From Sphingomonas telluris (GTDB lineage Bacteria; Pseudomonadota; Alphaproteobacteria; Sphingomonadales; Sphingomonadaceae): a stretch of DNA of 64,000 nucleotides. The notes beneath the pieces are model-generated. The model ran no database searches. It saw nothing but the letters and a program-made list of their open reading frames with translations, and was not told where the DNA came from. Made by a program: the position numbers and the translations under genes. The stretch's first letter is position 1. Each line of letters begins with the position of its first letter. Below are positions 1-64,000 of the stretch, in pieces. The stretch is taken from assembly GCF_022568775.1 (NCBI RefSeq), contig NZ_JAKZHW010000001.1:992001-1056000 (forward strand), in the 5' to 3' direction.

Positions 1-155
1 GCCGGCTTCTTCTCTTCCTGCTGTTGCGGCTGCCGCGACTGCGGGTTCTGGGTCGCCTGCGAGGTGCTCCCATAGTCGCGCTGCGCCTGTGCGGCAGTCG
101 CCAGGGCGGTTGAGGCAACAAGGACGATGCCGAGCATCTTGAGGGTGGATTTCAC
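1..155 (-). CDS. Secreted protein, N-terminal fragment (runs off left edge)
   Basis: The first 51 codons of a leftward gene are present; the rest lies outside the window. It starts at a GTG, preceded at good spacing by GGGAGA. The first residues (MKSTLKMLGIVLVASTALA) form a clear Sec signal peptide, with probable cleavage after the following TAAQA. The mature N-terminus is rich in Gln, Ser and Pro and then in Glu and Lys, a low-complexity linker. Function cannot be told from this piece; a periplasmic repeat protein such as a TPR protein is one possibility. It is divergent from gyrA and shares a 262-bp intergenic region with it. Confidence 0.7.
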   Translation of the reverse strand, partial: MKSTLKMLGIVLVASTALATAAQAQRDYGSTSQATQNPQSRQPQQQEEKKP

Positions 156-282
156 TATGCGTCTCCCAATCGCCTTTGAAGGCGCTTCCAACTGAATTGG
201 CCCGGCCAATAAACCCAGCCGGTTGTATCGCCAAGGCTGCTGAGGAAGCGCGCCTGAACACGCTTTGAATTTGTGGCTTCCT

Positions 283-304
283 CGCGCGCACGCACGCGCG
301 CACG
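283..304. other. 22-bp alternating pyrimidine-purine tract (Z-DNA-prone) upstream of gyrA
   Basis: Every odd base from 283 to 304 is a pyrimidine and every even base a purine, mostly CG steps with three CA steps. Such tracts can adopt Z-DNA under negative supercoiling. It lies 113 bp upstream of the gyrA start, in the divergent promoter region. That it has a regulatory role is only inference. Confidence 0.5.
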
Positions 305-417
305 GGCTGGCGCGAGCATTCAATTGCCGCTAGTCCATTCCCATATGGGGGGCAGCGCCGGTTCCGGCGCATCCTTCATTCGTATTCGTATCAGCAAGAA
401 CCGACAGGACTAGTCTT

Positions 418-3246
<2,829 letters not shown>

Positions 3247-3278
3247 CGCCTAGCCGTTCTGTCTTGCGGCCAACCGTG

Positions 3279-3304
3279 GGAACGGCCTTCAGGCGCTCCG
3301 CGTT
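3279..3304 (+). promoter_or_regulatory. EcfG-type (general stress sigma) promoter
   Basis: GGAAC at 3279-3283, a 17-base spacer and CGTT at 3301-3304 match the alphaproteobacterial EcfG consensus (GGAAC-N16/17-CGTT) exactly. It ends 29 bases before the ATG of the downstream host-attachment-family gene, in the right orientation. The preceding GCCGTTC...GAACGGC inverted repeat (about 3253-3287) may also be a hairpin ending gyrA transcription. Confidence 0.65.
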
Positions 3305-3333
3305 CGCTTTGGAAAGTCCAAAGGAGAACCTGA

Positions 3334-3804
3334 ATGGCCCTTCCCCACAATGCGCTCGTCCTAGTTGCCGATGGCACCAAGTGCCTGTTCCTGCGCAATC
3401 ACGGTGATCAGAACCAGATCGATCTCCGCACCGAAGCGCACGACCAGCGCGAGGATCGCAAGGATCGGGAGATCAAGACGGACGCTCCGGGGACCGCCGC
3501 CACGAGGATGTCCTCGGGCGGCGCCGAAGTTTTCCGGCCCGCGATGAGCGAAACCGACTTCCACCAGCAGGAGGAAGATCGCTGGATCAAGGACGCAGCC
3601 GAGGAGCTGAAGAAACGCGCGCTTCGCAACGACTTCGACGCCCTCGCGATCATCGCTCCGCCGAAGGCTCTCGGCGTGCTGAAGAAGTGCCTCCACAAAG
3701 AAGTCGAAAAGCGGGTCGTCGTCACGCTCAACAAGGAAATGGTCGGACGGCCCATCCCGGACATCGAAGAGCTGCTGGTAGGCGAAGCCGCGCCCCCCGC
3801 GTGA
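3334..3804 (+). CDS. Host attachment family protein (Host_attach/baeRF-like)
   Basis: A 156-residue soluble protein with the features of the 'protein required for attachment to host cells' family: an N-terminal strand (ALVLVADGTKCLFLRN), an acidic/basic middle, and a C-terminal half with a helix followed by DALAIIAPPKALGVLKK and a KEVEKRVVVTLNKE stretch. The fold is related to archaeal/eukaryal release-factor eRF1 domain 2 (baeRF), and the molecular role is unknown. AAGGAG at 3321-3326 sets the ATG. The EcfG-type promoter just upstream places it in the general stress response, which is where family members in other alphaproteobacteria are often found. Confidence 0.8.
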   Translation: MALPHNALVLVADGTKCLFLRNHGDQNQIDLRTEAHDQREDRKDREIKTDAPGTAATRMSSGGAEVFRPAMSETDFHQQEEDRWIKDAAEELKKRALRNDFDALAIIAPPKALGVLKKCLHKEVEKRVVVTLNKEMVGRPIPDIEELLVGEAAPPA

Positions 3805-3957
3805 TGTCGGGGTGTATTGCTAATATATAGCACTACTGCCCATCCGCTCGTCCCGCCGTTCGCCGATTTGTCGGCGCCTTCTCTGTGTCCGTCGACTTGG
3901 CATGGTTCTTGAAGAGATCTCCGCGCAGCAGACCGCTGCGTCAAAAAGGAGATCATA

Positions 3958-4221
3958 ATGACCATGATGACGACGATCGTCGCAGTCGCGTTGGGCCTCA
4001 CGCCGATCGGACAGGATGGTGTCGTGCAGCCCGTCTCCAAGGACCAGGCAAGCGCAATCGGCCGCTATTCGGAGTCGACGGACGACACCGGCACGACGCA
4101 CCTCACCGGCATCAACCGCAAGACCGGCCAGACCTTCCACCTGACGGTCAATCCGCAGGGCCGTGTCGAGGGCTCGGTCGGCGACTGGGTGGTGACGTTT
4201 CAGGTCGCGAGCGCAGCCTGA
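3958..4221 (+). CDS. Hypothetical small protein
   Basis: An 87-residue product with a strong Shine-Dalgarno (AAAAGGAG, 3944-3951) seven bases before the ATG. The first 15 residues are hydrophobic (MTMMTTIVAVALGL) and could be a short signal peptide or anchor; the rest is polar and predicted beta-rich (TFHLTVNPQGRVEG, WVVTFQV). I do not recognise a family. It stands alone between the host-attachment gene and a convergent DUF488 gene 16 bp away. The 153-bp upstream gap contains a small TGCTA/TAGCA inverted repeat at 3818-3832. Confidence 0.6.
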   Translation: MTMMTTIVAVALGLTPIGQDGVVQPVSKDQASAIGRYSESTDDTGTTHLTGINRKTGQTFHLTVNPQGRVEGSVGDWVVTFQVASAA

Positions 4222-4237
4222 GGTGGGCGGACGAACG

Positions 4238-4669
4238 TCAGGCGTAGAGGTGGCTCACCTCTGCGTCTGACGCGATCGCATCGATAAGCAGCGTGCGGTG
4301 ACACCCCGCCGGATCCCGCTCGTAGCAAAGCAGCGCGCTCGGCTTGTCCTGCGCCAGGTCCAGCATCTGCGCACCTTGGGCGATCGCTTCGGGCAGCTCC
4401 AGCTGGCCCGCGTAGATCCGTTCCAGCTCGGCGTGACGGCCGGCTCGCGCTGCCGCCCGCCCGTCGGCCGGCGTGCCGAGCGCCCGCAAATGCACATAAT
4501 CGATGCCCGCTTCAGCGAGCGCGTTGCGCAAGGGCGTCTTGGAGAATCCCGGACGTCTTGAATTCGGCACGGCGCGGACGTCGATCACGCGCTGGACCCC
4601 CGCCTGCTGGAGCGCGGCGAGGAAATCTCCGACCGTCGCGTTCTCATATCCGATGGTGAAGATGCGCAT
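4238..4669 (-). CDS. DUF488 family protein
   Basis: A 143-residue protein of the DUF488 family. Characteristic motifs are TIGYE (5-9), DVRAVPNS (30-37), LRALG (61-65) and the paired cysteines C115 and C123 in LLCYE...GCHRTLL. The family is widespread and uncharacterised; the conserved Cys/His/Arg cluster suggests a metal or nucleotide site. The reading frame is open 85 codons further upstream, but that extension runs over the divergent trmFO start and reads as a shadow, so the start is placed at the ATG of MRIFTIGYE. It is divergent from trmFO with 42 bp between the starts. Confidence 0.85.
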
Positions 4670-4711
4670 GGCGGCTGGATAGCGCGCTCGCTGGCGACTA
4701 ACAGCCCCCTC

Positions 4712-6043
4712 ATGTCCTTCGACATCCACATCATCGGCGGCGGCCTCGCCGGGTCGGAGGCGGCATGGCAGCTCGCCGAAGCGGGCCTGCGCGTGCGCCT
4801 CAGCGAAATGCGCGGCGGTGCGGACACAACACCGGCGCACGAAACCGACCGGCTTGCTGAGATGGTCTGCTCCAACAGCTTCCGCTCCGACGACGCCGAG
4901 CACAATGCCGTGGGCCTTCTGCATCAGGAGATGCGTGAACTGGGCTCACTGATCATGCGCGCGGCCGACAAGCATCGCGTCCCCGCCGGCTCGGCGCTTG
5001 CGGTGGATCGCGAAGCTTTCGCCGCGGAGGTCACGAAGGCGGTCGAAAACCACCCGAACATCGCGATCGTCCGTGAGCGCGCGGACACGTTGCCCGACCA
5101 CCCGACCATCATCGCCACCGGACCGCTGACCGGCTCGAAGCTGGCGGAGGCCATAGCCGCCGAGACGGGCCAGGGGGCCCTGGCCTTCTTCGACGCCATC
5201 GCGCCCATCGTGCACCGCGACAGCATCGACATGGACGTGGCCTGGATGGCTGCGCGCTGGGACAAGGGCGGCAAGGACTACGTCAACTGCCCAATGGACA
5301 AGGAGCAGTACCAGGCCTTCGTCCAGGCCCTCCGCGACGGCGACAAGACCGAGTTCAAGGAGTGGGAGAAGGATACGCCCTACTTCGAGGGCTGCATGCC
5401 CATCGAGGTCATGGCCGATCGCGGCGACGACACGCTCCGCTACGGCCCGATGAAGCCCGTCGGGCTCGACAATCCGCGGACGGGTCGCTGGCCCTATGCC
5501 GTCGTCCAGCTTCGCCAGGACAATGCGCTCGGTACATTGTGGAACATGGTCGGCTTCCAGACCAAGCTGAAGCACGGCGAGCAGGTCCGCATCTTCCGCA
5601 CGATCCCGGGGCTGGAAAATGCCGAGTTCGCACGCCTTGGCGGAATTCACCGCAACAGCTTCATCAACTCGCCGCGCCTGCTCGACGGCAAGCTTCGCCT
5701 GAAATCGAAGCAGAACATCCGCTTTGCCGGCCAGATCACCGGCTGCGAGGGCTATGTGGAAAGCGCCGCCGTCGGGCTGATGGTCGCGCGTTTCACTGCC
5801 ACTGAGTTGCGCGGCGAAACGCTGGCTTCACCGCCGGTCGAGACTGCGCTCGGCGCGCTGCTGAGCCACATCACCGGCGGTGCGGACGCGGAGACCTTCC
5901 AGCCGATGAACGTCAATTTCGGCCTCATGCCGCCCATTCCGGGACGTTCGAAGAAAGCGGACCGCAAGAAGATGTATACCGATCGGGCCCGTGCTGCACT
6001 GGCTCAGTGGCTGCAGCGCGAGCCGGTGGCGGAGCCTGCCTAG
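4712..6043 (+). CDS. trmFO: Methylenetetrahydrofolate--tRNA-(uracil-5-)-methyltransferase TrmFO
   Basis: This FAD- and folate-dependent enzyme makes m5U54 (ribothymidine) in the T-loop of tRNA. The 443-residue length is typical. The N-terminal dinucleotide-binding motif IIGGGLAG (7-14) binds FAD; C53 in [10 protein letters not shown] and C228 in [10 protein letters not shown] correspond to the two cysteines implicated in catalysis in Bacillus subtilis TrmFO. Further family signatures are [17 protein letters not shown] and the C-terminal [11 protein letters not shown] and NVNFGLMPP. There is no clear Shine-Dalgarno and the message may have a short leader. The stop overlaps the stop of the convergent BLUF gene by four bases (CTAG). 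Confidence 0.95.
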
Positions 6044-6459
6044 TTCGGAAATTCCATCCGCGAGATCAGCTCGGTCATCCGGAACAGGCGCGCCTGGATG
6101 GCTTCCGGCACGCTGTCGGGAAGCCGGTCGGTGATCGTCTCGCGGGCTTCGAAATATCCGGCCTTCACGCGCACCAGCTCCATCGCCCAATCCGGGAAGC
6201 TGCGGGCCTCCACCTTACGCCGATCGCGGATCTCGAAGCCGGTGTGACGGGTGTCCTGCCGGAGCCGCCCGATCAAGTCCTCGATCGCGTCTTCCGCCCC
6301 TTCGATGATCTGCAGGAAATGCGTCCCGTTGAACACGAGCAAACCGGTAATGCCGTCGAGCGCGTTATGCTCTCGCGCGCTGCGGTGAATGTCTTCGAGA
6401 TCGTCTGTCTGGAGATCGAGGCGGGCGAGGCTGGTGTACGTCACCGAGGTCAACTTCAT
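6040..6459 (-). CDS. BLUF-domain blue-light sensor
   Basis: A single-domain (139-residue) BLUF photoreceptor that should bind FAD non-covalently. The residues that define the flavin hydrogen-bond network are all present with the same spacing as in AppA: Tyr8, Asn32 (+24), Gln50 (+18) and Trp91 followed by Met93. The GITGLLVF core and FLQIIEG strand are canonical. There is no attached output domain, so signalling must be by protein contact, as for PixD/BlrB-type short BLUFs. It stands alone, convergent with trmFO and overlapping it by four bases. Confidence 0.92.
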
Positions 6460-6520
6460 GCCTCGCCGATAGATGCATTTTATAACGTCTCAAGCCGGTA
6501 ACGTCGGGTTCAAGACAGAA

Positions 6521-6949
6521 TTAACACGAACAGCGCTTTTTCTTCGGCGGAGGAGGTGCCGTAGTCGCGTATTCGGAGGCACTCAGCCATCCCGACCGGT
6601 CCTTGTCGGCTCCGTCGAACTTGTCGATCGACTTGTCCGCCCACTCCTCGAACGACAGCGAACCGTTCCCGTTGGTGTCGAGCTTCGCGAACGCCTTGCG
6701 CCGCGGGGCGAGGATTTCCTCTCGCTGGATCTTGCCGTCCTTGTCCTTGTCGGCGCGCGAGAAGCGCCTTTCCTCGCGCGATTTGGCGGTGGCTTCGGGC
6801 GGGTCGGGAAGCCTCAGCACGCCGGACGCGGCACGCGCGGGCGGAGCCGCCGGAAGCAACGGGGCTTCCTCGGCTCGGCTTTGCCAGAAAAGAAAAGCTC
6901 CAGTGAGCAGCAGGAAACAGGCCGCAGCCCCGGCAAGGAAACGCGCCAA
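6521..6949 (-). CDS. EF-hand calcium-binding protein, membrane-anchored or secreted
   Basis: A 142-residue protein starting at a TTG preceded by AAGGAG (7-base spacing). Residues 3-22 form a hydrophobic signal/anchor segment followed by a Pro/Ala linker. Three EF-hand loops follow: D67-E78 (DKDKDGKIQREE), D91-E102 (DTNGNGSLSFEE) and D115-E126 (DKDRSGWLSASE), each with acidic residues at 1, 3, 5 (or Asn/Ser) and Glu at 12. The tail is PPPPKKKRCSC. It probably binds Ca2+ in the periplasm; its partner is unknown. It lies downstream of the phytoene-synthase-like gene in the same direction with a 63-bp gap. Confidence 0.82.
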   Translation of the reverse strand: MARFLAGAAACFLLLTGAFLFWQSRAEEAPLLPAAPPARAASGVLRLPDPPEATAKSREERRFSRADKDKDGKIQREEILAPRRKAFAKLDTNGNGSLSFEEWADKSIDKFDGADKDRSGWLSASEYATTAPPPPKKKRCSC

Positions 6950-7012
6950 GGCGAAACTCCTTCAACACTAGGAGATTCGGCACGGAGGAATTTGCCGCCG
7001 GAACCGGTGCTG

Positions 7013-7708
7013 TCAATCGCCCCGCGTGACGATTCCGCTCCAGCGATGGCGAAGCATGGCCGCCAACCGCGGAGGACTGCCTTCCTGCTCGAAGGGCGGC
7101 CCACTCTCAAGGTCGCGGATAGCGAGACGCGCAAGTGCCGTAAGCGGCCTCAGCGCCCTCGCGAAGCGGTGCTTCGCAACCCGCTTTCGCGGTCCGTTGG
7201 CCTGTTGGAGCAATTCCGGCACGCCCCTGCGGCCCACGGACACTAAAGCGTAGAGCGAACCGGCGTCGGCGATCTTCTCGTCCTGGCTGGCGAGAAGCCT
7301 CCCAGCGAGCGAAAACAGTTGCGCACCACGCGTCTCCACGCGTGCGGGTTCGACGGCTTCTTCAAGCAAGGTCGCCCAACCGTCTTCGAGGATCGCCAGA
7401 TCGGCGCCACTGACCCCCCGGGGCAGGAGAATCTCAGCGGCCGCCTGAAGCCGCGGCTCCGCGGGAACACTGCCTCTGTCGAGATCCTCGAGCCGCTCGC
7501 GCCACCATGCCAGCTTCACAGCCGCGAGCGCGGGCTGCGTCGAGCGGGCGACAACGTCGGCCATGGCCGCATCGATCTGGAAGAGAGCCTCCAACGCGGG
7601 CCTCACCTCGGCCGGCACTTGCCGCAGCATCAGCGCGCGATCGGCGCCTATGGCCGCGGCCAGCTCCTCGTCAGCGGTAACAGACGGCCTTTGCGGCGGC
7701 GACGACAT
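7013..7708 (-). CDS. Squalene/phytoene synthase-like protein, catalytic motifs absent
   Basis: A 231-residue all-helical protein that resembles the trans-isoprenyl synthase (SQS/PSY) family through the [13 protein letters not shown] helix and the [14 protein letters not shown] motif, and by length and placement. The Asp-rich DxxxD metal-binding motifs of real phytoene synthases are not evident, so it is probably a non-catalytic member of the NDUFAF6-like branch, which in mitochondria assists complex I assembly. The proposed ATG lies 38 bases inside the 3' end of pdhB, suggesting translational coupling; a later start cannot be excluded. Confidence 0.7.
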
Positions 7709-9098
7709 CCGAAGCCTTGATCAGCGCCATCTTCTCGAGATTGGCAGCGTAGGGCAGCGGCACGTCGACATCGGTCACGCGAAGCACCGGCGCGTCGAGA
7801 TCGTCGAAGCCTTCGGTCATCGCGATGGCGATGATCTCGGAGCTGATCGAGCAGGTCGGCCAGCCTTCCTCGACCACCACCATGCGGTTCGTGCGCTTCA
7901 GGCTCTCGAGGACCGTCGCCTTGTCCAGCGGGCGAAGCGTCCTGAGGTCGATGACCTCGGCATTGATGCCCTCCGCCATGAGTTCCTGCGCGGCCTCTAG
8001 CGCGACGCCGACGCCGATCGAATAGCTCACCAGCGTGACGTCCTTGCCCCGGCGCACGATGCGCGCCTTGCCGATCGGCAGGACGTAATCGTCGAGCTGC
8101 GGAACGTCGAAATGTTGTCCGTAGAGAAGCTCGTTCTCGAGGAAGACCACCGGATCGTCCGTCCGGATCGCAGCCTTCAGCAGTCCCTTCGCATCCGCCG
8201 CGCTGTACGGGGCGATCACGATCAGGCCGGGGACGCTCGCGTACCAGGGGCCGTAGTTCTGGCTGTGCTGGGCACCCACGCGCGCGGCGGCGCCGTTCGG
8301 GCCGCGGAACACGATCGGGCAGCGCATCTGGCCGCCGGACATGTAGTTCGTCTTGGCCGCCGAATTGATGATGTGGTCGATCGCCTGCATGGCGAAGTTG
8401 AACGTCATGAACTCGATGATCGGACGGAGGCCGCCCATCGCCGCGCCGCTGCCGACGCCCGCGAAGCCATATTCGGTGATCGGCGTATCGATCACGCGCT
8501 TGCCGCCGAATTCCTGCAGCAGCCCCTGGGTCACCTTGTAGGCGCCCTGATACTCCGCGACCTCCTCGCCCATGACGAAGACGCGGTCGTCCTTGCGCAT
8601 TTCTTCGGCCATCGCATCGCGAAGGGCTTCGCGCACGGTCGTGCTGACGAGCGGCGTACCTTCAGGGACGTCGGGCTCATCGCTCGTCTTCGCTACGTCC
8701 GCGACGAGATCGCGAGCTGCCGTCTCGAAGACGTGCGGCGTCGGCGTTCCTTCGGTCTGCTGGGATGCGGGGACGGGAATGGACGGCTCTTCGGTCGCGA
8801 CCGGCTTCGGAGCCTCGGCGGGCGCAGCCGGAGCCGCAGGCGCATCCACGGCCTCACCGTCTGCCGCTAGGAGCGCGATCGGCTGACCGACCTTCACGCC
8901 GTCCGTGCCTTCCGGGACCAGGATCTTGGCGATCTTGCCCTCGTCGACGGCCTCGAATTCCATGGTCGCCTTGTCGGTCTCAATCTCCGCGAGGATGTCG
9001 CCCGACTTCACGTCGTCGCCCTCTTTGACCAGCCACTTGGCGAGCGTGCCCTCTTCCATCGTCGGCGACAGCGCCGGCATCTTCAGCTCGGTCGCCAT
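7671..9098 (-). CDS. pdhB: Pyruvate dehydrogenase E1 component, beta subunit with N-terminal lipoyl domain
   Basis: The 475-residue product fuses a lipoyl domain (residues 1-78; lipoylated Lys43 in IETDKATME) through an Ala/Pro-rich linker (about 85-135) to the E1-beta transketolase-like domain ([15 protein letters not shown]... to the C-terminal [11 protein letters not shown]). With E1-alpha it decarboxylates pyruvate and transfers the acetyl group to the E2 core. The fusion is typical of alphaproteobacterial PDH. Its ATG overlaps the pdhA stop by one base (TGATG), so the two are translationally coupled. The E2 (pdhC) and E3 genes are not in the window. Confidence 0.96.
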
Positions 9099-10153
9099 CA
9101 GTACGTCCCCACCAGCACGTCGGTATAAAGCTCATCCGGAGCGGGCTCAGGCGCCTCCTCCGCGAACTTGGCAGCTTCGACGACGATGTCCTTGATTTCC
9201 TTGTCGATCGCCTTGAGCTCCTCTTCCTTCACGCCCAGCGCTTCGAGCTCCTTGGCGGCGCGATCGATCGGGTCGCGATGTTCGCGATAGTCCTGCACCT
9301 CCTCGCGAGTCCGGTACTTGGCAGGGTCGGACATCGAGTGACCGCGATAGCGGTAGGTCTTGAGTTCCAGGATGATCGGGCCCTTGCCTGCGCGGGTCCA
9401 TGCGAGTGCCTCTTCCGCTGCGCCGCGGACCGCGAGCACGTCCATGCCGTCGACCTGGATGCCGGGAATGCGGAAGCTCTCGCCCCGGCGGTAGAAGAGC
9501 GGCTCGGACGCCGAGCGCTCGACGCTCGTGCCCATCGCATACTGATTGTTCTCGATCGCGTAGATGACCGGCAGCTTCCACAGCTCGGCCATGTTGAAGC
9601 TCTCGTAGACCTGGCCCTGGTTGGCCGCGCCGTCGCCGAAATAGGCAAGGCATACGCCTCCGTCGCCCGCATATTGGTGCTTGAAGCCGAGGCCCGTGCC
9701 CAGCGACACCTGCGCGCCGACGATGCCGTGACCGCCGTAAAAGCCGTGCTCGACGCTGAACATGTGCATCGAGCCGCCCTTGCCCTTGGAGATGCCCGCG
9801 GCGCGGCCCGTGAGCTCGGCCATGATCACCTTGGGGTCGATGCCGTAGGCCAACATGTGGCCGTGATCGCGGTAGCCCGTAATGACGCTGTCCTTGCCGA
9901 CGGTCATCGCCGACTGAAGACCGACCGCGACAGCTTCCTGACCGATGTAGAGGTGGCAGAAGCCGCCGATCAGGCCGAGACCATAAAGCTGACCCGCGCG
10001 CTCTTCGAAGCGGCGGATGAGCAGCATCTCGCGATAGAATTGCATCAATTCATCACGGGTAGCCTCGTAGCGCTTGGGCTCTGCCGGGCGCTCTCTATTC
10101 GGAATGGAAGGTGCTGCGGGTGCAGCGGCTTTTGGCTTGGCAGGACGCGCCAC
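9098..10153 (-). CDS. pdhA: Pyruvate dehydrogenase E1 component, alpha subunit
   Basis: A 351-residue ThDP-binding subunit. The cofactor motif starts at GDGAANQGQ (173-181) and ends at ENNQYA (Asn203). The activation loop [18 protein letters not shown] is intact, and [10 protein letters not shown] (123-132) is a family signature. The start is a GTG after AGAGGA; residues 1-25 are an Ala/Pro/Lys-rich extension. It forms an alpha2beta2 heterotetramer with PdhB. It lies downstream of the ftsB-like gene by 70 bp. Confidence 0.96.
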
Positions 10154-10223
10154 GTTTTTTCCTCTTTATCGCGCGATGTCGAATGAGCGGCGCGTCTATA
10201 GGTTGCAGCGCCTCGGGCGGCAA

Positions 10224-10535
10224 CTAGTCGAGCGGGACGATCACCTCGTCAGGCCGAACGAGGCCAAGCTTGTCGCGCACCATTTCGTCCGCGAGATCGG
10301 GATCGGCCTTGCGCGGGTCGAGGAGTTGCGAGCGATGCCGCAAAGTGGCCTTCTCGGCTTCCAGGCGCGCCAATTCGGCCTTCCGGACCTGGAGGTCGCG
10401 GTGGTATCCGCCCCACGCGAGCAAGCCATTGGGTCCGGCGACTGCATAGCCGGCGAAATTGCCGACGATGATCAGCGCCAGCGCCGGCCAGAACGCCCGG
10501 CGAAGCATACTGAAACTACGCTTTTCCCCACCCAT
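10224..10535 (-). CDS. FtsB/DivIC-like septum formation initiator
   Basis: A 103-residue bitopic protein: a short cytoplasmic start, one membrane helix (about 12-34), then a coiled coil (LQVRKAELARLEAEKATLRHR) and an RDKLGLVRPDEVIV tail, the signature of the septum formation initiator family that joins FtsL and FtsQ in the divisome. Its place between eno and pdhA is the usual location of ftsB in alphaproteobacteria. The start is ambiguous: the first ATG is only one base after AAGGGG, and an internal ATG (10508) would remove nine residues without touching the helix. Confidence 0.85.
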   Translation of the reverse strand: MGGEKRSFSMLRRAFWPALALIIVGNFAGYAVAGPNGLLAWGGYHRDLQVRKAELARLEAEKATLRHRSQLLDPRKADPDLADEMVRDKLGLVRPDEVIVPLD

Positions 10536-10608
10536 GCCCCTTAAGAATCACGACAGAGTCGCGAAGGCAAGTGAAACCTTGAACTTAGTGGGCGAATCTG
10601 TGGATTTT

Positions 10609-12602
<1,994 letters not shown>

Positions 12603-12626
12603 GGCTTCGTCAGAGGAGGACTCGCC

Positions 12627-12980
12627 GTGCTCAAGCCGCCCAATGAACCTGCGTCCGAACCGGCGGAGAACGTCCGCCCGGTCGGCGAACTCGTTCATGA
12701 GCTGATTGAGGACGGCAAGGCCTATGCCCGGGCAGAGATCGCGGTGGTCAAGGCCACTGCTGTCTCCAAGGTCCAGGCATTCAAGCTCCCGGCAATCCTG
12801 TTCGGTCTGGCCTACTTGCTGGCTCTTGCGGCAATCACGGCCTTGGCCGTCGGTGTCGCGATGGGCTTGGCTACACTGATCGGACCGCTAGGCGGTGGCG
12901 TGGTCGCTTTCCTGCTCTTGGGCGGGATTGCCGGCGTGCTGGTCTGGATTGGGATCAACAAGCTGAGGGAGGGCCTGTGA
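12627..12980 (+). CDS. Phage holin family / DUF1469 membrane protein
   Basis: A 117-residue inner-membrane protein with a cytoplasmic start, an amphipathic helix (VGELVHELIEDGKAYARAEIAVVKA) and two long membrane helices (about 53-78 and 83-107), the pattern of Pfam Phage_holin_3_6 (DUF1469, YqjE-like). The 'holin' name is historical and these are usually chromosomal stress genes. It starts at a GTG after GAGGAGG. Its end overlaps the start of the next gene by four bases (GTGA). Confidence 0.85.
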   Translation: MLKPPNEPASEPAENVRPVGELVHELIEDGKAYARAEIAVVKATAVSKVQAFKLPAILFGLAYLLALAAITALAVGVAMGLATLIGPLGGGVVAFLLLGGIAGVLVWIGINKLREGL

Positions 12981-13309
12981 GCCGTGAAGCTCCCGAAGTG
13001 ACCGCCGCCCGGATCGAGGCCGAGCGGGCCCGCGCCCAGCTGATGGACACGGCCCAGCGTCTCCAGACGCGCATCAGTCCCGGAAATCTTGCTCACAATG
13101 CGTGGGAAGGTGCGAAGGACAAGGGCGCGGATCTTGCCGAAAACGCGGTGGACGCCGTTCGCAACCGCCCGCTTGCTGCGACCGGAGTCGTCGCGGCGAT
13201 CACGCTGTTCCTTGCGCGCGAGCCGCTCAAGGACCTCGCGGGAAAAGTTACCGACGGCGTGCGCCGCAAGAAGAAACCCAAAGCCAAATCCACGGAGAAA
13301 GTCGCATGA
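12977..13309 (+). CDS. DUF3618 family membrane protein
   Basis: A 110-residue protein matching DUF3618: a charged N-terminal helix (RIEAERARAQLMDTAQRLQTRISP), then NPLAATGVVAAITLFLAR-like membrane helix (about 67-85) and a Lys-rich tail. The function is unknown; the family occurs beside DUF1469 and YqjD-like genes. GTG start coupled to the preceding stop (GTGA); its own stop overlaps the next ATG (ATGA). Confidence 0.85.
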   Translation: MSREAPEVTAARIEAERARAQLMDTAQRLQTRISPGNLAHNAWEGAKDKGADLAENAVDAVRNRPLAATGVVAAITLFLAREPLKDLAGKVTDGVRRKKKPKAKSTEKVA

Positions 13310-13734
13310 CGGACAGTCGCAACCTCGATCAGGACACCAGCACTGAAACCGGAAGCCGCCGCCAGCGGGCAATCGAAGCCTACGGCAGCGCACGGGATCG
13401 CGTGACCGGCGCCGGTCGCAAGGCGGGCGAGGCGCTCGAGGAAGCACCGCTGGTGGCACTCGCGGCTGGCTTGGCCGCAGGGGCGGCGATAGCGGCCCTT
13501 TTGCCGCGCACCCGCACCGAGGCATGCCTCATCCGCCCCGTCGCCGACCGGGCACGTGAAACTGCGAAGTCCGCTGCCCAGGCCGCGAAGGACGCCGGCA
13601 AGTCGCGCTTGAGCGAGCTCGGCTTTACGACCGAAAAGGGCAACGAAGTCGTCCGCCAGATCCTCGATGGAGCGAAAGACGCCGTCCGCGCTTCGGCTCA
13701 GGCTGCGGCCGGCACGGTTCGCAGGGGCGAATAG
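13306..13734 (+). CDS. Membrane-tethered helical stress protein, fourth gene of cassette
   Basis: A 142-residue protein beginning at the ATG that overlaps the DUF3618 stop (ATGA); the frame is open much further upstream but only as an overlap shadow. It has a polar start, one membrane segment (LVALAAGLAAGAAIAALLP, about 45-63), then an Ala/Lys-rich helical region (ARETAKSAAQAAKDAGKSR) repeated in character at the C-terminus. It resembles the first gene of the cassette in layout. It probably coats or remodels the inner face of the membrane under stress (inference). Confidence 0.8.
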   Translation: MTDSRNLDQDTSTETGSRRQRAIEAYGSARDRVTGAGRKAGEALEEAPLVALAAGLAAGAAIAALLPRTRTEACLIRPVADRARETAKSAAQAAKDAGKSRLSELGFTTEKGNEVVRQILDGAKDAVRASAQAAAGTVRRGE

Positions 13735-13770
13735 TTCGCAAGGTCGACGAATCCTGCTAGCGGGCGGGCC

Positions 13771-14007
13771 ATGAGCAAGCTTCACCTTGTATTCGGCGGG
13801 CGCGTGAAGGACCCGCAGGGCCTCGATTTCGTCGACCTCGCCAACATCGATTTCGTCGGGCTGTTCCAGAACTATGCCGAGGCCGAGGAGGCCTGGCGTG
13901 GCCGCGCTCAGCGGACCGTGGACGATGCCGAGATGAAATATGTCGTCGTCCATCTGCACCGGCTGCTCGAGCCGGAAAGCGACAGCAGCACGGCGTCGGC
14001 CGCTTAG
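13771..14007 (+). CDS. DUF4170 family protein
   Basis: A 78-residue protein with the DUF4170 signature: FGGRVKDPQGLDFVDLANIDFVG, YAEAEEAWRGRAQRTVDDAEMKYVVVHLHRLL. Small conserved alphaproteobacterial family of unknown function. It stands 36 bp after the stress cassette and converges on the rhomboid gene with a four-base overlap (TTAG). Confidence 0.85.
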   Translation: MSKLHLVFGGRVKDPQGLDFVDLANIDFVGLFQNYAEAEEAWRGRAQRTVDDAEMKYVVVHLHRLLEPESDSSTASAA

Positions 14008-14639
14008 GCCTTCCGGTACCGCCAGAGAAGCAGCGGGCGCTCCAGCAGCAGCCCCGCGACGAACCCGCCGATGTGCGCCGGCGTTGCCAGCAGGAAGCCC
14101 TGCGCGCCAGCGAGATAGCCGGTCATCACCTGGAGAACGACCCAGGCGACGAGTAGCCAAAGGGCATTCAGCGCCCGGTTCAGGCCCGGCGATCGGACGA
14201 TCCTCTTGTGCTGTCCGAATGTCAGCGCGAAGGCCCCAATGACCGCGCTAATCGCCCCGCTCGCGCCGATCATCGGGATCGGCGAGATTGGGTTCACGAC
14301 CCACTGCGCAATGGCCGCGGCATAGGCTCCGACGACGTACAGGCCGACCAGCGAGCCCCAACCGAGGACGCGCTCCACCTGGGACCCACACCAAACCAGC
14401 ATGAGCATATTAAGCGCGAGGTGCAGCGCACCTCCATGTGCGAGCGTGCAGGTCAGCGGCGTGAGCCAGGCCGGAACGGCCGGAGTGATCTCGATAAGGC
14501 CGCTGAGCCGGGCCGGAATGACCCCCAGCACCATTGAGGCGCGATCCTGCGCGCCTAGCAGCACCGTCAACAGCCAGACCGCGGCTGTTACGATGACGAT
14601 GGCGATTGTCGCCGTTCTGGGCAGGCGAAAGCCTGTCAC
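14004..14639 (-). CDS. Rhomboid family intramembrane serine protease
   Basis: A 211-residue polytopic membrane protein with about six helices. The catalytic dyad is present: Ser127 in GASGAIS (125-131) and His189 in TPAHIGGF. The HGGALHLALNML motif (68-79) of the oxyanion region is also present. Rhomboids cleave transmembrane segments; the substrate here is unknown. It starts at a GTG 14 bp after greA and is probably the last gene of the carA-to-greA transcript. Confidence 0.92.
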   Translation of the reverse strand: MTGFRLPRTATIAIVIVTAAVWLLTVLLGAQDRASMVLGVIPARLSGLIEITPAVPAWLTPLTCTLAHGGALHLALNMLMLVWCGSQVERVLGWGSLVGLYVVGAYAAAIAQWVVNPISPIPMIGASGAISAVIGAFALTFGQHKRIVRSPGLNRALNALWLLVAWVVLQVMTGYLAGAQGFLLATPAHIGGFVAGLLLERPLLLWRYRKA

Positions 14640-14653
14640 GTTCAGGTCAGGAC

Positions 14654-15133
14654 CTAGACGAACTCGATCTTGGCGATTTCGTAGTAGCGGTCGCCGGACG
14701 GGGTGGAAACCTCGACCTCCTCGCCCTTGTGGCGGCCGATGAGGGCGCGCCCAAGCGGCGAATTGTAGCTGATCCTGCCGTCCTTCGCGTCCGCCTCGAC
14801 CTGGCCGACGAGCTGGTAGCGAACCTTCTTCTCATCCTCGTCGATGAGAGTGACCGTGGCGCCGAAAAGGACCTTGTCGCCAGACAGCGTGGTCGGATCG
14901 ATCACCATCGCGCGGCTCAGCTGGTCATCGAGGTCGGCGATCGTCGCCTCGATGTGGCCCTGGCGTTCCTTGGCCGCATGATATTCGGCGTTTTCGCTGA
15001 GGTCCCCGTGTGCCCGGGCGTCTTCGATCGCCTGGACGACTTCGGGCCGCTCGACGGTTTTCAGGTGCCGCACTTGCTCGGTCAGCTTGCGATGACCTTC
15101 TGCCAACATCGGCACCTTTTCGGCGGTTGCCAT
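14654..15133 (-). CDS. greA: Transcription elongation factor GreA
   Basis: A 159-residue GreA that rescues backtracked RNA polymerase by stimulating transcript cleavage. The N-terminal coiled coil has the acidic tip [19 protein letters not shown] (about 38-56), which reaches the polymerase active site. The C-terminal FKBP-like domain ends in [20 protein letters not shown]. It lies 77 bp after carB in the same direction, a common linkage in sphingomonads and relatives. Confidence 0.95.
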
Positions 15134-15210
15134 CAGTCTTTCCTCTCAAAACCCCGCCTGCCGCGCCCTTGGGAGGGTCCGCGATTGCAGTACGGATTGT
15201 CAGCTGAGTT

Positions 15211-18200
15211 CTAGTTTTTGGAAGCGGAATAATAGGATTGGACGGAGCGGACTTCAAGCGCGTGCCCCCGCAACGCCTCGATAGCCCGTGCCGCGGCCAG
15301 GCTGCCCGCTGCCGTTGTGAAGTATGGGACTTTCCGCGTGAGAGCCGTCGAGCGGATCGAGTGGCTGTCCTTCAGCGACTGCCAGCCCTCGGTCGTGTTG
15401 AAGACCAGCTGCACTTCGCCGTCCATCAGCCGGTCGACGATATGGGGCCGTCCCTGCAGCACCTTGTTGACCTGCTCGACCGCCAATCCCTTGCTTGCCA
15501 GGTGGCTGGCGGTCCCGCTCGTCGCGATCACGGAGAAGCCAAGCTCGAGCAGCTTCTGAACCGCGGGAACGATATTGTCCTTGTCCGCATCCTTTACGGA
15601 AACGAAGGCGGTGCCGCTGTCCGGCAGGACCATGCCGGCACCGATCAGGGCCTTTCCGAACGCGAGGTCGAAATCGCTATCGATTCCCATGACCTCGCCG
15701 GTGCTCTTCATTTCCGGTCCGAGCACGGGATCGGCGCCGGGAAAGCGCGCGAAGGGGAATACGGATTCCTTCACGGCGATATGGCCGATCTCGCGGCTGA
15801 TAGGGTCGAAGCTCGATAGCGGCTCGCCGGCCATCACCCGCGCGGCGATCTTGGCGACGGGCCGACCGATGGCCTTGGCGACGAACGGCACCGTCCGGCT
15901 GGCGCGCGGGTTGACCTCGATGAGGTAGACGTCGCGGTCCTTCACCGCGAACTGCACGTTCATCAGCCCCTTCACCCCCAGCGCCAGGGCCAGTTCACGC
16001 GTTTGCCGCTCGATCTCTGCGACGAGCTCGCTCGACAGGCTGTGGGGAGGAATGGAGCAAGCACTGTCCCCAGAGTGCACACCCGCCTCCTCGATATGTT
16101 CGAGGATTCCCGTGACAGCCACATCCGTGCCGTCGCAGATGGCGTCCACGTCCACTTCGATTGCGTCGCGCAGGTAGCGGTCGATCAGCACCGGGCTCGA
16201 GCCGGAAACCGCCACGGCTGTCGCGATGTAATGGTCGAGCTGCTCCGGCCCGTCGACGACCTCCATGCCCCGGCCGCCAAGGACATACGAAGGGCGCAGG
16301 AGCACCGGATAGCCGATGCGCGAAGCCACCTGCAGCGCCTCTTCGCGGCTGCGCGCCAGGCCATTGGCCGGCTGCTTCAGCCCAAGCCGCTCCACCAGAT
16401 TGGCGAAGCGCTCGCGGTCTTCCGCAAGATCGATCGAGTCCGGCTTCGTCCCCAGGATGGGAATACCCGCCGCGCCAAGGTCCGCCGCCAGCTTCAGCGG
16501 CGTTTGCCCCCCGAGCTGCACGATTACGCCGAGCAATTCGCCCTTCTCCGCCTCGCGATGGAGGATTTCGAGGACGTCCTCGGCGGTCAGCGGCTCGAAA
16601 TAGAGCCGGTCCGACGTGTCCGGGTCGGTGGAGACGGTCTCCGGGTTGCAGTTGACCATGATGGTCTCGAACCCTGCCCCGTCGCGGCCCAGTGCGAAGG
16701 CCGCGTGGCAGCAGCAATAATCGAACTCGATGCCCTGGCCGATCCGGTTCGGCCCGCCACCCAGGATCGCGATCTTCCTGCGATCGCTGATCTCCGCCTC
16801 GTCCTCGGGCTCGCCGAACAGCGGCGCTTCATAGGTCGAGTAGAGATAGGGCGTGGCCGCCTCGAACTCGGCCGCGCAACTGTCGATGCGCTTGAACACG
16901 GGCCGCACGCCGAGCTTCAGCCGGTGCGCACGCACTTCCGCTTCAGTGACGCCGCCCGTAATCCCCTTCAGCGCTGCATGGACGACCCCGCCGCCCGCAG
17001 CGGCCAGTTCGCTCATCTCGCGCTCGACGTGCGCTGACCTCAGCGCCAGTTGCGCCAGGCGAGCGTCGGAGAAGCCCATCGCCTTCAGCCGCCGCATCCC
17101 GGCGGCATCCTGCGGAAGGCCTTGGTCGCGAACCTGTGCCTCGGCGTCGACGATCTCCTGCAGGCGCTGCAGGAACCAGGGGTCGAAGCCGGCGATCTGG
17201 TTGATGCGCTCGACAGTGAAGCCCTGGCGAAGCGCTTCCGCTGCGACCAGCAGCCGCTCCGGCGTCGCCTTGGCCAGCGCGTTCTCGATCACCTGCGGAT
17301 CCGCGCCTTCCAGCTCGCGCACACGGTCGAGGCCGGTCAGGCCGGTCTCCAGCCCGCGAAGCGCCTTCTGAAGGCTCTCCGGGAACGAGCGGCCGATCGC
17401 CATGACCTCGCCGACCGACTTCATCGACGTGCTGAGCAGCGCCTGCGCTCCCTTGAACTTCTCGAAGGCGAAGCGCGGGACCTTGGTAACCACATAGTCG
17501 ATCGTCGGCTCGAAGCTCGCCGGCGTCGCTCCGCCCGTGATGTCATTGGCGATCTCGTCGAGCGTGTAGCCGACGGCCAGCTTCGCCGCGACCTTGGCGA
17601 TCGGGAAGCCCGTGGCCTTGGACGCGAGCGCCGATGACCGCGAAACGCGCGGGTTCATCTCGATCACCACCATGCGCCCAGTCTTCGGATCGACTGCGAA
17701 CTGGACGTTGGAACCGCCTGTTTCGACGCCGATTTCCCGCAGGACGGCGATGCTCGCCGACCGCATCCGCTGATATTCCTTGTCGGTCAGCGTCAGCGCC
17801 GGAGCGACCGTGATGGAATCGCCCGTATGGACGCCCATCGGATCGATATTTTCGATCGAGCAGATGATGATGGCGTTGTCGGCGCGGTCGCGCACGACTT
17901 CCATCTCATATTCCTTCCAGCCGAGGACGGATTCCTCGATCAGGACCTCGGTCGTCGGGCTGGCTTCAAGGCCGCCGCGGACGATCGCCTCGAACTCCTC
18001 GCGGTTGTAGGCGATGCCGCCGCCCGTCCCGCCCAGCGTGAAGCTCGGCCGGATGATGGCAGGCAAACCGACATGGTCGAGCGCTGCCCAGCCGTCTTCC
18101 ATGCTGTGCGCAATGGCTGAGCGGGGGCTCTCCAGCCCGATCGCATCCATCGCCTCGCGGAACTTCAACCGGTCCTCAGCCTTCTCGATCGCCTCGGCAT

Positions 18201-18555
18201 TGGCGCCGATCAGTTCGACCCCCAGCCGCTCCAGTGTCCCGTCCTTCGCCAGCGCCAGCGCCGTGTTCAGCGCGGTCTGTCCGCCCATGGTCGGAAGGAC
18301 GACGTCGGGCTTTTCCTTCTCGATGATCTTGGCGACGAACTCAGGCGTGATCGGCTCGATGTAGGTTGCATCCGCCAGCTCCGGATCGGTCATGATCGTC
18401 GCCGGGTTCGAATTCACGACGATGACCCGATAGCCCTCTTCTTTCAGCGACTTGATCGCCTGGCTTCCGGAATAGTCGAACTCCGCCGCCTGCCCGATGA
18501 CGATCGGGCCCGCGCCGATGATGAGGATGGAGGAGATATCAGTGCGTTTTGGCAT
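15211..18555 (-). CDS. carB: Carbamoyl-phosphate synthase large chain
   Basis: A 1114-residue subunit that makes carbamoyl phosphate from ammonia (channelled from CarA), bicarbonate and 2 ATP for arginine and pyrimidine synthesis. It shows the expected internal duplication: two ATP-grasp synthetase halves ([41 protein letters not shown]; then [38 protein letters not shown]), each starting from GAGPIVIGQ or GGGPNRIGQ. The C-terminal MGS-like allosteric domain (about 965-1114) is intact. Its ATG overlaps the stop of the upstream lipoprotein gene by one base (TGATG). Confidence 0.97.
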
Positions 18556-18836
18556 CAGCTCGTTGGATCCGGCGTGGCGTTGACGTAGACGAGGCGCAGG
18601 TTCCGTTCACGCGCCCACTGCAAGACGCAGGCGCGTTCAGCAGCCGTCGCGCCATTGCGCATCATGAAAAGCAATCTCTTCTCGCTTTCGTCCTGAAAGA
18701 GTTCGCCGAGCGCCAGACCACAGCGCTGGCCAACGGCGTTGATCTCGGTCTCCGAGTGCATGCGTGCGGTGACGCAACCAGAAAGCAATAGGATTGCGGG
18801 CGCGAGCGGCCAGAGAGGCGCCCCCGCTCTGCTCAC
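18555..18836 (-). CDS. Small lipoprotein encoded between carA and carB
   Basis: A 93-residue putative lipoprotein. The start chosen is a GTG (MSRAGAPLW) overlapping the stop of the preceding gene (GTGA); a longer frame exists but runs through that gene. A hydrophobic segment [11 protein letters not shown] gives a lipobox with the acylated Cys21. The mature part contains two further Cys (C40, C71) and is mostly helical ([40 protein letters not shown]). No family recognised. It is tightly coupled on both sides (four-base overlap upstream, one base with carB), so it is co-translated with the carbamoyl-phosphate synthase genes. Confidence 0.72.
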
Positions 18837-19288
18837 CCGGCCGCCTTCGGAAACATGCTGGCCACATCGAGCTTCGGCACCGAGGGAGCCGTCACGCCGC
18901 ACGTCTTGGCGGCGCCCTTCACGACCTGCTGTACCTGCTTGGCGACCCGGCCGAAGGTCGGCTTGCCCGGCTTCGATCCGACCTCGACCTCGCTATAGGC
19001 GGTCTTCTCGCAGCCTTTGAAGCCGGCGATGATGCGGACGAAGTCCTTGGCGTGCTCGACGCTGACGACCAGGTCGCCGCTGGTGAAGCCCGCCTCGCAC
19101 TGGTTGGACACGCATGCGTCCGATCCCTGAGCGATCGACTTCGCCATCATCCACTGGCCCGGCGGCAGAGCGAACAGGTCGTCCGGCCGCCCGACATTCG
19201 CCTTGCTGGCGGGCACCTCCACGACTTCCTGCGCCTCTACGGCAGTGGAAGCGAACAACAGTGCGAGGGGGATCAGGCGCGTGAACAT
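18833..19288 (-). CDS. Secreted hypothetical protein encoded between carA and carB
   Basis: A 151-residue protein with a Sec signal peptide (MFTRLIPLALLFASTAVEA, cleavage likely before Gln20). The mature part has four cysteines (C59, C64, C93, C130) that could form two disulfides in the periplasm. No family recognised. The start follows the carA stop by one base, with GAAGGAG in the end of carA as ribosome-binding site. An envelope protein inside the carAB operon has no evident role in carbamoyl phosphate synthesis. Confidence 0.78.
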   Translation of the reverse strand: MFTRLIPLALLFASTAVEAQEVVEVPASKANVGRPDDLFALPPGQWMMAKSIAQGSDACVSNQCEAGFTSGDLVVSVEHAKDFVRIIAGFKGCEKTAYSEVEVGSKPGKPTFGRVAKQVQQVVKGAAKTCGVTAPSVPKLDVASMFPKAAG

Positions 19289-19289
19289 G

Positions 19290-20468
19290 CTACGTCTCCT
19301 TCGTGAGCTGCTTCACGAACCTCTGGAACAGGTAGAAGCTGTCCTGAGGACCCGGAGAAGCCTCCGGGTGGTACTGCACGCTGAACGCGGGCCTATCGAT
19401 CAGTTCAATCCCGCAATTGCTGTCGTCGAATAGAGAGACGTGGGTCTCGCGGACGTTTTCGGGCAGCCCTTCACGCTCGACCGCGAAGCCGTGGTTCATG
19501 CTGGTGATCTCGACACGTCCGTCGGACAGTCGCTTGACCGGATGGTTGGCGCCGCGATGCCCCTGGAACATCTTGCTGGTCTTTCCACCCACGGCGAGCG
19601 CGAGCATCTGGTGGCCGAGGCAGATGCCGAACAGAGGCTTCCCGGTCTCCAGCATCTGCCGGATCACCGGCACGGCATATTCGCCCGTCGCCGCCGGATC
19701 TCCCGGTCCGTTCGACAGGAAGAAGCCGTCCGGCTCGTGCGCCATGATCTCTTCGAACGTCGCCGTCGCCGGCACGACCGTCACTCGCGCGCCGGCCTCG
19801 ACGAGGTTGCGGAAGATGTTGCGCTTGTTGCCGTAATCGACGGCCACGACGTGCGGGCGATCCGGATCGTCTCCGCCCAGGTCGTAGCCCTGCCCCCACT
19901 CCCACTTGCCGCCGGTCCAGCGCTCGACCTGCAACCGGCTGACGTCCTTGGCGAGGTCCATGCCTTCCAGGCCCGGCCATTCGGCGGCGAGCTTCTGTAG
20001 CCGGTCGAGATCGAAGTCGCCGTTGACGTTGTGCGCGATGACGACCGTCGGCGGCCCTTCCTCGCGCACCAGCTTGGTCAGGGCCCGAGTATCGACGCCG
20101 GAGATGCCGATGCGGCCCCATTTGCGCATCCAGTCGGAAAAGCCCTCGTTCGCCCGGTAATTGCTGGGCTCGGTCACGACCTCCCGGACCAGGCAGCCGA
20201 GTGCGTGCGCTTCCGCTGCTTCGACGTCTTCGTCGTTGGCTCCGACATTGCCGATGTGCGGGAAGGTGAAGGCGATGACCTGCTTCGCGTAGGAAGGATC
20301 GGTCATCACTTCCTGGTAGCCGGTCATGGCGGTGTTGAAGCAGAGTTCGCCGACCGCTTCGCCCTCGGCGCCGAAGCCCCTGCCCCAAACACGGCGGCCA
20401 TCGGCGAAGACAACGACTCCCGTCGCGCCCTTGGGTTGAGGCGCGGACATGCGTCGTGCGTCGGCCAT
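19290..20468 (-). CDS. carA: Carbamoyl-phosphate synthase small chain (glutaminase)
   Basis: A 392-residue class I glutamine amidotransferase subunit that releases ammonia for CarB. The N-terminal CPSase_sm_chain domain has CFNTAMTGYQEVMTDPSY; the C-terminal GATase domain has the nucleophile Cys in FGICLGHQ and the His-Glu pair in VQYHPEASPGP. First gene of the leftward carA - secreted protein - lipoprotein - carB - greA - rhomboid series. It is divergent from the yqeY-like gene; the 144-bp region between should hold both promoters, with a TTGACC at about 20544-20549 on the minus strand as a possible -35. Confidence 0.96.
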   Translation of the reverse strand: MADARRMSAPQPKGATGVVVFADGRRVWGRGFGAEGEAVGELCFNTAMTGYQEVMTDPSYAKQVIAFTFPHIGNVGANDEDVEAAEAHALGCLVREVVTEPSNYRANEGFSDWMRKWGRIGISGVDTRALTKLVREEGPPTVVIAHNVNGDFDLDRLQKLAAEWPGLEGMDLAKDVSRLQVERWTGGKWEWGQGYDLGGDDPDRPHVVAVDYGNKRNIFRNLVEAGARVTVVPATATFEEIMAHEPDGFFLSNGPGDPAATGEYAVPVIRQMLETGKPLFGICLGHQMLALAVGGKTSKMFQGHRGANHPVKRLSDGRVEITSMNHGFAVEREGLPENVRETHVSLFDDSNCGIELIDRPAFSVQYHPEASPGPQDSFYLFQRFVKQLTKET

Positions 20469-20612
20469 CGGCGGAGGAGCCTTCCGTTAGAATTTTTCAG
20501 CGATGTCGCTAAGGCACTGCCGCTAGGCGTCGAGTGGCGTCAGGTCAACGCTGTAAAATCGCGAATTTCCCCGCTACGTGCGGTCCCTTCAATTTTCTCC
20601 GCTGGAGCGACG

Positions 20613-21065
20613 ATGATCCGCGACGAAATCAAGGCTGCCTTGGTGACCGCAATGAAGGGCGGCGACAAGGCGTCGACCGGGACGATCCGCCTGATCCAGT
20701 CGGCGCTGAAGAACCGCGACATCGAGCTGCGCACGTCCAGCGCGACGCCGGACGACGACCTGCTCGTCACCGAAGTGCTGCAGAAAATGATCAAGCAGCG
20801 CCGCGAATCCGCAGATCTCTACCGCAAGGGCAACCGTGCCGAGCTCGCCGATGCCGAGGAAGCCGAGATCGCGGTGATCGAGCGCTTCCTGCCCAGGCAG
20901 ATGAGCGAAGACGAAGCCCGGACCGCCATCTCCGCAATCATCGCCGAGACCGGCGCGTCGGGCATGAAGGATATGGGCAAGGTCATGGGGCTGGTGAAGG
21001 AGCGGCTGGCGGGCCAGATCGACCCTGCTCGCGCCAGCGGCCTGGTGAAAGCCGCCCTGTCCTGA
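20613..21065 (+). CDS. GatB/YqeY domain protein
   Basis: A 150-residue helical protein of the YqeY family, homologous to the C-terminal tRNA-binding tail of GatB. Typical stretches are MIRDEIKAALVTAMKGGDK, TLRLIQSALKNRDIE-like helix, EVLQKMIKQRRESADLYRKGNR and FLPRQMSEDE. Family members are linked to tRNA handling but the exact role is open. The frame is open far upstream, but GGAG at 20604 and family alignment put the start at the ATG of MIRDEI. It lies upstream of dnaG and rpoD, as yqeY does in many bacteria. Confidence 0.9.
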   Translation: MIRDEIKAALVTAMKGGDKASTGTIRLIQSALKNRDIELRTSSATPDDDLLVTEVLQKMIKQRRESADLYRKGNRAELADAEEAEIAVIERFLPRQMSEDEARTAISAIIAETGASGMKDMGKVMGLVKERLAGQIDPARASGLVKAALS

Positions 21066-21076
21066 GGCATTGAAAA

Positions 21077-21102
21077 GGCCCCGCCGCGGGTGCGGCGGAG
21101 CC
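21077..21102 (-). terminator. Rho-independent terminator between yqeY-like gene and membrane-protein gene
   Basis: A GC-rich hairpin: GGC and CCGCCGC pair with GCGGCGG and GCC around a GGGT loop, with one C-A mismatch. Read on the minus strand the stem is followed directly by TTTTC, so it terminates the leftward membrane-protein gene; in the plus direction it lies 11 bp after the yqeY-like stop and lacks a U tract. Confidence 0.7.
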
Positions 21103-21126
21103 GAAGATTGCGAAACGATCGACTTG

Positions 21127-21498
21127 CTAGGCTGTGGCCGTCTTGCCGGCAGCCTCATTGCTGGTGAGGCCGGTCACCCCCGCGATCACCATCTCGTAAA
21201 GGAAAATGGCGAGTGCGGTAGCGGCTGAGCCGGCAACGCCCAACTGCAGGTTCATCATCACGGCGTTCAGCTGCGTGCCTATTGCCGGGATCTGGCTCAA
21301 GGCTGCGCCGATTACCGGTGCCGCGACTGCGGCGACCATGGCCATGACAAGCCTCTCTCTTGGCACGGCGAGGCCTGCGATGAGGCCGAGTACGACGAGG
21401 ATCAACGCTACATTCATTCCACCGAGCGCTACGAACCCGGCTACGATTGCGAGTAGGATGTAGAGAGCGCGGGCGAGCCCGCCGATCTTGGTCATCAT
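21127..21498 (-). CDS. Small four-helix membrane protein, unknown function
   Basis: A 123-residue integral membrane protein with four hydrophobic segments (around ARALYILLAIVAGFVAL, NVALILVVLGLIAGLAV, LVMAMVAAVAAPVIGAAL and ATALAIFLYEMVIAGVTGL). AGGAGGGG ten bases upstream selects the ATG at 21498 (second ATG directly after it); the open frame extends 22 codons further without support. No family recognised. Monocistronic with its own terminator. Confidence 0.75.
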   Translation of the reverse strand: MMTKIGGLARALYILLAIVAGFVALGGMNVALILVVLGLIAGLAVPRERLVMAMVAAVAAPVIGAALSQIPAIGTQLNAVMMNLQLGVAGSAATALAIFLYEMVIAGVTGLTSNEAAGKTATA

Positions 21499-21668
21499 GA
21501 TGGTATCCCCTCCTGATTGTCCCGCCCAGCGGTTCTGCCGCCGCTGCATCTCGGAACAGGTCAAGATTAACCCTGATTCGGCTGGTTCAGGAGCGGAATG
21601 AATCGTTTTGAATCTGATCGTTACGGGCAGGCACCGATTCTTGGCGCCCGAAAGAACGGAGTCGCATC

Positions 21669-21677
21669 TGTGGATAA
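21669..21677 (-). promoter_or_regulatory. Consensus DnaA box 5' of dnaG
   Basis: TGTGGATAA, which is TTATCCACA on the minus strand, a perfect 9-base DnaA box. It lies 58 bp before the dnaG start, in the divergent region between the membrane-protein gene and dnaG. A single 9-mer may be chance. Confidence 0.35.
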
Positions 21678-21734
21678 GTGCTTTTCGCGCGCTTGCGGGC
21701 GCGCGAGTCGGATGCGACTAATTCCTGTCGCCGC

Positions 21735-23570
21735 ATGAGCTTAAGCCCAGCCTTTCTTGACGAGCTTCGCGCTCGAACCTTGCTGTCGGCGGTCGTTTCG
21801 CCGTCGGTGAAGCTGATCCGCGCGGGCCGCGAGTGGAAGGCCTGCTGCCCCTTCCACAATGAGAAGACGCCCAGCTTCACCGTCAACGACGCGAAGGGTT
21901 TCTACCACTGCTTTGGTTGCGGGGCGCATGGCGACGCGATCCGCTTCCTGACAGACAATCGCGGTCTGCCCTTCATGGACGCGGTGAAGGAGCTCGCCTC
22001 AAAGGCTGGGCTTGAGGTTCCCGCGCCCGACCCGAAGGCCCGCGAGCGCGCTGAACGCACCTCCACACTCACCGACGTCATGGCGTCATGTCAGAAGTGG
22101 TTTGCCGAGCAGCTCGGCGGCATCGAGGGAGCGGAGGCCCGCGAGTATCTGAAGAACCGCGGCATCGACCCAGGCACCGTCGCCCGCTTCGGCATCGGCC
22201 TCGCACCGGAGGGCCGGAGCAAGCTCAAGTCCGCCCTCAACTCTCTCGGCGAGGACAAGCTCGTCGAAACGGGCATGCTCATCCGCAACGACGAGGGCGA
22301 GACGTACGACCGCTTCCGCGGGCGCCTGATGATCCCCATCCGCGACGCGCGGGGCCGGGTGATCGCGTTCGGCGGCCGCATCCTCGGTCCCGGCGAACCG
22401 AAGTACCTGAACTCCCCGGACACGCCGCTCTTCGACAAGGGGCGCACGCTCTACAACATCGATCGCGCCAGCCCCGCCAGCCGCCAGGCCAAGCGCCTGA
22501 TCGTCGTCGAAGGCTACATGGACGTCATCGCCCTCGACCGCGCCGGAGTGGCCGAGGCCGTCGCGCCCAACGGCACGGCCGTCACAGAGCACCAGCTCGA
22601 ACGCATGTGGCGCCTCGATCCGAACCCGATCCTGTGCTTCGACGGCGACAGCGCGGGCCAGAAGGCCGCGATCCGCGCCGCCAGCCGCGCTCTCCCCTTC
22701 CTCGGCGCCGAACGCACCCTCCGCTTCGTCGAGCTTCCGGCCGGGCAGGACCCCGACGACGTCGTTCGCAACGGCGGCCGCGACGCGCTGGAAGCGCTGC
22801 TCTCCGAGCCTGAGCCCCTCGTCGAACGCCTCTGGCGTCACGAGCGCGAGGCCCAGCCGCTCACCACCCCCGAGGCCCGCGCCGGCCTTCGCCAGCGCCT
22901 CATTGAGCATGCCCAGGCGATCGGCGACCATGCCCTTAGCCGCCTCTACCGGGAAGAGTGGCTCCGTCGCTTCCAGGGAGAGGTCACCCCTCCCCGCCCC
23001 GCATTCCAGCCCCGACGCCCGTTCCAGCCCGGCCAGCGCGGCCGCTTCGTCCCGCCCAAGCCGCCCGCAGGCCCCGCCGCCCGCGCCATTGCAGCGACCG
23101 GCATCGACCGCACCATGGCCCGCGCCCTCGTCCTCGGGTTCACCAATTATCCGCAGGCGTTGGTGGAGCATTGCGAGCAGCTCGCGACGCTTCCGATCGG
23201 CGAACAGAGCCTCGCCCGTCTACGCGACAAGCTCGTCGATGCGGCTGTTTCCGGCGAAACGCTTGATCGAGAGACACTTGCTACCATATTGGCGGCCAGT
23301 GGAGCGGCGAGCGATTTGGAGAAAGCGCGCCGGACCGGGACGATGGCCTTTTCCTTCACCCGCAGCGACACGGCGCCTGACCGCGCGGTTCGCGACCTCG
23401 GGATCGCGATCGATGCGTTGATGGCGGACGGAGAGATCGGAGCAGCCTTGAAGGCCGCGACCGAGCGCTTGAAGGAAGGCGACGAAGACGCGTTAGAGGA
23501 GCAGCGCAGGCTGCATCTCGCGCGGAGGGACAACAATGAGCGGCTGGCGTCACTCGCCGGCAGCGAATAA
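21735..23570 (+). CDS. dnaG: DNA primase
   Basis: A 611-residue primase that makes RNA primers for replication. The N-terminal CHC2 zinc finger has Cys38, His41, Cys59 and Cys62 (CPFH ... CFGC). The TOPRIM catalytic core follows with [11 protein letters not shown] and the acidic [11 protein letters not shown] motif. The C-terminal DnaB-interaction domain is shorter and begins after a Pro/Arg-rich linker (about 425-460). The start is the ATG of [11 protein letters not shown]; the 19-codon longer frame has no family support. It is followed by rpoD after 11 bp, the classic macromolecular-synthesis arrangement. Confidence 0.96.
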
Positions 23571-23581
23571 GCGGCGGCACC

Positions 23582-25618
23582 ATGGCGAAAAACGAAGCGA
23601 CTGAAGTTGAAACGGCCGATGAGGGCGATGCTCCGCTCATCGACATGAACGATGCGTCGATCAAGAAGATGATGGCGCGCGCCGAAAAGCGCGGCACGAT
23701 CACCATCGACGAGATCAACGCGGCGATCCCGGCCGACCAGAACGAGATGATCGAGGACATAATGTCGCGCTTGTCCGAGCGCGGCGTGACCGTCGTCGAG
23801 AATGCCGAGGACAACGACGACGAGGACGAGGAGAAAGAGGCCGAGCCCGAGGACGAGGTCGATCCCCTCGACGACGGCGGTCCCCGTCCTGCAGCGGCGG
23901 TCAAGAAGGAAGCCGTCGACCGTACCGACGACCCGGTCCGCATGTACCTGCGCGAGATGGGCGCCGTGGAGCTTCTCTCCCGTGAGGGCGAGATCGCCAT
24001 CGCCAAGCGCATCGAGGCCGGCCGCGACATCATGATCTGGGGCCTTTGCGAAAGCCCCATGACCTTCAACGCCATCATCGAATGGTCGAACGCCCTCAAC
24101 GAAGGCCGCATGCAGCTGCGCGAGATCCTCGATCTCGAAGCCATGCTCTCGAAGGGCCCGACCGCCGAGCAGATCGCCGAGAGCGAGGAAGGCGAGGAAG
24201 GCGGCGACGGCGAGATCAGCGAGAAGACCGCCGGCCCGACCATCAAGGAAGAAGAGGACGAGCCCGAAGAGGCCTCCGCCGACGGCGAGGAAGAGGACGA
24301 TATGGTCGAGCGGCGCGCCAAGCCGCAGGCCGAGGAGGAGGACGACGAGAACGCTCTGTCGCTCGCCCAGATGGAAGAGACCCTCAAGCCGCAGGCGCTC
24401 GAGAAGTTCGCGACCATCACGGCCCTCTTCAAGAAATTCTCGAAGCTCCAGGCCTCGCGCCTCGACGCCCTCCAGAGCGGCGCCGAATTCCCCGCGTCCG
24501 ACGAGAAGAAGTACCAGAAGCTCCGCGAGGACCTCACGGCCGAGGTCGAGAGCGTCCAGTTCCACGGCGCCAAGATCGAATATCTCGTCGAGCAGCTGTA
24601 CAGCTACAACCGCCGCCTGATGACGCTCGGCGGCCAGATGCTGCGCCTTGCCGAGCGCCATCGCGTGCCGCGCAAGGCGTTCCTCGAAAGCTACACGGGC
24701 AACGAGCTCGACGACGGCTGGCTCGACCGCGCGTCCGGTATCGACAAGAAGTTCGCCGCCTTCGCCACGTCGGAGCGCGACAGCGTCGAGCGTATCCGCA
24801 TGGATATCTCGGAAATCGCGCAGCAGGTCGGCACCTCGCTGCCCGAATACCGCCGCATCGTGAACATGGTGCAGAAGGGCGAGCGAGAGGCGCGCATCGC
24901 GAAGAAGGAGATGGTCGAGGCCAACCTCCGCCTGGTGATCTCCATCGCCAAGAAGTACACGAACCGCGGCCTGCAGTTCCTGGACCTCATCCAGGAAGGC
25001 AACATCGGCCTGATGAAGGCGGTCGACAAGTTCGAGTACCGCCGCGGCTACAAGTTCTCGACCTACGCCACCTGGTGGATCCGGCAGGCGATTACCCGCT
25101 CGATCGCCGACCAGGCGCGGACCATCCGCATCCCGGTCCACATGATCGAGACGATCAACAAGCTCGTCCGCACGGGCCGCCAGTTCCTGCACGAGACCGG
25201 CCGCGAAGCGACGCCGGAGGAGCTCGCCGAGCGCCTTTCGATGCCGCTCGAAAAGGTCCGCAAGGTGATGAAAATCGCCAAGGAGCCGATCAGCCTCGAA
25301 ACGCCGATCGGCGACGAGGAAGACAGCCACCTGGGCGATTTCATCGAGGACAAGAACGCCGTCATCCCGGTGGACGCCGCGATCCAGTCTAATTTGAAAG
25401 AGACCGTCACCCGTGTGCTGGCGTCTCTGACGCCGCGTGAGGAGCGCGTGCTGCGCATGCGCTTCGGGATTGGGATGAACACCGATCATACGCTGGAAGA
25501 GGTCGGGCAGCAGTTCTCGGTGACGCGTGAGCGTATTCGTCAGATCGAGGCGAAGGCGTTGCGGAAGCTCAAGCATCCTAGCCGGAGCCGGAAGATGCGG
25601 AGTTTCCTGGACCAGTAG
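23582..25618 (+). CDS. rpoD: RNA polymerase primary sigma factor RpoD (sigma-70)
   Basis: A 678-residue primary sigma factor. Region 1.1 (about 20-80) and an acidic linker precede region 1.2 ([21 protein letters not shown]). A long acidic non-conserved region (about 195-260, runs of Glu/Asp) follows. Region 2 has [20 protein letters not shown] and [19 protein letters not shown] (-10 recognition); region 3 has [15 protein letters not shown]; region 4.2 ends [20 protein letters not shown] (-35 recognition helix-turn-helix). It lies 11 bp after dnaG. Downstream it abuts the repeat that borders the HEPN island. Confidence 0.97.
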
Positions 25619-25623
25619 TTGAG

Positions 25624-25738
25624 CCGCCGAGCGCAGCGCCGCCGACGCGTAGCGTCGGCGAAGCAGCGCAAAGAGACGGCGAGATACGGCCGGCGCGCGA
25701 GCGAGCGGCCTAAGCCGCGCTGCGAGACGCGTCCGACG
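25624..25738 (-). repeat. Dispersed intergenic repeat, copy 1 (inverted relative to copies 2 and 3)
   Basis: About 115 bp directly after rpoD. Its reverse complement aligns along its length with 28482-28596. The best block, 25689-25738, matches the reverse complement of 28482-28531 at 46 of 50 positions. It contains a perfect hairpin (25640-25648 with 25652-25660, CGCCGACGC/GCGTCGGCG, 3-base loop) that may end rpoD transcription, and a second GCGGC/GCCGC hairpin. It ends four bases before the stop codon of the HEPN gene. It lacks the CGTCACGGG hairpin that precedes copy 2. Confidence 0.75.
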
Positions 25739-25742
25739 CCAC

Positions 25743-27554
25743 CTATTCGGGGGCGCCGATCAGCACGTCGGCGCGAGTTGCGTAACGCGGACGCGCCCAT
25801 ATCAACCTGCTCCGGAAGTCTTCTTCCGACAACGCAGCGTCCTCCAGCCTCCGATGGTAGGCTTCAAGTTCCATCTTCGCGTAATTAAAGATCCGAGCGT
25901 AGGTTTTGAATCCGCTGGATCCGCACGAAAAGTCGTTAGCGGATTCAAGCGCTTGGTCGAAATATTCGTGCGCTGTTTCGATGACGCTTCGCAGCCAAGC
26001 GGGCGACGTTCCCTGATGAACAACCAAGTTTCGCGCACGGTAAATACGACGCAACTGCCAGACTACTCGCTCTTGGTGAGCGTTGATCTTCTCAAGCGCC
26101 GCCTTTTGATCTCTAAATTCCGAGCGCAGGGTGAAGCAGCGATATCTCAGCAATTCAAAGTCGCCCATCTTATCGAATAATTGAGCTAATGCGGGCTCCG
26201 AAGAGGAATGAGTCAGTAAGAGCAGAACGCGCTGCGTAATCGAAGAGTCCTTCCCGCCAAAATTTTGAAGTGCGCGTGTCACCTCCCTCCGATTCCAGCG
26301 GAGCAGGTCGTATGATGCACGCTCAAACAGACGTCTGACGTAAGCAAGTCCGATACACGGCGTCACGGCGGCAATTACATCATCGACCTTACTCTTGCCC
26401 GCGCGGGACGGCGCCAAAGTCTCCAGGGATATCCAAAGATTTAGAAGTTGGTTCTGAGGCGACTCTGCCTCAAGGCTCATTGAGTGAAACTCAGATATGC
26501 TTTCAAAACGCGTCCTATCCACCCCTCGTGGGAGGGCGGATTTCTGAAGCAGCGTATCTAGTCGCTTAGCCGCCTTCTGGGGCCGATCGTCAGTTGAGGA
26601 ATGGATACGTGACTGATCTCTGAAGACACATTTGATTTCGTTCGCGCAGCATCCCTGTTCCAGCACGACTTTCGGACCAAGCGAGAAGTGGCGCTTGTGG
26701 TGATACACCCGGAACAGATTCTGGATGATCCCGACTTTGGCCTCAGCAGTCTGGATAGCTGAATACGGGTCGTAGGCTGGAACATCAGAAACCAGGAGAT
26801 ATCGGCTACCAAGTGTCTCGCCCATGAAGTCCTTCGCCTCGGCGTTCGTCGCGAACGGTTTTGGAAGCTTGGTCGAGACTTTCAAACCTAGCATGGATAG
26901 ACTTGACTGGGAGATATCGGTGACAACCCTATCGGCCGAAAAACACACTTCGAACTTATGATGATGAGGATATACTTCTTTGAAAAAGTCCTGAAGTGAA
27001 TGATCATCTAACACGTCTTCAACGTTCTCAAAAAAGAACTTTACGACGGATAAATACAAATGCTTCCTGCTTACACCCATGTTCTCAAGAGATGAGACGA
27101 GCTCCAGTACCAGCCGCTCTATTATCCCTTTCTTACCTTCGTTTACTGCGGATATGAGTTGCTTCATTACCTCGTTGATATACGTGCGCTGTGATATCTC
27201 GTCGCGCAACACGGAGAGGTTTCGTTGAAGTTCCGCCATGTCCGACGTCCTAAGTTTCGACAAAATGTCGCGCTCAGGAACGAACATAGACTTATAAGCC
27301 GATCTAGCGGACAGCCTTTTACATAATTCAGATATAATGGGTTCGATTGATGCTTCCGAGACGCCAGGCTCTTCTCGCATCAGTCGTCCGACTTGCGAGA
27401 AGGCCTCATAAACCAGACTGGGTATATTAACGGCTGGCGCTCGGTGGCTATCTAGCGAGTAGTCGAATGTGGCTTCCTCAAACCGTTGCGCGAAGAAAAG
27501 CAGGCCTTCTTTATTATCCAGTCCGTTGAATTTGGCAGTATCACGCAAAAGCAT
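25743..27554 (-). CDS. HEPN-domain (R-X4-H) protein, putative defence RNase
   Basis: A 603-residue soluble protein I cannot assign to a named family. Near the C-terminus is Arg508-Asn-Leu-Val-Val-His513 (RARNLVVHQG), the R-N-x3-H catalytic motif of HEPN ribonucleases, preceded by a helix LLNLWISLETL (about 370-380) with the conserved acidic residue Glu378; both are hallmarks of the ApeA-like HEPN domain found in phage-defence proteins. The N-terminal 350 residues have no motif I recognise (a helical part to about 180, then a mixed part with HHHKFEVCFS and EQGCCANEIKC). GGAGG five bases before the ATG at 27554 sets the start; the GTG two codons earlier is too close. Base composition is strikingly low (40 G+C in 120 at 26941-27060, against 42 in 60 in gyrA at 1141-1200), pointing to transfer. 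It is flanked by inverted repeats. Confidence 0.7.
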   Translation of the reverse strand: MLLRDTAKFNGLDNKEGLLFFAQRFEEATFDYSLDSHRAPAVNIPSLVYEAFSQVGRLMREEPGVSEASIEPIISELCKRLSARSAYKSMFVPERDILSKLRTSDMAELQRNLSVLRDEISQRTYINEVMKQLISAVNEGKKGIIERLVLELVSSLENMGVSRKHLYLSVVKFFFENVEDVLDDHSLQDFFKEVYPHHHKFEVCFSADRVVTDISQSSLSMLGLKVSTKLPKPFATNAEAKDFMGETLGSRYLLVSDVPAYDPYSAIQTAEAKVGIIQNLFRVYHHKRHFSLGPKVVLEQGCCANEIKCVFRDQSRIHSSTDDRPQKAAKRLDTLLQKSALPRGVDRTRFESISEFHSMSLEAESPQNQLLNLWISLETLAPSRAGKSKVDDVIAAVTPCIGLAYVRRLFERASYDLLRWNRREVTRALQNFGGKDSSITQRVLLLLTHSSSEPALAQLFDKMGDFELLRYRCFTLRSEFRDQKAALEKINAHQERVVWQLRRIYRARNLVVHQGTSPAWLRSVIETAHEYFDQALESANDFSCGSSGFKTYARIFNYAKMELEAYHRRLEDAALSEEDFRSRLIWARPRYATRADVLIGAPE

Positions 27555-27695
27555 CGACACCTCCGGCTGAACTTCACCGAGCGGTTCGCTGCGTAGCTCA
27601 AACGAATGCTCAGTGAAACGCCCTTATGAGACTAAGTTCAGTGACCTCGCACGCGTCTCGCGCCGCGCGGCTCAGCTCACTGCTTACGTGTTGTC

Positions 27696-27929
27696 TTAAC
27701 TTCTCCCGTAATCCCACTCTTCGACGATGCCGGAGGGATGAGGCTTGCCTTGGTCACGCAGCGCCTTCGCAAGTTTGTTGAATAAGTGGGGGTGGCCTCT
27801 CTTGCTGGTGGGATCGGCGTTGATCGTGGAGAGACCGTGCTCGGGAATGCGGAGGTGAATATCTCCGGCAGTCTCATCGAACCACAGTCCGATTGTGACC
27901 TCGGCCGTCTTAGCGTTAGGTTTTACCAT
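27696..27929 (-). CDS. Small hypothetical protein in HEPN island
   Basis: A 77-residue protein (MVKPNAKTAEVTIGLWFDET...) with a strand-rich first half (EVTIGLWFDETAGDIHLRIP) and a helical second half (SKRGHPHLFNKLAKALRDQG). The composition looks like real coding sequence. No family recognised. The stop of the upstream gene overlaps a GTG three codons before the chosen ATG (GTGA), so translation could start at 27938 (80 residues). It is separated from the HEPN gene by 141 bp, which contain a short stretch (about 27651-27672) resembling part of the dispersed repeat. Confidence 0.6.
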   Translation of the reverse strand: MVKPNAKTAEVTIGLWFDETAGDIHLRIPEHGLSTINADPTSKRGHPHLFNKLAKALRDQGKPHPSGIVEEWDYGRS

Positions 27930-27934
27930 TCTGC

Positions 27935-28420
27935 TCACCAATCATCAGTTTTCGTCGGCCCCTTCATCACGCAAATGGCAACGGCGGTCGCTGAATTGGT
28001 GAAGGCCGCCTCGGCGCTCTTCCATTGCGACCCCCACCACTTGCCGATTGGGCCCCAACCTCCGCCAGCGGTGTCATTGAATCTCTCCAAAGCCGTCTGA
28101 TCGATCCTGAAGCGACCCTCGCGAGCCTCGAAGGTAAAACGACTGCGTATCTTGAAAACTGGGAAACTGCCGTGCGTCGTGGCGTTGCGCGCGACTATGA
28201 TCCCGTTGTCCAGGTCTTGGCTAATGATGAGTTGAGCATCGACGGTCCCGCCAGCTAGGTGCTGCGCAATGCAAATGTTGGCTCGCTGAGCGATTTCTTT
28301 CTTGGTGCCTTGAGCTTGATAGATTTGGCTCGTTACGCTGGTCAGATATTCATGGGCGTTAGCAGGCGTCGCAAAGCCAACAGCGAACCCAACTAGCGCA
28401 TTTCTACAGATCGTCGACAT
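27935..28420 (-). CDS. Secreted hypothetical protein in HEPN island
   Basis: A 161-residue protein with a signal peptide (about 1-22, ending ATPANA before HEYL). The mature part has a helix with QIYQAQGTKKEIAQRAN, two central strands (DAQLIISQDLDNGIIVARN, FKIRSRFTFEAREGRFRI) and a Trp/Gly-rich region GGGWGPIGKWWG followed by an Ala-rich helix. The two-strand-plus-Trp layout resembles small secreted proteins with a TBP-like fold (DUF4468-type), but this is weak. First of the three leftward island genes. Confidence 0.6.
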   Translation of the reverse strand: MSTICRNALVGFAVGFATPANAHEYLTSVTSQIYQAQGTKKEIAQRANICIAQHLAGGTVDAQLIISQDLDNGIIVARNATTHGSFPVFKIRSRFTFEAREGRFRIDQTALERFNDTAGGGWGPIGKWWGSQWKSAEAAFTNSATAVAICVMKGPTKTDDW

Positions 28421-28458
28421 CAGCGCCCCCGCTTGAATGCTGAGAATATTGGAGAAAT

Positions 28459-28596
28459 CGTCACGGGAGTAAATCCCGTGACGTCGGACGCGACTTGCGG
28501 CGCGGCTTAGGCCGCTTGCTCGCGCGCCGGCCGGCCTTCACCGGCTCTTCGCGCTGCTCCGGCGGCGCTCCGCGCCGGCGTCGCTGCGCTCGGCGG
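28459..28596 (+). repeat. Dispersed intergenic repeat, copy 2, with leading hairpin
   Basis: It starts with a perfect 9-bp hairpin (CGTCACGGG at 28459-28467 with CCCGTGACG at 28475-28483, 7-base loop) and continues for about 115 bp that align with the reverse complement of copy 1. It shares an exact 19-base block (28472-28490) with copy 3 (29612-29630). It lies between the island's first gene and the csbD-like gene and forms the right border of the HEPN island. Confidence 0.75.
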
Positions 28597-28660
28597 TTTC
28601 TGCAGCATCTTGGTCGGCGTTCGCGCGTTTAGCCTCACAAACGAACTGAGGGAGTTTCGG

Positions 28661-28909
28661 ATGAACATCGACACGGTCGCAGGCGAAGGCACGATTGTGA
28701 AAGGTCGGATCAAGGAAAACCTTGGTGACGCGACAGGTGACCCCTTGCTCCAGCGCGATGGCATGATGGACCAGGCCGCCGGTTCGTTGCGGCAGGGGTT
28801 CGGAGGATTGCGCGACTTCGTTCGTCGGCAGCCCCTGGCCGCAGCGCTCATTGCGGGCCTTGCCGGTGCATTGTTTCTCGGCGGCCGCCAGCGACGCCGC
28901 AGAGGCTGA
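28661..28909 (+). CDS. CsbD family stress protein with C-terminal membrane helix
   Basis: An 82-residue protein: residues 1-47 match the CsbD family (MNIDTVAGEGTIVKGRIKE, LGDATGDPLLQRDGMMDQAAG), followed by a membrane segment (about 58-75) and an Arg-rich end. CsbD proteins are general-stress proteins of unknown activity. GAGGGAG at 28648-28654 selects the ATG at 28661; the longer frame runs into repeat copy 2. Confidence 0.88.
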   Translation: MNIDTVAGEGTIVKGRIKENLGDATGDPLLQRDGMMDQAAGSLRQGFGGLRDFVRRQPLAAALIAGLAGALFLGGRQRRRRG

Positions 28910-28929
28910 AGAACTTACCGGCCCGGCGG

Positions 28930-29265
28930 CTACCGACTCTGGGAAGTCTTGATCTGTGCGTCCGCAGCTTCTTTGACGGCATCGGCTCGCATGTCCGCCT
29001 GCTTGCGAACGATCTTCGCTTCCTTGGTCAGGGCGTCCGCGCGGACACTTAGGCGTTCTCCCGTCAAACCCCCCGACTGTTTGGCCTGCTCCTTCAAGTC
29101 GGAAGCTTGCCGGTCGAGGCGGGTGGCTTCGGCTTCAGCCTGGTTCTCGATGGCCGCGCCACGCTGTTGCGCGTCACTCCGTACCTGCTCCGCATACTTC
29201 TGGTCCGGAGTTTTCTGACAAGCGGCGGCCACGGCGAGCAGGGGCAAGACTATTACCAGACGCAT
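28930..29265 (-). CDS. Small coiled-coil lipoprotein
   Basis: A 111-residue lipoprotein. Signal MRLVIVLPLLAVAAAC gives the lipidated Cys16. The mature part is almost entirely charged alpha-helix/coiled coil (AEQVRSDAQQRGAAIENQAE, ATRLDRQASDLKEQAKQ, KIVRKQADMRADAVKEAAD). No family recognised. It is convergent with the csbD-like gene (20-bp gap). Confidence 0.8.
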   Translation of the reverse strand: MRLVIVLPLLAVAAACQKTPDQKYAEQVRSDAQQRGAAIENQAEAEATRLDRQASDLKEQAKQSGGLTGERLSVRADALTKEAKIVRKQADMRADAVKEAADAQIKTSQSR

Positions 29266-29598
29266 TCAACACCTCATCGCAGCTCGACTGTTGAAACGCG
29301 TACCTGCGCTTGATGTGCCCCGTTCTTCGTCCTGGATGCCAGCGCGGGGCAAAGGATCACGCGCGCGATCCTCCAGTGCGCATTAAGCGCTGTCCTACAT
29401 CCCAACGCCTGTGCCTTAACCCGGCGGATGCCGGCGCAACCGCTCAACCTGTCGATCTTCTATTATGCCGATCGGGCCCACCCGCGGCCGCCTCGCGCGT
29501 TGAGGAGTGAACTTAGCGAACTTCGGCGCGGGCGCTCACGCGCGCGGCACAGTCAACTTGGTCAATTTCCCCTTGGGAAATCTCCAACAGCAGGGGGC

Positions 29599-29718
29599 CG
29601 TCACGAGAGTGAATCCCGTGACGTCGGACGGGCTCGGCGGTGCCGACCCGCCGGCCGGCCTTCGCGCTCTCTTCGCGCTGCGTCGCGATTGCTGAGCAAT
29701 CCCTGCGCTGCGCTCGGG
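29599..29718 (+). repeat. Dispersed intergenic repeat, copy 3
   Basis: A diverged copy in the same orientation as copy 2: the hairpin GTCACGAG...CCCGTGAC with mismatches, the exact 19-base block shared with copy 2 (29612-29630), then CCGGCCGGCCTTC, TTCGCGCTG and GCGCTGCGCTCGGG blocks in the same order. It occupies most of the 3' half of the 462-bp gap 29266-29727. I see no convincing gene in the rest of that gap. Confidence 0.65.
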
Positions 29719-29727
29719 CGCTTGGGC

Positions 29728-30324
29728 TTACTTAAGCCCCTTCGCCATGTTCAGGTGCGCCGTAACCGTCGGCACCAGCCCGTTGGCGAAGGTCTTCAGC
29801 TGCTCATTGTCGCCCGAGGCCGCGTAATTCTTCAGCGCATCGAGCGTCTTCTGGTGAGCATCGACTTGCGCCGAAGCGTAGGCGGTGTCGAACGCCGCTC
29901 CCTTCGCCGCCTTGAGGCTGTCGAGCGTCGCCTGCTGCTCGGGCGTCAGCGTATCGTCGGGCGTGATCGCCGGGCTGAGCCCGCTGGCCGTGCTCTTCAG
30001 CTTGGCGGTCGATTCGGTGTGGGCCTTGATCATCTGCGCGGCGAACTTCTTGACCGCCGCGGAGCTCGCCGACGCTTCCGCCAGCTTCGAGCTTTCGATC
30101 TCGAACCGGTCGCTCGCCGCCGCCGTATTGGCGAAGCCCTGCGCCGTCAGCGGCGAAGGCGCGACGGCCGCGTCGTTGGCGACCATGCCATTGTCGACGA
30201 CCACGCCATTGTCGATCGCGACGTTCATGTCCGCCGCCGTGTTGTCGGCCGCCTCGTCGTGCCTGCCGCAGGCGCCCAGCGCCAGCACTGCACCGGAAAC
30301 GAAAATCACTAGCCTGTTCTGCAT
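29728..30324 (-). CDS. DUF4142 family lipoprotein
   Basis: A 198-residue lipoprotein with lipobox LGAC (Cys19), an Asn/Asp/Val-rich linker (about 25-52), and a DUF4142 ferritin-like helical bundle: ASDRFEIESSKLAEASASSA, KKFAAQMIKAHTEST, TLDSLKAAKGAAFDTAYASAQVDAHQKTLDAL, NEQLKTFANGLVPTVTAHL. The family is common among stress and envelope proteins; some members retain metal ligands (His and Glu visible here). GAGGAG precedes the ATG and an EcfG-type promoter lies just upstream. Confidence 0.9.
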   Translation of the reverse strand: MQNRLVIFVSGAVLALGACGRHDEAADNTAADMNVAIDNGVVVDNGMVANDAAVAPSPLTAQGFANTAAASDRFEIESSKLAEASASSAAVKKFAAQMIKAHTESTAKLKSTASGLSPAITPDDTLTPEQQATLDSLKAAKGAAFDTAYASAQVDAHQKTLDALKNYAASGDNEQLKTFANGLVPTVTAHLNMAKGLK

Positions 30325-30347
30325 ATTGGCTCTCCTCGCTGCGGCAA

Positions 30348-30372
30348 AACGAGCCGGTGCGGAGGGCGTTCC
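30348..30372 (-). promoter_or_regulatory. EcfG-type promoter of the DUF4142 gene
   Basis: On the minus strand GGAAC (30372-30368), a 16-base spacer and CGTT (30351-30348) match the consensus exactly. The start codon of the DUF4142 gene is 24 bases downstream. Confidence 0.65.
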
Positions 30373-30384
30373 GCTTGTTTTGAA

Positions 30385-30409
30385 GGAGCTTAGCCCCGCT
30401 ACGGTCGTT
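30385..30409 (+). promoter_or_regulatory. EcfG-like promoter of the DUF3597 gene
   Basis: GGAGC at 30385-30389 (one mismatch to GGAAC), 16-base spacer, CGTT at 30406-30409; the GTG start is 32 bases downstream. It is arranged back-to-back with the minus-strand promoter. Confidence 0.45.
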
Positions 30410-30440
30410 GAAGACCGCGACCATTTTACAGGAGGCAGCG

Positions 30441-30845
30441 GTGAGCATTTTCGGCAAGATCATGAACAAGATTTTCCATCACGGCGAAGCCAAGGCCCAG
30501 GCGCCCGCCACGCCTCAGACCCAGCCTATCACGCATGACGGCGCCACCATCGCGGCCCCCGCCCCGGCTCAGGCCGCTCCGGCCCAGAACGTCGACGTCG
30601 GCGTGGTGCTCAGCGAAATGGCGGCGATGAAGGGTGGCGGCGGGAACTACCAGACGTCGATCGTCGACCTGCTCAAGCTGCTCGACCTCGATTCCAGCCT
30701 CAGCGCCCGCAAGGAGCTCGCGAACGAGCTCAACGTGCACGTCGGCGCCGACGGCAGCGCCGAGGAGAACATCGCCCTGCACAAGGCCGTGATGCAGAAG
30801 CTCGCCGAAAATGGAGGCGTCGTCCCGGAGAGCCTCAGGAACTAG
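30441..30845 (+). CDS. DUF3597 family protein
   Basis: A 134-residue protein: N-terminal SIFGKIMNKIFHHG motif of DUF3597, a Pro/Ala/Gln linker, then a compact C-terminal domain (VDVGVVLSEMAAMKGG, YQTSIVDLLKLLDLDSSLSARKELANELNV) that is related to KerA/LysM-less small domains of unknown function. AGGAGGC just upstream selects the GTG start at 30441; an 11-codon longer frame has no ribosome-binding site. Probably part of the general stress regulon. Confidence 0.88.
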   Translation: MSIFGKIMNKIFHHGEAKAQAPATPQTQPITHDGATIAAPAPAQAAPAQNVDVGVVLSEMAAMKGGGGNYQTSIVDLLKLLDLDSSLSARKELANELNVHVGADGSAEENIALHKAVMQKLAENGGVVPESLRN

Positions 30846-30949
30846 AAACCTCCCGAAGCCCGCGCGCCTTCAATTCGGCGCGCGGGCAAGCCGTTTCGTG
30901 GCACGGCCCACTTGAACCCTAGCGAGTGACTAGGGTATCGATCGCCTCA

Positions 30950-31129
30950 ATGTCGGAACGTGCCTCATCAATCGCCGATCAGCCCAAGGCCGGGCGTCAG
31001 TCCCGCGGCCAGTTGCTCGATGCGATCGTCGCGCAGCTTGAGGGAATGTCGTTCGGATCGCTGGTGATCACGGTCCACGACGGCCGCATCGTCCAACTGG
31101 AGAGGACCGAGAAGACCCGCCTGTTCTAA
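30950..31129 (+). CDS. YezD family (DUF2292) small protein
   Basis: A 59-residue protein whose second half has the YezD/DUF2292 signature: an amphipathic helix (LLDAIVAQLEGMSFGSLVI) followed by TVHDGRIVQLERTEKTRL. The function is unknown; homologues occur near sulfur-assimilation genes in other bacteria, but none are here. The start could also be the GTG at 30926 (eight codons earlier); neither has a strong ribosome-binding site. Confidence 0.75.
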   Translation: MSERASSIADQPKAGRQSRGQLLDAIVAQLEGMSFGSLVITVHDGRIVQLERTEKTRLF

Positions 31130-31184
31130 TACCCCGGCCGACCGAACCACCGGAGGCTCTCACCGCAACGGAAGGGAGATACCA

Positions 31185-31805
31185 ATGGTGCTGTTCGAGA
31201 AGATCCAATCGCAAGTCGCCGCCGCCGAAGACCCCGCAGTGCTCATCCTGCCCGGCCTGCACGACTCACCCCGGCTGCACTGGCAGAGCTACTGGCAGCA
31301 ATTGTTCGGCTTCCCCAAGGTCGAGTTCGGCGACTGGGACGCTCCGACGCTGCACGGCTGGACCAGCAGGCTCGACGAAGCCGTGTCCGACGCTCCGGCG
31401 CGCGTTATCCTCGTCGGCCACAGCCTCGGCTGTCTCGCCGCCGCCTGGTGGGCGAGGACTTCGACTCAGGCGCGGAAGGTTGCCGGCGCCCTGCTCGTCG
31501 CCCCGCCGGACGTGGACCGCGAGGACTGTCCTCACGTCCTCCGCGACTTCCGGCCGGCGCCCGACGGCGCCCTGCCCTTCCGCTCGACGCTCGTCGCCAG
31601 CCGCAACGACCCGTTCGCCTGCTTCGCAAGCTCCGAGCGAATGGCCCGTACGTGGGGCAGCCAGCTCGTCGACTGCGGCAATGCCGGGCACATCAATGCG
31701 GACTCGGGGCTCGGCTATTGGACCACGGGCGTGTCGCTGCTCACGCGCCTCATGGAGCGGAACGACGGCCTGCCGGTCCGGAACTGGTTGTTGCGGAGCG
31801 CCTAG
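31185..31805 (+). CDS. RBBP9/YdeN family alpha/beta hydrolase
   Basis: A 206-residue serine hydrolase. The nucleophile elbow is GHSLG with Ser80; Asp142 (LVASRNDPF) and His169 (GNAGHINADSG) complete the triad, all at family positions. N-terminal ILPGLHDSPRLHWQ is characteristic. Substrates are unknown for this family. GAAGGGAG precedes the ATG. It ends with a CTAG shared with the convergent small gene. Confidence 0.92.
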   Translation: MVLFEKIQSQVAAAEDPAVLILPGLHDSPRLHWQSYWQQLFGFPKVEFGDWDAPTLHGWTSRLDEAVSDAPARVILVGHSLGCLAAAWWARTSTQARKVAGALLVAPPDVDREDCPHVLRDFRPAPDGALPFRSTLVASRNDPFACFASSERMARTWGSQLVDCGNAGHINADSGLGYWTTGVSLLTRLMERNDGLPVRNWLLRSA

Positions 31806-32032
31806 CCGTAGACCGGGGGTGCGGGCTGAGCATCCGTGAAGCCGGATTGCACGATCGCGCCAAGGCTTGCCGTGCCGGACACCTGCTGATCCAGATCGTC
31901 CGCGAGCGCTCTGAGCATCGTCTTGGCGCCGTCCGTCATGCAGGTTTGAGCAAGCTGCCGGCATCCGCTCGCAAGCACCGAGAATGCCTCGAAACGCTCC
32001 ACCGATTGGTAGCCCCGAAGTGCAGAAGCCAT
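31802..32032 (-). CDS. Small hypothetical protein
   Basis: A 76-residue, mostly helical protein (SVERFEAFSVLASGCRQLAQ, MTDGAKTMLRALADDLDQQ) with two Cys and a Pro-rich end. The strong GGGAGGAG upstream of the ATG and coding-like composition support it as real. No family recognised. It overlaps the convergent hydrolase by four bases. Confidence 0.65.
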   Translation of the reverse strand: MASALRGYQSVERFEAFSVLASGCRQLAQTCMTDGAKTMLRALADDLDQQVSGTASLGAIVQSGFTDAQPAPPVYG

Positions 32033-32173
32033 AGGAGTTTCTCCTCCCTGATCGCGGCGGAGTCGCGCCGCGAGTCGGCGCCGTTACATGCGGCGAGAAC
32101 CAAGGAATACTGGCTGACGAAACGCATTAGCCTAGCCGCTCCGCATGTGCGCCGGGACGAGTTCCAGGGCGCC

Positions 32174-32350
32174 TCAACCTGAGGACACGGTCCTCAAGTA
32201 CCGCATGGCGAGAGTCTCGAACGATCGAGCAATTGCGTCGCGGGACGAGCGAATATGCTCTCGCGAGCCCTCGTTCGAGACATCGGCAGCGGAGACGCGC
32301 TCGGCAGTCTCAGCGCTCAGGCGTGCACGAATCCTTTCGAGTTGAGGCAA
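32174..32350 (-). CDS. Possible small helical protein (58 residues)
   Basis: A TTG preceded by GAGGAG at 8-base spacing opens a 58-codon frame (MPQLERIRARLSAE...) that reads as a polar amphipathic helix pair, ending ARSFETLAMRYLRTVSSG. The frame continues far upstream with no support. The good ribosome-binding site and sensible composition are the only evidence. No family recognised. The 140 bp between it and the gene at 31802-32032, and the 150 bp before the next small frame, hold nothing I recognise. Confidence 0.4.
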   Translation of the reverse strand: MPQLERIRARLSAETAERVSAADVSNEGSREHIRSSRDAIARSFETLAMRYLRTVSSG

Positions 32351-32499
32351 TGAATGTGCTCCTCGATTAGCGGGAGCACGACGACTGTCTCTCAGCCGCC
32401 AGCATGCTGGGCGAAGCTGGCGATGCGGTGCGAACGAACTTACCTCCCCATAGTTCATAATCGCGGCCGCTGCAGCCATGGACGGCAGCTTGTGCGCGC

Positions 32500-32664
32500 T
32501 CAGCCCAGTACCGGGATGTCCGACTTCAACTCGTTGATCGGGTTCGCGTGGAACCCGACGAGCGCTAAGGCCGCGATCAGCAGCAACAGCAGTCCGACCA
32601 CGAGGAAACAGCCGCGCCGATTCTTCCGCGCAATGGATGAATTGGGGATCTTCCAACGAGCCAT
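32500..32664 (-). CDS. Possible small single-pass membrane protein (54 residues)
   Basis: An ATG-started 54-codon frame: basic N-terminus (MARWKIPNSSIARKNRRG), one hydrophobic helix (CFLVVGLLLLLIAALALVGF, 19-38) and a short polar tail ending SDIPVLG. The positive-inside, single-helix layout is typical of a bitopic small membrane protein. There is no clear Shine-Dalgarno. A longer plus-strand frame overlaps it but reads as a shadow. Confidence 0.45.
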   Translation of the reverse strand: MARWKIPNSSIARKNRRGCFLVVGLLLLLIAALALVGFHANPINELKSDIPVLG

Positions 32665-32797
32665 GGCGAGCCATGAGGGGAACGTGCGTAGAGCGTTTTC
32701 GAGCCGTGCTTCCTTGACCCGCTAGCGCTTTCACTCGCGGTTCAAGTTCGACCGGGCTATTGGGACCCGCACGCGACGCAATTCCAAGACCTAGACA

Positions 32798-33541
32798 CTG
32801 TCCGCCAGAACTTATCGCCAGCGCTCCGCGCAAGACGAGACCCCGCTTCGCCGCCGCGCGTCGGGCCTGGCGCTCGCCATCGCGATCAACCTGGCGATCC
32901 TCTTCGTTCTGCTCGGTATCGGCGTGATGCGGACGGTGCCTCTGGGCAAGCAGGGCAATCCCACGTTCGTCGACCTGATCCCCGAATCCGCCGGCCCGCC
33001 CAAGACGGCGCAGAAGCAGACCGTACAGCGCAAGCAGGAGGTTAAGGAGCAACAGAAGCTCCCGCGCCCCCAGATCATGCTTCCTCCCCGTGAGAAAGCA
33101 CCCAAGAAGCCGCTAGACCTGCTCGAACTCACCAAGGAGGAAATGGCGGCCGCCGACATCAGCAAGCTCGGTAAGGCGGGTACCGGAGCTGGGACGAGCA
33201 GCGCCGGCGACTCAAGGGAAGTCGGCCGCGGCCCGCACGGCGAAGTTCTCTACGCGGCCGAATGGGCTCGCGAGCCGACGAATGCGGAGATCAACGGCTA
33301 TCTGCCTTCGAAAATGCCAGATGGCGGCTACGGCACGATCATCTGCAAGACTTTGCCCCAAAACCGCGTGGACGATTGCCAGGAACTCGACAATTATCCG
33401 CGGGGCTCGCACCTTTCTAGCGCAGTGCGCCAAGCAGCCTGGCAGTTCCGCGTCCGCCCGCCCCGCAAGAACGGTCGCGAAATGGTCGGCGAGTGGGTCC
33501 GCATCCGGATATACTGGAACATGGACCATCTAGACGATTGA
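32798..33541 (+). CDS. TonB-like protein with non-canonical start
   Basis: The product (247 residues from a CTG) has the layout of an energy transducer: basic cytoplasmic start, one membrane helix (ASGLALAIAINLAILFVLLG), a Lys/Pro/Gln-rich periplasmic linker (PPREKAPKKPLDLLELTKEE) and a C-terminal domain with AVRQAAWQFRVRPPRKNG, like TonB C-terminal domains. After the in-frame TAG at 32792-32794 there is no ATG, GTG or TTG until the GTG at 32924, which would cut off the membrane helix. A CTG at 32798 (reading MSARTYRQRS) gives a complete protein. Either the start is CTG, or the start codon has mutated and the gene is failing. A terminator follows. Confidence 0.6.
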   Translation: MSARTYRQRSAQDETPLRRRASGLALAIAINLAILFVLLGIGVMRTVPLGKQGNPTFVDLIPESAGPPKTAQKQTVQRKQEVKEQQKLPRPQIMLPPREKAPKKPLDLLELTKEEMAAADISKLGKAGTGAGTSSAGDSREVGRGPHGEVLYAAEWAREPTNAEINGYLPSKMPDGGYGTIICKTLPQNRVDDCQELDNYPRGSHLSSAVRQAAWQFRVRPPRKNGREMVGEWVRIRIYWNMDHLDD

Positions 33542-33553
33542 TCCATGTTGCAG

Positions 33554-33579
33554 AAATGTGCCCCTGCGGGACACATTTT
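33554..33579 (+). terminator. Rho-independent terminator after TonB-like gene
   Basis: AAATGTG pairs with CACATTT around CCC-TGC-GGG, followed by a short T run (CATTTTC). It begins 13 bp after the stop codon. Confidence 0.6.
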
Positions 33580-33669
33580 CCCCGCGCGCCCGCACGCCGT
33601 GCCGTGGTATAAGCACAGCGCCTAGGGGGACGACTAGCGTGGGATCGTTTGGGTTCTGGGGAGGAACCT

Positions 33670-33903
33670 ATGACCTACTACCGTCTCTACTTCCTTGACC
33701 GTTTCAGTGGCCATATCGACCACTTTCGCGAATTCGAGGCCATAACCGATGCCGACGCTGTCGCTCCCGGCGACGAGTGGCGCGAAACGGGCGCCATGGA
33801 GCTGTGGGAAGGGCCGCGGAAAGTCATGCGCTGGGAACCGCTCGAACACTCGCCCGAAGGCATGGCGCGTTCGATGCTGCGCGCGATCAGGCCCGTCTCC
33901 TGA
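33670..33903 (+). CDS. Small hypothetical protein
   Basis: A 77-residue protein (MTYYRLYFLDRFSGHIDHFREFEA...). GGGGAGG seven bases upstream sets the ATG; a seven-codon longer frame would place it inside this site. The alternation of a YYRLYFLD strand, GHI turn and FREFEAI helix is seen in small sphingomonad proteins of unknown function. Middle part ELWEGPRKVMRWEPLE. No named family recognised. Confidence 0.7.
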   Translation: MTYYRLYFLDRFSGHIDHFREFEAITDADAVAPGDEWRETGAMELWEGPRKVMRWEPLEHSPEGMARSMLRAIRPVS

Positions 33904-33951
33904 AACGACAGCGTGGCTCCACGCTGGGAGCCACACTGCCTGGGATCGCCG

Positions 33952-34347
33952 CTATCGGCCGACGGAAATACTGATCGCGGCCGCCGCGATCGTGGACGAT
34001 CCGCTCGACGCGATCTCACGAGCTCTCTGCATGGCCCGGTCGATCTGCGGCTGAGCCTGGTTCCAGGCGCTGGTCGAGCACTTCATCACGCCGGCCTTGA
34101 ACTCGAAGCTGCCATTGTCCCAGTTGTTGGCCTCGGTGCAGACGTCGCTGACCGCGCTGCCTACCCTCTGGTGCAGGCGCGCGCCTCCCTCGTTTGTGGC
34201 GAGATCCAGGTCGGCGTAGCTGACGTGCCGAACAACTAGCTGGTCCGTCGGCGCCGTCACGACAACGGGCTTCGCCGCGGCGGGCGCAACCGGCAGCAAT
34301 ACAAGCGCTGCCGCTGCACAGCTTACGAGTGTCTTTCCGTTCGTCAT
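33952..34347 (-). CDS. UrcA family protein
   Basis: A 131-residue secreted protein: signal peptide (about 1-25, ending APAAA), then the UrcA pattern VVRHVSYADLDLATNEGGARLHQRVGSAVSDVC, a second Cys (MKCSTSAW) and a helix QPQIDRAMQRARE. UrcA proteins are small periplasmic proteins common in sphingomonads and caulobacters, function unknown. The start is the ATG of MTNGKTL, which leaves a normal-length signal; an ATG six codons earlier is also possible. Confidence 0.82.
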   Translation of the reverse strand: MTNGKTLVSCAAAALVLLPVAPAAAKPVVVTAPTDQLVVRHVSYADLDLATNEGGARLHQRVGSAVSDVCTEANNWDNGSFEFKAGVMKCSTSAWNQAQPQIDRAMQRAREIASSGSSTIAAAAISISVGR

Positions 34348-34509
34348 TGAAAGCCATCCCATCTGTCCGTTTGTGGACAGCGGGGCACTGCCCTCCTTTG
34401 GAGCTGAATTCATTGGTCCTTCGCCGAACCAAGCCGTGGCTTCGGCCCGTAGACGAACGGGGCTGCCAATCGACGAATGGTTTGGGGCATTCCCGGAGAG
34501 GGTCTTATC

Positions 34510-35034
34510 CTAGTGGGTCTGCGAACCCCCGTCCGGCTTCGGAGCGAGCCAGGTAACGAGATCCCACTCGTTGCGGATCGTGACCAGCAGGGACACGGTG
34601 ATGATCGCGGCAACGCCGTAGGGCGCCCAACCCTTGTCAGCCCAGAAACCGGCAACCACGCCCCCCAGCAGGACGTAGATGGCGGTCGGAATCACTCCAT
34701 AGAACCAGACGTCGCTCCAATGCGGCGTGTCCTCGCCCGTCAGGTTGCGGATGCCGACGATCGACATAATCCCTCGGATCAGACCCCAGACTGCGACGAT
34801 TCCGGCGATCAAGCCCATCGCATGTGCTGATATGTGGGGGAGCAAGGCCGCAGCGCTCAGCGCCAGGACGAAGCTGACGTGGAGTACGACCGGTCCCATG
34901 TAGAGCTTCGAGCTGTAGAGGACGCTCGAGCGAGGACGATCGTGCATGAGCGTCACAACGACGAAGATCAGGCCGATCAAGACCGCCGCAGCGGATCCCG
35001 TAAGAAGGTAGAATTCGCCCCAGCCCTCGAACAT
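34510..35034 (-). CDS. Integral membrane protein, unknown function
   Basis: A 174-residue protein with about five membrane helices (LLTGSAAAVLIGLIFVVVTL, VVLHVSFVLALSAAALLP, MGLIAGIVAVWGLIRGIM, WFYGVIPTAIYVLLGGVV, YGVAAIITVSLLVTI). The start is the ATG of MFEGWGEFYLL; the frame is open upstream over the RTX gene. No family recognised. It lies 32 bp after the metalloprotease gene in the same direction. Confidence 0.75.
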   Translation of the reverse strand: MFEGWGEFYLLTGSAAAVLIGLIFVVVTLMHDRPRSSVLYSSKLYMGPVVLHVSFVLALSAAALLPHISAHAMGLIAGIVAVWGLIRGIMSIVGIRNLTGEDTPHWSDVWFYGVIPTAIYVLLGGVVAGFWADKGWAPYGVAAIITVSLLVTIRNEWDLVTWLAPKPDGGSQTH

Positions 35035-35066
35035 CGCACCGCCATAACGCGAGGTTCGAGCTTCTC

Positions 35067-37172
35067 CTAGAGCAGGAAGTCGCTGCCCGTTAGGTTGTGC
35101 GTACCGTCGAGCAGGATGAGGAAGTCGGCCACGCCATCGCCGTTGGTGTCGCCGGTGACGTAGGTGTTGCCGCCGGATTCTTCGTAGCGGAGCTCGCCCG
35201 CGACGTTGTGGAAGTCGTCTTCGCCGATGAAGCTGAAGTGCTGACGGCCAGTGACGAGGCTGTTGGCGTCGACCTGGTTTAGGTTGATGTGGTCGCCTTC
35301 GGCCTGACTGAAGTCGTGGATGCGATCGGCCGTGCTTGCCGCGAGGCCGCCGAAATCCGCGCTTCCGAACGCGAACTCGTCGGCACCGCTGCCGCCCCAC
35401 AACTGATCGGTGCCCTTGCCCCCAAGGAGCTTGTCGTTGCCAGCACCGCCACTGAGCGTGTTGGCGCCGGAGTTCCCAGCCAGCACATTGTCGAGACCGT
35501 TGCCGCTTGCATCGATCGCCGCTGAGCCCTGGAGCCGCAGCGTCTCGACATTGGCACTGAGGGTGTAGCTGATCGTGCTGAAAACCGTGTCCGCGCCCGC
35601 GGCGGCGTTCTCGATAACCTGATCGAACCGGTTTCCGACATGGTAGGTGTCATTGCCGGCGCCGCCGGACATGGTGTCCGCGCCGGCTGCGCCGTCGAGA
35701 TTGTTCGCGCCGGAATTGCCGACAAGGACATTGTTCAGGGAATTGCCGGTAGCATTGATCGACGCAGTACCGGTGAGCGTCAGCTTCTCGACATTTGCTC
35801 CGAGCCTGTAGCTCATGGTGCTGTAAACGATGTCAGCGCCAGCCGAGCTATTCTCGTAAACCTTGTCGTACGTGTTCCCGACATAATAACTGTCGTTGCC
35901 GGCCCCGCCCTTCATGGTGTCACCACCAGCGCCGCCGTCTAGAACGTTATTGTAGGCATTTCCGAGAAGCTCATCGTTTCCGGAACCTCCGACCGCGTTT
36001 TCGATGGTCACTCCACGTGCGATGGCAAGATTGCCGATCTGTCCTCCCACGTTCGAGAAGGATTCGGCGTTGAGGTCGATCCGCTGGTTGTCACGAAATC
36101 CCGAGAAGTCGAGTGTGTCCACACCACCGCTGTCGTAAACCGTATAGGCAACGTCTGGATAAAGACGGGCGTTGAACACGTCGCGGCCGGCGTTCGAATT
36201 GAACCCGTACGTCGTGTTGCCGGTGCGCGTGGCCGTCGAGAGGCCGTAGAGGGTTTCCATGGCCAGAATATCTGCGACCATTGGCGTGACGACATAATCC
36301 TCGGAGAAGCCCAGGCCGGCGAAGTAAGTGTTCTCGCGCTGGCTGAAATACGACATGACGCTCGTCGACCATGCATCGTTCTCGAACTGTGCGTCGTAGG
36401 GATAGCTGGCTGTTTCGTTGTAATTTCCGGCGTGGCCGAGGCCGAGCGCATGGCCAATCTCATGAACGTAGGACTGGAAGCTGTAGCTATCGAGAGTCGT
36501 CCCATAGTCCGCGAGCCACTGCGTCGAGACGTTGACGTGAGCAGTCGATGTCAGTCCTCCTGACCAGTTGGCATCCGTGAATGCGCCATCCTCATTGTCA
36601 TCGAACGTGATCTGACCGCCGGTCGCAACCTCTTGGAACTTGACACCGATGATGTCGGACCACTGGGCAAGCGCAGCCCGGGCTAGCGTCTTGCCGGCCG
36701 TGGTAAGCGCAGTGATGTTGACGGTGATCGTCCCGCCTTGGCTAACATTGAAATGATGGCTGTCGCCGCCCCAGTAGCCGTAGACCAGTTGGTTCGCGAT
36801 CTGGTCGTTGGTCGCAATGGTCGGCGGAGTGTAGGACTGGACCGTGAGTTGGTAGGTCCCAGATTCCTCATCGTTCCAGGCGCTCGCATCGATGTAGTAG
36901 GCTCCGGAATAGGTCGCCTTGAACGCCAGTTCGGAGTTGAGATTGCCGTCGGCAATGTCGTCGTTTTCGAACAGGATATTTCCGGAGCTGTCACGGATGT
37001 AGAGATATGGGTCGGTGACCGTAAGCCCGTTGAGGGAGATGCTGACCGACTGCCCCGCCGTCAGGGCGATGCGGTACCAATCGTGATCCCCAATGAGCTC
37101 GAGAGCTCCGTTGGTCGTGCTTCCAACGGTGACGTTCACCGTCGTTGAGGCGTTTCCCGGTACGTCGACCAA
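35067..37172 (-). CDS. M10-family (serralysin-like) metalloprotease with RTX repeats
   Basis: A 701-residue secreted metalloprotease. There is no Sec signal, which with the C-terminal RTX repeats points to type I secretion. An N-terminal PPC-type beta domain (about 15-112) precedes the zinc site H237-E-I-G-H241-A-L-G-L-G-H247, the Met-turn SVMSY (Met273, Tyr275) and the M10 C-terminal part. Ca2+-binding GG-x-G-x-D repeats run from about 395 to 600, including two tandem units of 81 residues (about 422-502 and 503-583). The peptidase_M10_C end follows. The start is a TTG with GGGGAG upstream; an in-frame TGA seven codons before the TTG rules out a longer protein. No type I transporter is in the window. 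Confidence 0.9.
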   Translation of the reverse strand: MVDVPGNASTTVNVTVGSTTNGALELIGDHDWYRIALTAGQSVSISLNGLTVTDPYLYIRDSSGNILFENDDIADGNLNSELAFKATYSGAYYIDASAWNDEESGTYQLTVQSYTPPTIATNDQIANQLVYGYWGGDSHHFNVSQGGTITVNITALTTAGKTLARAALAQWSDIIGVKFQEVATGGQITFDDNEDGAFTDANWSGGLTSTAHVNVSTQWLADYGTTLDSYSFQSYVHEIGHALGLGHAGNYNETASYPYDAQFENDAWSTSVMSYFSQRENTYFAGLGFSEDYVVTPMVADILAMETLYGLSTATRTGNTTYGFNSNAGRDVFNARLYPDVAYTVYDSGGVDTLDFSGFRDNQRIDLNAESFSNVGGQIGNLAIARGVTIENAVGGSGNDELLGNAYNNVLDGGAGGDTMKGGAGNDSYYVGNTYDKVYENSSAGADIVYSTMSYRLGANVEKLTLTGTASINATGNSLNNVLVGNSGANNLDGAAGADTMSGGAGNDTYHVGNRFDQVIENAAAGADTVFSTISYTLSANVETLRLQGSAAIDASGNGLDNVLAGNSGANTLSGGAGNDKLLGGKGTDQLWGGSGADEFAFGSADFGGLAASTADRIHDFSQAEGDHINLNQVDANSLVTGRQHFSFIGEDDFHNVAGELRYEESGGNTYVTGDTNGDGVADFLILLDGTHNLTGSDFLL

Positions 37173-37233
37173 CTTTACTACTCCCCACCCTCAACACGCA
37201 ATCGCACAAGCTTCGTCCTCTAAGGACCTGCCC

Positions 37234-37602
37234 TCAAGATTTCGTAGCCTTCGCCACATCCTCCGCGATCGCGTTCGCGAAGCGGGATATCGAGCCGGCG
37301 TTCAGATCGCGATCTGTTACTCCGAGCTTCCTCACCGGTAGTTGTCGACCGCCAACCGAAACATCCGCTGCCAGGATCGATTTCGACACAACTGTGATTT
37401 GCGCGGTGTAATGGCTGTTCGGGGCCTGAGCCGCCACCGCGGCCTCAATCTTCTCGCAAAGCGTCCTCGCATCACCCGCTTCGGCGGGCAGCTTCTCAGC
37501 GCCTACCACGGTGCAGCGTTGCGCCTCGGACCCGGTCATTGCGCAGGCCCCTGAGCCAAGACCCGCAACCGCCAAGGAAAACAAAAGGATACGGCCGCGC
37601 AT
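37234..37602 (-). CDS. Small lipoprotein, unknown function
   Basis: A 122-residue lipoprotein with lipobox GSGAC (Cys20). The mature part has two further Cys (C30, C49) likely disulfide-bonded, a helix TLCEKIEAAVAAQAP, strands YTAQITVVSKSILAADVSVGG and a C-terminal helix ISRFANAIAEDVAKAT. No family recognised. It lies 61 bp upstream of the metalloprotease gene in the same direction. Confidence 0.75.
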   Translation of the reverse strand: MRGRILLFSLAVAGLGSGACAMTGSEAQRCTVVGAEKLPAEAGDARTLCEKIEAAVAAQAPNSHYTAQITVVSKSILAADVSVGGRQLPVRKLGVTDRDLNAGSISRFANAIAEDVAKATKS

Positions 37603-37727
37603 CTCATCCCCAATATTCTCGTGATTCCAGCGCCTTAGTCGAATGAGTGGAGTTCGTGACCGAAAGTGTCAATGCTGCATTCCACGGCATGAGACTTTCA
37701 TGTGCCGAACAGATGGAGGGAACGATC

Positions 37728-38129
37728 GTGGACACTACCGCCTGGGCCCCGCGCGCACTGGGGTTGCTTCGAATTATCGCCGGCTTGCTGTTCCTTGAGC
37801 ATGGCCTGGTGAAGCTCTTCGCTTTTCCGGTGCCGTTCCCCGGGCAGCTGTCCACGCTGCTGCTCGCTGGCGCAGTCATCGAGACCGTTGGCGGCATTCT
37901 GATCGCACTCGGCCTTTTCACGCGCATCGCAGCATTCATCGCCTCCGGCGAGATGGCGGTGGCCTATTTCATGTTCCACGCGCCGGGCGGCTTCTGGCCG
38001 GTCGCCAACCAGGGCGAAGCCGCGATCCTGTTCTGCTTCATCTTTCTTTACCTGGCTGCTGCAGGCCCGGGGGCCTGGGCTCTCGACAATCGCATCGGCA
38101 GCAACCGGGCCGACGCCGCGACAGCCTGA
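37728..38129 (+). CDS. DoxX family membrane protein
   Basis: A 133-residue four-helix membrane protein of the DoxX family: LGLLRIIAGLLFLEHGLVKLF, LSTLLLAGAVIETVGGILIALGLFTRIAAFIASGEMAVAYF (in pieces) and the conserved GEAAILFCFIFLYLAAAGPGAWALD end. GGAGGGA eight bases upstream selects the GTG at 37728 over an ATG five codons earlier. Roles proposed for DoxX members include oxidative-stress handling; none is shown here. Confidence 0.88.
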   Translation: MDTTAWAPRALGLLRIIAGLLFLEHGLVKLFAFPVPFPGQLSTLLLAGAVIETVGGILIALGLFTRIAAFIASGEMAVAYFMFHAPGGFWPVANQGEAAILFCFIFLYLAAAGPGAWALDNRIGSNRADAATA

Positions 38130-38256
38130 TTTGGATGCCTCAAACCTTAAATTCACGACAACCATTTGCCTTGGGAGGCCCTTAAACACCGACCGGTAAA
38201 TAAGGACACAGCAGAGCCACTCATTCGAGCTCGAGCGGCCTGCCGGAACGAAGTGT

Positions 38257-38300
38257 GAAGCCCTGCCCCACTCTGCCTCCCCGGCCCAGGGCAGGGCTTC
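38257..38300 (+). terminator. Strong hairpin between convergent doxX-like and GNAT genes
   Basis: A perfect 12-bp stem (GAAGCCCTGCCC at 38257-38268 with GGGCAGGGCTTC at 38289-38300) with a 20-base loop, followed by TTGCTATCTAG. It can serve the doxX-like gene; the 127 bp between that gene and the hairpin contain nothing I recognise. Confidence 0.6.
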
Positions 38301-38303
38301 TTG

Positions 38304-38849
38304 CTATCTAGAACCCAAGGATTTCGGCGGCGTCGCCGATCCCTCCCCAAGCGCCAGCTGCATATAGACGTTGTCGAGCCAGCGGCCGTTCTTCCAGCCA
38401 GCTGCGTGCAGCCGTCCAGTCTCCTTGAACCCGCAAGCGGCGTGGAGCCTCACGGACGGTTCCTCTGCGCCGCCGATGACCGCGACGATATGGCGGAAAC
38501 CGAACTGCTCGGCGGCGACGCACAGCTTTTCTAGCAGCGCACGTCCGATCCCTTGGCCCGCGAAGTCGGGATGCACGTAGATGCTGTCCTCAGCGGTCCA
38601 CGCATAAGCGGCTCGGTCCCGGAACTGGGTGGCATAGGCGTAGCCGACAACCGCCCCGTCCCGTTCGGCCACCAGAAAGGGCCAGCCGGCGGCGAGGATC
38701 TGTCGGATCTTGGCGCGCATCGCGTAGACGGAGGGAGGCTCGGTGTCATAAGACGCCGTCCCATGGATCACATGATGAGCGTAAATCGCAGCAATCTCCG
38801 CAGCATCAGCTTCAACTGCCTTTCGAACGGTCACCCCCGCGGCATTCAT
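38304..38849 (-). CDS. GNAT family N-acetyltransferase (phosphinothricin/methionine sulfoximine type)
   Basis: A 181-residue GNAT enzyme. The acetyl-CoA pyrophosphate loop is GQGIGRA (98-104). N-terminal VRKAVEADAAEIAAIYAHHV, TASYDTEPP and C-terminal GFKETGRLHAAGWKNGRWLDNVYMQL are the pattern of the phosphinothricin/L-methionine sulfoximine acetyltransferase subfamily. The natural substrate may be an amino-acid analogue; the name does not prove herbicide resistance. Confidence 0.88.
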   Translation of the reverse strand: MNAAGVTVRKAVEADAAEIAAIYAHHVIHGTASYDTEPPSVYAMRAKIRQILAAGWPFLVAERDGAVVGYAYATQFRDRAAYAWTAEDSIYVHPDFAGQGIGRALLEKLCVAAEQFGFRHIVAVIGGAEEPSVRLHAACGFKETGRLHAAGWKNGRWLDNVYMQLALGEGSATPPKSLGSR

Positions 38850-38910
38850 GCGGCGGTCGTTGCACCACGAATGCCGCGGGGCAATGTGAGATCGTAACGG
38901 GGGCGGCCGC

Positions 38911-39369
38911 TTACCCGGTCACGGCCTCACGGTTGCCGACCGCGATCTCGCCCTCCTCGTACCCGTCCCAGTAATGGAGACGTTGCGCGACGATTTTGAC
39001 CAGGGTCAGCCCCGGCGTGTCGATGCCCTCCTTGAACCAAGCGTCGAGATCCTTCGTCCAATGGTCGGCGAAACGATCCTTGTCCTGGATGAGTTCGGCC
39101 TGGCCTTCGATCGTGATGAAGAAGGGCTTCATTCCAAGCATGCCGGCCTTCGACTGATAGGTCAGTCCCACGCTCGGATCGCGCTTGATGTCGCCGACTG
39201 TCCGGGTACTCTCCAGAGTGAAGAAATAGCTGTCTCCATCGAACTCGACCTGCCGATTGTTGCTCATCGGGCGTCCGGCAATCGCTCCGCCTTCAGTGCG
39301 CGTCGACAGCACGGCGAAGTCGATGTCGCGCATCTTTTCGGAGATATCTTCTAGCTTCAGGTCGCTCAC
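38911..39369 (-). CDS. Pyridoxamine 5'-phosphate oxidase family (general stress protein 26-like)
   Basis: A 152-residue split-barrel flavin-binding protein: ISEKMRDIDFAVLSTRTEGG, GRPMSNNRQVEFDGDSYFFTLESTRTVGDIKRDPSVGLTYQ, FITIEGQAELIQDKDRFADHWTKDLDAWF. This is the GSP26/PPOX-like group, which binds FMN or FAD and is usually stress-induced. A GGAGC-N16-CGTT element upstream fits such control. Confidence 0.88.
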   Translation of the reverse strand: MSDLKLEDISEKMRDIDFAVLSTRTEGGAIAGRPMSNNRQVEFDGDSYFFTLESTRTVGDIKRDPSVGLTYQSKAGMLGMKPFFITIEGQAELIQDKDRFADHWTKDLDAWFKEGIDTPGLTLVKIVAQRLHYWDGYEEGEIAVGNREAVTG

Positions 39370-39399
39370 GGCGGTCCTCCCATTTCTGTTCGGACTTCA

Positions 39400-39424
39400 A
39401 ACGCCACACGAGCGACGTCGCTCC
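39400..39424 (-). promoter_or_regulatory. Possible EcfG-like promoter of the PPOX-family gene
   Basis: On the minus strand GGAGC (39424-39420), a 16-base spacer and CGTT (39403-39400), one mismatch from consensus, 31 bases before the ATG. It has the same GGAGC variant as the element at 30385-30409. Confidence 0.35.
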
Positions 39425-39628
39425 GGCATATGGCCGAAAGTCCGTACGACCTTGCGAGTTCGTGGAATTTCCCAACATCCGGGGTACGGCCCGATCAACG
39501 CGCCCCTGATTCACGGTCTCTGCCACTCGAAACTCCAGCAAATCAGCCATTCTTCTTAACTGGCACGACTGTTGCTTTTGTCTCTGCATCATCGGGCCGA
39601 GGGGCCTCGAAAGGAAAAGGGAAGATCA

Positions 39629-39946
39629 ATGCAGAACGTGCAGTCAGCCAATGTCGAGAACGGAGCCTACGAGTCGAACGAACCCGACAGCCTGTTCGGT
39701 GTTTGCCAGGCCATCGGCGAGGATTTCGGCTTCAATCCGTTCTACCTGCGCGTCGTGCTGCTCGCCCTGCTGTTCTTCAGCCCCTGGGCCGTGCTCGGTG
39801 CCTATGCAACGCTGGCGGTCACCGTAGTCGCCTCGCGCTTTTTATTCCCGCGTGCAAAGCCTGCGACTGCCGAGGTCGTGGAAGTTCCTGCTGCCGTGGT
39901 TCGTTCCGAGGCGATCGCGCCGCAGCCCGAACTGATCGCAGCCTAA
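39629..39946 (+). CDS. PspC domain membrane protein
   Basis: A 105-residue protein with an N-terminal PspC domain: SLFGVCQAIGEDFGFNPFYLRVVLLALLFF, then a second hydrophobic stretch (AVLGAYATLAVTVVASRFLFP) and a polar Glu/Pro/Val tail. PspC-type proteins sense or buffer inner-membrane stress. The ATG at 39629 follows AAAAGGGAAG; the 19-codon longer frame is not supported. A strong terminator follows. Confidence 0.85.
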   Translation: MQNVQSANVENGAYESNEPDSLFGVCQAIGEDFGFNPFYLRVVLLALLFFSPWAVLGAYATLAVTVVASRFLFPRAKPATAEVVEVPAAVVRSEAIAPQPELIAA

Positions 39947-39966
39947 CACCCCTCGCTTAGCCCCTT

Positions 39967-40009
39967 GCCGTCCGCGGAAGTCCAACCCTTCCGCGGGCGG
40001 CTTCTTTAT
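39967..40009 (+). terminator. Rho-independent terminator after pspC-like gene
   Basis: A 14-bp stem (39967-39980 with 39988-40001, one T-G pair, 7-base loop) followed by TTCTTTAT. It begins 20 bp after the stop. The remaining 214 bp to the next gene contain nothing I recognise. Confidence 0.85.
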
Positions 40010-40223
40010 GTGTGCCCGCGGTGGCACTTGCGAACGATGCTTGGGCTGTGCTCGGGCTCAAGCCGATAAGCGTTGGCCAGCGCTGGTAGTACAAGCGGTG
40101 AAAATCCCTCTACGGGACAGCTTGCGCGAATTCAGCAAAGGCCACGCTAACCTCCTCTTTACGCCCTTGCGCGTAGGTTCCCCGAACTAAGGCTTCCGCC
40201 TTGCTTGTGACGAGGGGAAAGGA

Positions 40224-40895
40224 ATGGCGATCAATCGGTCCGTCGGCCGTCAAACGGTCAGCGTTGCCGAAGCTCACCTTGCGCGCGTCGGCGCGGAAGG
40301 CTCTGCGCGTCATCGTCATCTGAATGCGCTCCTGGAATCGTCGGGCCACAACTCCGCCCGCGACCTGGCCGACGCCGTGCACCTGCTCTGCAGCCTTCAT
40401 GGCAGCCATCCGAGTCTGGTCGATGTGGCCTGTCGCAATGCAGAGCAAGGCCCCGGACGCGATTGGCTCGCGCGCGCGGCCGAGGGATTCGAGCGCGAGC
40501 GGCTTTTTCTCGTTCGCCTGACCTCCGCCGTCGGCCCGTTGCCGAGCACGCCGGGCGCCGCGGAGACCGAGGCTTCGCTCAATTCGCAGCGCAATGCGTT
40601 GGAAATTCTCGCGGCATCCGAGCGGCGCGGTTGCGCCCTGGGCTCGGCCGCTGCCCTCGTCAGCGACTGGTGGCCCATCCGCCGCCTGCTCGACCGTGCC
40701 GCTTCTCGCGCCGGGATCGATTCTCCCGCGCCCGCGCTTCCGGATGAGGCGTCGATCGTCGCGGCGATCGAAGCGGCTTCCGACACGCCGGCAAGCGAGC
40801 GCGCCCTCGCCTTTGGCGGCGAGCAGCTCCTGTTGCAGCACCGCGGGCTGTTCGACCTGCTCGAAGCCCGCGCCGAAGCGCGCTCGGACTACTGA
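40224..40895 (+). CDS. Conserved hypothetical protein of sphingomonad type
   Basis: A 223-residue soluble, mainly helical protein with no membrane segment or signal. Notable stretches: VAEAHLARVGAEGSARHRHLNALLE, LADAVHLLCSLHGSHPSLVD, WLARAAEGFERERLFLVRL, GPLPSTPGAAETEASLNSQRNALEILAASERRGCALGSA (in pieces). I believe close relatives are common in sphingomonads under a DUF number (possibly DUF6975), but I am not certain. GAGGGGAAAGGA precedes the ATG. Confidence 0.75.
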   Translation: MAINRSVGRQTVSVAEAHLARVGAEGSARHRHLNALLESSGHNSARDLADAVHLLCSLHGSHPSLVDVACRNAEQGPGRDWLARAAEGFERERLFLVRLTSAVGPLPSTPGAAETEASLNSQRNALEILAASERRGCALGSAAALVSDWWPIRRLLDRAASRAGIDSPAPALPDEASIVAAIEAASDTPASERALAFGGEQLLLQHRGLFDLLEARAEARSDY

Positions 40896-40910
40896 TCCTC
40901 ACAAAGAGAA

Positions 40911-40934
40911 GGGCCCCGGCGACTGCCGGAGCCC
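40911..40934 (-). terminator. Hairpin between convergent hypothetical and chemoreceptor genes
   Basis: GGGCCCCGGC pairs with GCCGGAGCCC around GACT (one C-A mismatch). On the minus strand it is followed by CTTCTCTTTG, so it most likely terminates the chemoreceptor gene; on the plus strand it follows the hypothetical gene by 15 bp. Confidence 0.6.
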
Positions 40935-40968
40935 CTGCACTTTCCTCGAATGATCGAGCGAACCGCGA

Positions 40969-42366
40969 TCAATCGTCGCGGTAGGCTAGTTCGTAATTGC
41001 CCCAGCGGCGGCCCTTGATCCACAGCGGGACGAAGACGTTTTTCACCGGGATGTTCTTCTCGCCCAGCTCCATCCGGTAAGTCGCAAGCATTGCGGGCTT
41101 CTCGCTCATGATCGCCGACATTGTCGTGTCGTCCATGAAGATCCGCTTGTTGCGGCAGTGGGCGTCGTTCCACACCGGATCCGGACCCGGCGCATGGCTG
41201 CGCTCCGAAAGGTGCGTCGGAAGATAGCCGTTCACGTCCGTGATGGCAGAGCCGATCAGACGCTCGTCGCTCGCCTTAACGCGGTCGAGAACGGGTCGGA
41301 CATGTCGGTCTGCAAAGTCGCAGAAGCGGCAGTCGAACTGCTGCGGGTTCGTACCCTCGATCAGCTTGTAGTCACGGTCGAACACGTCATCGACCGTGAT
41401 CTCGCCGGCATCGATGCCCCGCTCGACTGCAGTCTGGATTGCGCGCATCGCCTCCTGGGCTTTCAGGATAAACGGCGTGTCGTCGATCTCGGCGCCCGAA
41501 TTGGCGAGCGTGTCGAGCATGGTGTTCGTAAGCATTTCCAGATGCGTCAGGCGTTTCTGAGCCTGGCTGAGCTGATTGCCATTGTCGCGCGCGTCCCCGG
41601 CGAAGTCCGTCAGTCCCGCCTTCACGCGATCGACGCTGGTCTGGATCATGCTGGTCGAGTGGGCGATGCCCTCCGTCTGCCGGTCGACCATGGTCACGAT
41701 CTCGGATACTTCGCGGACCGTCTCACTGATCTGTCCGAAGCCCGACTGAGCCGCGCGGCTGCGCTCCACACCGGTCTTGATCTCGGTGGTCACGGCGCTG
41801 GCCTCGCGAGTGAGCTCGCCGATCGTCGAGGCGATCTGGCTAGTCGCTGCGCGTGTATCGTGAGCGAGCTTCTTCACCTCAGCGGCAACGACGGCGAAGC
41901 TGCGGCCAGCATCGCCGGCCCGGGCGGCCTCGATCGTGGCGTTCAGCGCCAGCATGTTCGTCTTGCGGGCGATCGTCTCGATGGTCGAGCTGACCATCTG
42001 AACCTGGTTCATGGCGGAGGCGAAACCGGCCATCCGCTCGCCGAGCTGGACGACGAGGTCGGTGAGACCCTTGAAACCCGCAATCGTGCCCTCGATCGCC
42101 TCGCGGCCGGATTCGAGCTTGGCGCGGGCCTGCTCCGACAGGAGCCGGGCTTCGTCGGTCGAATCCGACACGCGAGCCTGGTCGGCAAGAAGCCGGGTCG
42201 TGACTTCCTCGAGACCGTCGAGCATCTTCAAATGCTCGTTGATGCGGATCGAGACGTCCTGGACGTACCCGGCGACGTCGCTGCATTCCATCGACAGCGA
42301 ACCACAGTCGCGCGCAACCGCACGGATTGCGTTCTCGGTAACTTCCTCGATGCCCTGCGTGGCCAT
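40969..42366 (-). CDS. Soluble methyl-accepting chemotaxis protein with C-terminal sensor domain
   Basis: A 465-residue chemoreceptor with no membrane helix. Residues 30-290 are the coiled-coil signalling domain; the hairpin tip that contacts CheA/CheW is in [24 protein letters not shown] (about 131-154, given in part). Unusually, the sensory part is at the C-terminus (about 327-465): DCRFCDF (Cys346, Cys349), [42 protein letters not shown], a PAS/Cache-like layout. Cys404 could join the CxxC pair in a redox or metal site (inference). It probably signals from the cytoplasm. Monocistronic. Confidence 0.85.
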
Positions 42367-42457
42367 CCTCTCGCCGCTCCCACTCCAAAATTCGAGGGTT
42401 AGCGATAGGCGGAAACCTCTACTTCTTCGTTAACCACGACGCCCAAAGCGAGCGAGC

Positions 42458-42958
42458 TTAGCCCTTGGCCTCAGGCTCGGGCTTCATCGAGACATGCTCG
42501 TTCACGATCAGCCACTTGCCGTCCGCCTGCCGCTCGTAAGCGTCCGTGAAGCGCATTGCTGCGGACTTCACCGGTCCGCTCGTACTCGTCATGGCGCCCG
42601 TGCCGGAAACGATGAAATGATCCGCGTCGAGCGTCTGAATTTTTCGGTCCGGCACATCGATGTGATCGAACTTCATATCTGCAAAGCCCTTCTGGAGCTT
42701 GTCCCAGTTTTCCCAGGTCGTTGAGAGTGGGGGGTCGACCGGATCGAAGGCTACGACGTCCTTCGCATAGGCCGCTTCAATCTTTGCAGCATCTTGCGAT
42801 ACCCAGGCCGCTTGCGTTGCGTCCGCGACAGCCGCGGCATCTTCTTCAGAGACTGAAGTGGCCGCCGGCGCACTCGGTTCGGCTGCTTTGTTGCAGGCGC
42901 CGGTCATGCTCGCGATCGAAAGTGCGGCGGTCATCGCCGCAATGCTGGTTGCCCTCAT
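42458..42958 (-). CDS. SnoaL-like/DUF4440 lipoprotein
   Basis: A 166-residue lipoprotein: lipobox MTGAC (Cys22), a Ser/Ala/Pro linker, then an NTF2-like fold (AAAVADATQAAWVSQDAAKIEAAYAKDVVAFDP, DHFIVSGTGAMTSTSG, MRFTDAYERQADGKWLIVNEHVS, in pieces) of the DUF4440/SgcJ group. It has the right shape to bind a small hydrophobic ligand; activity unknown. GGGGAGG eight bases before the ATG selects the start over one ten codons upstream. Confidence 0.85.
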   Translation of the reverse strand: MRATSIAAMTAALSIASMTGACNKAAEPSAPAATSVSEEDAAAVADATQAAWVSQDAAKIEAAYAKDVVAFDPVDPPLSTTWENWDKLQKGFADMKFDHIDVPDRKIQTLDADHFIVSGTGAMTSTSGPVKSAAMRFTDAYERQADGKWLIVNEHVSMKPEPEAKG

Positions 42959-43069
42959 GATTTTTGCCTCCCCGTTGAGGGTACGCAAGATTGCGCCGCA
43001 GGGACTCGCGTGCAGCAGCGGAGATACGCCTGTTCGCTCCTCGCCAACAGAGGACGGGCGTTCGGCCCC

Positions 43070-44266
43070 TCAGTAGAGCAGGAGGGGTGCCCGCTGTTCT
43101 GCCCACTCGCGCTCGTCGACAGTGGCAATGGCGTCGAGGTCGTTGGCGGTAGACATGTCGTCGTCCACCCATTCGCGAAGAAGGGTCGAGCCGTTGATCA
43201 CGTCGATGGCGAGCTTGTCGAACTCATATTCGTACGGGAAGTCGCGCCAGAGATCGTAGTTCGGGCAGAGGCGCTGGATGGCCTTGAACGCCAGCGCCTG
43301 CAGCCGCCACGGCTTGAAGGCCTGGTGATCGTAGAACGGTCCTTCGGCATGGATGAAGACGCCGCGGCAAAGCTCGCCGACATGCTTGTGGAACGTCGGC
43401 TGGAAATAGATGTCGCGGAGCTTGCAGCCAGCGAGCCACTGCGCCGCAGTCCGGTGCATCTCCGAAATGACGTCGCGCGGGTCGATGTCGGGCGCGCCGA
43501 ACAGCTCGAGAGCGCGCGTGGTGCCCCTGCCCTCGCTCAAGGTCGTGCCTTCCAGCATCACCGTGCCGGCATAGGCCCGCGCCATGTTGAGGTTGGCGGC
43601 GTTCGGACTCGGATTGATCCAGACGCGCTCTTCAGGCCAGCCGAAGCCCGGACCCTCGGGTTGCCAATCGTCCATCTCGATCACTCGATAATCGACGTCG
43701 AGATTGAAGTGGTCGATGAACCAGGCGCCCAGCTCGCCGAGCGTGAGGCCGTGGCGCATGGGCATCGGGCCCGCGCCGACAAAGCTCTCCCAGCCCGGGC
43801 GCAGCGTCAGGCCTTCGACCGGGCGACCAGCAGGATTGGGACGGTCTAGAACCCAAACGCTTTTGCCGTGCTCGGCGGCCGCTTCGAGCACATAGAGCAG
43901 CGTCGTCACGTAGGTGTAGATGCGGCAGCCGAGGTCCTGGAGGTCGACCAGGATGGTGTCGAACGTCCCCATCGACTGGCCTGTCGGTCGGCGGACCTGG
44001 CCGTAAAGGCTGAAGACCGGCATTCCGTAGATCGGATCGGTGAAATCCGGCGACTCCATCATATTGTCCTGGAGATCGCCCCGCACACCGTGCTGCGGAC
44101 CGAACACGGCCGACATGTTAAGGCCCGACGCGACTAGCGCATCGAGGCTGTGGGTCAGGTCCTTCGTCACCGAAGCAGGATGCGCGAGCAAAGCCACGCG
44201 CTTGCCTTCGAGCGGGCGGCGAAGCTCAGGTTCGGCGAGGAGCCGGTCGATTCCGAACAGGGTCAT
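43070..44266 (-). CDS. DUF1343 family protein (exo-beta-N-acetylmuramidase NamZ-like)
   Basis: A 398-residue protein of family DUF1343, whose Bacillus member NamZ releases N-acetylmuramic acid from the non-reducing end of peptidoglycan fragments. Motifs: LLAHPASVTKDLTHSLDALV, FGPQHGVRGDLQDNM, PVFSLYGQVRRPT, TILVDLQDLGCRIYTYVTTL, VWVLDRPNPAGR, INPSPNAANLNMARAYAGTVMLEGT (in part), SEGRGTTRALELFGAP. No signal peptide is visible, so it may act on recycled muropeptides inside the cell. It follows the DOMON-like gene by nine bases. Confidence 0.9.
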   Translation of the reverse strand: MTLFGIDRLLAEPELRRPLEGKRVALLAHPASVTKDLTHSLDALVASGLNMSAVFGPQHGVRGDLQDNMMESPDFTDPIYGMPVFSLYGQVRRPTGQSMGTFDTILVDLQDLGCRIYTYVTTLLYVLEAAAEHGKSVWVLDRPNPAGRPVEGLTLRPGWESFVGAGPMPMRHGLTLGELGAWFIDHFNLDVDYRVIEMDDWQPEGPGFGWPEERVWINPSPNAANLNMARAYAGTVMLEGTTLSEGRGTTRALELFGAPDIDPRDVISEMHRTAAQWLAGCKLRDIYFQPTFHKHVGELCRGVFIHAEGPFYDHQAFKPWRLQALAFKAIQRLCPNYDLWRDFPYEYEFDKLAIDVINGSTLLREWVDDDMSTANDLDAIATVDEREWAEQRAPLLLY

Positions 44267-44275
44267 GCAAGCTGC

Positions 44276-44812
44276 TTAAGGAAGCCTCGCGACGAAGCAA
44301 TCCGGAGCGTGGAAATCCGGCTTTTCAGCGGGATGCGCCAGCGCCCAGTAGGACTTGGTCCCATCCTGCTCCTCCAGCACCGCTGACAGGCTCGCGTCCC
44401 ATTGCTTCCCGGATGGGACCGAGATGGTCGCACCCAGCGTCCACCAGATGAGATTGTCCTCCACCCGGATGTAGGGGGGTTGCTCGACCGCCGCGTTTTG
44501 CATGCCCTCGCGCTCGGCAGAGAAATCGTAGGCGCCCCACTGGCCGGAGGGCGCGAAGTTCCACTCGCGATACGCCGCCTCGCCGCGCTCCCGCAGGAAG
44601 ATTTCGAAGCAGGTCGTCTTCCACAATTCGTCCGCCCGTGAAGGCTCCTCAGCCTGCGGCACTACGAAGCGCGACGCCGGCGCTCCGATCCCGAACCAAA
44701 TGTTCAGCGTCGCCGTCGCCCCGAACGCCGCTGCATGGTCGACGTTTGCCCAAAGCTTGAACTCGGGGGCGGCAGGCGGCGTCGCCGGGTGAGGGGCCAG
44801 ATTCAGCTGCAT
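44276..44812 (-). CDS. DOMON-like domain protein
   Basis: A 178-residue beta-sandwich protein with LWANVDHAAAFGATATLNIWFGIG, ELWKTTCFEIFLRERGEAAYREWNFAPSGQWGAYDF and EGMQNA (in pieces), the DOMON-like family (carbohydrate- or heme-binding fold). No signal peptide. The start chosen is the ATG of MQLNLAPHP; the longer frame overlaps tyrS's 5' end. It probably shares a transcript with the DUF1343 gene, suggesting a joint role in cell-wall sugar handling (inference). Confidence 0.82.
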   Translation of the reverse strand: MQLNLAPHPATPPAAPEFKLWANVDHAAAFGATATLNIWFGIGAPASRFVVPQAEEPSRADELWKTTCFEIFLRERGEAAYREWNFAPSGQWGAYDFSAEREGMQNAAVEQPPYIRVEDNLIWWTLGATISVPSGKQWDASLSAVLEEQDGTKSYWALAHPAEKPDFHAPDCFVARLP

Positions 44813-44857
44813 CGTCACGGTGTAGCAGCGCGCCGCGCATGACGCTAAGCGGCCTTC

Positions 44858-46069
44858 ATGACCGAGTTTCGTTCTTCCTTGCTCAAAGTGCTCGACGAGC
44901 GCGGGTACATCCACCAGGTGACCGACGCGGAGGGGCTGGACGCCCTCGCTGCGAAGGAGCCTGTGACCGGGTACATCGGCTTCGACGCCACCGCACCGAG
45001 CCTTCACGTCGGCAGCCTCGTGCAGATCATGATCCTGCGCCGGATGCAGCAGGCCGGCCACAAGCCGATCGTCCTGATGGGCGGCGGGACGACCAAGATC
45101 GGCGACCCGTCAGGCAAGGACGAGAGCAGGAAGCTGCTCACGCACGACGACATCCAGACGAACATCGCCGGCATCCGCCGCGTGTTCGAGCGTTTCCTGA
45201 GCTTCGGCGACGGTCCGACCGACGCGATCATGGTCGACAATGACGAGTGGCTGAGCAAGCTCGAGTACATCCCGTTCCTGCGGGACGTCGGCCGGCACTT
45301 CACGATCAACCGGATGTTGACGTTCGACAGCGTGCGCTTGCGCCTCGACCGGGAACAGCCGCTCACCTTCCTCGAATTCAACTACATGATCCTGCAGGCC
45401 TACGACTTCCTGGAGCTTTCGCGGCGTCACGGATTGCGGCTGCAGCTTGGCGGGTCGGACCAGTGGGGCAATATTGTCAACGGCATCGAGCTGGCGCGCC
45501 GTATCGACGGCACCGAGGTGTTCGGCGTCACGACGCCGCTGATCACGACAGCCGACGGCGGCAAGATGGGCAAGACTGCCCAGGGAGCTGTCTGGCTCGA
45601 TGAGCAGCTGCTGAGCCCGTACGATTACTGGCAGTTCTGGCGGAACGCAGCGGACGCGGATGTCGGCAAGTTCCTGCGCCTGTTCACCGACCTTCCGCTC
45701 GACGAGATCAGACGACTTGAGAGCCTTCCTGGCGCGCAGATCAACGATGCAAAGGTCGTGCTGGCGACTGAAGCGACGGCGATGCTGCATGGCAAGGAAG
45801 CTGCGAGAGCAGCGGCAGAGACCGCGCGGACCACCTTCGAACAGGGTGGCGTTGGCGAGGATTTGCCGACCCTCTCGACTGGCGAGGGTGTCAGCATCGT
45901 CGCCGCCTTGACCCAGCTGGGCTTCACGCCTTCAAACAAGGAAGCGAAGCGGAAGATCGCCGAGGGCGCGGTTCGCCTCAACGACGAGGTCGTGAGCGAT
46001 CCCGGCCTCACGGTGAACGAGGGCAAGCTGAGCCTCGGCAAGAAGCGCCACGCGCTTCTGGTCCCCTAG
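44858..46069 (+). CDS. tyrS: Tyrosyl-tRNA synthetase
   Basis: A 403-residue class I aminoacyl-tRNA synthetase. The HIGH-type motif is HVGSL (50-54); the KMSKS-type loop is KMGKT (236-240). Tyrosine-binding parts include [11 protein letters not shown] and the [10 protein letters not shown] segment (197-206). The C-terminal S4 RNA-binding domain (about 340-403: [24 protein letters not shown]) is complete. The stop overlaps that of recG by four bases (CTAG). Confidence 0.96.
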
Positions 46070-48126
46070 CCGCTTCGGATCAGTCCCACCGCTTGGTCGC
46101 GTTCGAAGAGATAAAGGCAAATCCGCGCCGCCTGTCCGCGGGGACCGGATAGACCACCGTCGCGGTCGAGGAGCAGTTGCGCGTCACTCTGCGCGACGGG
46201 AGCGAGCTCAGCCACGTCTTCCGGCGTAGCTACGCGGAATGCGACATCGCCGGACTGGCGCGTGCCAAGGATCTCGCCCGGTCCTCGGAGCCGCAAGTCC
46301 TCCTCGGCAATGCGGAAGCCATCGCTGGTCTCGCGCATCAGAGCCAGGCGTGCGCGCCCAGTCTCGCTGAGGTTCTGGCCGCGTACGAGCAGGCACGTGC
46401 TCTTTCCGGATCCGCGCCCGACACGCCCGCGAAGCTGGTGAAGCTGGGCCAGCCCGAACCGCTCCGCGCCTTCCACGATCATGAGGGTCGAATTGGGCAC
46501 GTCAACGCCGACTTCAATCACCGTCGTCGCGACGAGGGCAGCGAGATCGCCGGCAGCGAACCGGCCCATCACCGCGTCCTTCTCAGGCCCTTTCATGCGG
46601 CCGTGGACGAGGCCCACCTTCTCATCGCCGAGCCGCTGGCGGAGCACGCGGGCGCGTTCCTCGGCGGCGGCTGCGTCGCTCTTCTCGCTCTCTTCGACGA
46701 GAGGACAGACCCAGTAGGCCTGGCCTCCGCTGGAAACGTGCCGACCGAGACCGTCGATGACGTCGCTGAGCCGCTCGTCGCTGATCACGCGGGTTTCGAC
46801 AGGCGTTCGCCCCGGGGGCATCTCGTCGATGCGGCTGACGTCCATTTCGCCATACTGGGTAAGCGTCAGCGTTCGCGGGATCGGCGTTGCCGTCATAACA
46901 AGCAGGTGCGGCGGCCGCTCTGCCTTCGAAGCGAGGAGCAGGCGCTGCGAGACGCCGAAGCGGTGCTGCTCGTCGATCACTGCCAGGCCGAGGCTCCGAT
47001 ATGCGACCTTTTCCTGGAAGATGGCGTGCGTGCCGACGAGGATGTCGATGGAGCCATCCGCGAGACCCATAAGCACGGACTCGCGCGCCTTGCCCTTCTC
47101 ACGCCCCGTCAGGATCGCGACGCGAACTCCGATACTGTCGAGCTCCTTCAACAAAGTGGCATGATGCTGCCGAGCGAGAATTTCGGTCGGCGCCAGCAAC
47201 GCCGCCTGCGCGCCGGACTCGATCGCCGTCAGCATGGCCATCAGGGCGACCAGCGTCTTGCCCGAACCGACGTCGCCCTGGAGCAACCGCAGCATTGGCG
47301 CGCTCTGCGCCATGTCCCCGCGGATCTCCTCTACCACCCGCCGCTGTGCTCCCGTCAAAGAATAGGGCAGCTTGAGCTTACCGATCAGCTCGCCGGTCCC
47401 GGGTAGCGGCACGCCAAGCTTGCGGCGCGACGCCTGCCGGAGAAGCACCAGCGCCAGCTGGTTCGCGAAGATCTCGTCGTAGGCGAGCCGGCGCCGACTA
47501 TCCTCAGTGCCGGGGTCACGATGCGCTTCTGCGATGGCCGCGCGCCACGTCCGCCACGCCTCCCGCGTCGCCAGGCTCGGTTCTACCCATTCAAGCAGAT
47601 CCGGCGTCCGTTCCAAAGCGGCGGCGGCCAGCTCCCGAACCCGCTTGCTCGTGAGCCCCTCCGTCAGCGGATAGACCGGCTCGCGGATCGACAGCTCGGC
47701 TCCCTGCGCCGGCGGCAGCACCTCGGGATGGATGATCTGCCACTCGCCCCCATAGGCTTCGAGCTTGCCGGCAACCGTCTTCTTCTCGCCGATCGGCAGG
47801 CTTTTCTTCGCCCAGCCGGGATTGTTGAAATAGATGAGGCTGATCGTGTTGCCGTCGGCATCGGAGGCGAACACGCGCATCGGGCCCCTCCCCGACCGCG
47901 GCTCGCGGGTACCCATCGGAATGACGTCGAGGATGACGTTCGAGCCCAACAAGCTATTGTGCGCGGCTTTCGCTCGCACGCGCTCGATGACGCCCGTCGG
48001 CAAATGGTAGAGCAGGTCGACGACGCGCGTAATGTCGAGGCGCTTCAACAGCTTGGCAACCTGCGGGCCGACACCCGGAAGCGTCTCGACCTCAGCGAAC
48101 AGGGGATTGAGCACGTCGGGCCGCAT
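46066..48126 (-). CDS. recG: ATP-dependent DNA helicase RecG
   Basis: A 686-residue branch-migration helicase that regresses stalled forks. An N-terminal wedge/OB domain (about 1-230) precedes helicase motifs: Walker [41 protein letters not shown], and motif [14 protein letters not shown]. Length and order are standard. The start has [22 protein letters not shown], the HhH-like family opening. Convergent with tyrS and divergent from sdhE (74 bp). Confidence 0.96.
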
Positions 48127-48200
48127 CGAAGACGGTTTTAGCGGCTGTTCCGCAGGCGCAAAGGCTTTCCCTCGAGGCCGCGGATGCTTACATCACCGTC

Positions 48201-48467
48201 ATGCTTTCAGACCCGGAATTGAGACGCCTGCACTGGCGCGCGCACCATCGCGGCACGCGTGAGGCGGACATGCTCATCGGCGGCTTCTTCGACGCGCACC
48301 ATGCGTCGTGGGACTCCGAGGAGCGCGCGCTCTTTTCCGATATGCTGGAAGAGCAGGACGTCGACATCATGGCCTGGGCTATAGGAACCGCCGAGCCGCC
48401 GGAGCGCTTCGGAGGTCCCATGATCGATTCCCTGAAGCGCCTCGATTACATCCGGATCGCGCGATGA
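48201..48467 (+). CDS. sdhE: FAD assembly factor SdhE (succinate dehydrogenase assembly factor 2)
   Basis: An 88-residue five-helix protein that helps attach FAD covalently to SdhA/FrdA. The essential RGxxE motif is Arg17-Gly-Thr-Arg-Glu21 (HRGTREADMLIGGFF). C-terminal EQDVDIMAWAIGTAEPPE is typical. Its stop overlaps the mfd start by four bases (ATGA); the recG-sdhE-mfd neighbourhood is usual in alphaproteobacteria. Confidence 0.94.
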   Translation: MLSDPELRRLHWRAHHRGTREADMLIGGFFDAHHASWDSEERALFSDMLEEQDVDIMAWAIGTAEPPERFGGPMIDSLKRLDYIRIAR

Positions 48468-51400
48468 CGGACACGCTGCAGCGCGTCCTCCGCGCCAAAG
48501 ACCCTCTTACCCTTGCGGGCGTCCCTGCCGGCTTCATGCCCTGGCTTGCAGCCGATCTTGCGCGAGCTGCGCATGGCTCGTCGAAGGGCGGCCGCGTCGT
48601 CTTGATCGCGTCGGACGAAGCGGCAATGCGAGCGCTGGCGGAGACCGTTCCGATCTTCGCGCCGGAGGTGGAGGTCCTCACGTTCCCGGCCTGGGACTGC
48701 CTTCCCTACGACCGGACCTCGCCCGCGCTGCGCGTGATGGCGGAGCGACTTGCGACCCTGAACGCGCTTCAGGCGAAGACGAAGGGCCCGCAGCTGCTGG
48801 TCGTCACCGAGAATGCGATCACGCAGCGCCTGCTGACGCCGTTCCGGGTTCGTCAGCTCACCAAGCGGATCGAGGAAGGCGCGCGGATCGACCGCGATCA
48901 GCTGGTGAAGCAGCTGACGTCCTTAGGCTACGAACGGGTCGAGTCCGTCGCCGAGCATGGCGAGTATGCCGTGCGGGGGTCGCTGATCGACCTGTTCCCG
49001 GCGGGCGAGCCTTACGCGCTTCGCCTCGACTTCTTCGGTGACGAGATCGAGAGCCTGCGGCAGTTCGATCCGTCCGATCAGCGTTCGACGGACCGCGCCA
49101 AGGGCTTCACGCTGATGCCCGCGTCGGAAGCGTTGCTCGACGAGGAGACGATCAAGCGCTTCCGCTCGCGTTACCGTGAAACGTTCGGGGCCACTGCGAC
49201 GGGCGATCCGCTCTACGAAGCCATTTCCGACGGCCGCCGCATGAGCGGGATGGAGCACTGGCTGCCGCTGTTCGAAGAGAAGCTGACGACGCTCCTCGAC
49301 CATCTTGGCGAGAACGACCTCATCCTGCGGGACGCCGGTGTCGACCAAGCGTTGGCGGCGCGTCGGGAATCGATCGACGACTATTACGGCAACCGCAAGC
49401 GGACGATGACGGGCGACGCAGGCAGCTATCGCCCGCTCGAACCGCAGGCGCTGTATCTCACCGCCGAAGAATGGGACGCCGCGATCGCCGAGCGACCCAT
49501 CCACCTGACCTCGCAGTTTCCGGAGCCGGAAAGCGCGAAGACCGTCAGCTTCGAGGTCGAACCTGCGCGCGACTTCGCGCCTGAGCGCACGCGGCAGGAG
49601 AATGTCTACGAAGCGGTCGCCGACCATGTCGCGAAGCTGCGCAAGGCGGGCAAAAAGGTCGTTCTCGCGAGCTACACCACCGGCGCCCGCGAACGCCTCG
49701 CGGGGCTGCTCCACGATCACGGCCTGAAGTCGCAGAAGCTCGCGGACAATTGGCAGGAAGCGCTCGGCAGCAAGACGCAGCCGACGCTCATGGTCTTGCC
49801 GCTCGACCATGGCTTCACCGGGCCGGACGTCGCGGTGCTGACCGAGCAGGACATGCTGGGGGACCGGCTCGTTCGCCGTCGGCGCAAGCGCAAAGCAGCC
49901 GCCGCGTTCCTCGAGGAGCTGGCCACACTCTCGCCCGGCGACCTCGTCGTTCATGCCGACCATGGAATCGGCCGGTACGAGGGCCTGACCTCGATCCCCG
50001 TCAGCAAGGCGCCCCACGATTGCGTCGCTCTCGAATATGCGGGCGGGGACAAGCTGTACGTCCCCGTCGAGAACATCGAGCTGCTGACCCGCTACGGCAG
50101 CGAGAGCGACGGTGTTGCGCTCGACCGCCTCGGCGGCGAAGCCTGGCAGCGCCGCAAGTCGCGGATGAAGGAGCGGATCCGCGAGATCGCGGGCGAGCTC
50201 ATCCGGACCGCCGCGATCCGCGCGACACGGCCGGGTGCGGTGGCAGAGCCGGACAGCGCCTATCCGCAGTTCGTCGACCGCTTTCCGTACGAGGAGACGG
50301 ACGATCAGGATCGCGCGATCGAAGAGGTTCTTGCCGATCTCGAGTCCGGCAGGCCTATGGACCGGCTCGTTTGCGGCGACGTGGGCTTCGGCAAGACAGA
50401 GGTCGCGCTTCGTGCCGCCTTCGTCGTTGCGATGTCGGGCATGCAGGTCGCCGTCGTAGCGCCGACCACGCTCCTGGCCCGGCAGCACTATCGGAACTTC
50501 ACGGAACGGCTCGAAGGCTTCCCGATCAAGGTCGGGCGTCTGTCGCGCCTCGTACCATCGGCCGAAGCGAAGAAGACAAAGGAAGACCTTGAGAACGGTC
50601 AGGTCGACATCGTCGTCGGCACGCACGCGATCCTTGGAAAAGGCGTGAAGTTCAAGAAGTTGGGACTCGTCATTGTCGACGAGGAGCAGCATTTCGGAGT
50701 CACTCACAAGGAACGGCTCAAGGCGCTGAAGACGGACGTTCACGTCCTCACCCTCACGGCGACCCCGATCCCGCGGACGCTGCAGATGGCGATGAGCGGT
50801 CTTCGCGAGCTGAGCGTCATCCAGACGCCGCCGGTCGATCGCCTCGCGGTACGCACCTACGTTTCGCCCTGGGATCCGGTGGTGGCGCGCGAGGCGTTGC
50901 TCCGCGAGCATTATCGCGGCGGGCAGAGCTTCTTCGTCGTGCCCCGCATCGCGGACCTCCCCGACATGGAGGAATGGGTTCGCGAGGAAGTACCCGAAGT
51001 GAAGGCCGTCACCGCCCACGGCCAGATGAGCCCGACCGAGGTCGAGGAGCGCATGAGCGCCTTCTACGACCGCAAATATGACGTGCTGCTGTCGACGACG
51101 ATCGTCGAAAGCGGGCTCGATATTCCGAGCGCGAATACCTTGATCGTGCATCGCGCGGACCGTTTCGGCCTGGCCCAGCTTTACCAGCTTCGCGGCCGCG
51201 TGGGCCGCTCGAAGGCGCGTGCTTATGCCTATCTAACAACCCAGTCCGACCGCTCGATCACCGAGACGGCGGAGAAGCGCCTCCAGGTGCTCGCCAATCT
51301 CGACAGCTTGGGTGCTGGCTTCCAGCTCGCGAGCCACGATCTCGACATCCGCGGCGCCGGTAACCTGCTTGGCGACGAACAGTCGGGGCACATCAAGGAG

Positions 51401-51961
51401 GTCGGCTTCGAACTCTACCAGTCCATGCTCGAGGACGCGATCGTCGAGGAGAAGGCCGGCGGGGTCGTTCGCAAGGAAGAGTTCACGCCGCAAATCAACG
51501 TCGACGTGCCGATCCTCATTCCGGAGGAGTATGTTCCGGACCTCGACCTGCGCATGGGCCTGTACCGCCGCCTCGGCGAACTCGACGAGAAGCCGGAGGT
51601 CGAATCCTTCGCGGCCGAGCTGATCGACCGCTTTGGGCCGCTTCCGTCAGAGACGCAGAACCTGCTGAAAATCGTCGAGACGAAGTTGAACGCGAAGAAG
51701 GCGATGATCGCCAAGCTGGACGTTGGGCCGAAGGGTGCGCTCGTCACTTTCGCGGAGAGCGGCTTCCCAGACCTCGACGGCCTGCTCGCCTACGTGCAGC
51801 GGCTGAAGGGCGCCGCGAAGCTACGGCCGGACAGCAAGCTCGTGATCACGCGGGACTGGTCGACGCCGGAGGCCCGGCTCAACGGCGCGCTGCAGCTTTC
51901 GACGGGTCTCGCCCGGGTCGTAGCGGCTGGAGAACGCGCGAGGGAGTTGGAGCCGGCTTAG
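48464..51961 (+). CDS. mfd: Transcription-repair coupling factor Mfd
   Basis: A 1165-residue Mfd, which removes stalled RNA polymerase and recruits UvrA. UvrB-like N-terminal part ([50 protein letters not shown] in pieces), RNA-polymerase-interaction domain ([14 protein letters not shown]), RecG-like translocase ([77 protein letters not shown]) and TRCF C-terminal domain are all present. The start is the ATG overlapping the sdhE stop; the 52-codon longer frame lies wholly inside sdhE. Confidence 0.96.
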
Positions 51962-52788
51962 CTGCCGTTACGCTGCGAGACGGCGACGAAGCGCGCGAGC
52001 TCTTCCTCCGTCAGCGCGCCGGCGCCGAGGAAGCCCTGGTAGAGGTCGCAGCGCCATTCCGCGAGATGCACGAGCTGGGCGGTGCTTTCGACACCCTCCA
52101 CGATGATCGTCAGGCCCAATTCGCGGGAAAGAGAGAAGATCGACCGAACGACGATGCGGTCGCGCTCACTGGTGCCAATCTTGGCAACCAACCCGCGGTC
52201 GATCTTCAGCGCGTCCAATGGCAAGCTGCCGAGATAGGCGAGGCTTGCGTAACCCGTTCCGAAATCGTCGAGCGCAACCTTGATCCCTTGGTCGCGCAAC
52301 CGCTGCAGGCGTGCGCCCACGCTCTCGAGGTCACTTAGAAGTGCGTTCTCGGTGATCTCGATCGTCACACGCTTCGGGTCGATGCCGACCGAGCGCACCT
52401 GCTTCAGCAGCCAATCGTCATAGCCTTCCTGCGCAATCTCGTGCGCAAGCAGGTTCATCGAGATGCCCAGGCGCCGCAGCGGCCCTTCCCATGCCGCTGC
52501 GGCGCGCAGCGCCTTGCGCTGGACAAGGCGCGAAAGCTGTTCGGAAAGATCAGCCTTTGCAGCGCGCTCGAAGAGCTGATCGGCGCTCTCGGCGCGTGCC
52601 CAGCGAGCCAGCGCCTCGGCGCTCGCAACTTCCCCCGTGACCGGATCGATCTGCGGCTGGAAGGCTACGTCGATCTGCTGATGTGCGATCACCGCCGCGA
52701 GGAGGTCGTCACGACGCCTCTCTTGCGACGGTGCCCCCCCCCGCCGGTCCTTGACCCGCTCTTCGATTTCTGCGCCCCGACCATTCAT
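51958..52788 (-). CDS. EAL-domain cyclic-di-GMP phosphodiesterase
   Basis: A 276-residue single-domain protein. The residues needed for c-di-GMP hydrolysis are all present: Glu58 of EAL, Asn112 (SMNLL), Glu144 (IEITE), Asp174-Asp175 (DDFGTGYAS), Lys195 (LKID), Glu231 (VEGVE) and Gln251 (YQGFL). There is no sensory or GGDEF domain; the first 30 residues are charged. It should lower c-di-GMP and so favour motility, alongside the chemoreceptor elsewhere in the window. Convergent with mfd, overlapping by four bases. Confidence 0.92.
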   Translation of the reverse strand: MNGRGAEIEERVKDRRGGAPSQERRRDDLLAAVIAHQQIDVAFQPQIDPVTGEVASAEALARWARAESADQLFERAAKADLSEQLSRLVQRKALRAAAAWEGPLRRLGISMNLLAHEIAQEGYDDWLLKQVRSVGIDPKRVTIEITENALLSDLESVGARLQRLRDQGIKVALDDFGTGYASLAYLGSLPLDALKIDRGLVAKIGTSERDRIVVRSIFSLSRELGLTIIVEGVESTAQLVHLAEWRCDLYQGFLGAGALTEEELARFVAVSQRNGS

Positions 52789-52907
52789 GCGACTTGGCTA
52801 GCGCTCGTCCGGTCTGTCGGAAACGGGCCATCCAGGGCTCGACCCACAACGGGACAGTAGCGCCGCCTGCAAAACTTCCTATGTTCGGGCGCGAAAGGAG
52901 CAGCGGA

Positions 52908-53729
52908 TTGAGCGCTGACGCGGCCAAGCTTGGCGGAATGGACGGACCGACCGACCTCGCCAGCCTGAAGATCGGGCTCCTCTCCTCCCACACCGAGGTG
53001 GCGCAGGCTGCCGAAGCGATGCTCCGGCGCCGCTACACCTGGGCCGATGCGGATGAGGCCGAGACGCTCGTGGCCCTCGGCGGCGACGGCTTCATGCTTC
53101 AAACGCTTCACAGCATGCTGGACGCGGGAAGGCCGCGGCCGGTGTTCGGGATGAACCGCGGCACCGTCGGCTTCCTCATGAACGACTGGCGCCTCGATCG
53201 GCTTGCGGAGCGCATCTCGGGCGCAAAGGCGGTTCGGGTCGCCCCGCTGCAGATGCAGGCGACGACTGTAAACGGAGAAGTCCACCGCAGCGCCGCTATC
53301 AATGAAGTCTCCCTGCTCCGCGAGACCCGCCAGACCGCCAAGATCGAGATCCTGGTCAACGGGCGTGTCGCGTTGCCGGAACTCGCCTGCGATGGTGTAC
53401 TGGTCGCGACCCCGGCCGGTTCGACTGCGTACAACCTGTCCGCGCGGGGGCCGATCTTGCCGCTCCAGGCGAAGATGCTGGCGCTTACGCCGATCAGTCC
53501 GTTCCGGCCACGGCGCTGGTCCGGCGCAATCCTCCCGGACGACACAGCCGTCTGCTTCCGCATCCTCGAGGCCGAGAATCGCCCGGTTTCGGCGGTCGCC
53601 GACCAGGTCGAGGTTCGCGAAGTGTCCCGCGTGGAGGTCACCCTGGACCGAGAACGGTCGCTGACATTGTTGTTCGACCCCGAGCATGCGCTGGACGAAC
53701 GGATCGCGATGGAACAATTCGCCACCTGA
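52908..53729 (+). CDS. nadK: NAD kinase
   Basis: A 273-residue NAD kinase, making NADP+ from NAD+ and ATP. The GGDG motif is at 58-61 (LVALGGDGFMLQTLH); the NE/S motif (AINEVSLL) and GDGVLVATPAGSTAYNLSARGP-like glycine-rich region (here CDGVLVATPAGSTAY) follow. The start chosen is a TTG eight bases after AAAGGAG; the frame is open 38 codons upstream without a site, and an ATG ten codons later is possible. tRNA-Asn lies 78 bp downstream. Confidence 0.92.
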   Translation: MSADAAKLGGMDGPTDLASLKIGLLSSHTEVAQAAEAMLRRRYTWADADEAETLVALGGDGFMLQTLHSMLDAGRPRPVFGMNRGTVGFLMNDWRLDRLAERISGAKAVRVAPLQMQATTVNGEVHRSAAINEVSLLRETRQTAKIEILVNGRVALPELACDGVLVATPAGSTAYNLSARGPILPLQAKMLALTPISPFRPRRWSGAILPDDTAVCFRILEAENRPVSAVADQVEVREVSRVEVTLDRERSLTLLFDPEHALDERIAMEQFAT

Positions 53730-53807
53730 TTGCGGCTTTCGGCCTTGCCTTTGGGGCAGCCTTCGCTAATTAGCCCGCCTGCCTGCGCGACATCGTCGCG
53801 AGGTTGC

Positions 53808-53882
53808 TCCCCGGTAGCTCAGCGGTAGAGCGTTCGACTGTTAATCGAATGGTCGCCTGTTCGAATCAGGCCCGGGGAGCCA
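53808..53882 (+). tRNA. tRNA-Asn (anticodon GTT)
   Basis: A complete cloverleaf of 72 bases plus encoded CCA. Acceptor stem TCCCCGG (53808-53814) pairs with CCGGGGA (53872-53878), discriminator G, then CCA at 53880-53882. The D-arm AGCTCAGCGGTAGAGC, anticodon stem TTCGA/TCGAA with loop CTGTTAA (anticodon GTT at 53840-53842) and T-arm GCCTG-TTCGAAT-CAGGC are all standard. No integrated element follows: the next 155 bp to putA hold only a GTCCC/GGGAC hairpin near 54013-54027. Confidence 0.97.
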
Positions 53883-54037
53883 TTTTTCTCATGGCTCAGA
53901 AACGAACGAAGCGGCCGGGCTCGACCCGACCGCTCCGGCGAGGCGCGTTCGTGTCTGGGAAGACCACCCCGCGCCATAACAACGGCTGCTTGTTCCGGCG
54001 GGTCCGGCCCGTCCCGGCGAGGGACAGGCGGGACAGT

Positions 54038-57000
54038 CTAGCCTTCGATGGCGGCCATCAAACTGGCGTTGCCGCCCGCGGCGGTCGTGTCGATGCAGGT
54101 GACGCGCTCGGTGGCGAAGCGCGCGACATAGTGCGGGCCGCCCGCCTTCGGACCCGTGCCGGAAAGCCCCTCGCCTCCGAACGGCTGGCTCTCGACGACC
54201 GCACCGATCTGATTGCGGTTCACGTAGAGGTTGCCCACGCGCGCGCGCTGCTCGACGAAGTCGCGGGTCGTATCGATGCGGCTCTGAAGGCCGAGCGTCA
54301 GGCCGTAGCCGGTCGAGTTGATCTCATCGATCACCTTGCCAAGACCTTCCGCCGAGAAGCGGATCACGTGAAGGATTGGGCCGAAATTCTCGCGGTTCAG
54401 CTCGCGCAGCGAACCGATCTCGTACATTGCGGGAGCGACGAAGGTGCCCTTCTTCGCAGCGGCCGGCAGCTCGAGCCGTCCGATCTTCTTCGCATTCTTG
54501 TCGAGCCACGCGAGGTGCTGATCGAGCGCCTTCTTTGCCTCTGCGTCGATCACGGGTCCAACGTCGGTCGTCAGGTCGCGCGGATCGCCGATGTCGAGCG
54601 CCTGCATGCCACCAGCGATCATGGCGACCATGCCGTCGGCCACGTCTTCCTGCACGAACAGGACGCGTAGAGCGGAGCAGCGTTGGCCCGCGCTCTGGAA
54701 AGCGGAGGACATGACGTCGCGCGTGACCTGTTCAGGCAAGGCCGAGCTGTCGACGATCATCGCATTCTGTCCGCCGGTCTCGGCGATGAACGGGATGATG
54801 GGCCCGTCGCGATCGGCAAGCGTACGGTTGATGATGCGCGCGACTTCGGTCGAGCCGGTGAAGGCGACGCCCGCGATCATCGGGTGGGAAGTGAGCGCAG
54901 CCCCCACCTTTCCATCGCCGGGAGCGAGGAACACCACATCCTCCGGGATGTCGGCGCGGTGCATGAGGTCGATGGCCAAGGCTCCGATCAACGGAGTCTG
55001 CTCGGCCGGCTTGGCAATCGCCGTGTTGCCGGCGGCCAGCGCAGCGGCGACTGGGCCGGTGAAGATCGCCAGCGGGAAGTTCCACGGGCTAATGCAGACG
55101 AAAGCACCACGACCGTGGAGGCGAAGCTCGTTCTGCTCACCCGTCGGGCCAGGGAGCGGGAGCGCAGCCGTGAACTGGCGGCGGGCTTCGGAGGCGTAGA
55201 AACGGAGAAAATCGACCGCCTCGCGCACTTCCAGCACTGCGTCGGGGAGCGTCTTCCCGCCCTCGCGCACGCACAGCGAGAAGAATTCTTCCCGATGCTC
55301 TTCGAACAGATCGGCAGTGCGGTCGAGCAGCCGGGCACGCGCTTGGCCGCCAAGAGCATCCCACGCGGGCTGCGCCGTGGTCGCCGTACGGACCATGCGG
55401 TCGACGTCTGCTTGGGTGGCGTCGACCACGGTGCCGACCTTTGCGCCGTGATCGTAGGGAGACGTGACGGTCTCGCCCTTGCGCTTGGATCCGGTCGGCG
55501 ACGCGGTCCACTCGCGGCTCTCCAGCGCGGTCAGACGCTCCAGAAGCGGCTCGCGAACCAGCGGATCGGAAAGGTCGACGCCGGCGCTGTTGCGGCGGTC
55601 CTCGCCGAAGATCTCTTGCGGCAGAACAATCTTCGGGTTCCGCTTCGGCTCCACGGCCGCGAGGTCCGCAACGGGATCACGGACCAGTTCGTCGAGGCTG
55701 ACGTCTTCGTCGGCGATGCGATTCACGAACGACGAGTTGGCGCCGTTTTCGAGCAATCGGCGGACTAGATAAGCGAGCAGTTCCTTGTGGCTACCGACAG
55801 GCGCGTAGATGCGTACCGGCGTCGGCTCGTCGCCGATCGCGCGTTCGAGCTTGGCGACTTCCTCGTAGAGCGCCTCGCCCATGCCGTGGAGCCGCTGGAA
55901 CTCGAATTTCGTCTTGCCCGCGAGCGCCTTAACGGCCGCGATCGTGTTCGCGTTGTGGGTGGCGAAGGCTGGATAGATGACATCCTTCGCCGCGAGCAGC
56001 TTCTTGGCGCAGGCGAGGTACGACACGTCCGTGGCGACCTTGCGCGTGTAGACGGGGTAATCGCTCAGGCCTGCGACCTGCGCGGCCTTGATCTCGGTAT
56101 CCCAGTAGGCGCCCTTAACCAGGCGCACCATGAGCTTGCGACGGTGCGCGCGGGCAGCATTGATGCCCCAGTCGCAGAGCGGCGCGGCGCGCTTCTGATA
56201 AGCTTGCAGCGCGATTCCGAAGCCGCCCCAGCCGTTCGCGAACAGCTCTTCGTCCGCCAGCATCGCCTCGAACAGGTCCATCTGCAGCTCGAGGCGATCC
56301 GCCTCTTCCGCGTCGATGGTCAGGTGAACGTCGGCCTTGCTCGCCTTCAGCGCGAGTTCGCGGAGGATCGGCAGAATATACGCCTTCACCTCGTCCGCAT
56401 GGCTCCATTCGTACCGCGGATGCAGCGCCGACAGCTTGACCGAGATGCCCGGCGACACCGCGAACCCGCCCTTGGCTTCCTTGGCGATACGGTCGAGCGC
56501 CTTGCGATAGGCTTCCGCGTAGCGCTCTGCGTCCTCGATCGTACGCGCCGCCTCGCCCAGCATGTCGAAGCTGTGGCTGAGTCCTTGCGAGCGTTCCGGT
56601 GCCGCGCGGCGAAGAGCTTCGTCGATGTTGCGCCCGAACACGAAGTTGCGGCCGAGGATCTTCATCGCCTCGCGGACCGCCGTACGGACGACAGGCTCAC
56701 CCAGGCGGCCGACTGCGCGGCCGAGAGCTGCCTTCCAGTTGTCGGACCGATCCTGCGCCCCTTCCAGCACCTTGCCGGTCAGCAGCAGCGAGAAAGTCGC
56801 TGCGTTGACGAAGGAAGATTCCGAACGCCCCAGTTTCTCCGCCCAATCCGGACCGGACAGCTTGTCAGCGATGAGCTCGTCGGCCGTGTGCGCATCGGGG
56901 ATGCGGAGCAATGCTTCGGCAAGGCACATCATGGCGATGCCCTCGTCGCTGCCGAGATCGTAGGCCTGCAGGAAAGCGTCCAGCCCAGACGGCTTGTGGG

Positions 57001-57187
57001 CGCGGACGCCCTTCACCAGCGCACGAGCAGTCGCCAGCGCTTCGCCGAGCGCGGCAGGATCGAGACGCGCCTGATCCAAACGCTCCGGGACGACGATTTC
57101 CTCGTCGGCCCGGTAGGCAAGCCTCAGCTCTGTGCGATCGACCAGTTCCGCCGCAGGCGGCGGCGCTACGCCAGCTGCCCGTGGCAA
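54038..57187 (-). CDS. putA: Bifunctional proline dehydrogenase / L-glutamate gamma-semialdehyde dehydrogenase PutA
   Basis: A 1049-residue PutA that oxidises proline to glutamate in two steps (FAD, then NAD+). The proline dehydrogenase barrel (about 60-500) has [30 protein letters not shown] and FATHNANT; the aldehyde dehydrogenase part (about 520-1030) has [23 protein letters not shown] (in part), [18 protein letters not shown] and the catalytic Cys in [10 protein letters not shown]. There is no N-terminal ribbon-helix-helix domain, so it is the non-DNA-binding short type. The start is a TTG lying 22 bases inside the 3' end of secA; a later start is possible. Confidence 0.95.
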
Positions 57188-59898
57188 TGCTTGAACTTCT
57201 TGCCGGAGCCGCAGGGACAGAGAGCGTTGCGGCTCACCGGCTGCGCAAGCGTCTCGCCATTCTCACCTTTAGGAAGATTGGGCGTCGGGATGTTCAGCGG
57301 CTGCGTGCCAGGGCCCGACAAAAAGGCGGCGGCATCCAAGTCGGCCGTGTCGTCATCGCCCGAAAGCGGATCGATGTGCTGCGTGATGAAGTCCGGCAGC
57401 TCCAGCGGCGGCGGAGGCGCGAACTGCACCTGCGCACGCATCAGGACGCGGGTCACTTCCTCGCGGATCGAGATGAGCAGGCGCTCGAACAGCAGGAAGG
57501 CTTCCTGCTTGTACTCGTCGATCGGCTTCTTCTGCGCGTAGCTGCGCAAGTGAATCACCGCACGCAGCGCATCGAGCGTCGCGAGGTGCTCCTTCCAGAA
57601 ATGGTCGAGGGTCTGGAGAAGGATGTTCTTCTCCACGTTGTTCCAATGCTCCGGATCGAAATCGGCGAGCTTGGCGGCCATCGCCTCGTCGGCCAGCTTC
57701 TGAAGCCGCTCGATGATGATGTCCTGCTCGACAGCATCCTCTTCCAGCCACTCGTCGATTGGAGGCTGAAGCCCGAAGATGAACTCGACGCTCTCCTTGA
57801 GCGTGTTGACGTCCCACTGCTCCGGATAGCTGCCCGGCGGGCATGAAGCGGTCACGAGCGAAACGGCCGTCTCGGCGCGCATGTCGGCGACCACGTCGCT
57901 GACGGTGTCCGCGTCCATGATCTCGGCGCGTTGCTCGTAGATGACCTTGCGCTGGTCGTTCATCACGTCGTCGTATTCGACGACCTGCTTGCGAATGTCG
58001 TAGTTGCGGGCTTCGACCTTCTTCTGCGCGGTCTCGATGGCCTTCGAGATCCACGGGCTGATGATTGCCTCGCCGTCCTCAAGGTTCTTGTTCATCAGTC
58101 GCGCGAACATCGTCTGCGGCCCGAAAATGCGCAGCAGGTCGTCGTCGAGGCTGAGATAGAAGCGGCTGAGGCCCGGGTCGCCCTGACGGCCTGAACGGCC
58201 GCGGAGCTGGTTGTCGATGCGCCGGCTTTCGTGACGTTCCGTGCCGAGCACGAAGAGACCGCCGACATCCAGCGCCTGCTGCTTCTCCACCGCAATCTCG
58301 GCGCGGATCTTGTCTGCGTGCGCCTGATATTCCGGAGTGCCCTCGACGAGGTCGGGGAACTCGTCCTGCATGCGGAACTCGAGGTTGCCGCCGAGCTGAA
58401 TATCGGTGCCGCGGCCCGCCATGTTGGTGGCAATGGTCACCGCACCAAGGCGGCCGGCCTGCGCGACAATGTGCGCTTCGCTCTCATGGAAGCGCGCATT
58501 GAGCACCGAATGCTTGATGCCTTCGCGCTCCAGGAACTCCGATAGCATCTCCGACTTTTCGATCGACACCGTGCCGACGAGAACCGGCTGGCCCATCTCC
58601 TGGCGCTTGCGGATTTCCTTCGCGATTGCCGCGAACTTGTCGGTGATGTTCTTGTAGAACTCGTCGTCCTCGTCGACGCGCCGCACGGGCACGTTCGTCG
58701 GAATGGTAACGACGTTCATCCGGTAAATGTCGAAGAACTCCGGCGCTTCCGTCGCGGCCGTTCCGGTCATTCCCGACAGCTTCGGATACATGCGGAAGTA
58801 ATTCTGGAAGGTGATCGAGGCGAGCGTCTGGTTCTCCGGCTCGATCTGGACGCCCTCCTTGGCTTCCACGGCCTGGTGGAGACCATCGGACCAGCGGCGT
58901 CCGTCCATCATGCGGCCGGTGAACTCGTCGATGATGACGACCTTCTCATCCTTCACGATGTAGTCGATGTCCCGCTTGAACATGACGATCGCCTTGAGCG
59001 CCTGGTTCAGGTGGTGGACGACCTGCGTGTTGGCGATGTCATAGAGGTTGCGGCCCTCGATCAGGCCGGCTTCCTCGAGCATGCGCTCCGCCTTCTCGGT
59101 GCCGTCCTCCGTCAGGACGACGCTCTTCTGCTTTTCGTCCTTCTCGTAATCTTCGGCTGTGAAGCCCTTCACGATCTTGTCGACCGAGACGTAGAGCTCG
59201 GACTTGTCGTCAGTAGGGCCGGAAATGATCAGCGGAGTCCGCGCCTCGTCGATGAGGATGGAGTCCACCTCGTCGACAATCGCGAAATTGAACGGCCGCT
59301 GGACCATCTGGTCCCGCGAGTATTTCATGTTGTCGCGGAGGTAGTCGAAACCGAGCTCGTTGTTCGTCGCGTAGGTGATGTCGCTGTCGTACGCCTCGCG
59401 CCGAGCCTGGTCCGTCATGTTCGGAACGATCACGCCGACGGTGAGGCCGAGGAAGCGGTAGATCTGGCCCATCCACTCCGCGTCGCGGCGGGCGAGATAG
59501 TCGTTCACGGTGACGACGTGGACGCCCTTGCCGGGCAGCGCATTTAGATAGGTCGCGAGCGTGGCAACGAGCGTCTTGCCTTCGCCCGTCTTCATCTCGG
59601 CGATCTCACCGCGGTGAAGCGCGATGCCGCCGATCAGCTGAACGTCGTAATGCCGCTGGCCGAGCGTTCGCTTGGCTGCTTCGCGGACCGTGGCGAACGC
59701 TTCCGGAAGGAGGTCGTCGAGCTTCGTGCCTTCCGACAGGCGACGACGGAAAATCTCGGTCTGACCTCGCAGCTCGTCGTCCGTCATGGCTGAAATCGTG
59801 GGCTCGAAGCCGTTTACGGCTTCGACATACTTCCCGAGGCCTCGGACATAGCGGTCGTTTGCCGATCCGAAGATGCTCTTTGCCAGTGCGGCGATCAT
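57166..59898 (-). CDS. secA: Preprotein translocase subunit SecA
   Basis: A 910-residue SecA ATPase, the motor of the SecYEG channel. Walker A is MKTGEGKTL (102-110); the [20 protein letters not shown] motif (given in part), the preprotein cross-linking domain and the second ATPase domain motifs ([28 protein letters not shown]) are present. The C-terminal SEC-C zinc motif is [14 protein letters not shown]. The last codons overlap the putA start. AAGGATTTCC precedes the ATG. Confidence 0.97.
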
Positions 59899-60016
59899 GG
59901 AAATCCTTTACGTGCCGGGCGCTTAGAAAGGCCTGAACGACTGCCCCCACACAGCCGGCAATTTGTGGCGGGCGATGTAGGCAGCGCCCCAGCCGTAGTC
60001 AATGAAGGGGAAGTAT

Positions 60017-60457
60017 ATGCGCAAGTGGTCCGGCGGGTGTCTTTGCGGGACCGTCCGGTACGAACTTTCCAGCGATCCGTTCGATGCCGGCTGGTGCCAT
60101 TGCCGGACCTGCCAGCTGTTCGGCGGCGCGCCCGCGATGGCCTTCGCCTCGGTTCCGACCGAGGATTTCCGATGGACCGCGGGCAAAGACAAGGTTGGCC
60201 GTTTCCGCTCCTCCAGCTTCGGACACCGCGAGTTCTGCGGCGAATGCGGGTCACCGCTGCGGATCCAGGTCGACCATCAGCCGGAAACGGTCGATTTCCC
60301 GATCGCGACGCTGGATCAGCCGGACGATGTCCCGCCCGGGTTTCACATCTTCTGGGGAAGCAAGGTCGCCTGGTTCGACCCGGGAGACGACCTGCCGCGG
60401 CATGACAAGTTCAGGCCGGACACTCGGGGGCTCGAAGGAACCGAGCCGCCCGAGTGA
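60017..60457 (+). CDS. GFA family (glutathione-dependent formaldehyde-activating-like) zinc protein
   Basis: A 146-residue GFA/CENP-V fold protein. Zinc-ligand cysteines sit in GGCLCGTVRYEL, CHCRTCQ and FCGECGSPL. The family is named for Gfa but most members have unknown function. The start is placed at the second ATG (MRKWSGG), which has AAGGGGA upstream; the ATG five codons earlier lacks a site. Convergent with trxA (10-bp gap). Confidence 0.88.
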   Translation: MRKWSGGCLCGTVRYELSSDPFDAGWCHCRTCQLFGGAPAMAFASVPTEDFRWTAGKDKVGRFRSSSFGHREFCGECGSPLRIQVDHQPETVDFPIATLDQPDDVPPGFHIFWGSKVAWFDPGDDLPRHDKFRPDTRGLEGTEPPE

Positions 60458-60467
60458 TTTGTCACAG

Positions 60468-60812
60468 TCAGCCGTTCGCCTGCGACTGGCCGTCGAGATT
60501 GCTCTCGAGCCACTGCTGTATCTGGCTGCGCGGAGCGGCGCCGACCTTCTGGGCAACCGGCTGGCCGCCCTTGAACAGCAACATCGTCGGAATGCCGCGG
60601 ACGCCATAGCGGCCCGGAATGTCGGGATTCTCGTCGATGTTAAGCTTGGCGACCGTGACCTTGTCGCCGAGGTCGTTGGAGATTTCCTCCAGAGCCGGGG
60701 CAATCATGCGGCACGGACCGCACCACTCGGCCCAGAAGTCGACGAGGACAGCGCCCTCGGCGCCCAGCACGTCGGTTTCGAAACTCTGGTCGGTGACGGT
60801 CTTGGTGGCCAT
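60468..60812 (-). CDS. trxA: Thioredoxin
   Basis: A 114-residue thioredoxin with active site WCGPC (Cys31, Cys34), the [14 protein letters not shown] motif and the cis-Pro loop GIPTMLLF. It is the general cytoplasmic disulfide reductase. The C-terminus is slightly extended (DGQSQANG). It lies 62 bp after addA in the same direction, the common addB-addA-trxA arrangement of alphaproteobacteria. Confidence 0.95.
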
Positions 60813-60874
60813 TTCAACAAATCTCCTAACGGAAGTTGGCCCAGATATGGGGACTGTGGGTCATCACCTCAATC

Positions 60875-63800
60875 CTACACCGCGATGAGCTTAGGACCGC
60901 TGGTGTAGAGCAGCGACGCGCGCACCTCCCGTCCCGGAAAAATGACTCGCAGCGCCTCCACATAAGCACTCATCTGCGCGCGGTGCGAGGTCGGAATCGA
61001 CGAAGCGGAGTCCGGAACGCGACCGGTCTTGAAGTCGATCACGGAAACGCGGTCGTGCTCCACGAGAAGCCGGTCGACCGTGCCGGCGACGACCGTGCCG
61101 TCCGGAAGCGTCGCCGCGAGCGGAGCTTCGGCGAGCGAACCCGGGCCGAATAGCGGTGCAAAGCTGGGATCGGAGAGGACGTTGCATACGGTGTCCGCGA
61201 TCTCCTTTCGCGATTTGGCGTCAGAGAGACCGGCGGACCGCTCCAGCCAACGCAGCGCCGTCGCATGGCGCTGGTCGGGCGCGACGTCTGCCAACCGTTC
61301 GAGCAGCGCGTGGATGAGCGTACCCCGCTCGGCCGCTGCCCGCATGGCAGCGCTCGGCGGAGGCGCGGCCTCCTTGTCCTCGGCGATCGCGGAGGGCGCG
61401 AGCGGGCGCGGCGGGCGCGCCTCAGGCGGCGCCGGCGTTCGCGCCCACTCTGGAATGGCCGGCCCCGGAACGGCGTTGGGAAGTGCTTTCAGCTTGATCG
61501 CCGCCGGTGCGACGTCACCACGATAGCGCAGAACACGACCCCACGCAGGATCCTCCAACTCTTCCGCAGCGAGAGACCTGAGGGCGCGCTCAGCGCGGAC
61601 GTGCCAGGAATTCTCGGGGCGAATCCCATCCTTGGTCTTGGGCTGGAGCCCAGCGATCACCAGTCGCTCCTCGGCTCGCGTCAGGGCCACGTAGAGGAGG
61701 CGCCAATGCTCCTGAAGGTCCCGCTCCTCCTCCGCTGCAATCAGCGTATCGAATGGCGTGACACGCTCCACCTTTCGCGGACGAAGGAGCGGGACGCTGC
61801 CGACACCCGGAACCGGGAAGCTCAAGATGCGCGAGATGCCCCCGAGCCGCGCGGGGTCCGCCGTCGCATCGGCGAGGATCACGACGGGCGCTTCGAGGCC
61901 CTTGGCGCCGTGCACGGTCATCACGCGCACCGCATTGGATGGCGCCGACGGGTCGCGCTTGATTTCGACATCGCCCCTCGCGAACCACGCGAGGAAGCGG
62001 TCCAGGGAAGCGATTTCCTTCTGCTCGAATTCCAGCGCGCTCGACAGCAACTCGTCGATCGGATCGCGGGCAGCCATTCCCAACCGAGCGTAAATTTTGC
62101 GGCGGCCGTCCATCGAACCCGACAGGATGGTCTCGAGAAAGCGATGCGGCGTGGTGAAATCCGCCATCGCCAGCAGCGAGGTCAGAAGGTCGCGCGCCTG
62201 CCGGAACTCGGGCCTGTCATCGCCGCGTTCACCTAGTCGCTGCCACAGCGAAACCTGCCCACGTCCGTAAGCCAGCTCGAGCAGCAATTCCTGGCTCCAA
62301 CCGACCAGCGGCGAAACCAGCAAATTGCCGAGGTTGAGGTCGTCCAGGGGCTGAACAGCGAAGGTGATGGCCGCCAGCAGGTCCTTGACCGCAAGCGGTT
62401 CCTGCAAGTGCAGGCGATCGATCCCCGCAACCGGCACGCCCTCTTCAAACAACCGGGCCACGATCAGCGACGCCAGTTCACCGCGGCTACGCACAAGGAC
62501 GAGCACGTCCCCGGGCGTCATCGGCCGCTTGGTCGAAGCGAGGACGGGCGCTTCATCCAGCCATCTTCGAACCTGCTTCGCCAGCACGCTGGCGTAGAGG
62601 CGCGCATCCTCGCCGAGCCAGCCCTCCTCGCCTTCTTCGCCGTTTGCGTCTGTCTCCGGCGCGAAGGGCGCCCACAGTTCGACGGCCCCCGGGCGGCCGT
62701 AGAAATGCGGCTGATGCCGCCTCGGCTCATCCGGAAGACCCATGTTCCGGTAACCGACCTCATCGATGACCGCGTCGACAACGTCGAGGACGGCGGGCGC
62801 CGAGCGAAAGCTCGCCTCGATGGACAGGTCCCTGAACTCGAGTGCCGATCCCGAGCGCTCATCTCCCTGTGCTTCCAGCAGAGCGGCGGAGCGCTCGCGC
62901 ACCCACTGGCGGGCATTTTCGAATTCCTGCGGGTCGGTGCCCTGAAAGCCGAAGATCGCCTGCTTGAAGTCGCCCACCATGAAGATCGAGCGTCCCCGGC
63001 TCTCCGCTGCGCCGAGCCCCACGAAGAATTCGGAGGCGAGCGCCTGAACGATTTCCCACTGCTCGCGATTGGTATCCTGGGATTCGTCGACCAGGATGTG
63101 ATCGGTCCGCCGATCCAGCTTGTAGCGGACCCACTCGCCCATGCCCGGCGTCGCGAGCAGATGCCTGGTCCAGGCGATCAGGTCGTTGAAGTCGGCGACG
63201 CCGGCACTCCGCTTCGCCCGGGTGTAGGAAGCGGCGAAGGCTTGTCCGGCACGCAGACCGGCAGCCATGTCCGCGGCAAGCTTGGCGCCGTTCTGAATGC
63301 GCACGAGCTCGCCGATCAGGTTCGAAAGGCGTCCGGCATGCGCTTCATAGTGCGGCTCGGCCTTCGACTGGCCAGCAGACACCCGGAGAGTGTCCTTGTC
63401 GGTCATCACCACTTTGCGCAGCTTCGGAAGCGCCGCCGCTCGTTCGATCGGGCTCAACGAAAGCCAGCGGTCGATTGCCTCCGCGTGGCCCAATCCCGTC
63501 TGCACGCCCCACCGTCGGTTGGCATCGGCAATGGCTTGCAAAAGGTCGCAGTCGAAACGGTCGTCGTGGCATTGGTGCGCGATGAAATCCGCCACGGACT
63601 CGTCCGGCAATTGCATCACCCGGCGCAACAGCGGCTCGATCGTCTCCGGAGACCCGAAAGCGGCCATGGCGTCGGCCGCTCCGGCGCATAGCATCAGATA
63701 TTTTGCCGCCCCTTCTTCCCCCAGGCGAAGGCTCAGACACTGCACGTCGCTGATCAGGCGCTCGTCGTTGCGGGCTTCGGCATCGGCGATCAGGTTGGCG

Positions 63801-64000
63801 AGCGTGGTGCGCGCAAGCTCCTGCTCCGCTCGGCCTTCTATCGGCGTGAACCCCGGCGTAATTCCCGCCTCCGCCGGGAACGAGGCGAGCAGGGCCTGCG
63901 CGAAGCCGTGGATCGTCTGGATGCGAAGGCCGCCAGGCGCCTCCAGCACTTTCGCAAACAGCCGTCGCGCACGCTGAAGCATCTCCGGTCCGGTGTCTTC
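60875..64000 (-). CDS. addA: Double-strand break repair helicase-nuclease AddA (5' end missing)
   Basis: 1042 codons of the C-terminal part are present; the N-terminal Walker A part lies beyond the right edge. UvrD-type motifs are visible: [75 protein letters not shown] and LLYVALTRAEERLVI. The C-terminal PD-(D/E)XK nuclease ends VSVIDFKTGRVP. With AddB it processes broken ends for RecA, the RecBCD substitute in this group. The frame runs open to the last base of the window. Confidence 0.94.
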   Translation of the reverse strand, partial: EDTGPEMLQRARRLFAKVLEAPGGLRIQTIHGFAQALLASFPAEAGITPGFTPIEGRAEQELARTTLANLIADAEARNDERLISDVQCLSLRLGEEGAAKYLMLCAGAADAMAAFGSPETIEPLLRRVMQLPDESVADFIAHQCHDDRFDCDLLQAIADANRRWGVQTGLGHAEAIDRWLSLSPIERAAALPKLRKVVMTDKDTLRVSAGQSKAEPHYEAHAGRLSNLIGELVRIQNGAKLAADMAAGLRAGQAFAASYTRAKRSAGVADFNDLIAWTRHLLATPGMGEWVRYKLDRRTDHILVDESQDTNREQWEIVQALASEFFVGLGAAESRGRSIFMVGDFKQAIFGFQGTDPQEFENARQWVRERSAALLEAQGDERSGSALEFRDLSIEASFRSAPAVLDVVDAVIDEVGYRNMGLPDEPRRHQPHFYGRPGAVELWAPFAPETDANGEEGEEGWLGEDARLYASVLAKQVRRWLDEAPVLASTKRPMTPGDVLVLVRSRGELASLIVARLFEEGVPVAGIDRLHLQEPLAVKDLLAAITFAVQPLDDLNLGNLLVSPLVGWSQELLLELAYGRGQVSLWQRLGERGDDRPEFRQARDLLTSLLAMADFTTPHRFLETILSGSMDGRRKIYARLGMAARDPIDELLSSALEFEQKEIASLDRFLAWFARGDVEIKRDPSAPSNAVRVMTVHGAKGLEAPVVILADATADPARLGGISRILSFPVPGVGSVPLLRPRKVERVTPFDTLIAAEEERDLQEHWRLLYVALTRAEERLVIAGLQPKTKDGIRPENSWHVRAERALRSLAAEELEDPAWGRVLRYRGDVAPAAIKLKALPNAVPGPAIPEWARTPAPPEARPPRPLAPSAIAEDKEAAPPPSAAMRAAAERGTLIHALLERLADVAPDQRHATALRWLERSAGLSDAKSRKEIADTVCNVLSDPSFAPLFGPGSLAEAPLAATLPDGTVVAGTVDRLLVEHDRVSVIDFKTGRVPDSASSIPTSHRAQMSAYVEALRVIFPGREVRASLLYTSGPKLIAV

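What the first reader, a model, noticed from the sequence alone, without database searches (positions are those of the whole stretch)
25743..27554. Uncharacterised 603-residue HEPN (R-X4-H) protein in an AT-rich island next to rpoD: candidate single-protein defence RNase
Seen: RARNLVVHQG near the C-terminus gives the HEPN R-N-x3-H catalytic motif, preceded about 130 residues earlier by a helix with the LE-L pattern that carries the conserved acidic residue. G+C is 40/120 at 26941-27060, versus 42/60 in gyrA. Known: ApeA-like and related HEPN proteins are RNases in abortive-infection systems, often with a large N-terminal sensor. Inference: the unrecognised N-terminal 350 residues are the phage-sensing part and the gene was acquired horizontally.
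Basis: partly seen in the sequence, partly recalled or inferred. Interest (0 to 1): 0.8.

Follow-up and report, generated by a model that had tools for sequence, protein, structure and literature searches.

The report
A divergent ApeA phage-defence RNase gene
The gene is a horizontally acquired, distant relative of ApeA, an already known bacterial anti-phage protein that is thought to cut RNA once infection is sensed; it is a new example of a known defence that common annotation models barely recognise, not a new kind of system.

Summary
The reading frame is real: 603 codons, minus strand, 27554-25743, with the HEPN motif R508-N-x3-H513 and acidic E378 as described. It is not uncharacterised in kind. 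Residues 7-571 match Ec2ApeA, an E. coli "antiviral defense protein" with solved structures (E=8.5e-60); a family profile also matches Ec3ApeA, Ec1ApeA and Ec4ApeA over most of their length. E378, R508, N509 and H513 are kept in 60 of 60 non-redundant relatives. Relatives are rare and scattered (1 of 397 genomes of the family, the host itself), show no regular partner gene, and in enterobacteria ride in one cargo slot of P2-like prophages. The gene has 51% G+C in a 64% window. So the RNase-defence and transfer inferences hold, but the "unrecognised" N-terminus is ApeA too. Pfam gives nothing and PADLOC only E=0.0015, hence the look of novelty. Likely mechanism: an oligomeric HEPN RNase switched on by an infection signal; the title of a 2026 preprint, which I could not read, names deoxydinucleotides.

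The parts
25743..27554 (-). apeA-like gene, 603 codons (ATG at 27554, Shine-Dalgarno-like GGAGG five bases upstream)
   Evidence: ORF, sequence; match of residues 7-571 to Ec2ApeA
26016..26033 (-). codons of R508-N-L-V-V-H513, the HEPN R-x4-H catalytic motif
   Evidence: translated; R508, N509 and H513 invariant in 60 of 60 relatives
26421..26423 (-). codon of E378, the conserved acidic residue upstream of the HEPN motif
   Evidence: stretch translated; invariant in 60 of 60 relatives
27696..27941 (-). 81-codon ORF of unknown function in the same low-G+C stretch, host-specific in the sample; not thought to be part of the system
   Evidence: found only in the host among 61 genomes of the genus
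27935..28420 (-). 161-codon ORF with signal-peptide-like start (read by eye), host-specific in the sample, no confident family; not thought to be part of the system
   Evidence: found only in the host among 61 genomes of the genus
25624..25742 (+). 119-nt repeat arm between the rpoD stop and the apeA-like stop codon; inverted copy at 28478-28596
   Evidence: 85% complementary arms, 2735 nt apart; further copies in the genome and in congeners
28478..28596 (-). second, inverted arm of the same repeat

Best explanation
The gene is a divergent member of the ApeA anti-phage family, closest among the solved members to Ec2ApeA and Ec3ApeA, acquired horizontally downstream of rpoD. Proposed working: the protein sits inactive as an oligomer; an infection-derived signal (probably short deoxy-dinucleotides, carried over from the title of an ApeA preprint) binds it; paired HEPN domains then use R508, N509 and H513 with E378 to cut RNA, which stops translation and phage growth, possibly at the cost of the cell. 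Shown here: the homology, the conserved active site, the single-gene layout and the patchy distribution. Inferred: RNase activity, the signal, the oligomer and the defence phenotype of this particular protein.
For: phmmer of the window protein against PDB sequences: Ec2ApeA 9hxi E=8.5e-60 and 9hxd E=8.8e-60 over residues 7-571, Ec3ApeA 9hxj E=2.7e-51 over 4-568. Family profile: Ec3ApeA 7.6e-160, Ec2ApeA 2.8e-159, Ec1ApeA 3.4e-30 over profile positions 20-583, Ec4ApeA 9.2e-27 over 17-579, of 592. Pairwise identity to the E. coli prophage protein of L031 26.8% over 579 columns; that protein matches the PADLOC ApeA model at 2e-12 over residues 20-534. The 9hxe sequence carries A where R508 aligns, so that residue was changed in a deposited construct. 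E378, R508, N509 and H513 in 60 of 60. PADLOC ApeA model matched by 22 of 38 family members at E up to 0.1, best 3.8e-10. Relatives lie in P2-like prophages and one in 11 of 5426 complete E. coli genomes at 99% identity or more. Within four genes of the homologue no neighbour family recurs in more than two loci. Patchy: 1 of 60 other congeners, and that copy far diverged; 1 of 397 in the family, the host itself; 3 of 398 in the phylum, the host included.
Against: Identity to the solved E. coli proteins is low (about 27%). PADLOC's ApeA model gives only E=0.0015 and only over residues 361-517 of the window protein; Pfam and NCBIfam give nothing at E up to 5. Single-sequence matches to Ec1ApeA (E=0.018) and Ec4ApeA (3.5e-7) cover only the HEPN part. 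No activity, ligand or structure was tested. The Ec2ApeA residue R551, which is E in the two-chain entry 9hxd, is not conserved (N557 here), so the same oligomer cannot be assumed. Neighbour scans gave no clear enrichment of defence genes.
Confidence: 0.87

Rival explanations
1. A HEPN ribonuclease with a role other than defence (RNA processing, stress response or a toxin with an unseen partner).
For: No activity test exists for this protein; several chromosomal relatives have housekeeping genes as neighbours, and the defence-model counts of near and far neighbours give no clean enrichment.
Against: Match over residues 7-571 to proteins deposited as antiviral defence proteins; relatives sit in a cargo slot of P2-like prophages that holds other defence-type genes in other strains; patchy distribution; no neighbour family in more than two loci.
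Confidence: 0.07
2. A different HEPN defence type that merely resembles ApeA, such as the DzbB protein of Dazbog.
For: DzbB's PADLOC model is matched by 10 of 38 family members at E up to 0.1, best 2.5e-5, and weakly by the distant relative in G021 (0.0067).
Against: The window protein does not match DzbB at E up to 5; the matches to solved ApeA proteins are far stronger and near full length; no second gene recurs in more than two loci.
Confidence: 0.04
3. An inactive remnant carried along after transfer.
For: Low G+C and a lone copy among the congeners sampled leave open that it is transient.
Against: Intact 603-codon frame with a plausible ribosome-binding site, the invariant catalytic residues kept, and two full-length relatives at 75-76% identity.
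Confidence: 0.02

Closest known systems
Ec2ApeA (PDB 9HXB, 9HXD-9HXI), E. coli 2-156-04_S4_C1, deposited as bacterial antiviral defense protein
   Same: Collinear over residues 7-571, same R-x4-H and upstream E. The 164 residues of Ec2ApeA that I compared are identical to the P2-like prophage protein of locus L031; that protein is a single cargo gene
   Different: About 27% identity; different host class; chromosomal site by rpoD instead of a prophage; the R551 position is N557 here
Ec3ApeA (PDB 9HXJ)
   Same: Match over residues 4-568, E=2.7e-51 with the single sequence
Ec1ApeA and Ec4ApeA (PDB 9HXN, 9HXM)
   Same: Matched over most of their length by the family profile
   Different: Single-sequence match only in the HEPN part, so more distant
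ApeA of the HEPN survey (PMC3710099, passages read) and of Gao et al. 2020 (recalled; seen only through passages of PMC7699616 and PMC10952713)
   Same: Apea-type HEPN with conserved Rx4-6H
   Different: The survey describes a mostly-beta ApeA-NTD1; this protein has no Pfam match at all

Membership tests
ApeA | C-terminal HEPN domain with R-x4-H and upstream acidic residue | tested here: met
   R508, N509, H513, E378 present and conserved in 60 of 60; dimer geometry not modelled
ApeA | Near full-length collinearity with solved ApeA proteins | tested here: met
   Residues 7-571 to 7-565 of Ec2ApeA, E=8.5e-60; profile to Ec1-Ec4ApeA
ApeA | Single-gene system, no obligatory partner | tested here: met
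   24 of 26 genome-contig loci, the window and L072 were listed; within four genes no neighbour family recurs in more than two loci (for example a cold-shock-domain protein in L003 and L008). L024 and L025 had no called homologue and were not examined
ApeA | Match to the PADLOC ApeA model | tested here: inconclusive
   Window protein E=0.0015, HEPN part only; 22 of 38 relatives at E up to 0.1, best 3.8e-10; the Ec2ApeA-type protein of L031 2e-12 over 20-534
ApeA | Match to Pfam Apea domain models | tested here: inconclusive
   No Pfam family for the window protein at E up to 5; HEPN_Apea in 1 of 38 relatives at 0.018. The L031 protein, near-identical to the solved Ec2ApeA, has no Apea match either, so the absence says little about kinship
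ApeA | Oligomeric assembly as in the deposited entries (10 or 12 chains; 2 in 9hxd) | not testable with these tools
   Structure prediction not available; R551 of Ec2ApeA not conserved
ApeA | RNase activity, activation by deoxydinucleotides, phage protection | not testable with these tools
   Preprint title seen only in a reference list; text not held
DzbB (Dazbog) | Match to the PADLOC DzbB model | tested here: not met
   No match for the window protein at E up to 5; 10 of 38 relatives match at E up to 0.1

The most novel reading that the evidence does not exclude
The window protein and its two 75-76% relatives stand on a long shared branch (0.85 changes per column), and the N-terminal part is less conserved in the family than the HEPN part; they could be an ApeA lineage whose sensor answers to another signal, or whose HEPN domains assemble differently (N557 in place of R551), from the E. 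coli proteins.
Probability: 0.15. Interest if true: 0.45.

Novelty: new member of a known kind. Interest (0 to 1): 0.27.

Why it matters
It extends the Ec2ApeA type of defence to a lone, horizontally acquired gene in a genus where 59 of 60 sampled congeners have no match and the one other copy is far diverged, and shows that Pfam and NCBIfam miss this protein while PADLOC's ApeA model barely reaches it. The 60-sequence set gives conserved residues outside the HEPN site (A266 in 60 of 60; H286 and H357 in 59; D262 in 58) that can be held against the Ec2ApeA structures to look for the ligand site.

Tried and rejected
Rejected: that the N-terminus is an unknown domain (it aligns with Ec2ApeA). 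Rejected: that a second gene belongs to the system; the two ORFs beside it are found only in the host among 61 genomes, and within four genes of the homologue no neighbour family recurs in more than two loci (shared ones include a cold-shock-domain protein in L003 and L008 and an ABC transporter-like family near L026 and L072). Neighbour enrichment: 89 proteins within two genes of the homologue and 104 proteins four to six genes away were scanned against PADLOC; both sets hold defence models (retron reverse transcriptases and type II methyltransferases near; type I-F Cas proteins far). The output lists 25 of 113 and 25 of 39 families, one protein can match many models, and there is no per-protein count, so I call enrichment undecided.

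Led nowhere: single-sequence scan of viral contigs, phage records, island DNA in plasmids, PADLOC ApeA model in 99 genomes of the order (0 matches, and 0 of 14 controls, so uninformative). Plasmid records hold mostly partial, distant matches: 2 records with the window protein; 106 with the L031 protein, 2 of them covering 80% or more. Paper searches turned up no held paper on the Ec2ApeA structures; one search listed 20 of 153.

The gene calls behind searches come from a simple script of mine, not a standard gene finder; starts may be off and some genes missed. One search left out sequences under 480 residues and dropped 9 of 69 as duplicates at 95% identity or more.

Full report
What is there. 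The minus-strand frame 25743-27554 (603 codons from the ATG at 27554; a GTG two codons earlier gives 605) is intact and preceded by GGAGG five bases upstream. It lies tail-to-tail with rpoD (23582-25618). The gene lies in the stretch of the 64 kb window poorest in G+C: the gene is 50.9%, third codon position 56.8%, against 88.7% for rpoD; the lowest 1,812-base stretch starts inside it.

What it is. Pfam and NCBIfam give no family for it at E up to 5, and PADLOC gives ApeA at E=0.0015 over residues 361-517 only, which explains why it looks uncharacterised. A search of 5.8 billion proteins found 38 proteins, itself included (only the 7,979 candidates sharing most words were scored). A profile of these 38 matches PDB sequences deposited as bacterial antiviral defense proteins: Ec3ApeA (E=7.6e-160), Ec2ApeA (2.8e-159), Ec1ApeA (3.4e-30) and Ec4ApeA (9.2e-27, deposited as putative), each over most of its length. 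The window sequence on its own matches Ec2ApeA at 8.5e-60 over residues 7-571 and Ec3ApeA at 2.7e-51, but Ec4ApeA (3.5e-7) and Ec1ApeA (0.018) only in the HEPN part. The E. coli protein of locus L031, which is near-identical to Ec2ApeA, matches the PADLOC ApeA model at 2e-12 over residues 20-534 and no Pfam Apea model. The window protein is therefore an ApeA protein from end to end, and the N-terminal 350 residues are not an unknown domain, although they are less conserved (median identity to the 59 other aligned relatives 26% for residues 1-350, 33% for 351-603).

Active site. In an alignment of 60 relatives (69 sequences of at least 480 residues, 9 dropped as duplicates at 95% identity), E378, R503, R506, R508, N509 and H513 are invariant, as are A266, W374, Y405, L469, R472 and H493, among others; H286 and H357 are kept in 59 of 60 and D262 in 58 of 60. 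The HEPN survey PMC3710099 (passages read) describes Rx4-6H, the polar residue after R and an upstream acidic residue as the predicted RNase site. The deposited sequence 9hxe has A in place of the R508 equivalent, so depositors changed that residue.

Mechanism. Inferred from the family: HEPN domains act as homodimeric RNases (PMC13405049, introduction passage). [quoted passage not shown] I saw that title only, in its reference list, and the preprint is not held. The PDB entries list 10 chains (9hxb, 9hxi, 9hxm, 9hxn; 40 chains over the four entries of the 9hxe sequence), 12 chains (9hxj) and 2 chains (9hxd). In the printed alignments 9hxd has E where 9hxi has R551 (numbering). I infer, and cannot show, that R551 serves the larger assembly. 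That position is N557 here and varies across the 60 (R in 7), so the assembly of the window protein is open. The oligomer, ligand and RNA target of this protein are all inference.

Horizontal transfer. Of 100 genomes (the host, 60 congeners and 39 from other genera of the order), the host and one congener match. The congener's match comes as two overlapping pieces at 82.6 and 167.2 bits, lies about 210 kb from its rpoD, and sits on a branch of nearly 4 changes per column, so it is not an orthologue in any simple sense. Of 397 genomes of the family only the host matches, and of 398 of the phylum three, the host included. I took 10-kb stretches at rpoD from 15 of the 60 congeners: none has the gene there, and what follows rpoD varies. 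The 81- and 161-codon ORFs next to it are each found only in the host among 61 genomes of the genus. The tree groups the protein with P0002 and P0003 (support 100/100), then with P0005 and P0004, within a wider group that holds the alphaproteobacterial loci L002, L007, L016 and L019.

Relatives elsewhere. One scan of genome contigs gave 26 loci: alpha-, beta- and gammaproteobacteria, Desulfopila, Fulvivirga, Parabacteroides and Bacillota. The profile scan of viral contigs gave 11 loci. In 9 of these 11, by my gene calls, the gene lies on the opposite strand between the baseplate gene V and tail completion genes of a P2-like prophage; L037 has other genes on one side and L039 is cut at one end. 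The annotated E. coli record NCTC9008 shows the same slot. The gene is in 11 of 5426 complete E. coli genomes at 99% identity or more (a twelfth has 8% of it at 75%). The 164 residues of Ec2ApeA that I compared are identical to the L031 prophage protein; elsewhere the printed Ec2ApeA differs from it at a few positions. So the structure-solved protein is a near-identical copy of this prophage cargo.

Verdict. A known kind of defence protein in a new place. The most useful outcome is the list of conserved positions outside the HEPN site and the warning that annotation libraries barely see this branch.

Noticed in passing
L031:7314-10645 and E. coli hits H35-H74: In E. coli P2-like prophages the slot between baseplate gene V and the tail completion genes holds varied cargo. 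Of 40 records listed (of 1045 with a match), 17 are empty (1518 bases), 19 carry extra genes (among them the ApeA type, SIR2 family, AIPR family, PcfJ-domain, DUF5677, DUF6216, IS1 and unnamed proteins), and 4 match on one side only. Three were read in annotation. It is not the cos-proximal A-Q hotspot of PMC9122126; that paper's introduction says two variable loci with anti-phage genes were already described in P2-like phages (passages read), and this may be one of them.
   Followed up: partly
window 25624-25742 and 28478-28596: A 119-nt inverted repeat, 85% complementary, frames the low-G+C stretch (2735 nt between the arms). Eight matches to the first arm in the genome, itself included, four of them 117 nt or longer (40 of 62 candidates scored). 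Related repeats follow rpoD directly in at least two congeners (L050, L065), so it is probably a genus-wide intergenic repeat, but it may have served as the recombination border.
   Followed up: partly
L072:10071-11669 (G021): A second genome of the genus holds a very divergent relative (222 bits by profile) far from rpoD; it matches no Pfam family and only DzbB weakly in PADLOC (0.0067). Probably an independent acquisition.
   Followed up: partly
window 27696-28420: Two ORFs (81 and 161 codons), host-specific in the sample, share the low-G+C stretch; the second has only sub-threshold Pfam matches (Imm-NTF2 E=0.068).
   Followed up: partly
L097 (Planococcus plasmid): A distant ApeA-like hypothetical protein on a mobilizable Bacillota plasmid, directly upstream of a tyrosine recombinase gene (found with the L031 protein at 24% identity), suggests that the wider family also rides on plasmids.
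   Followed up: no
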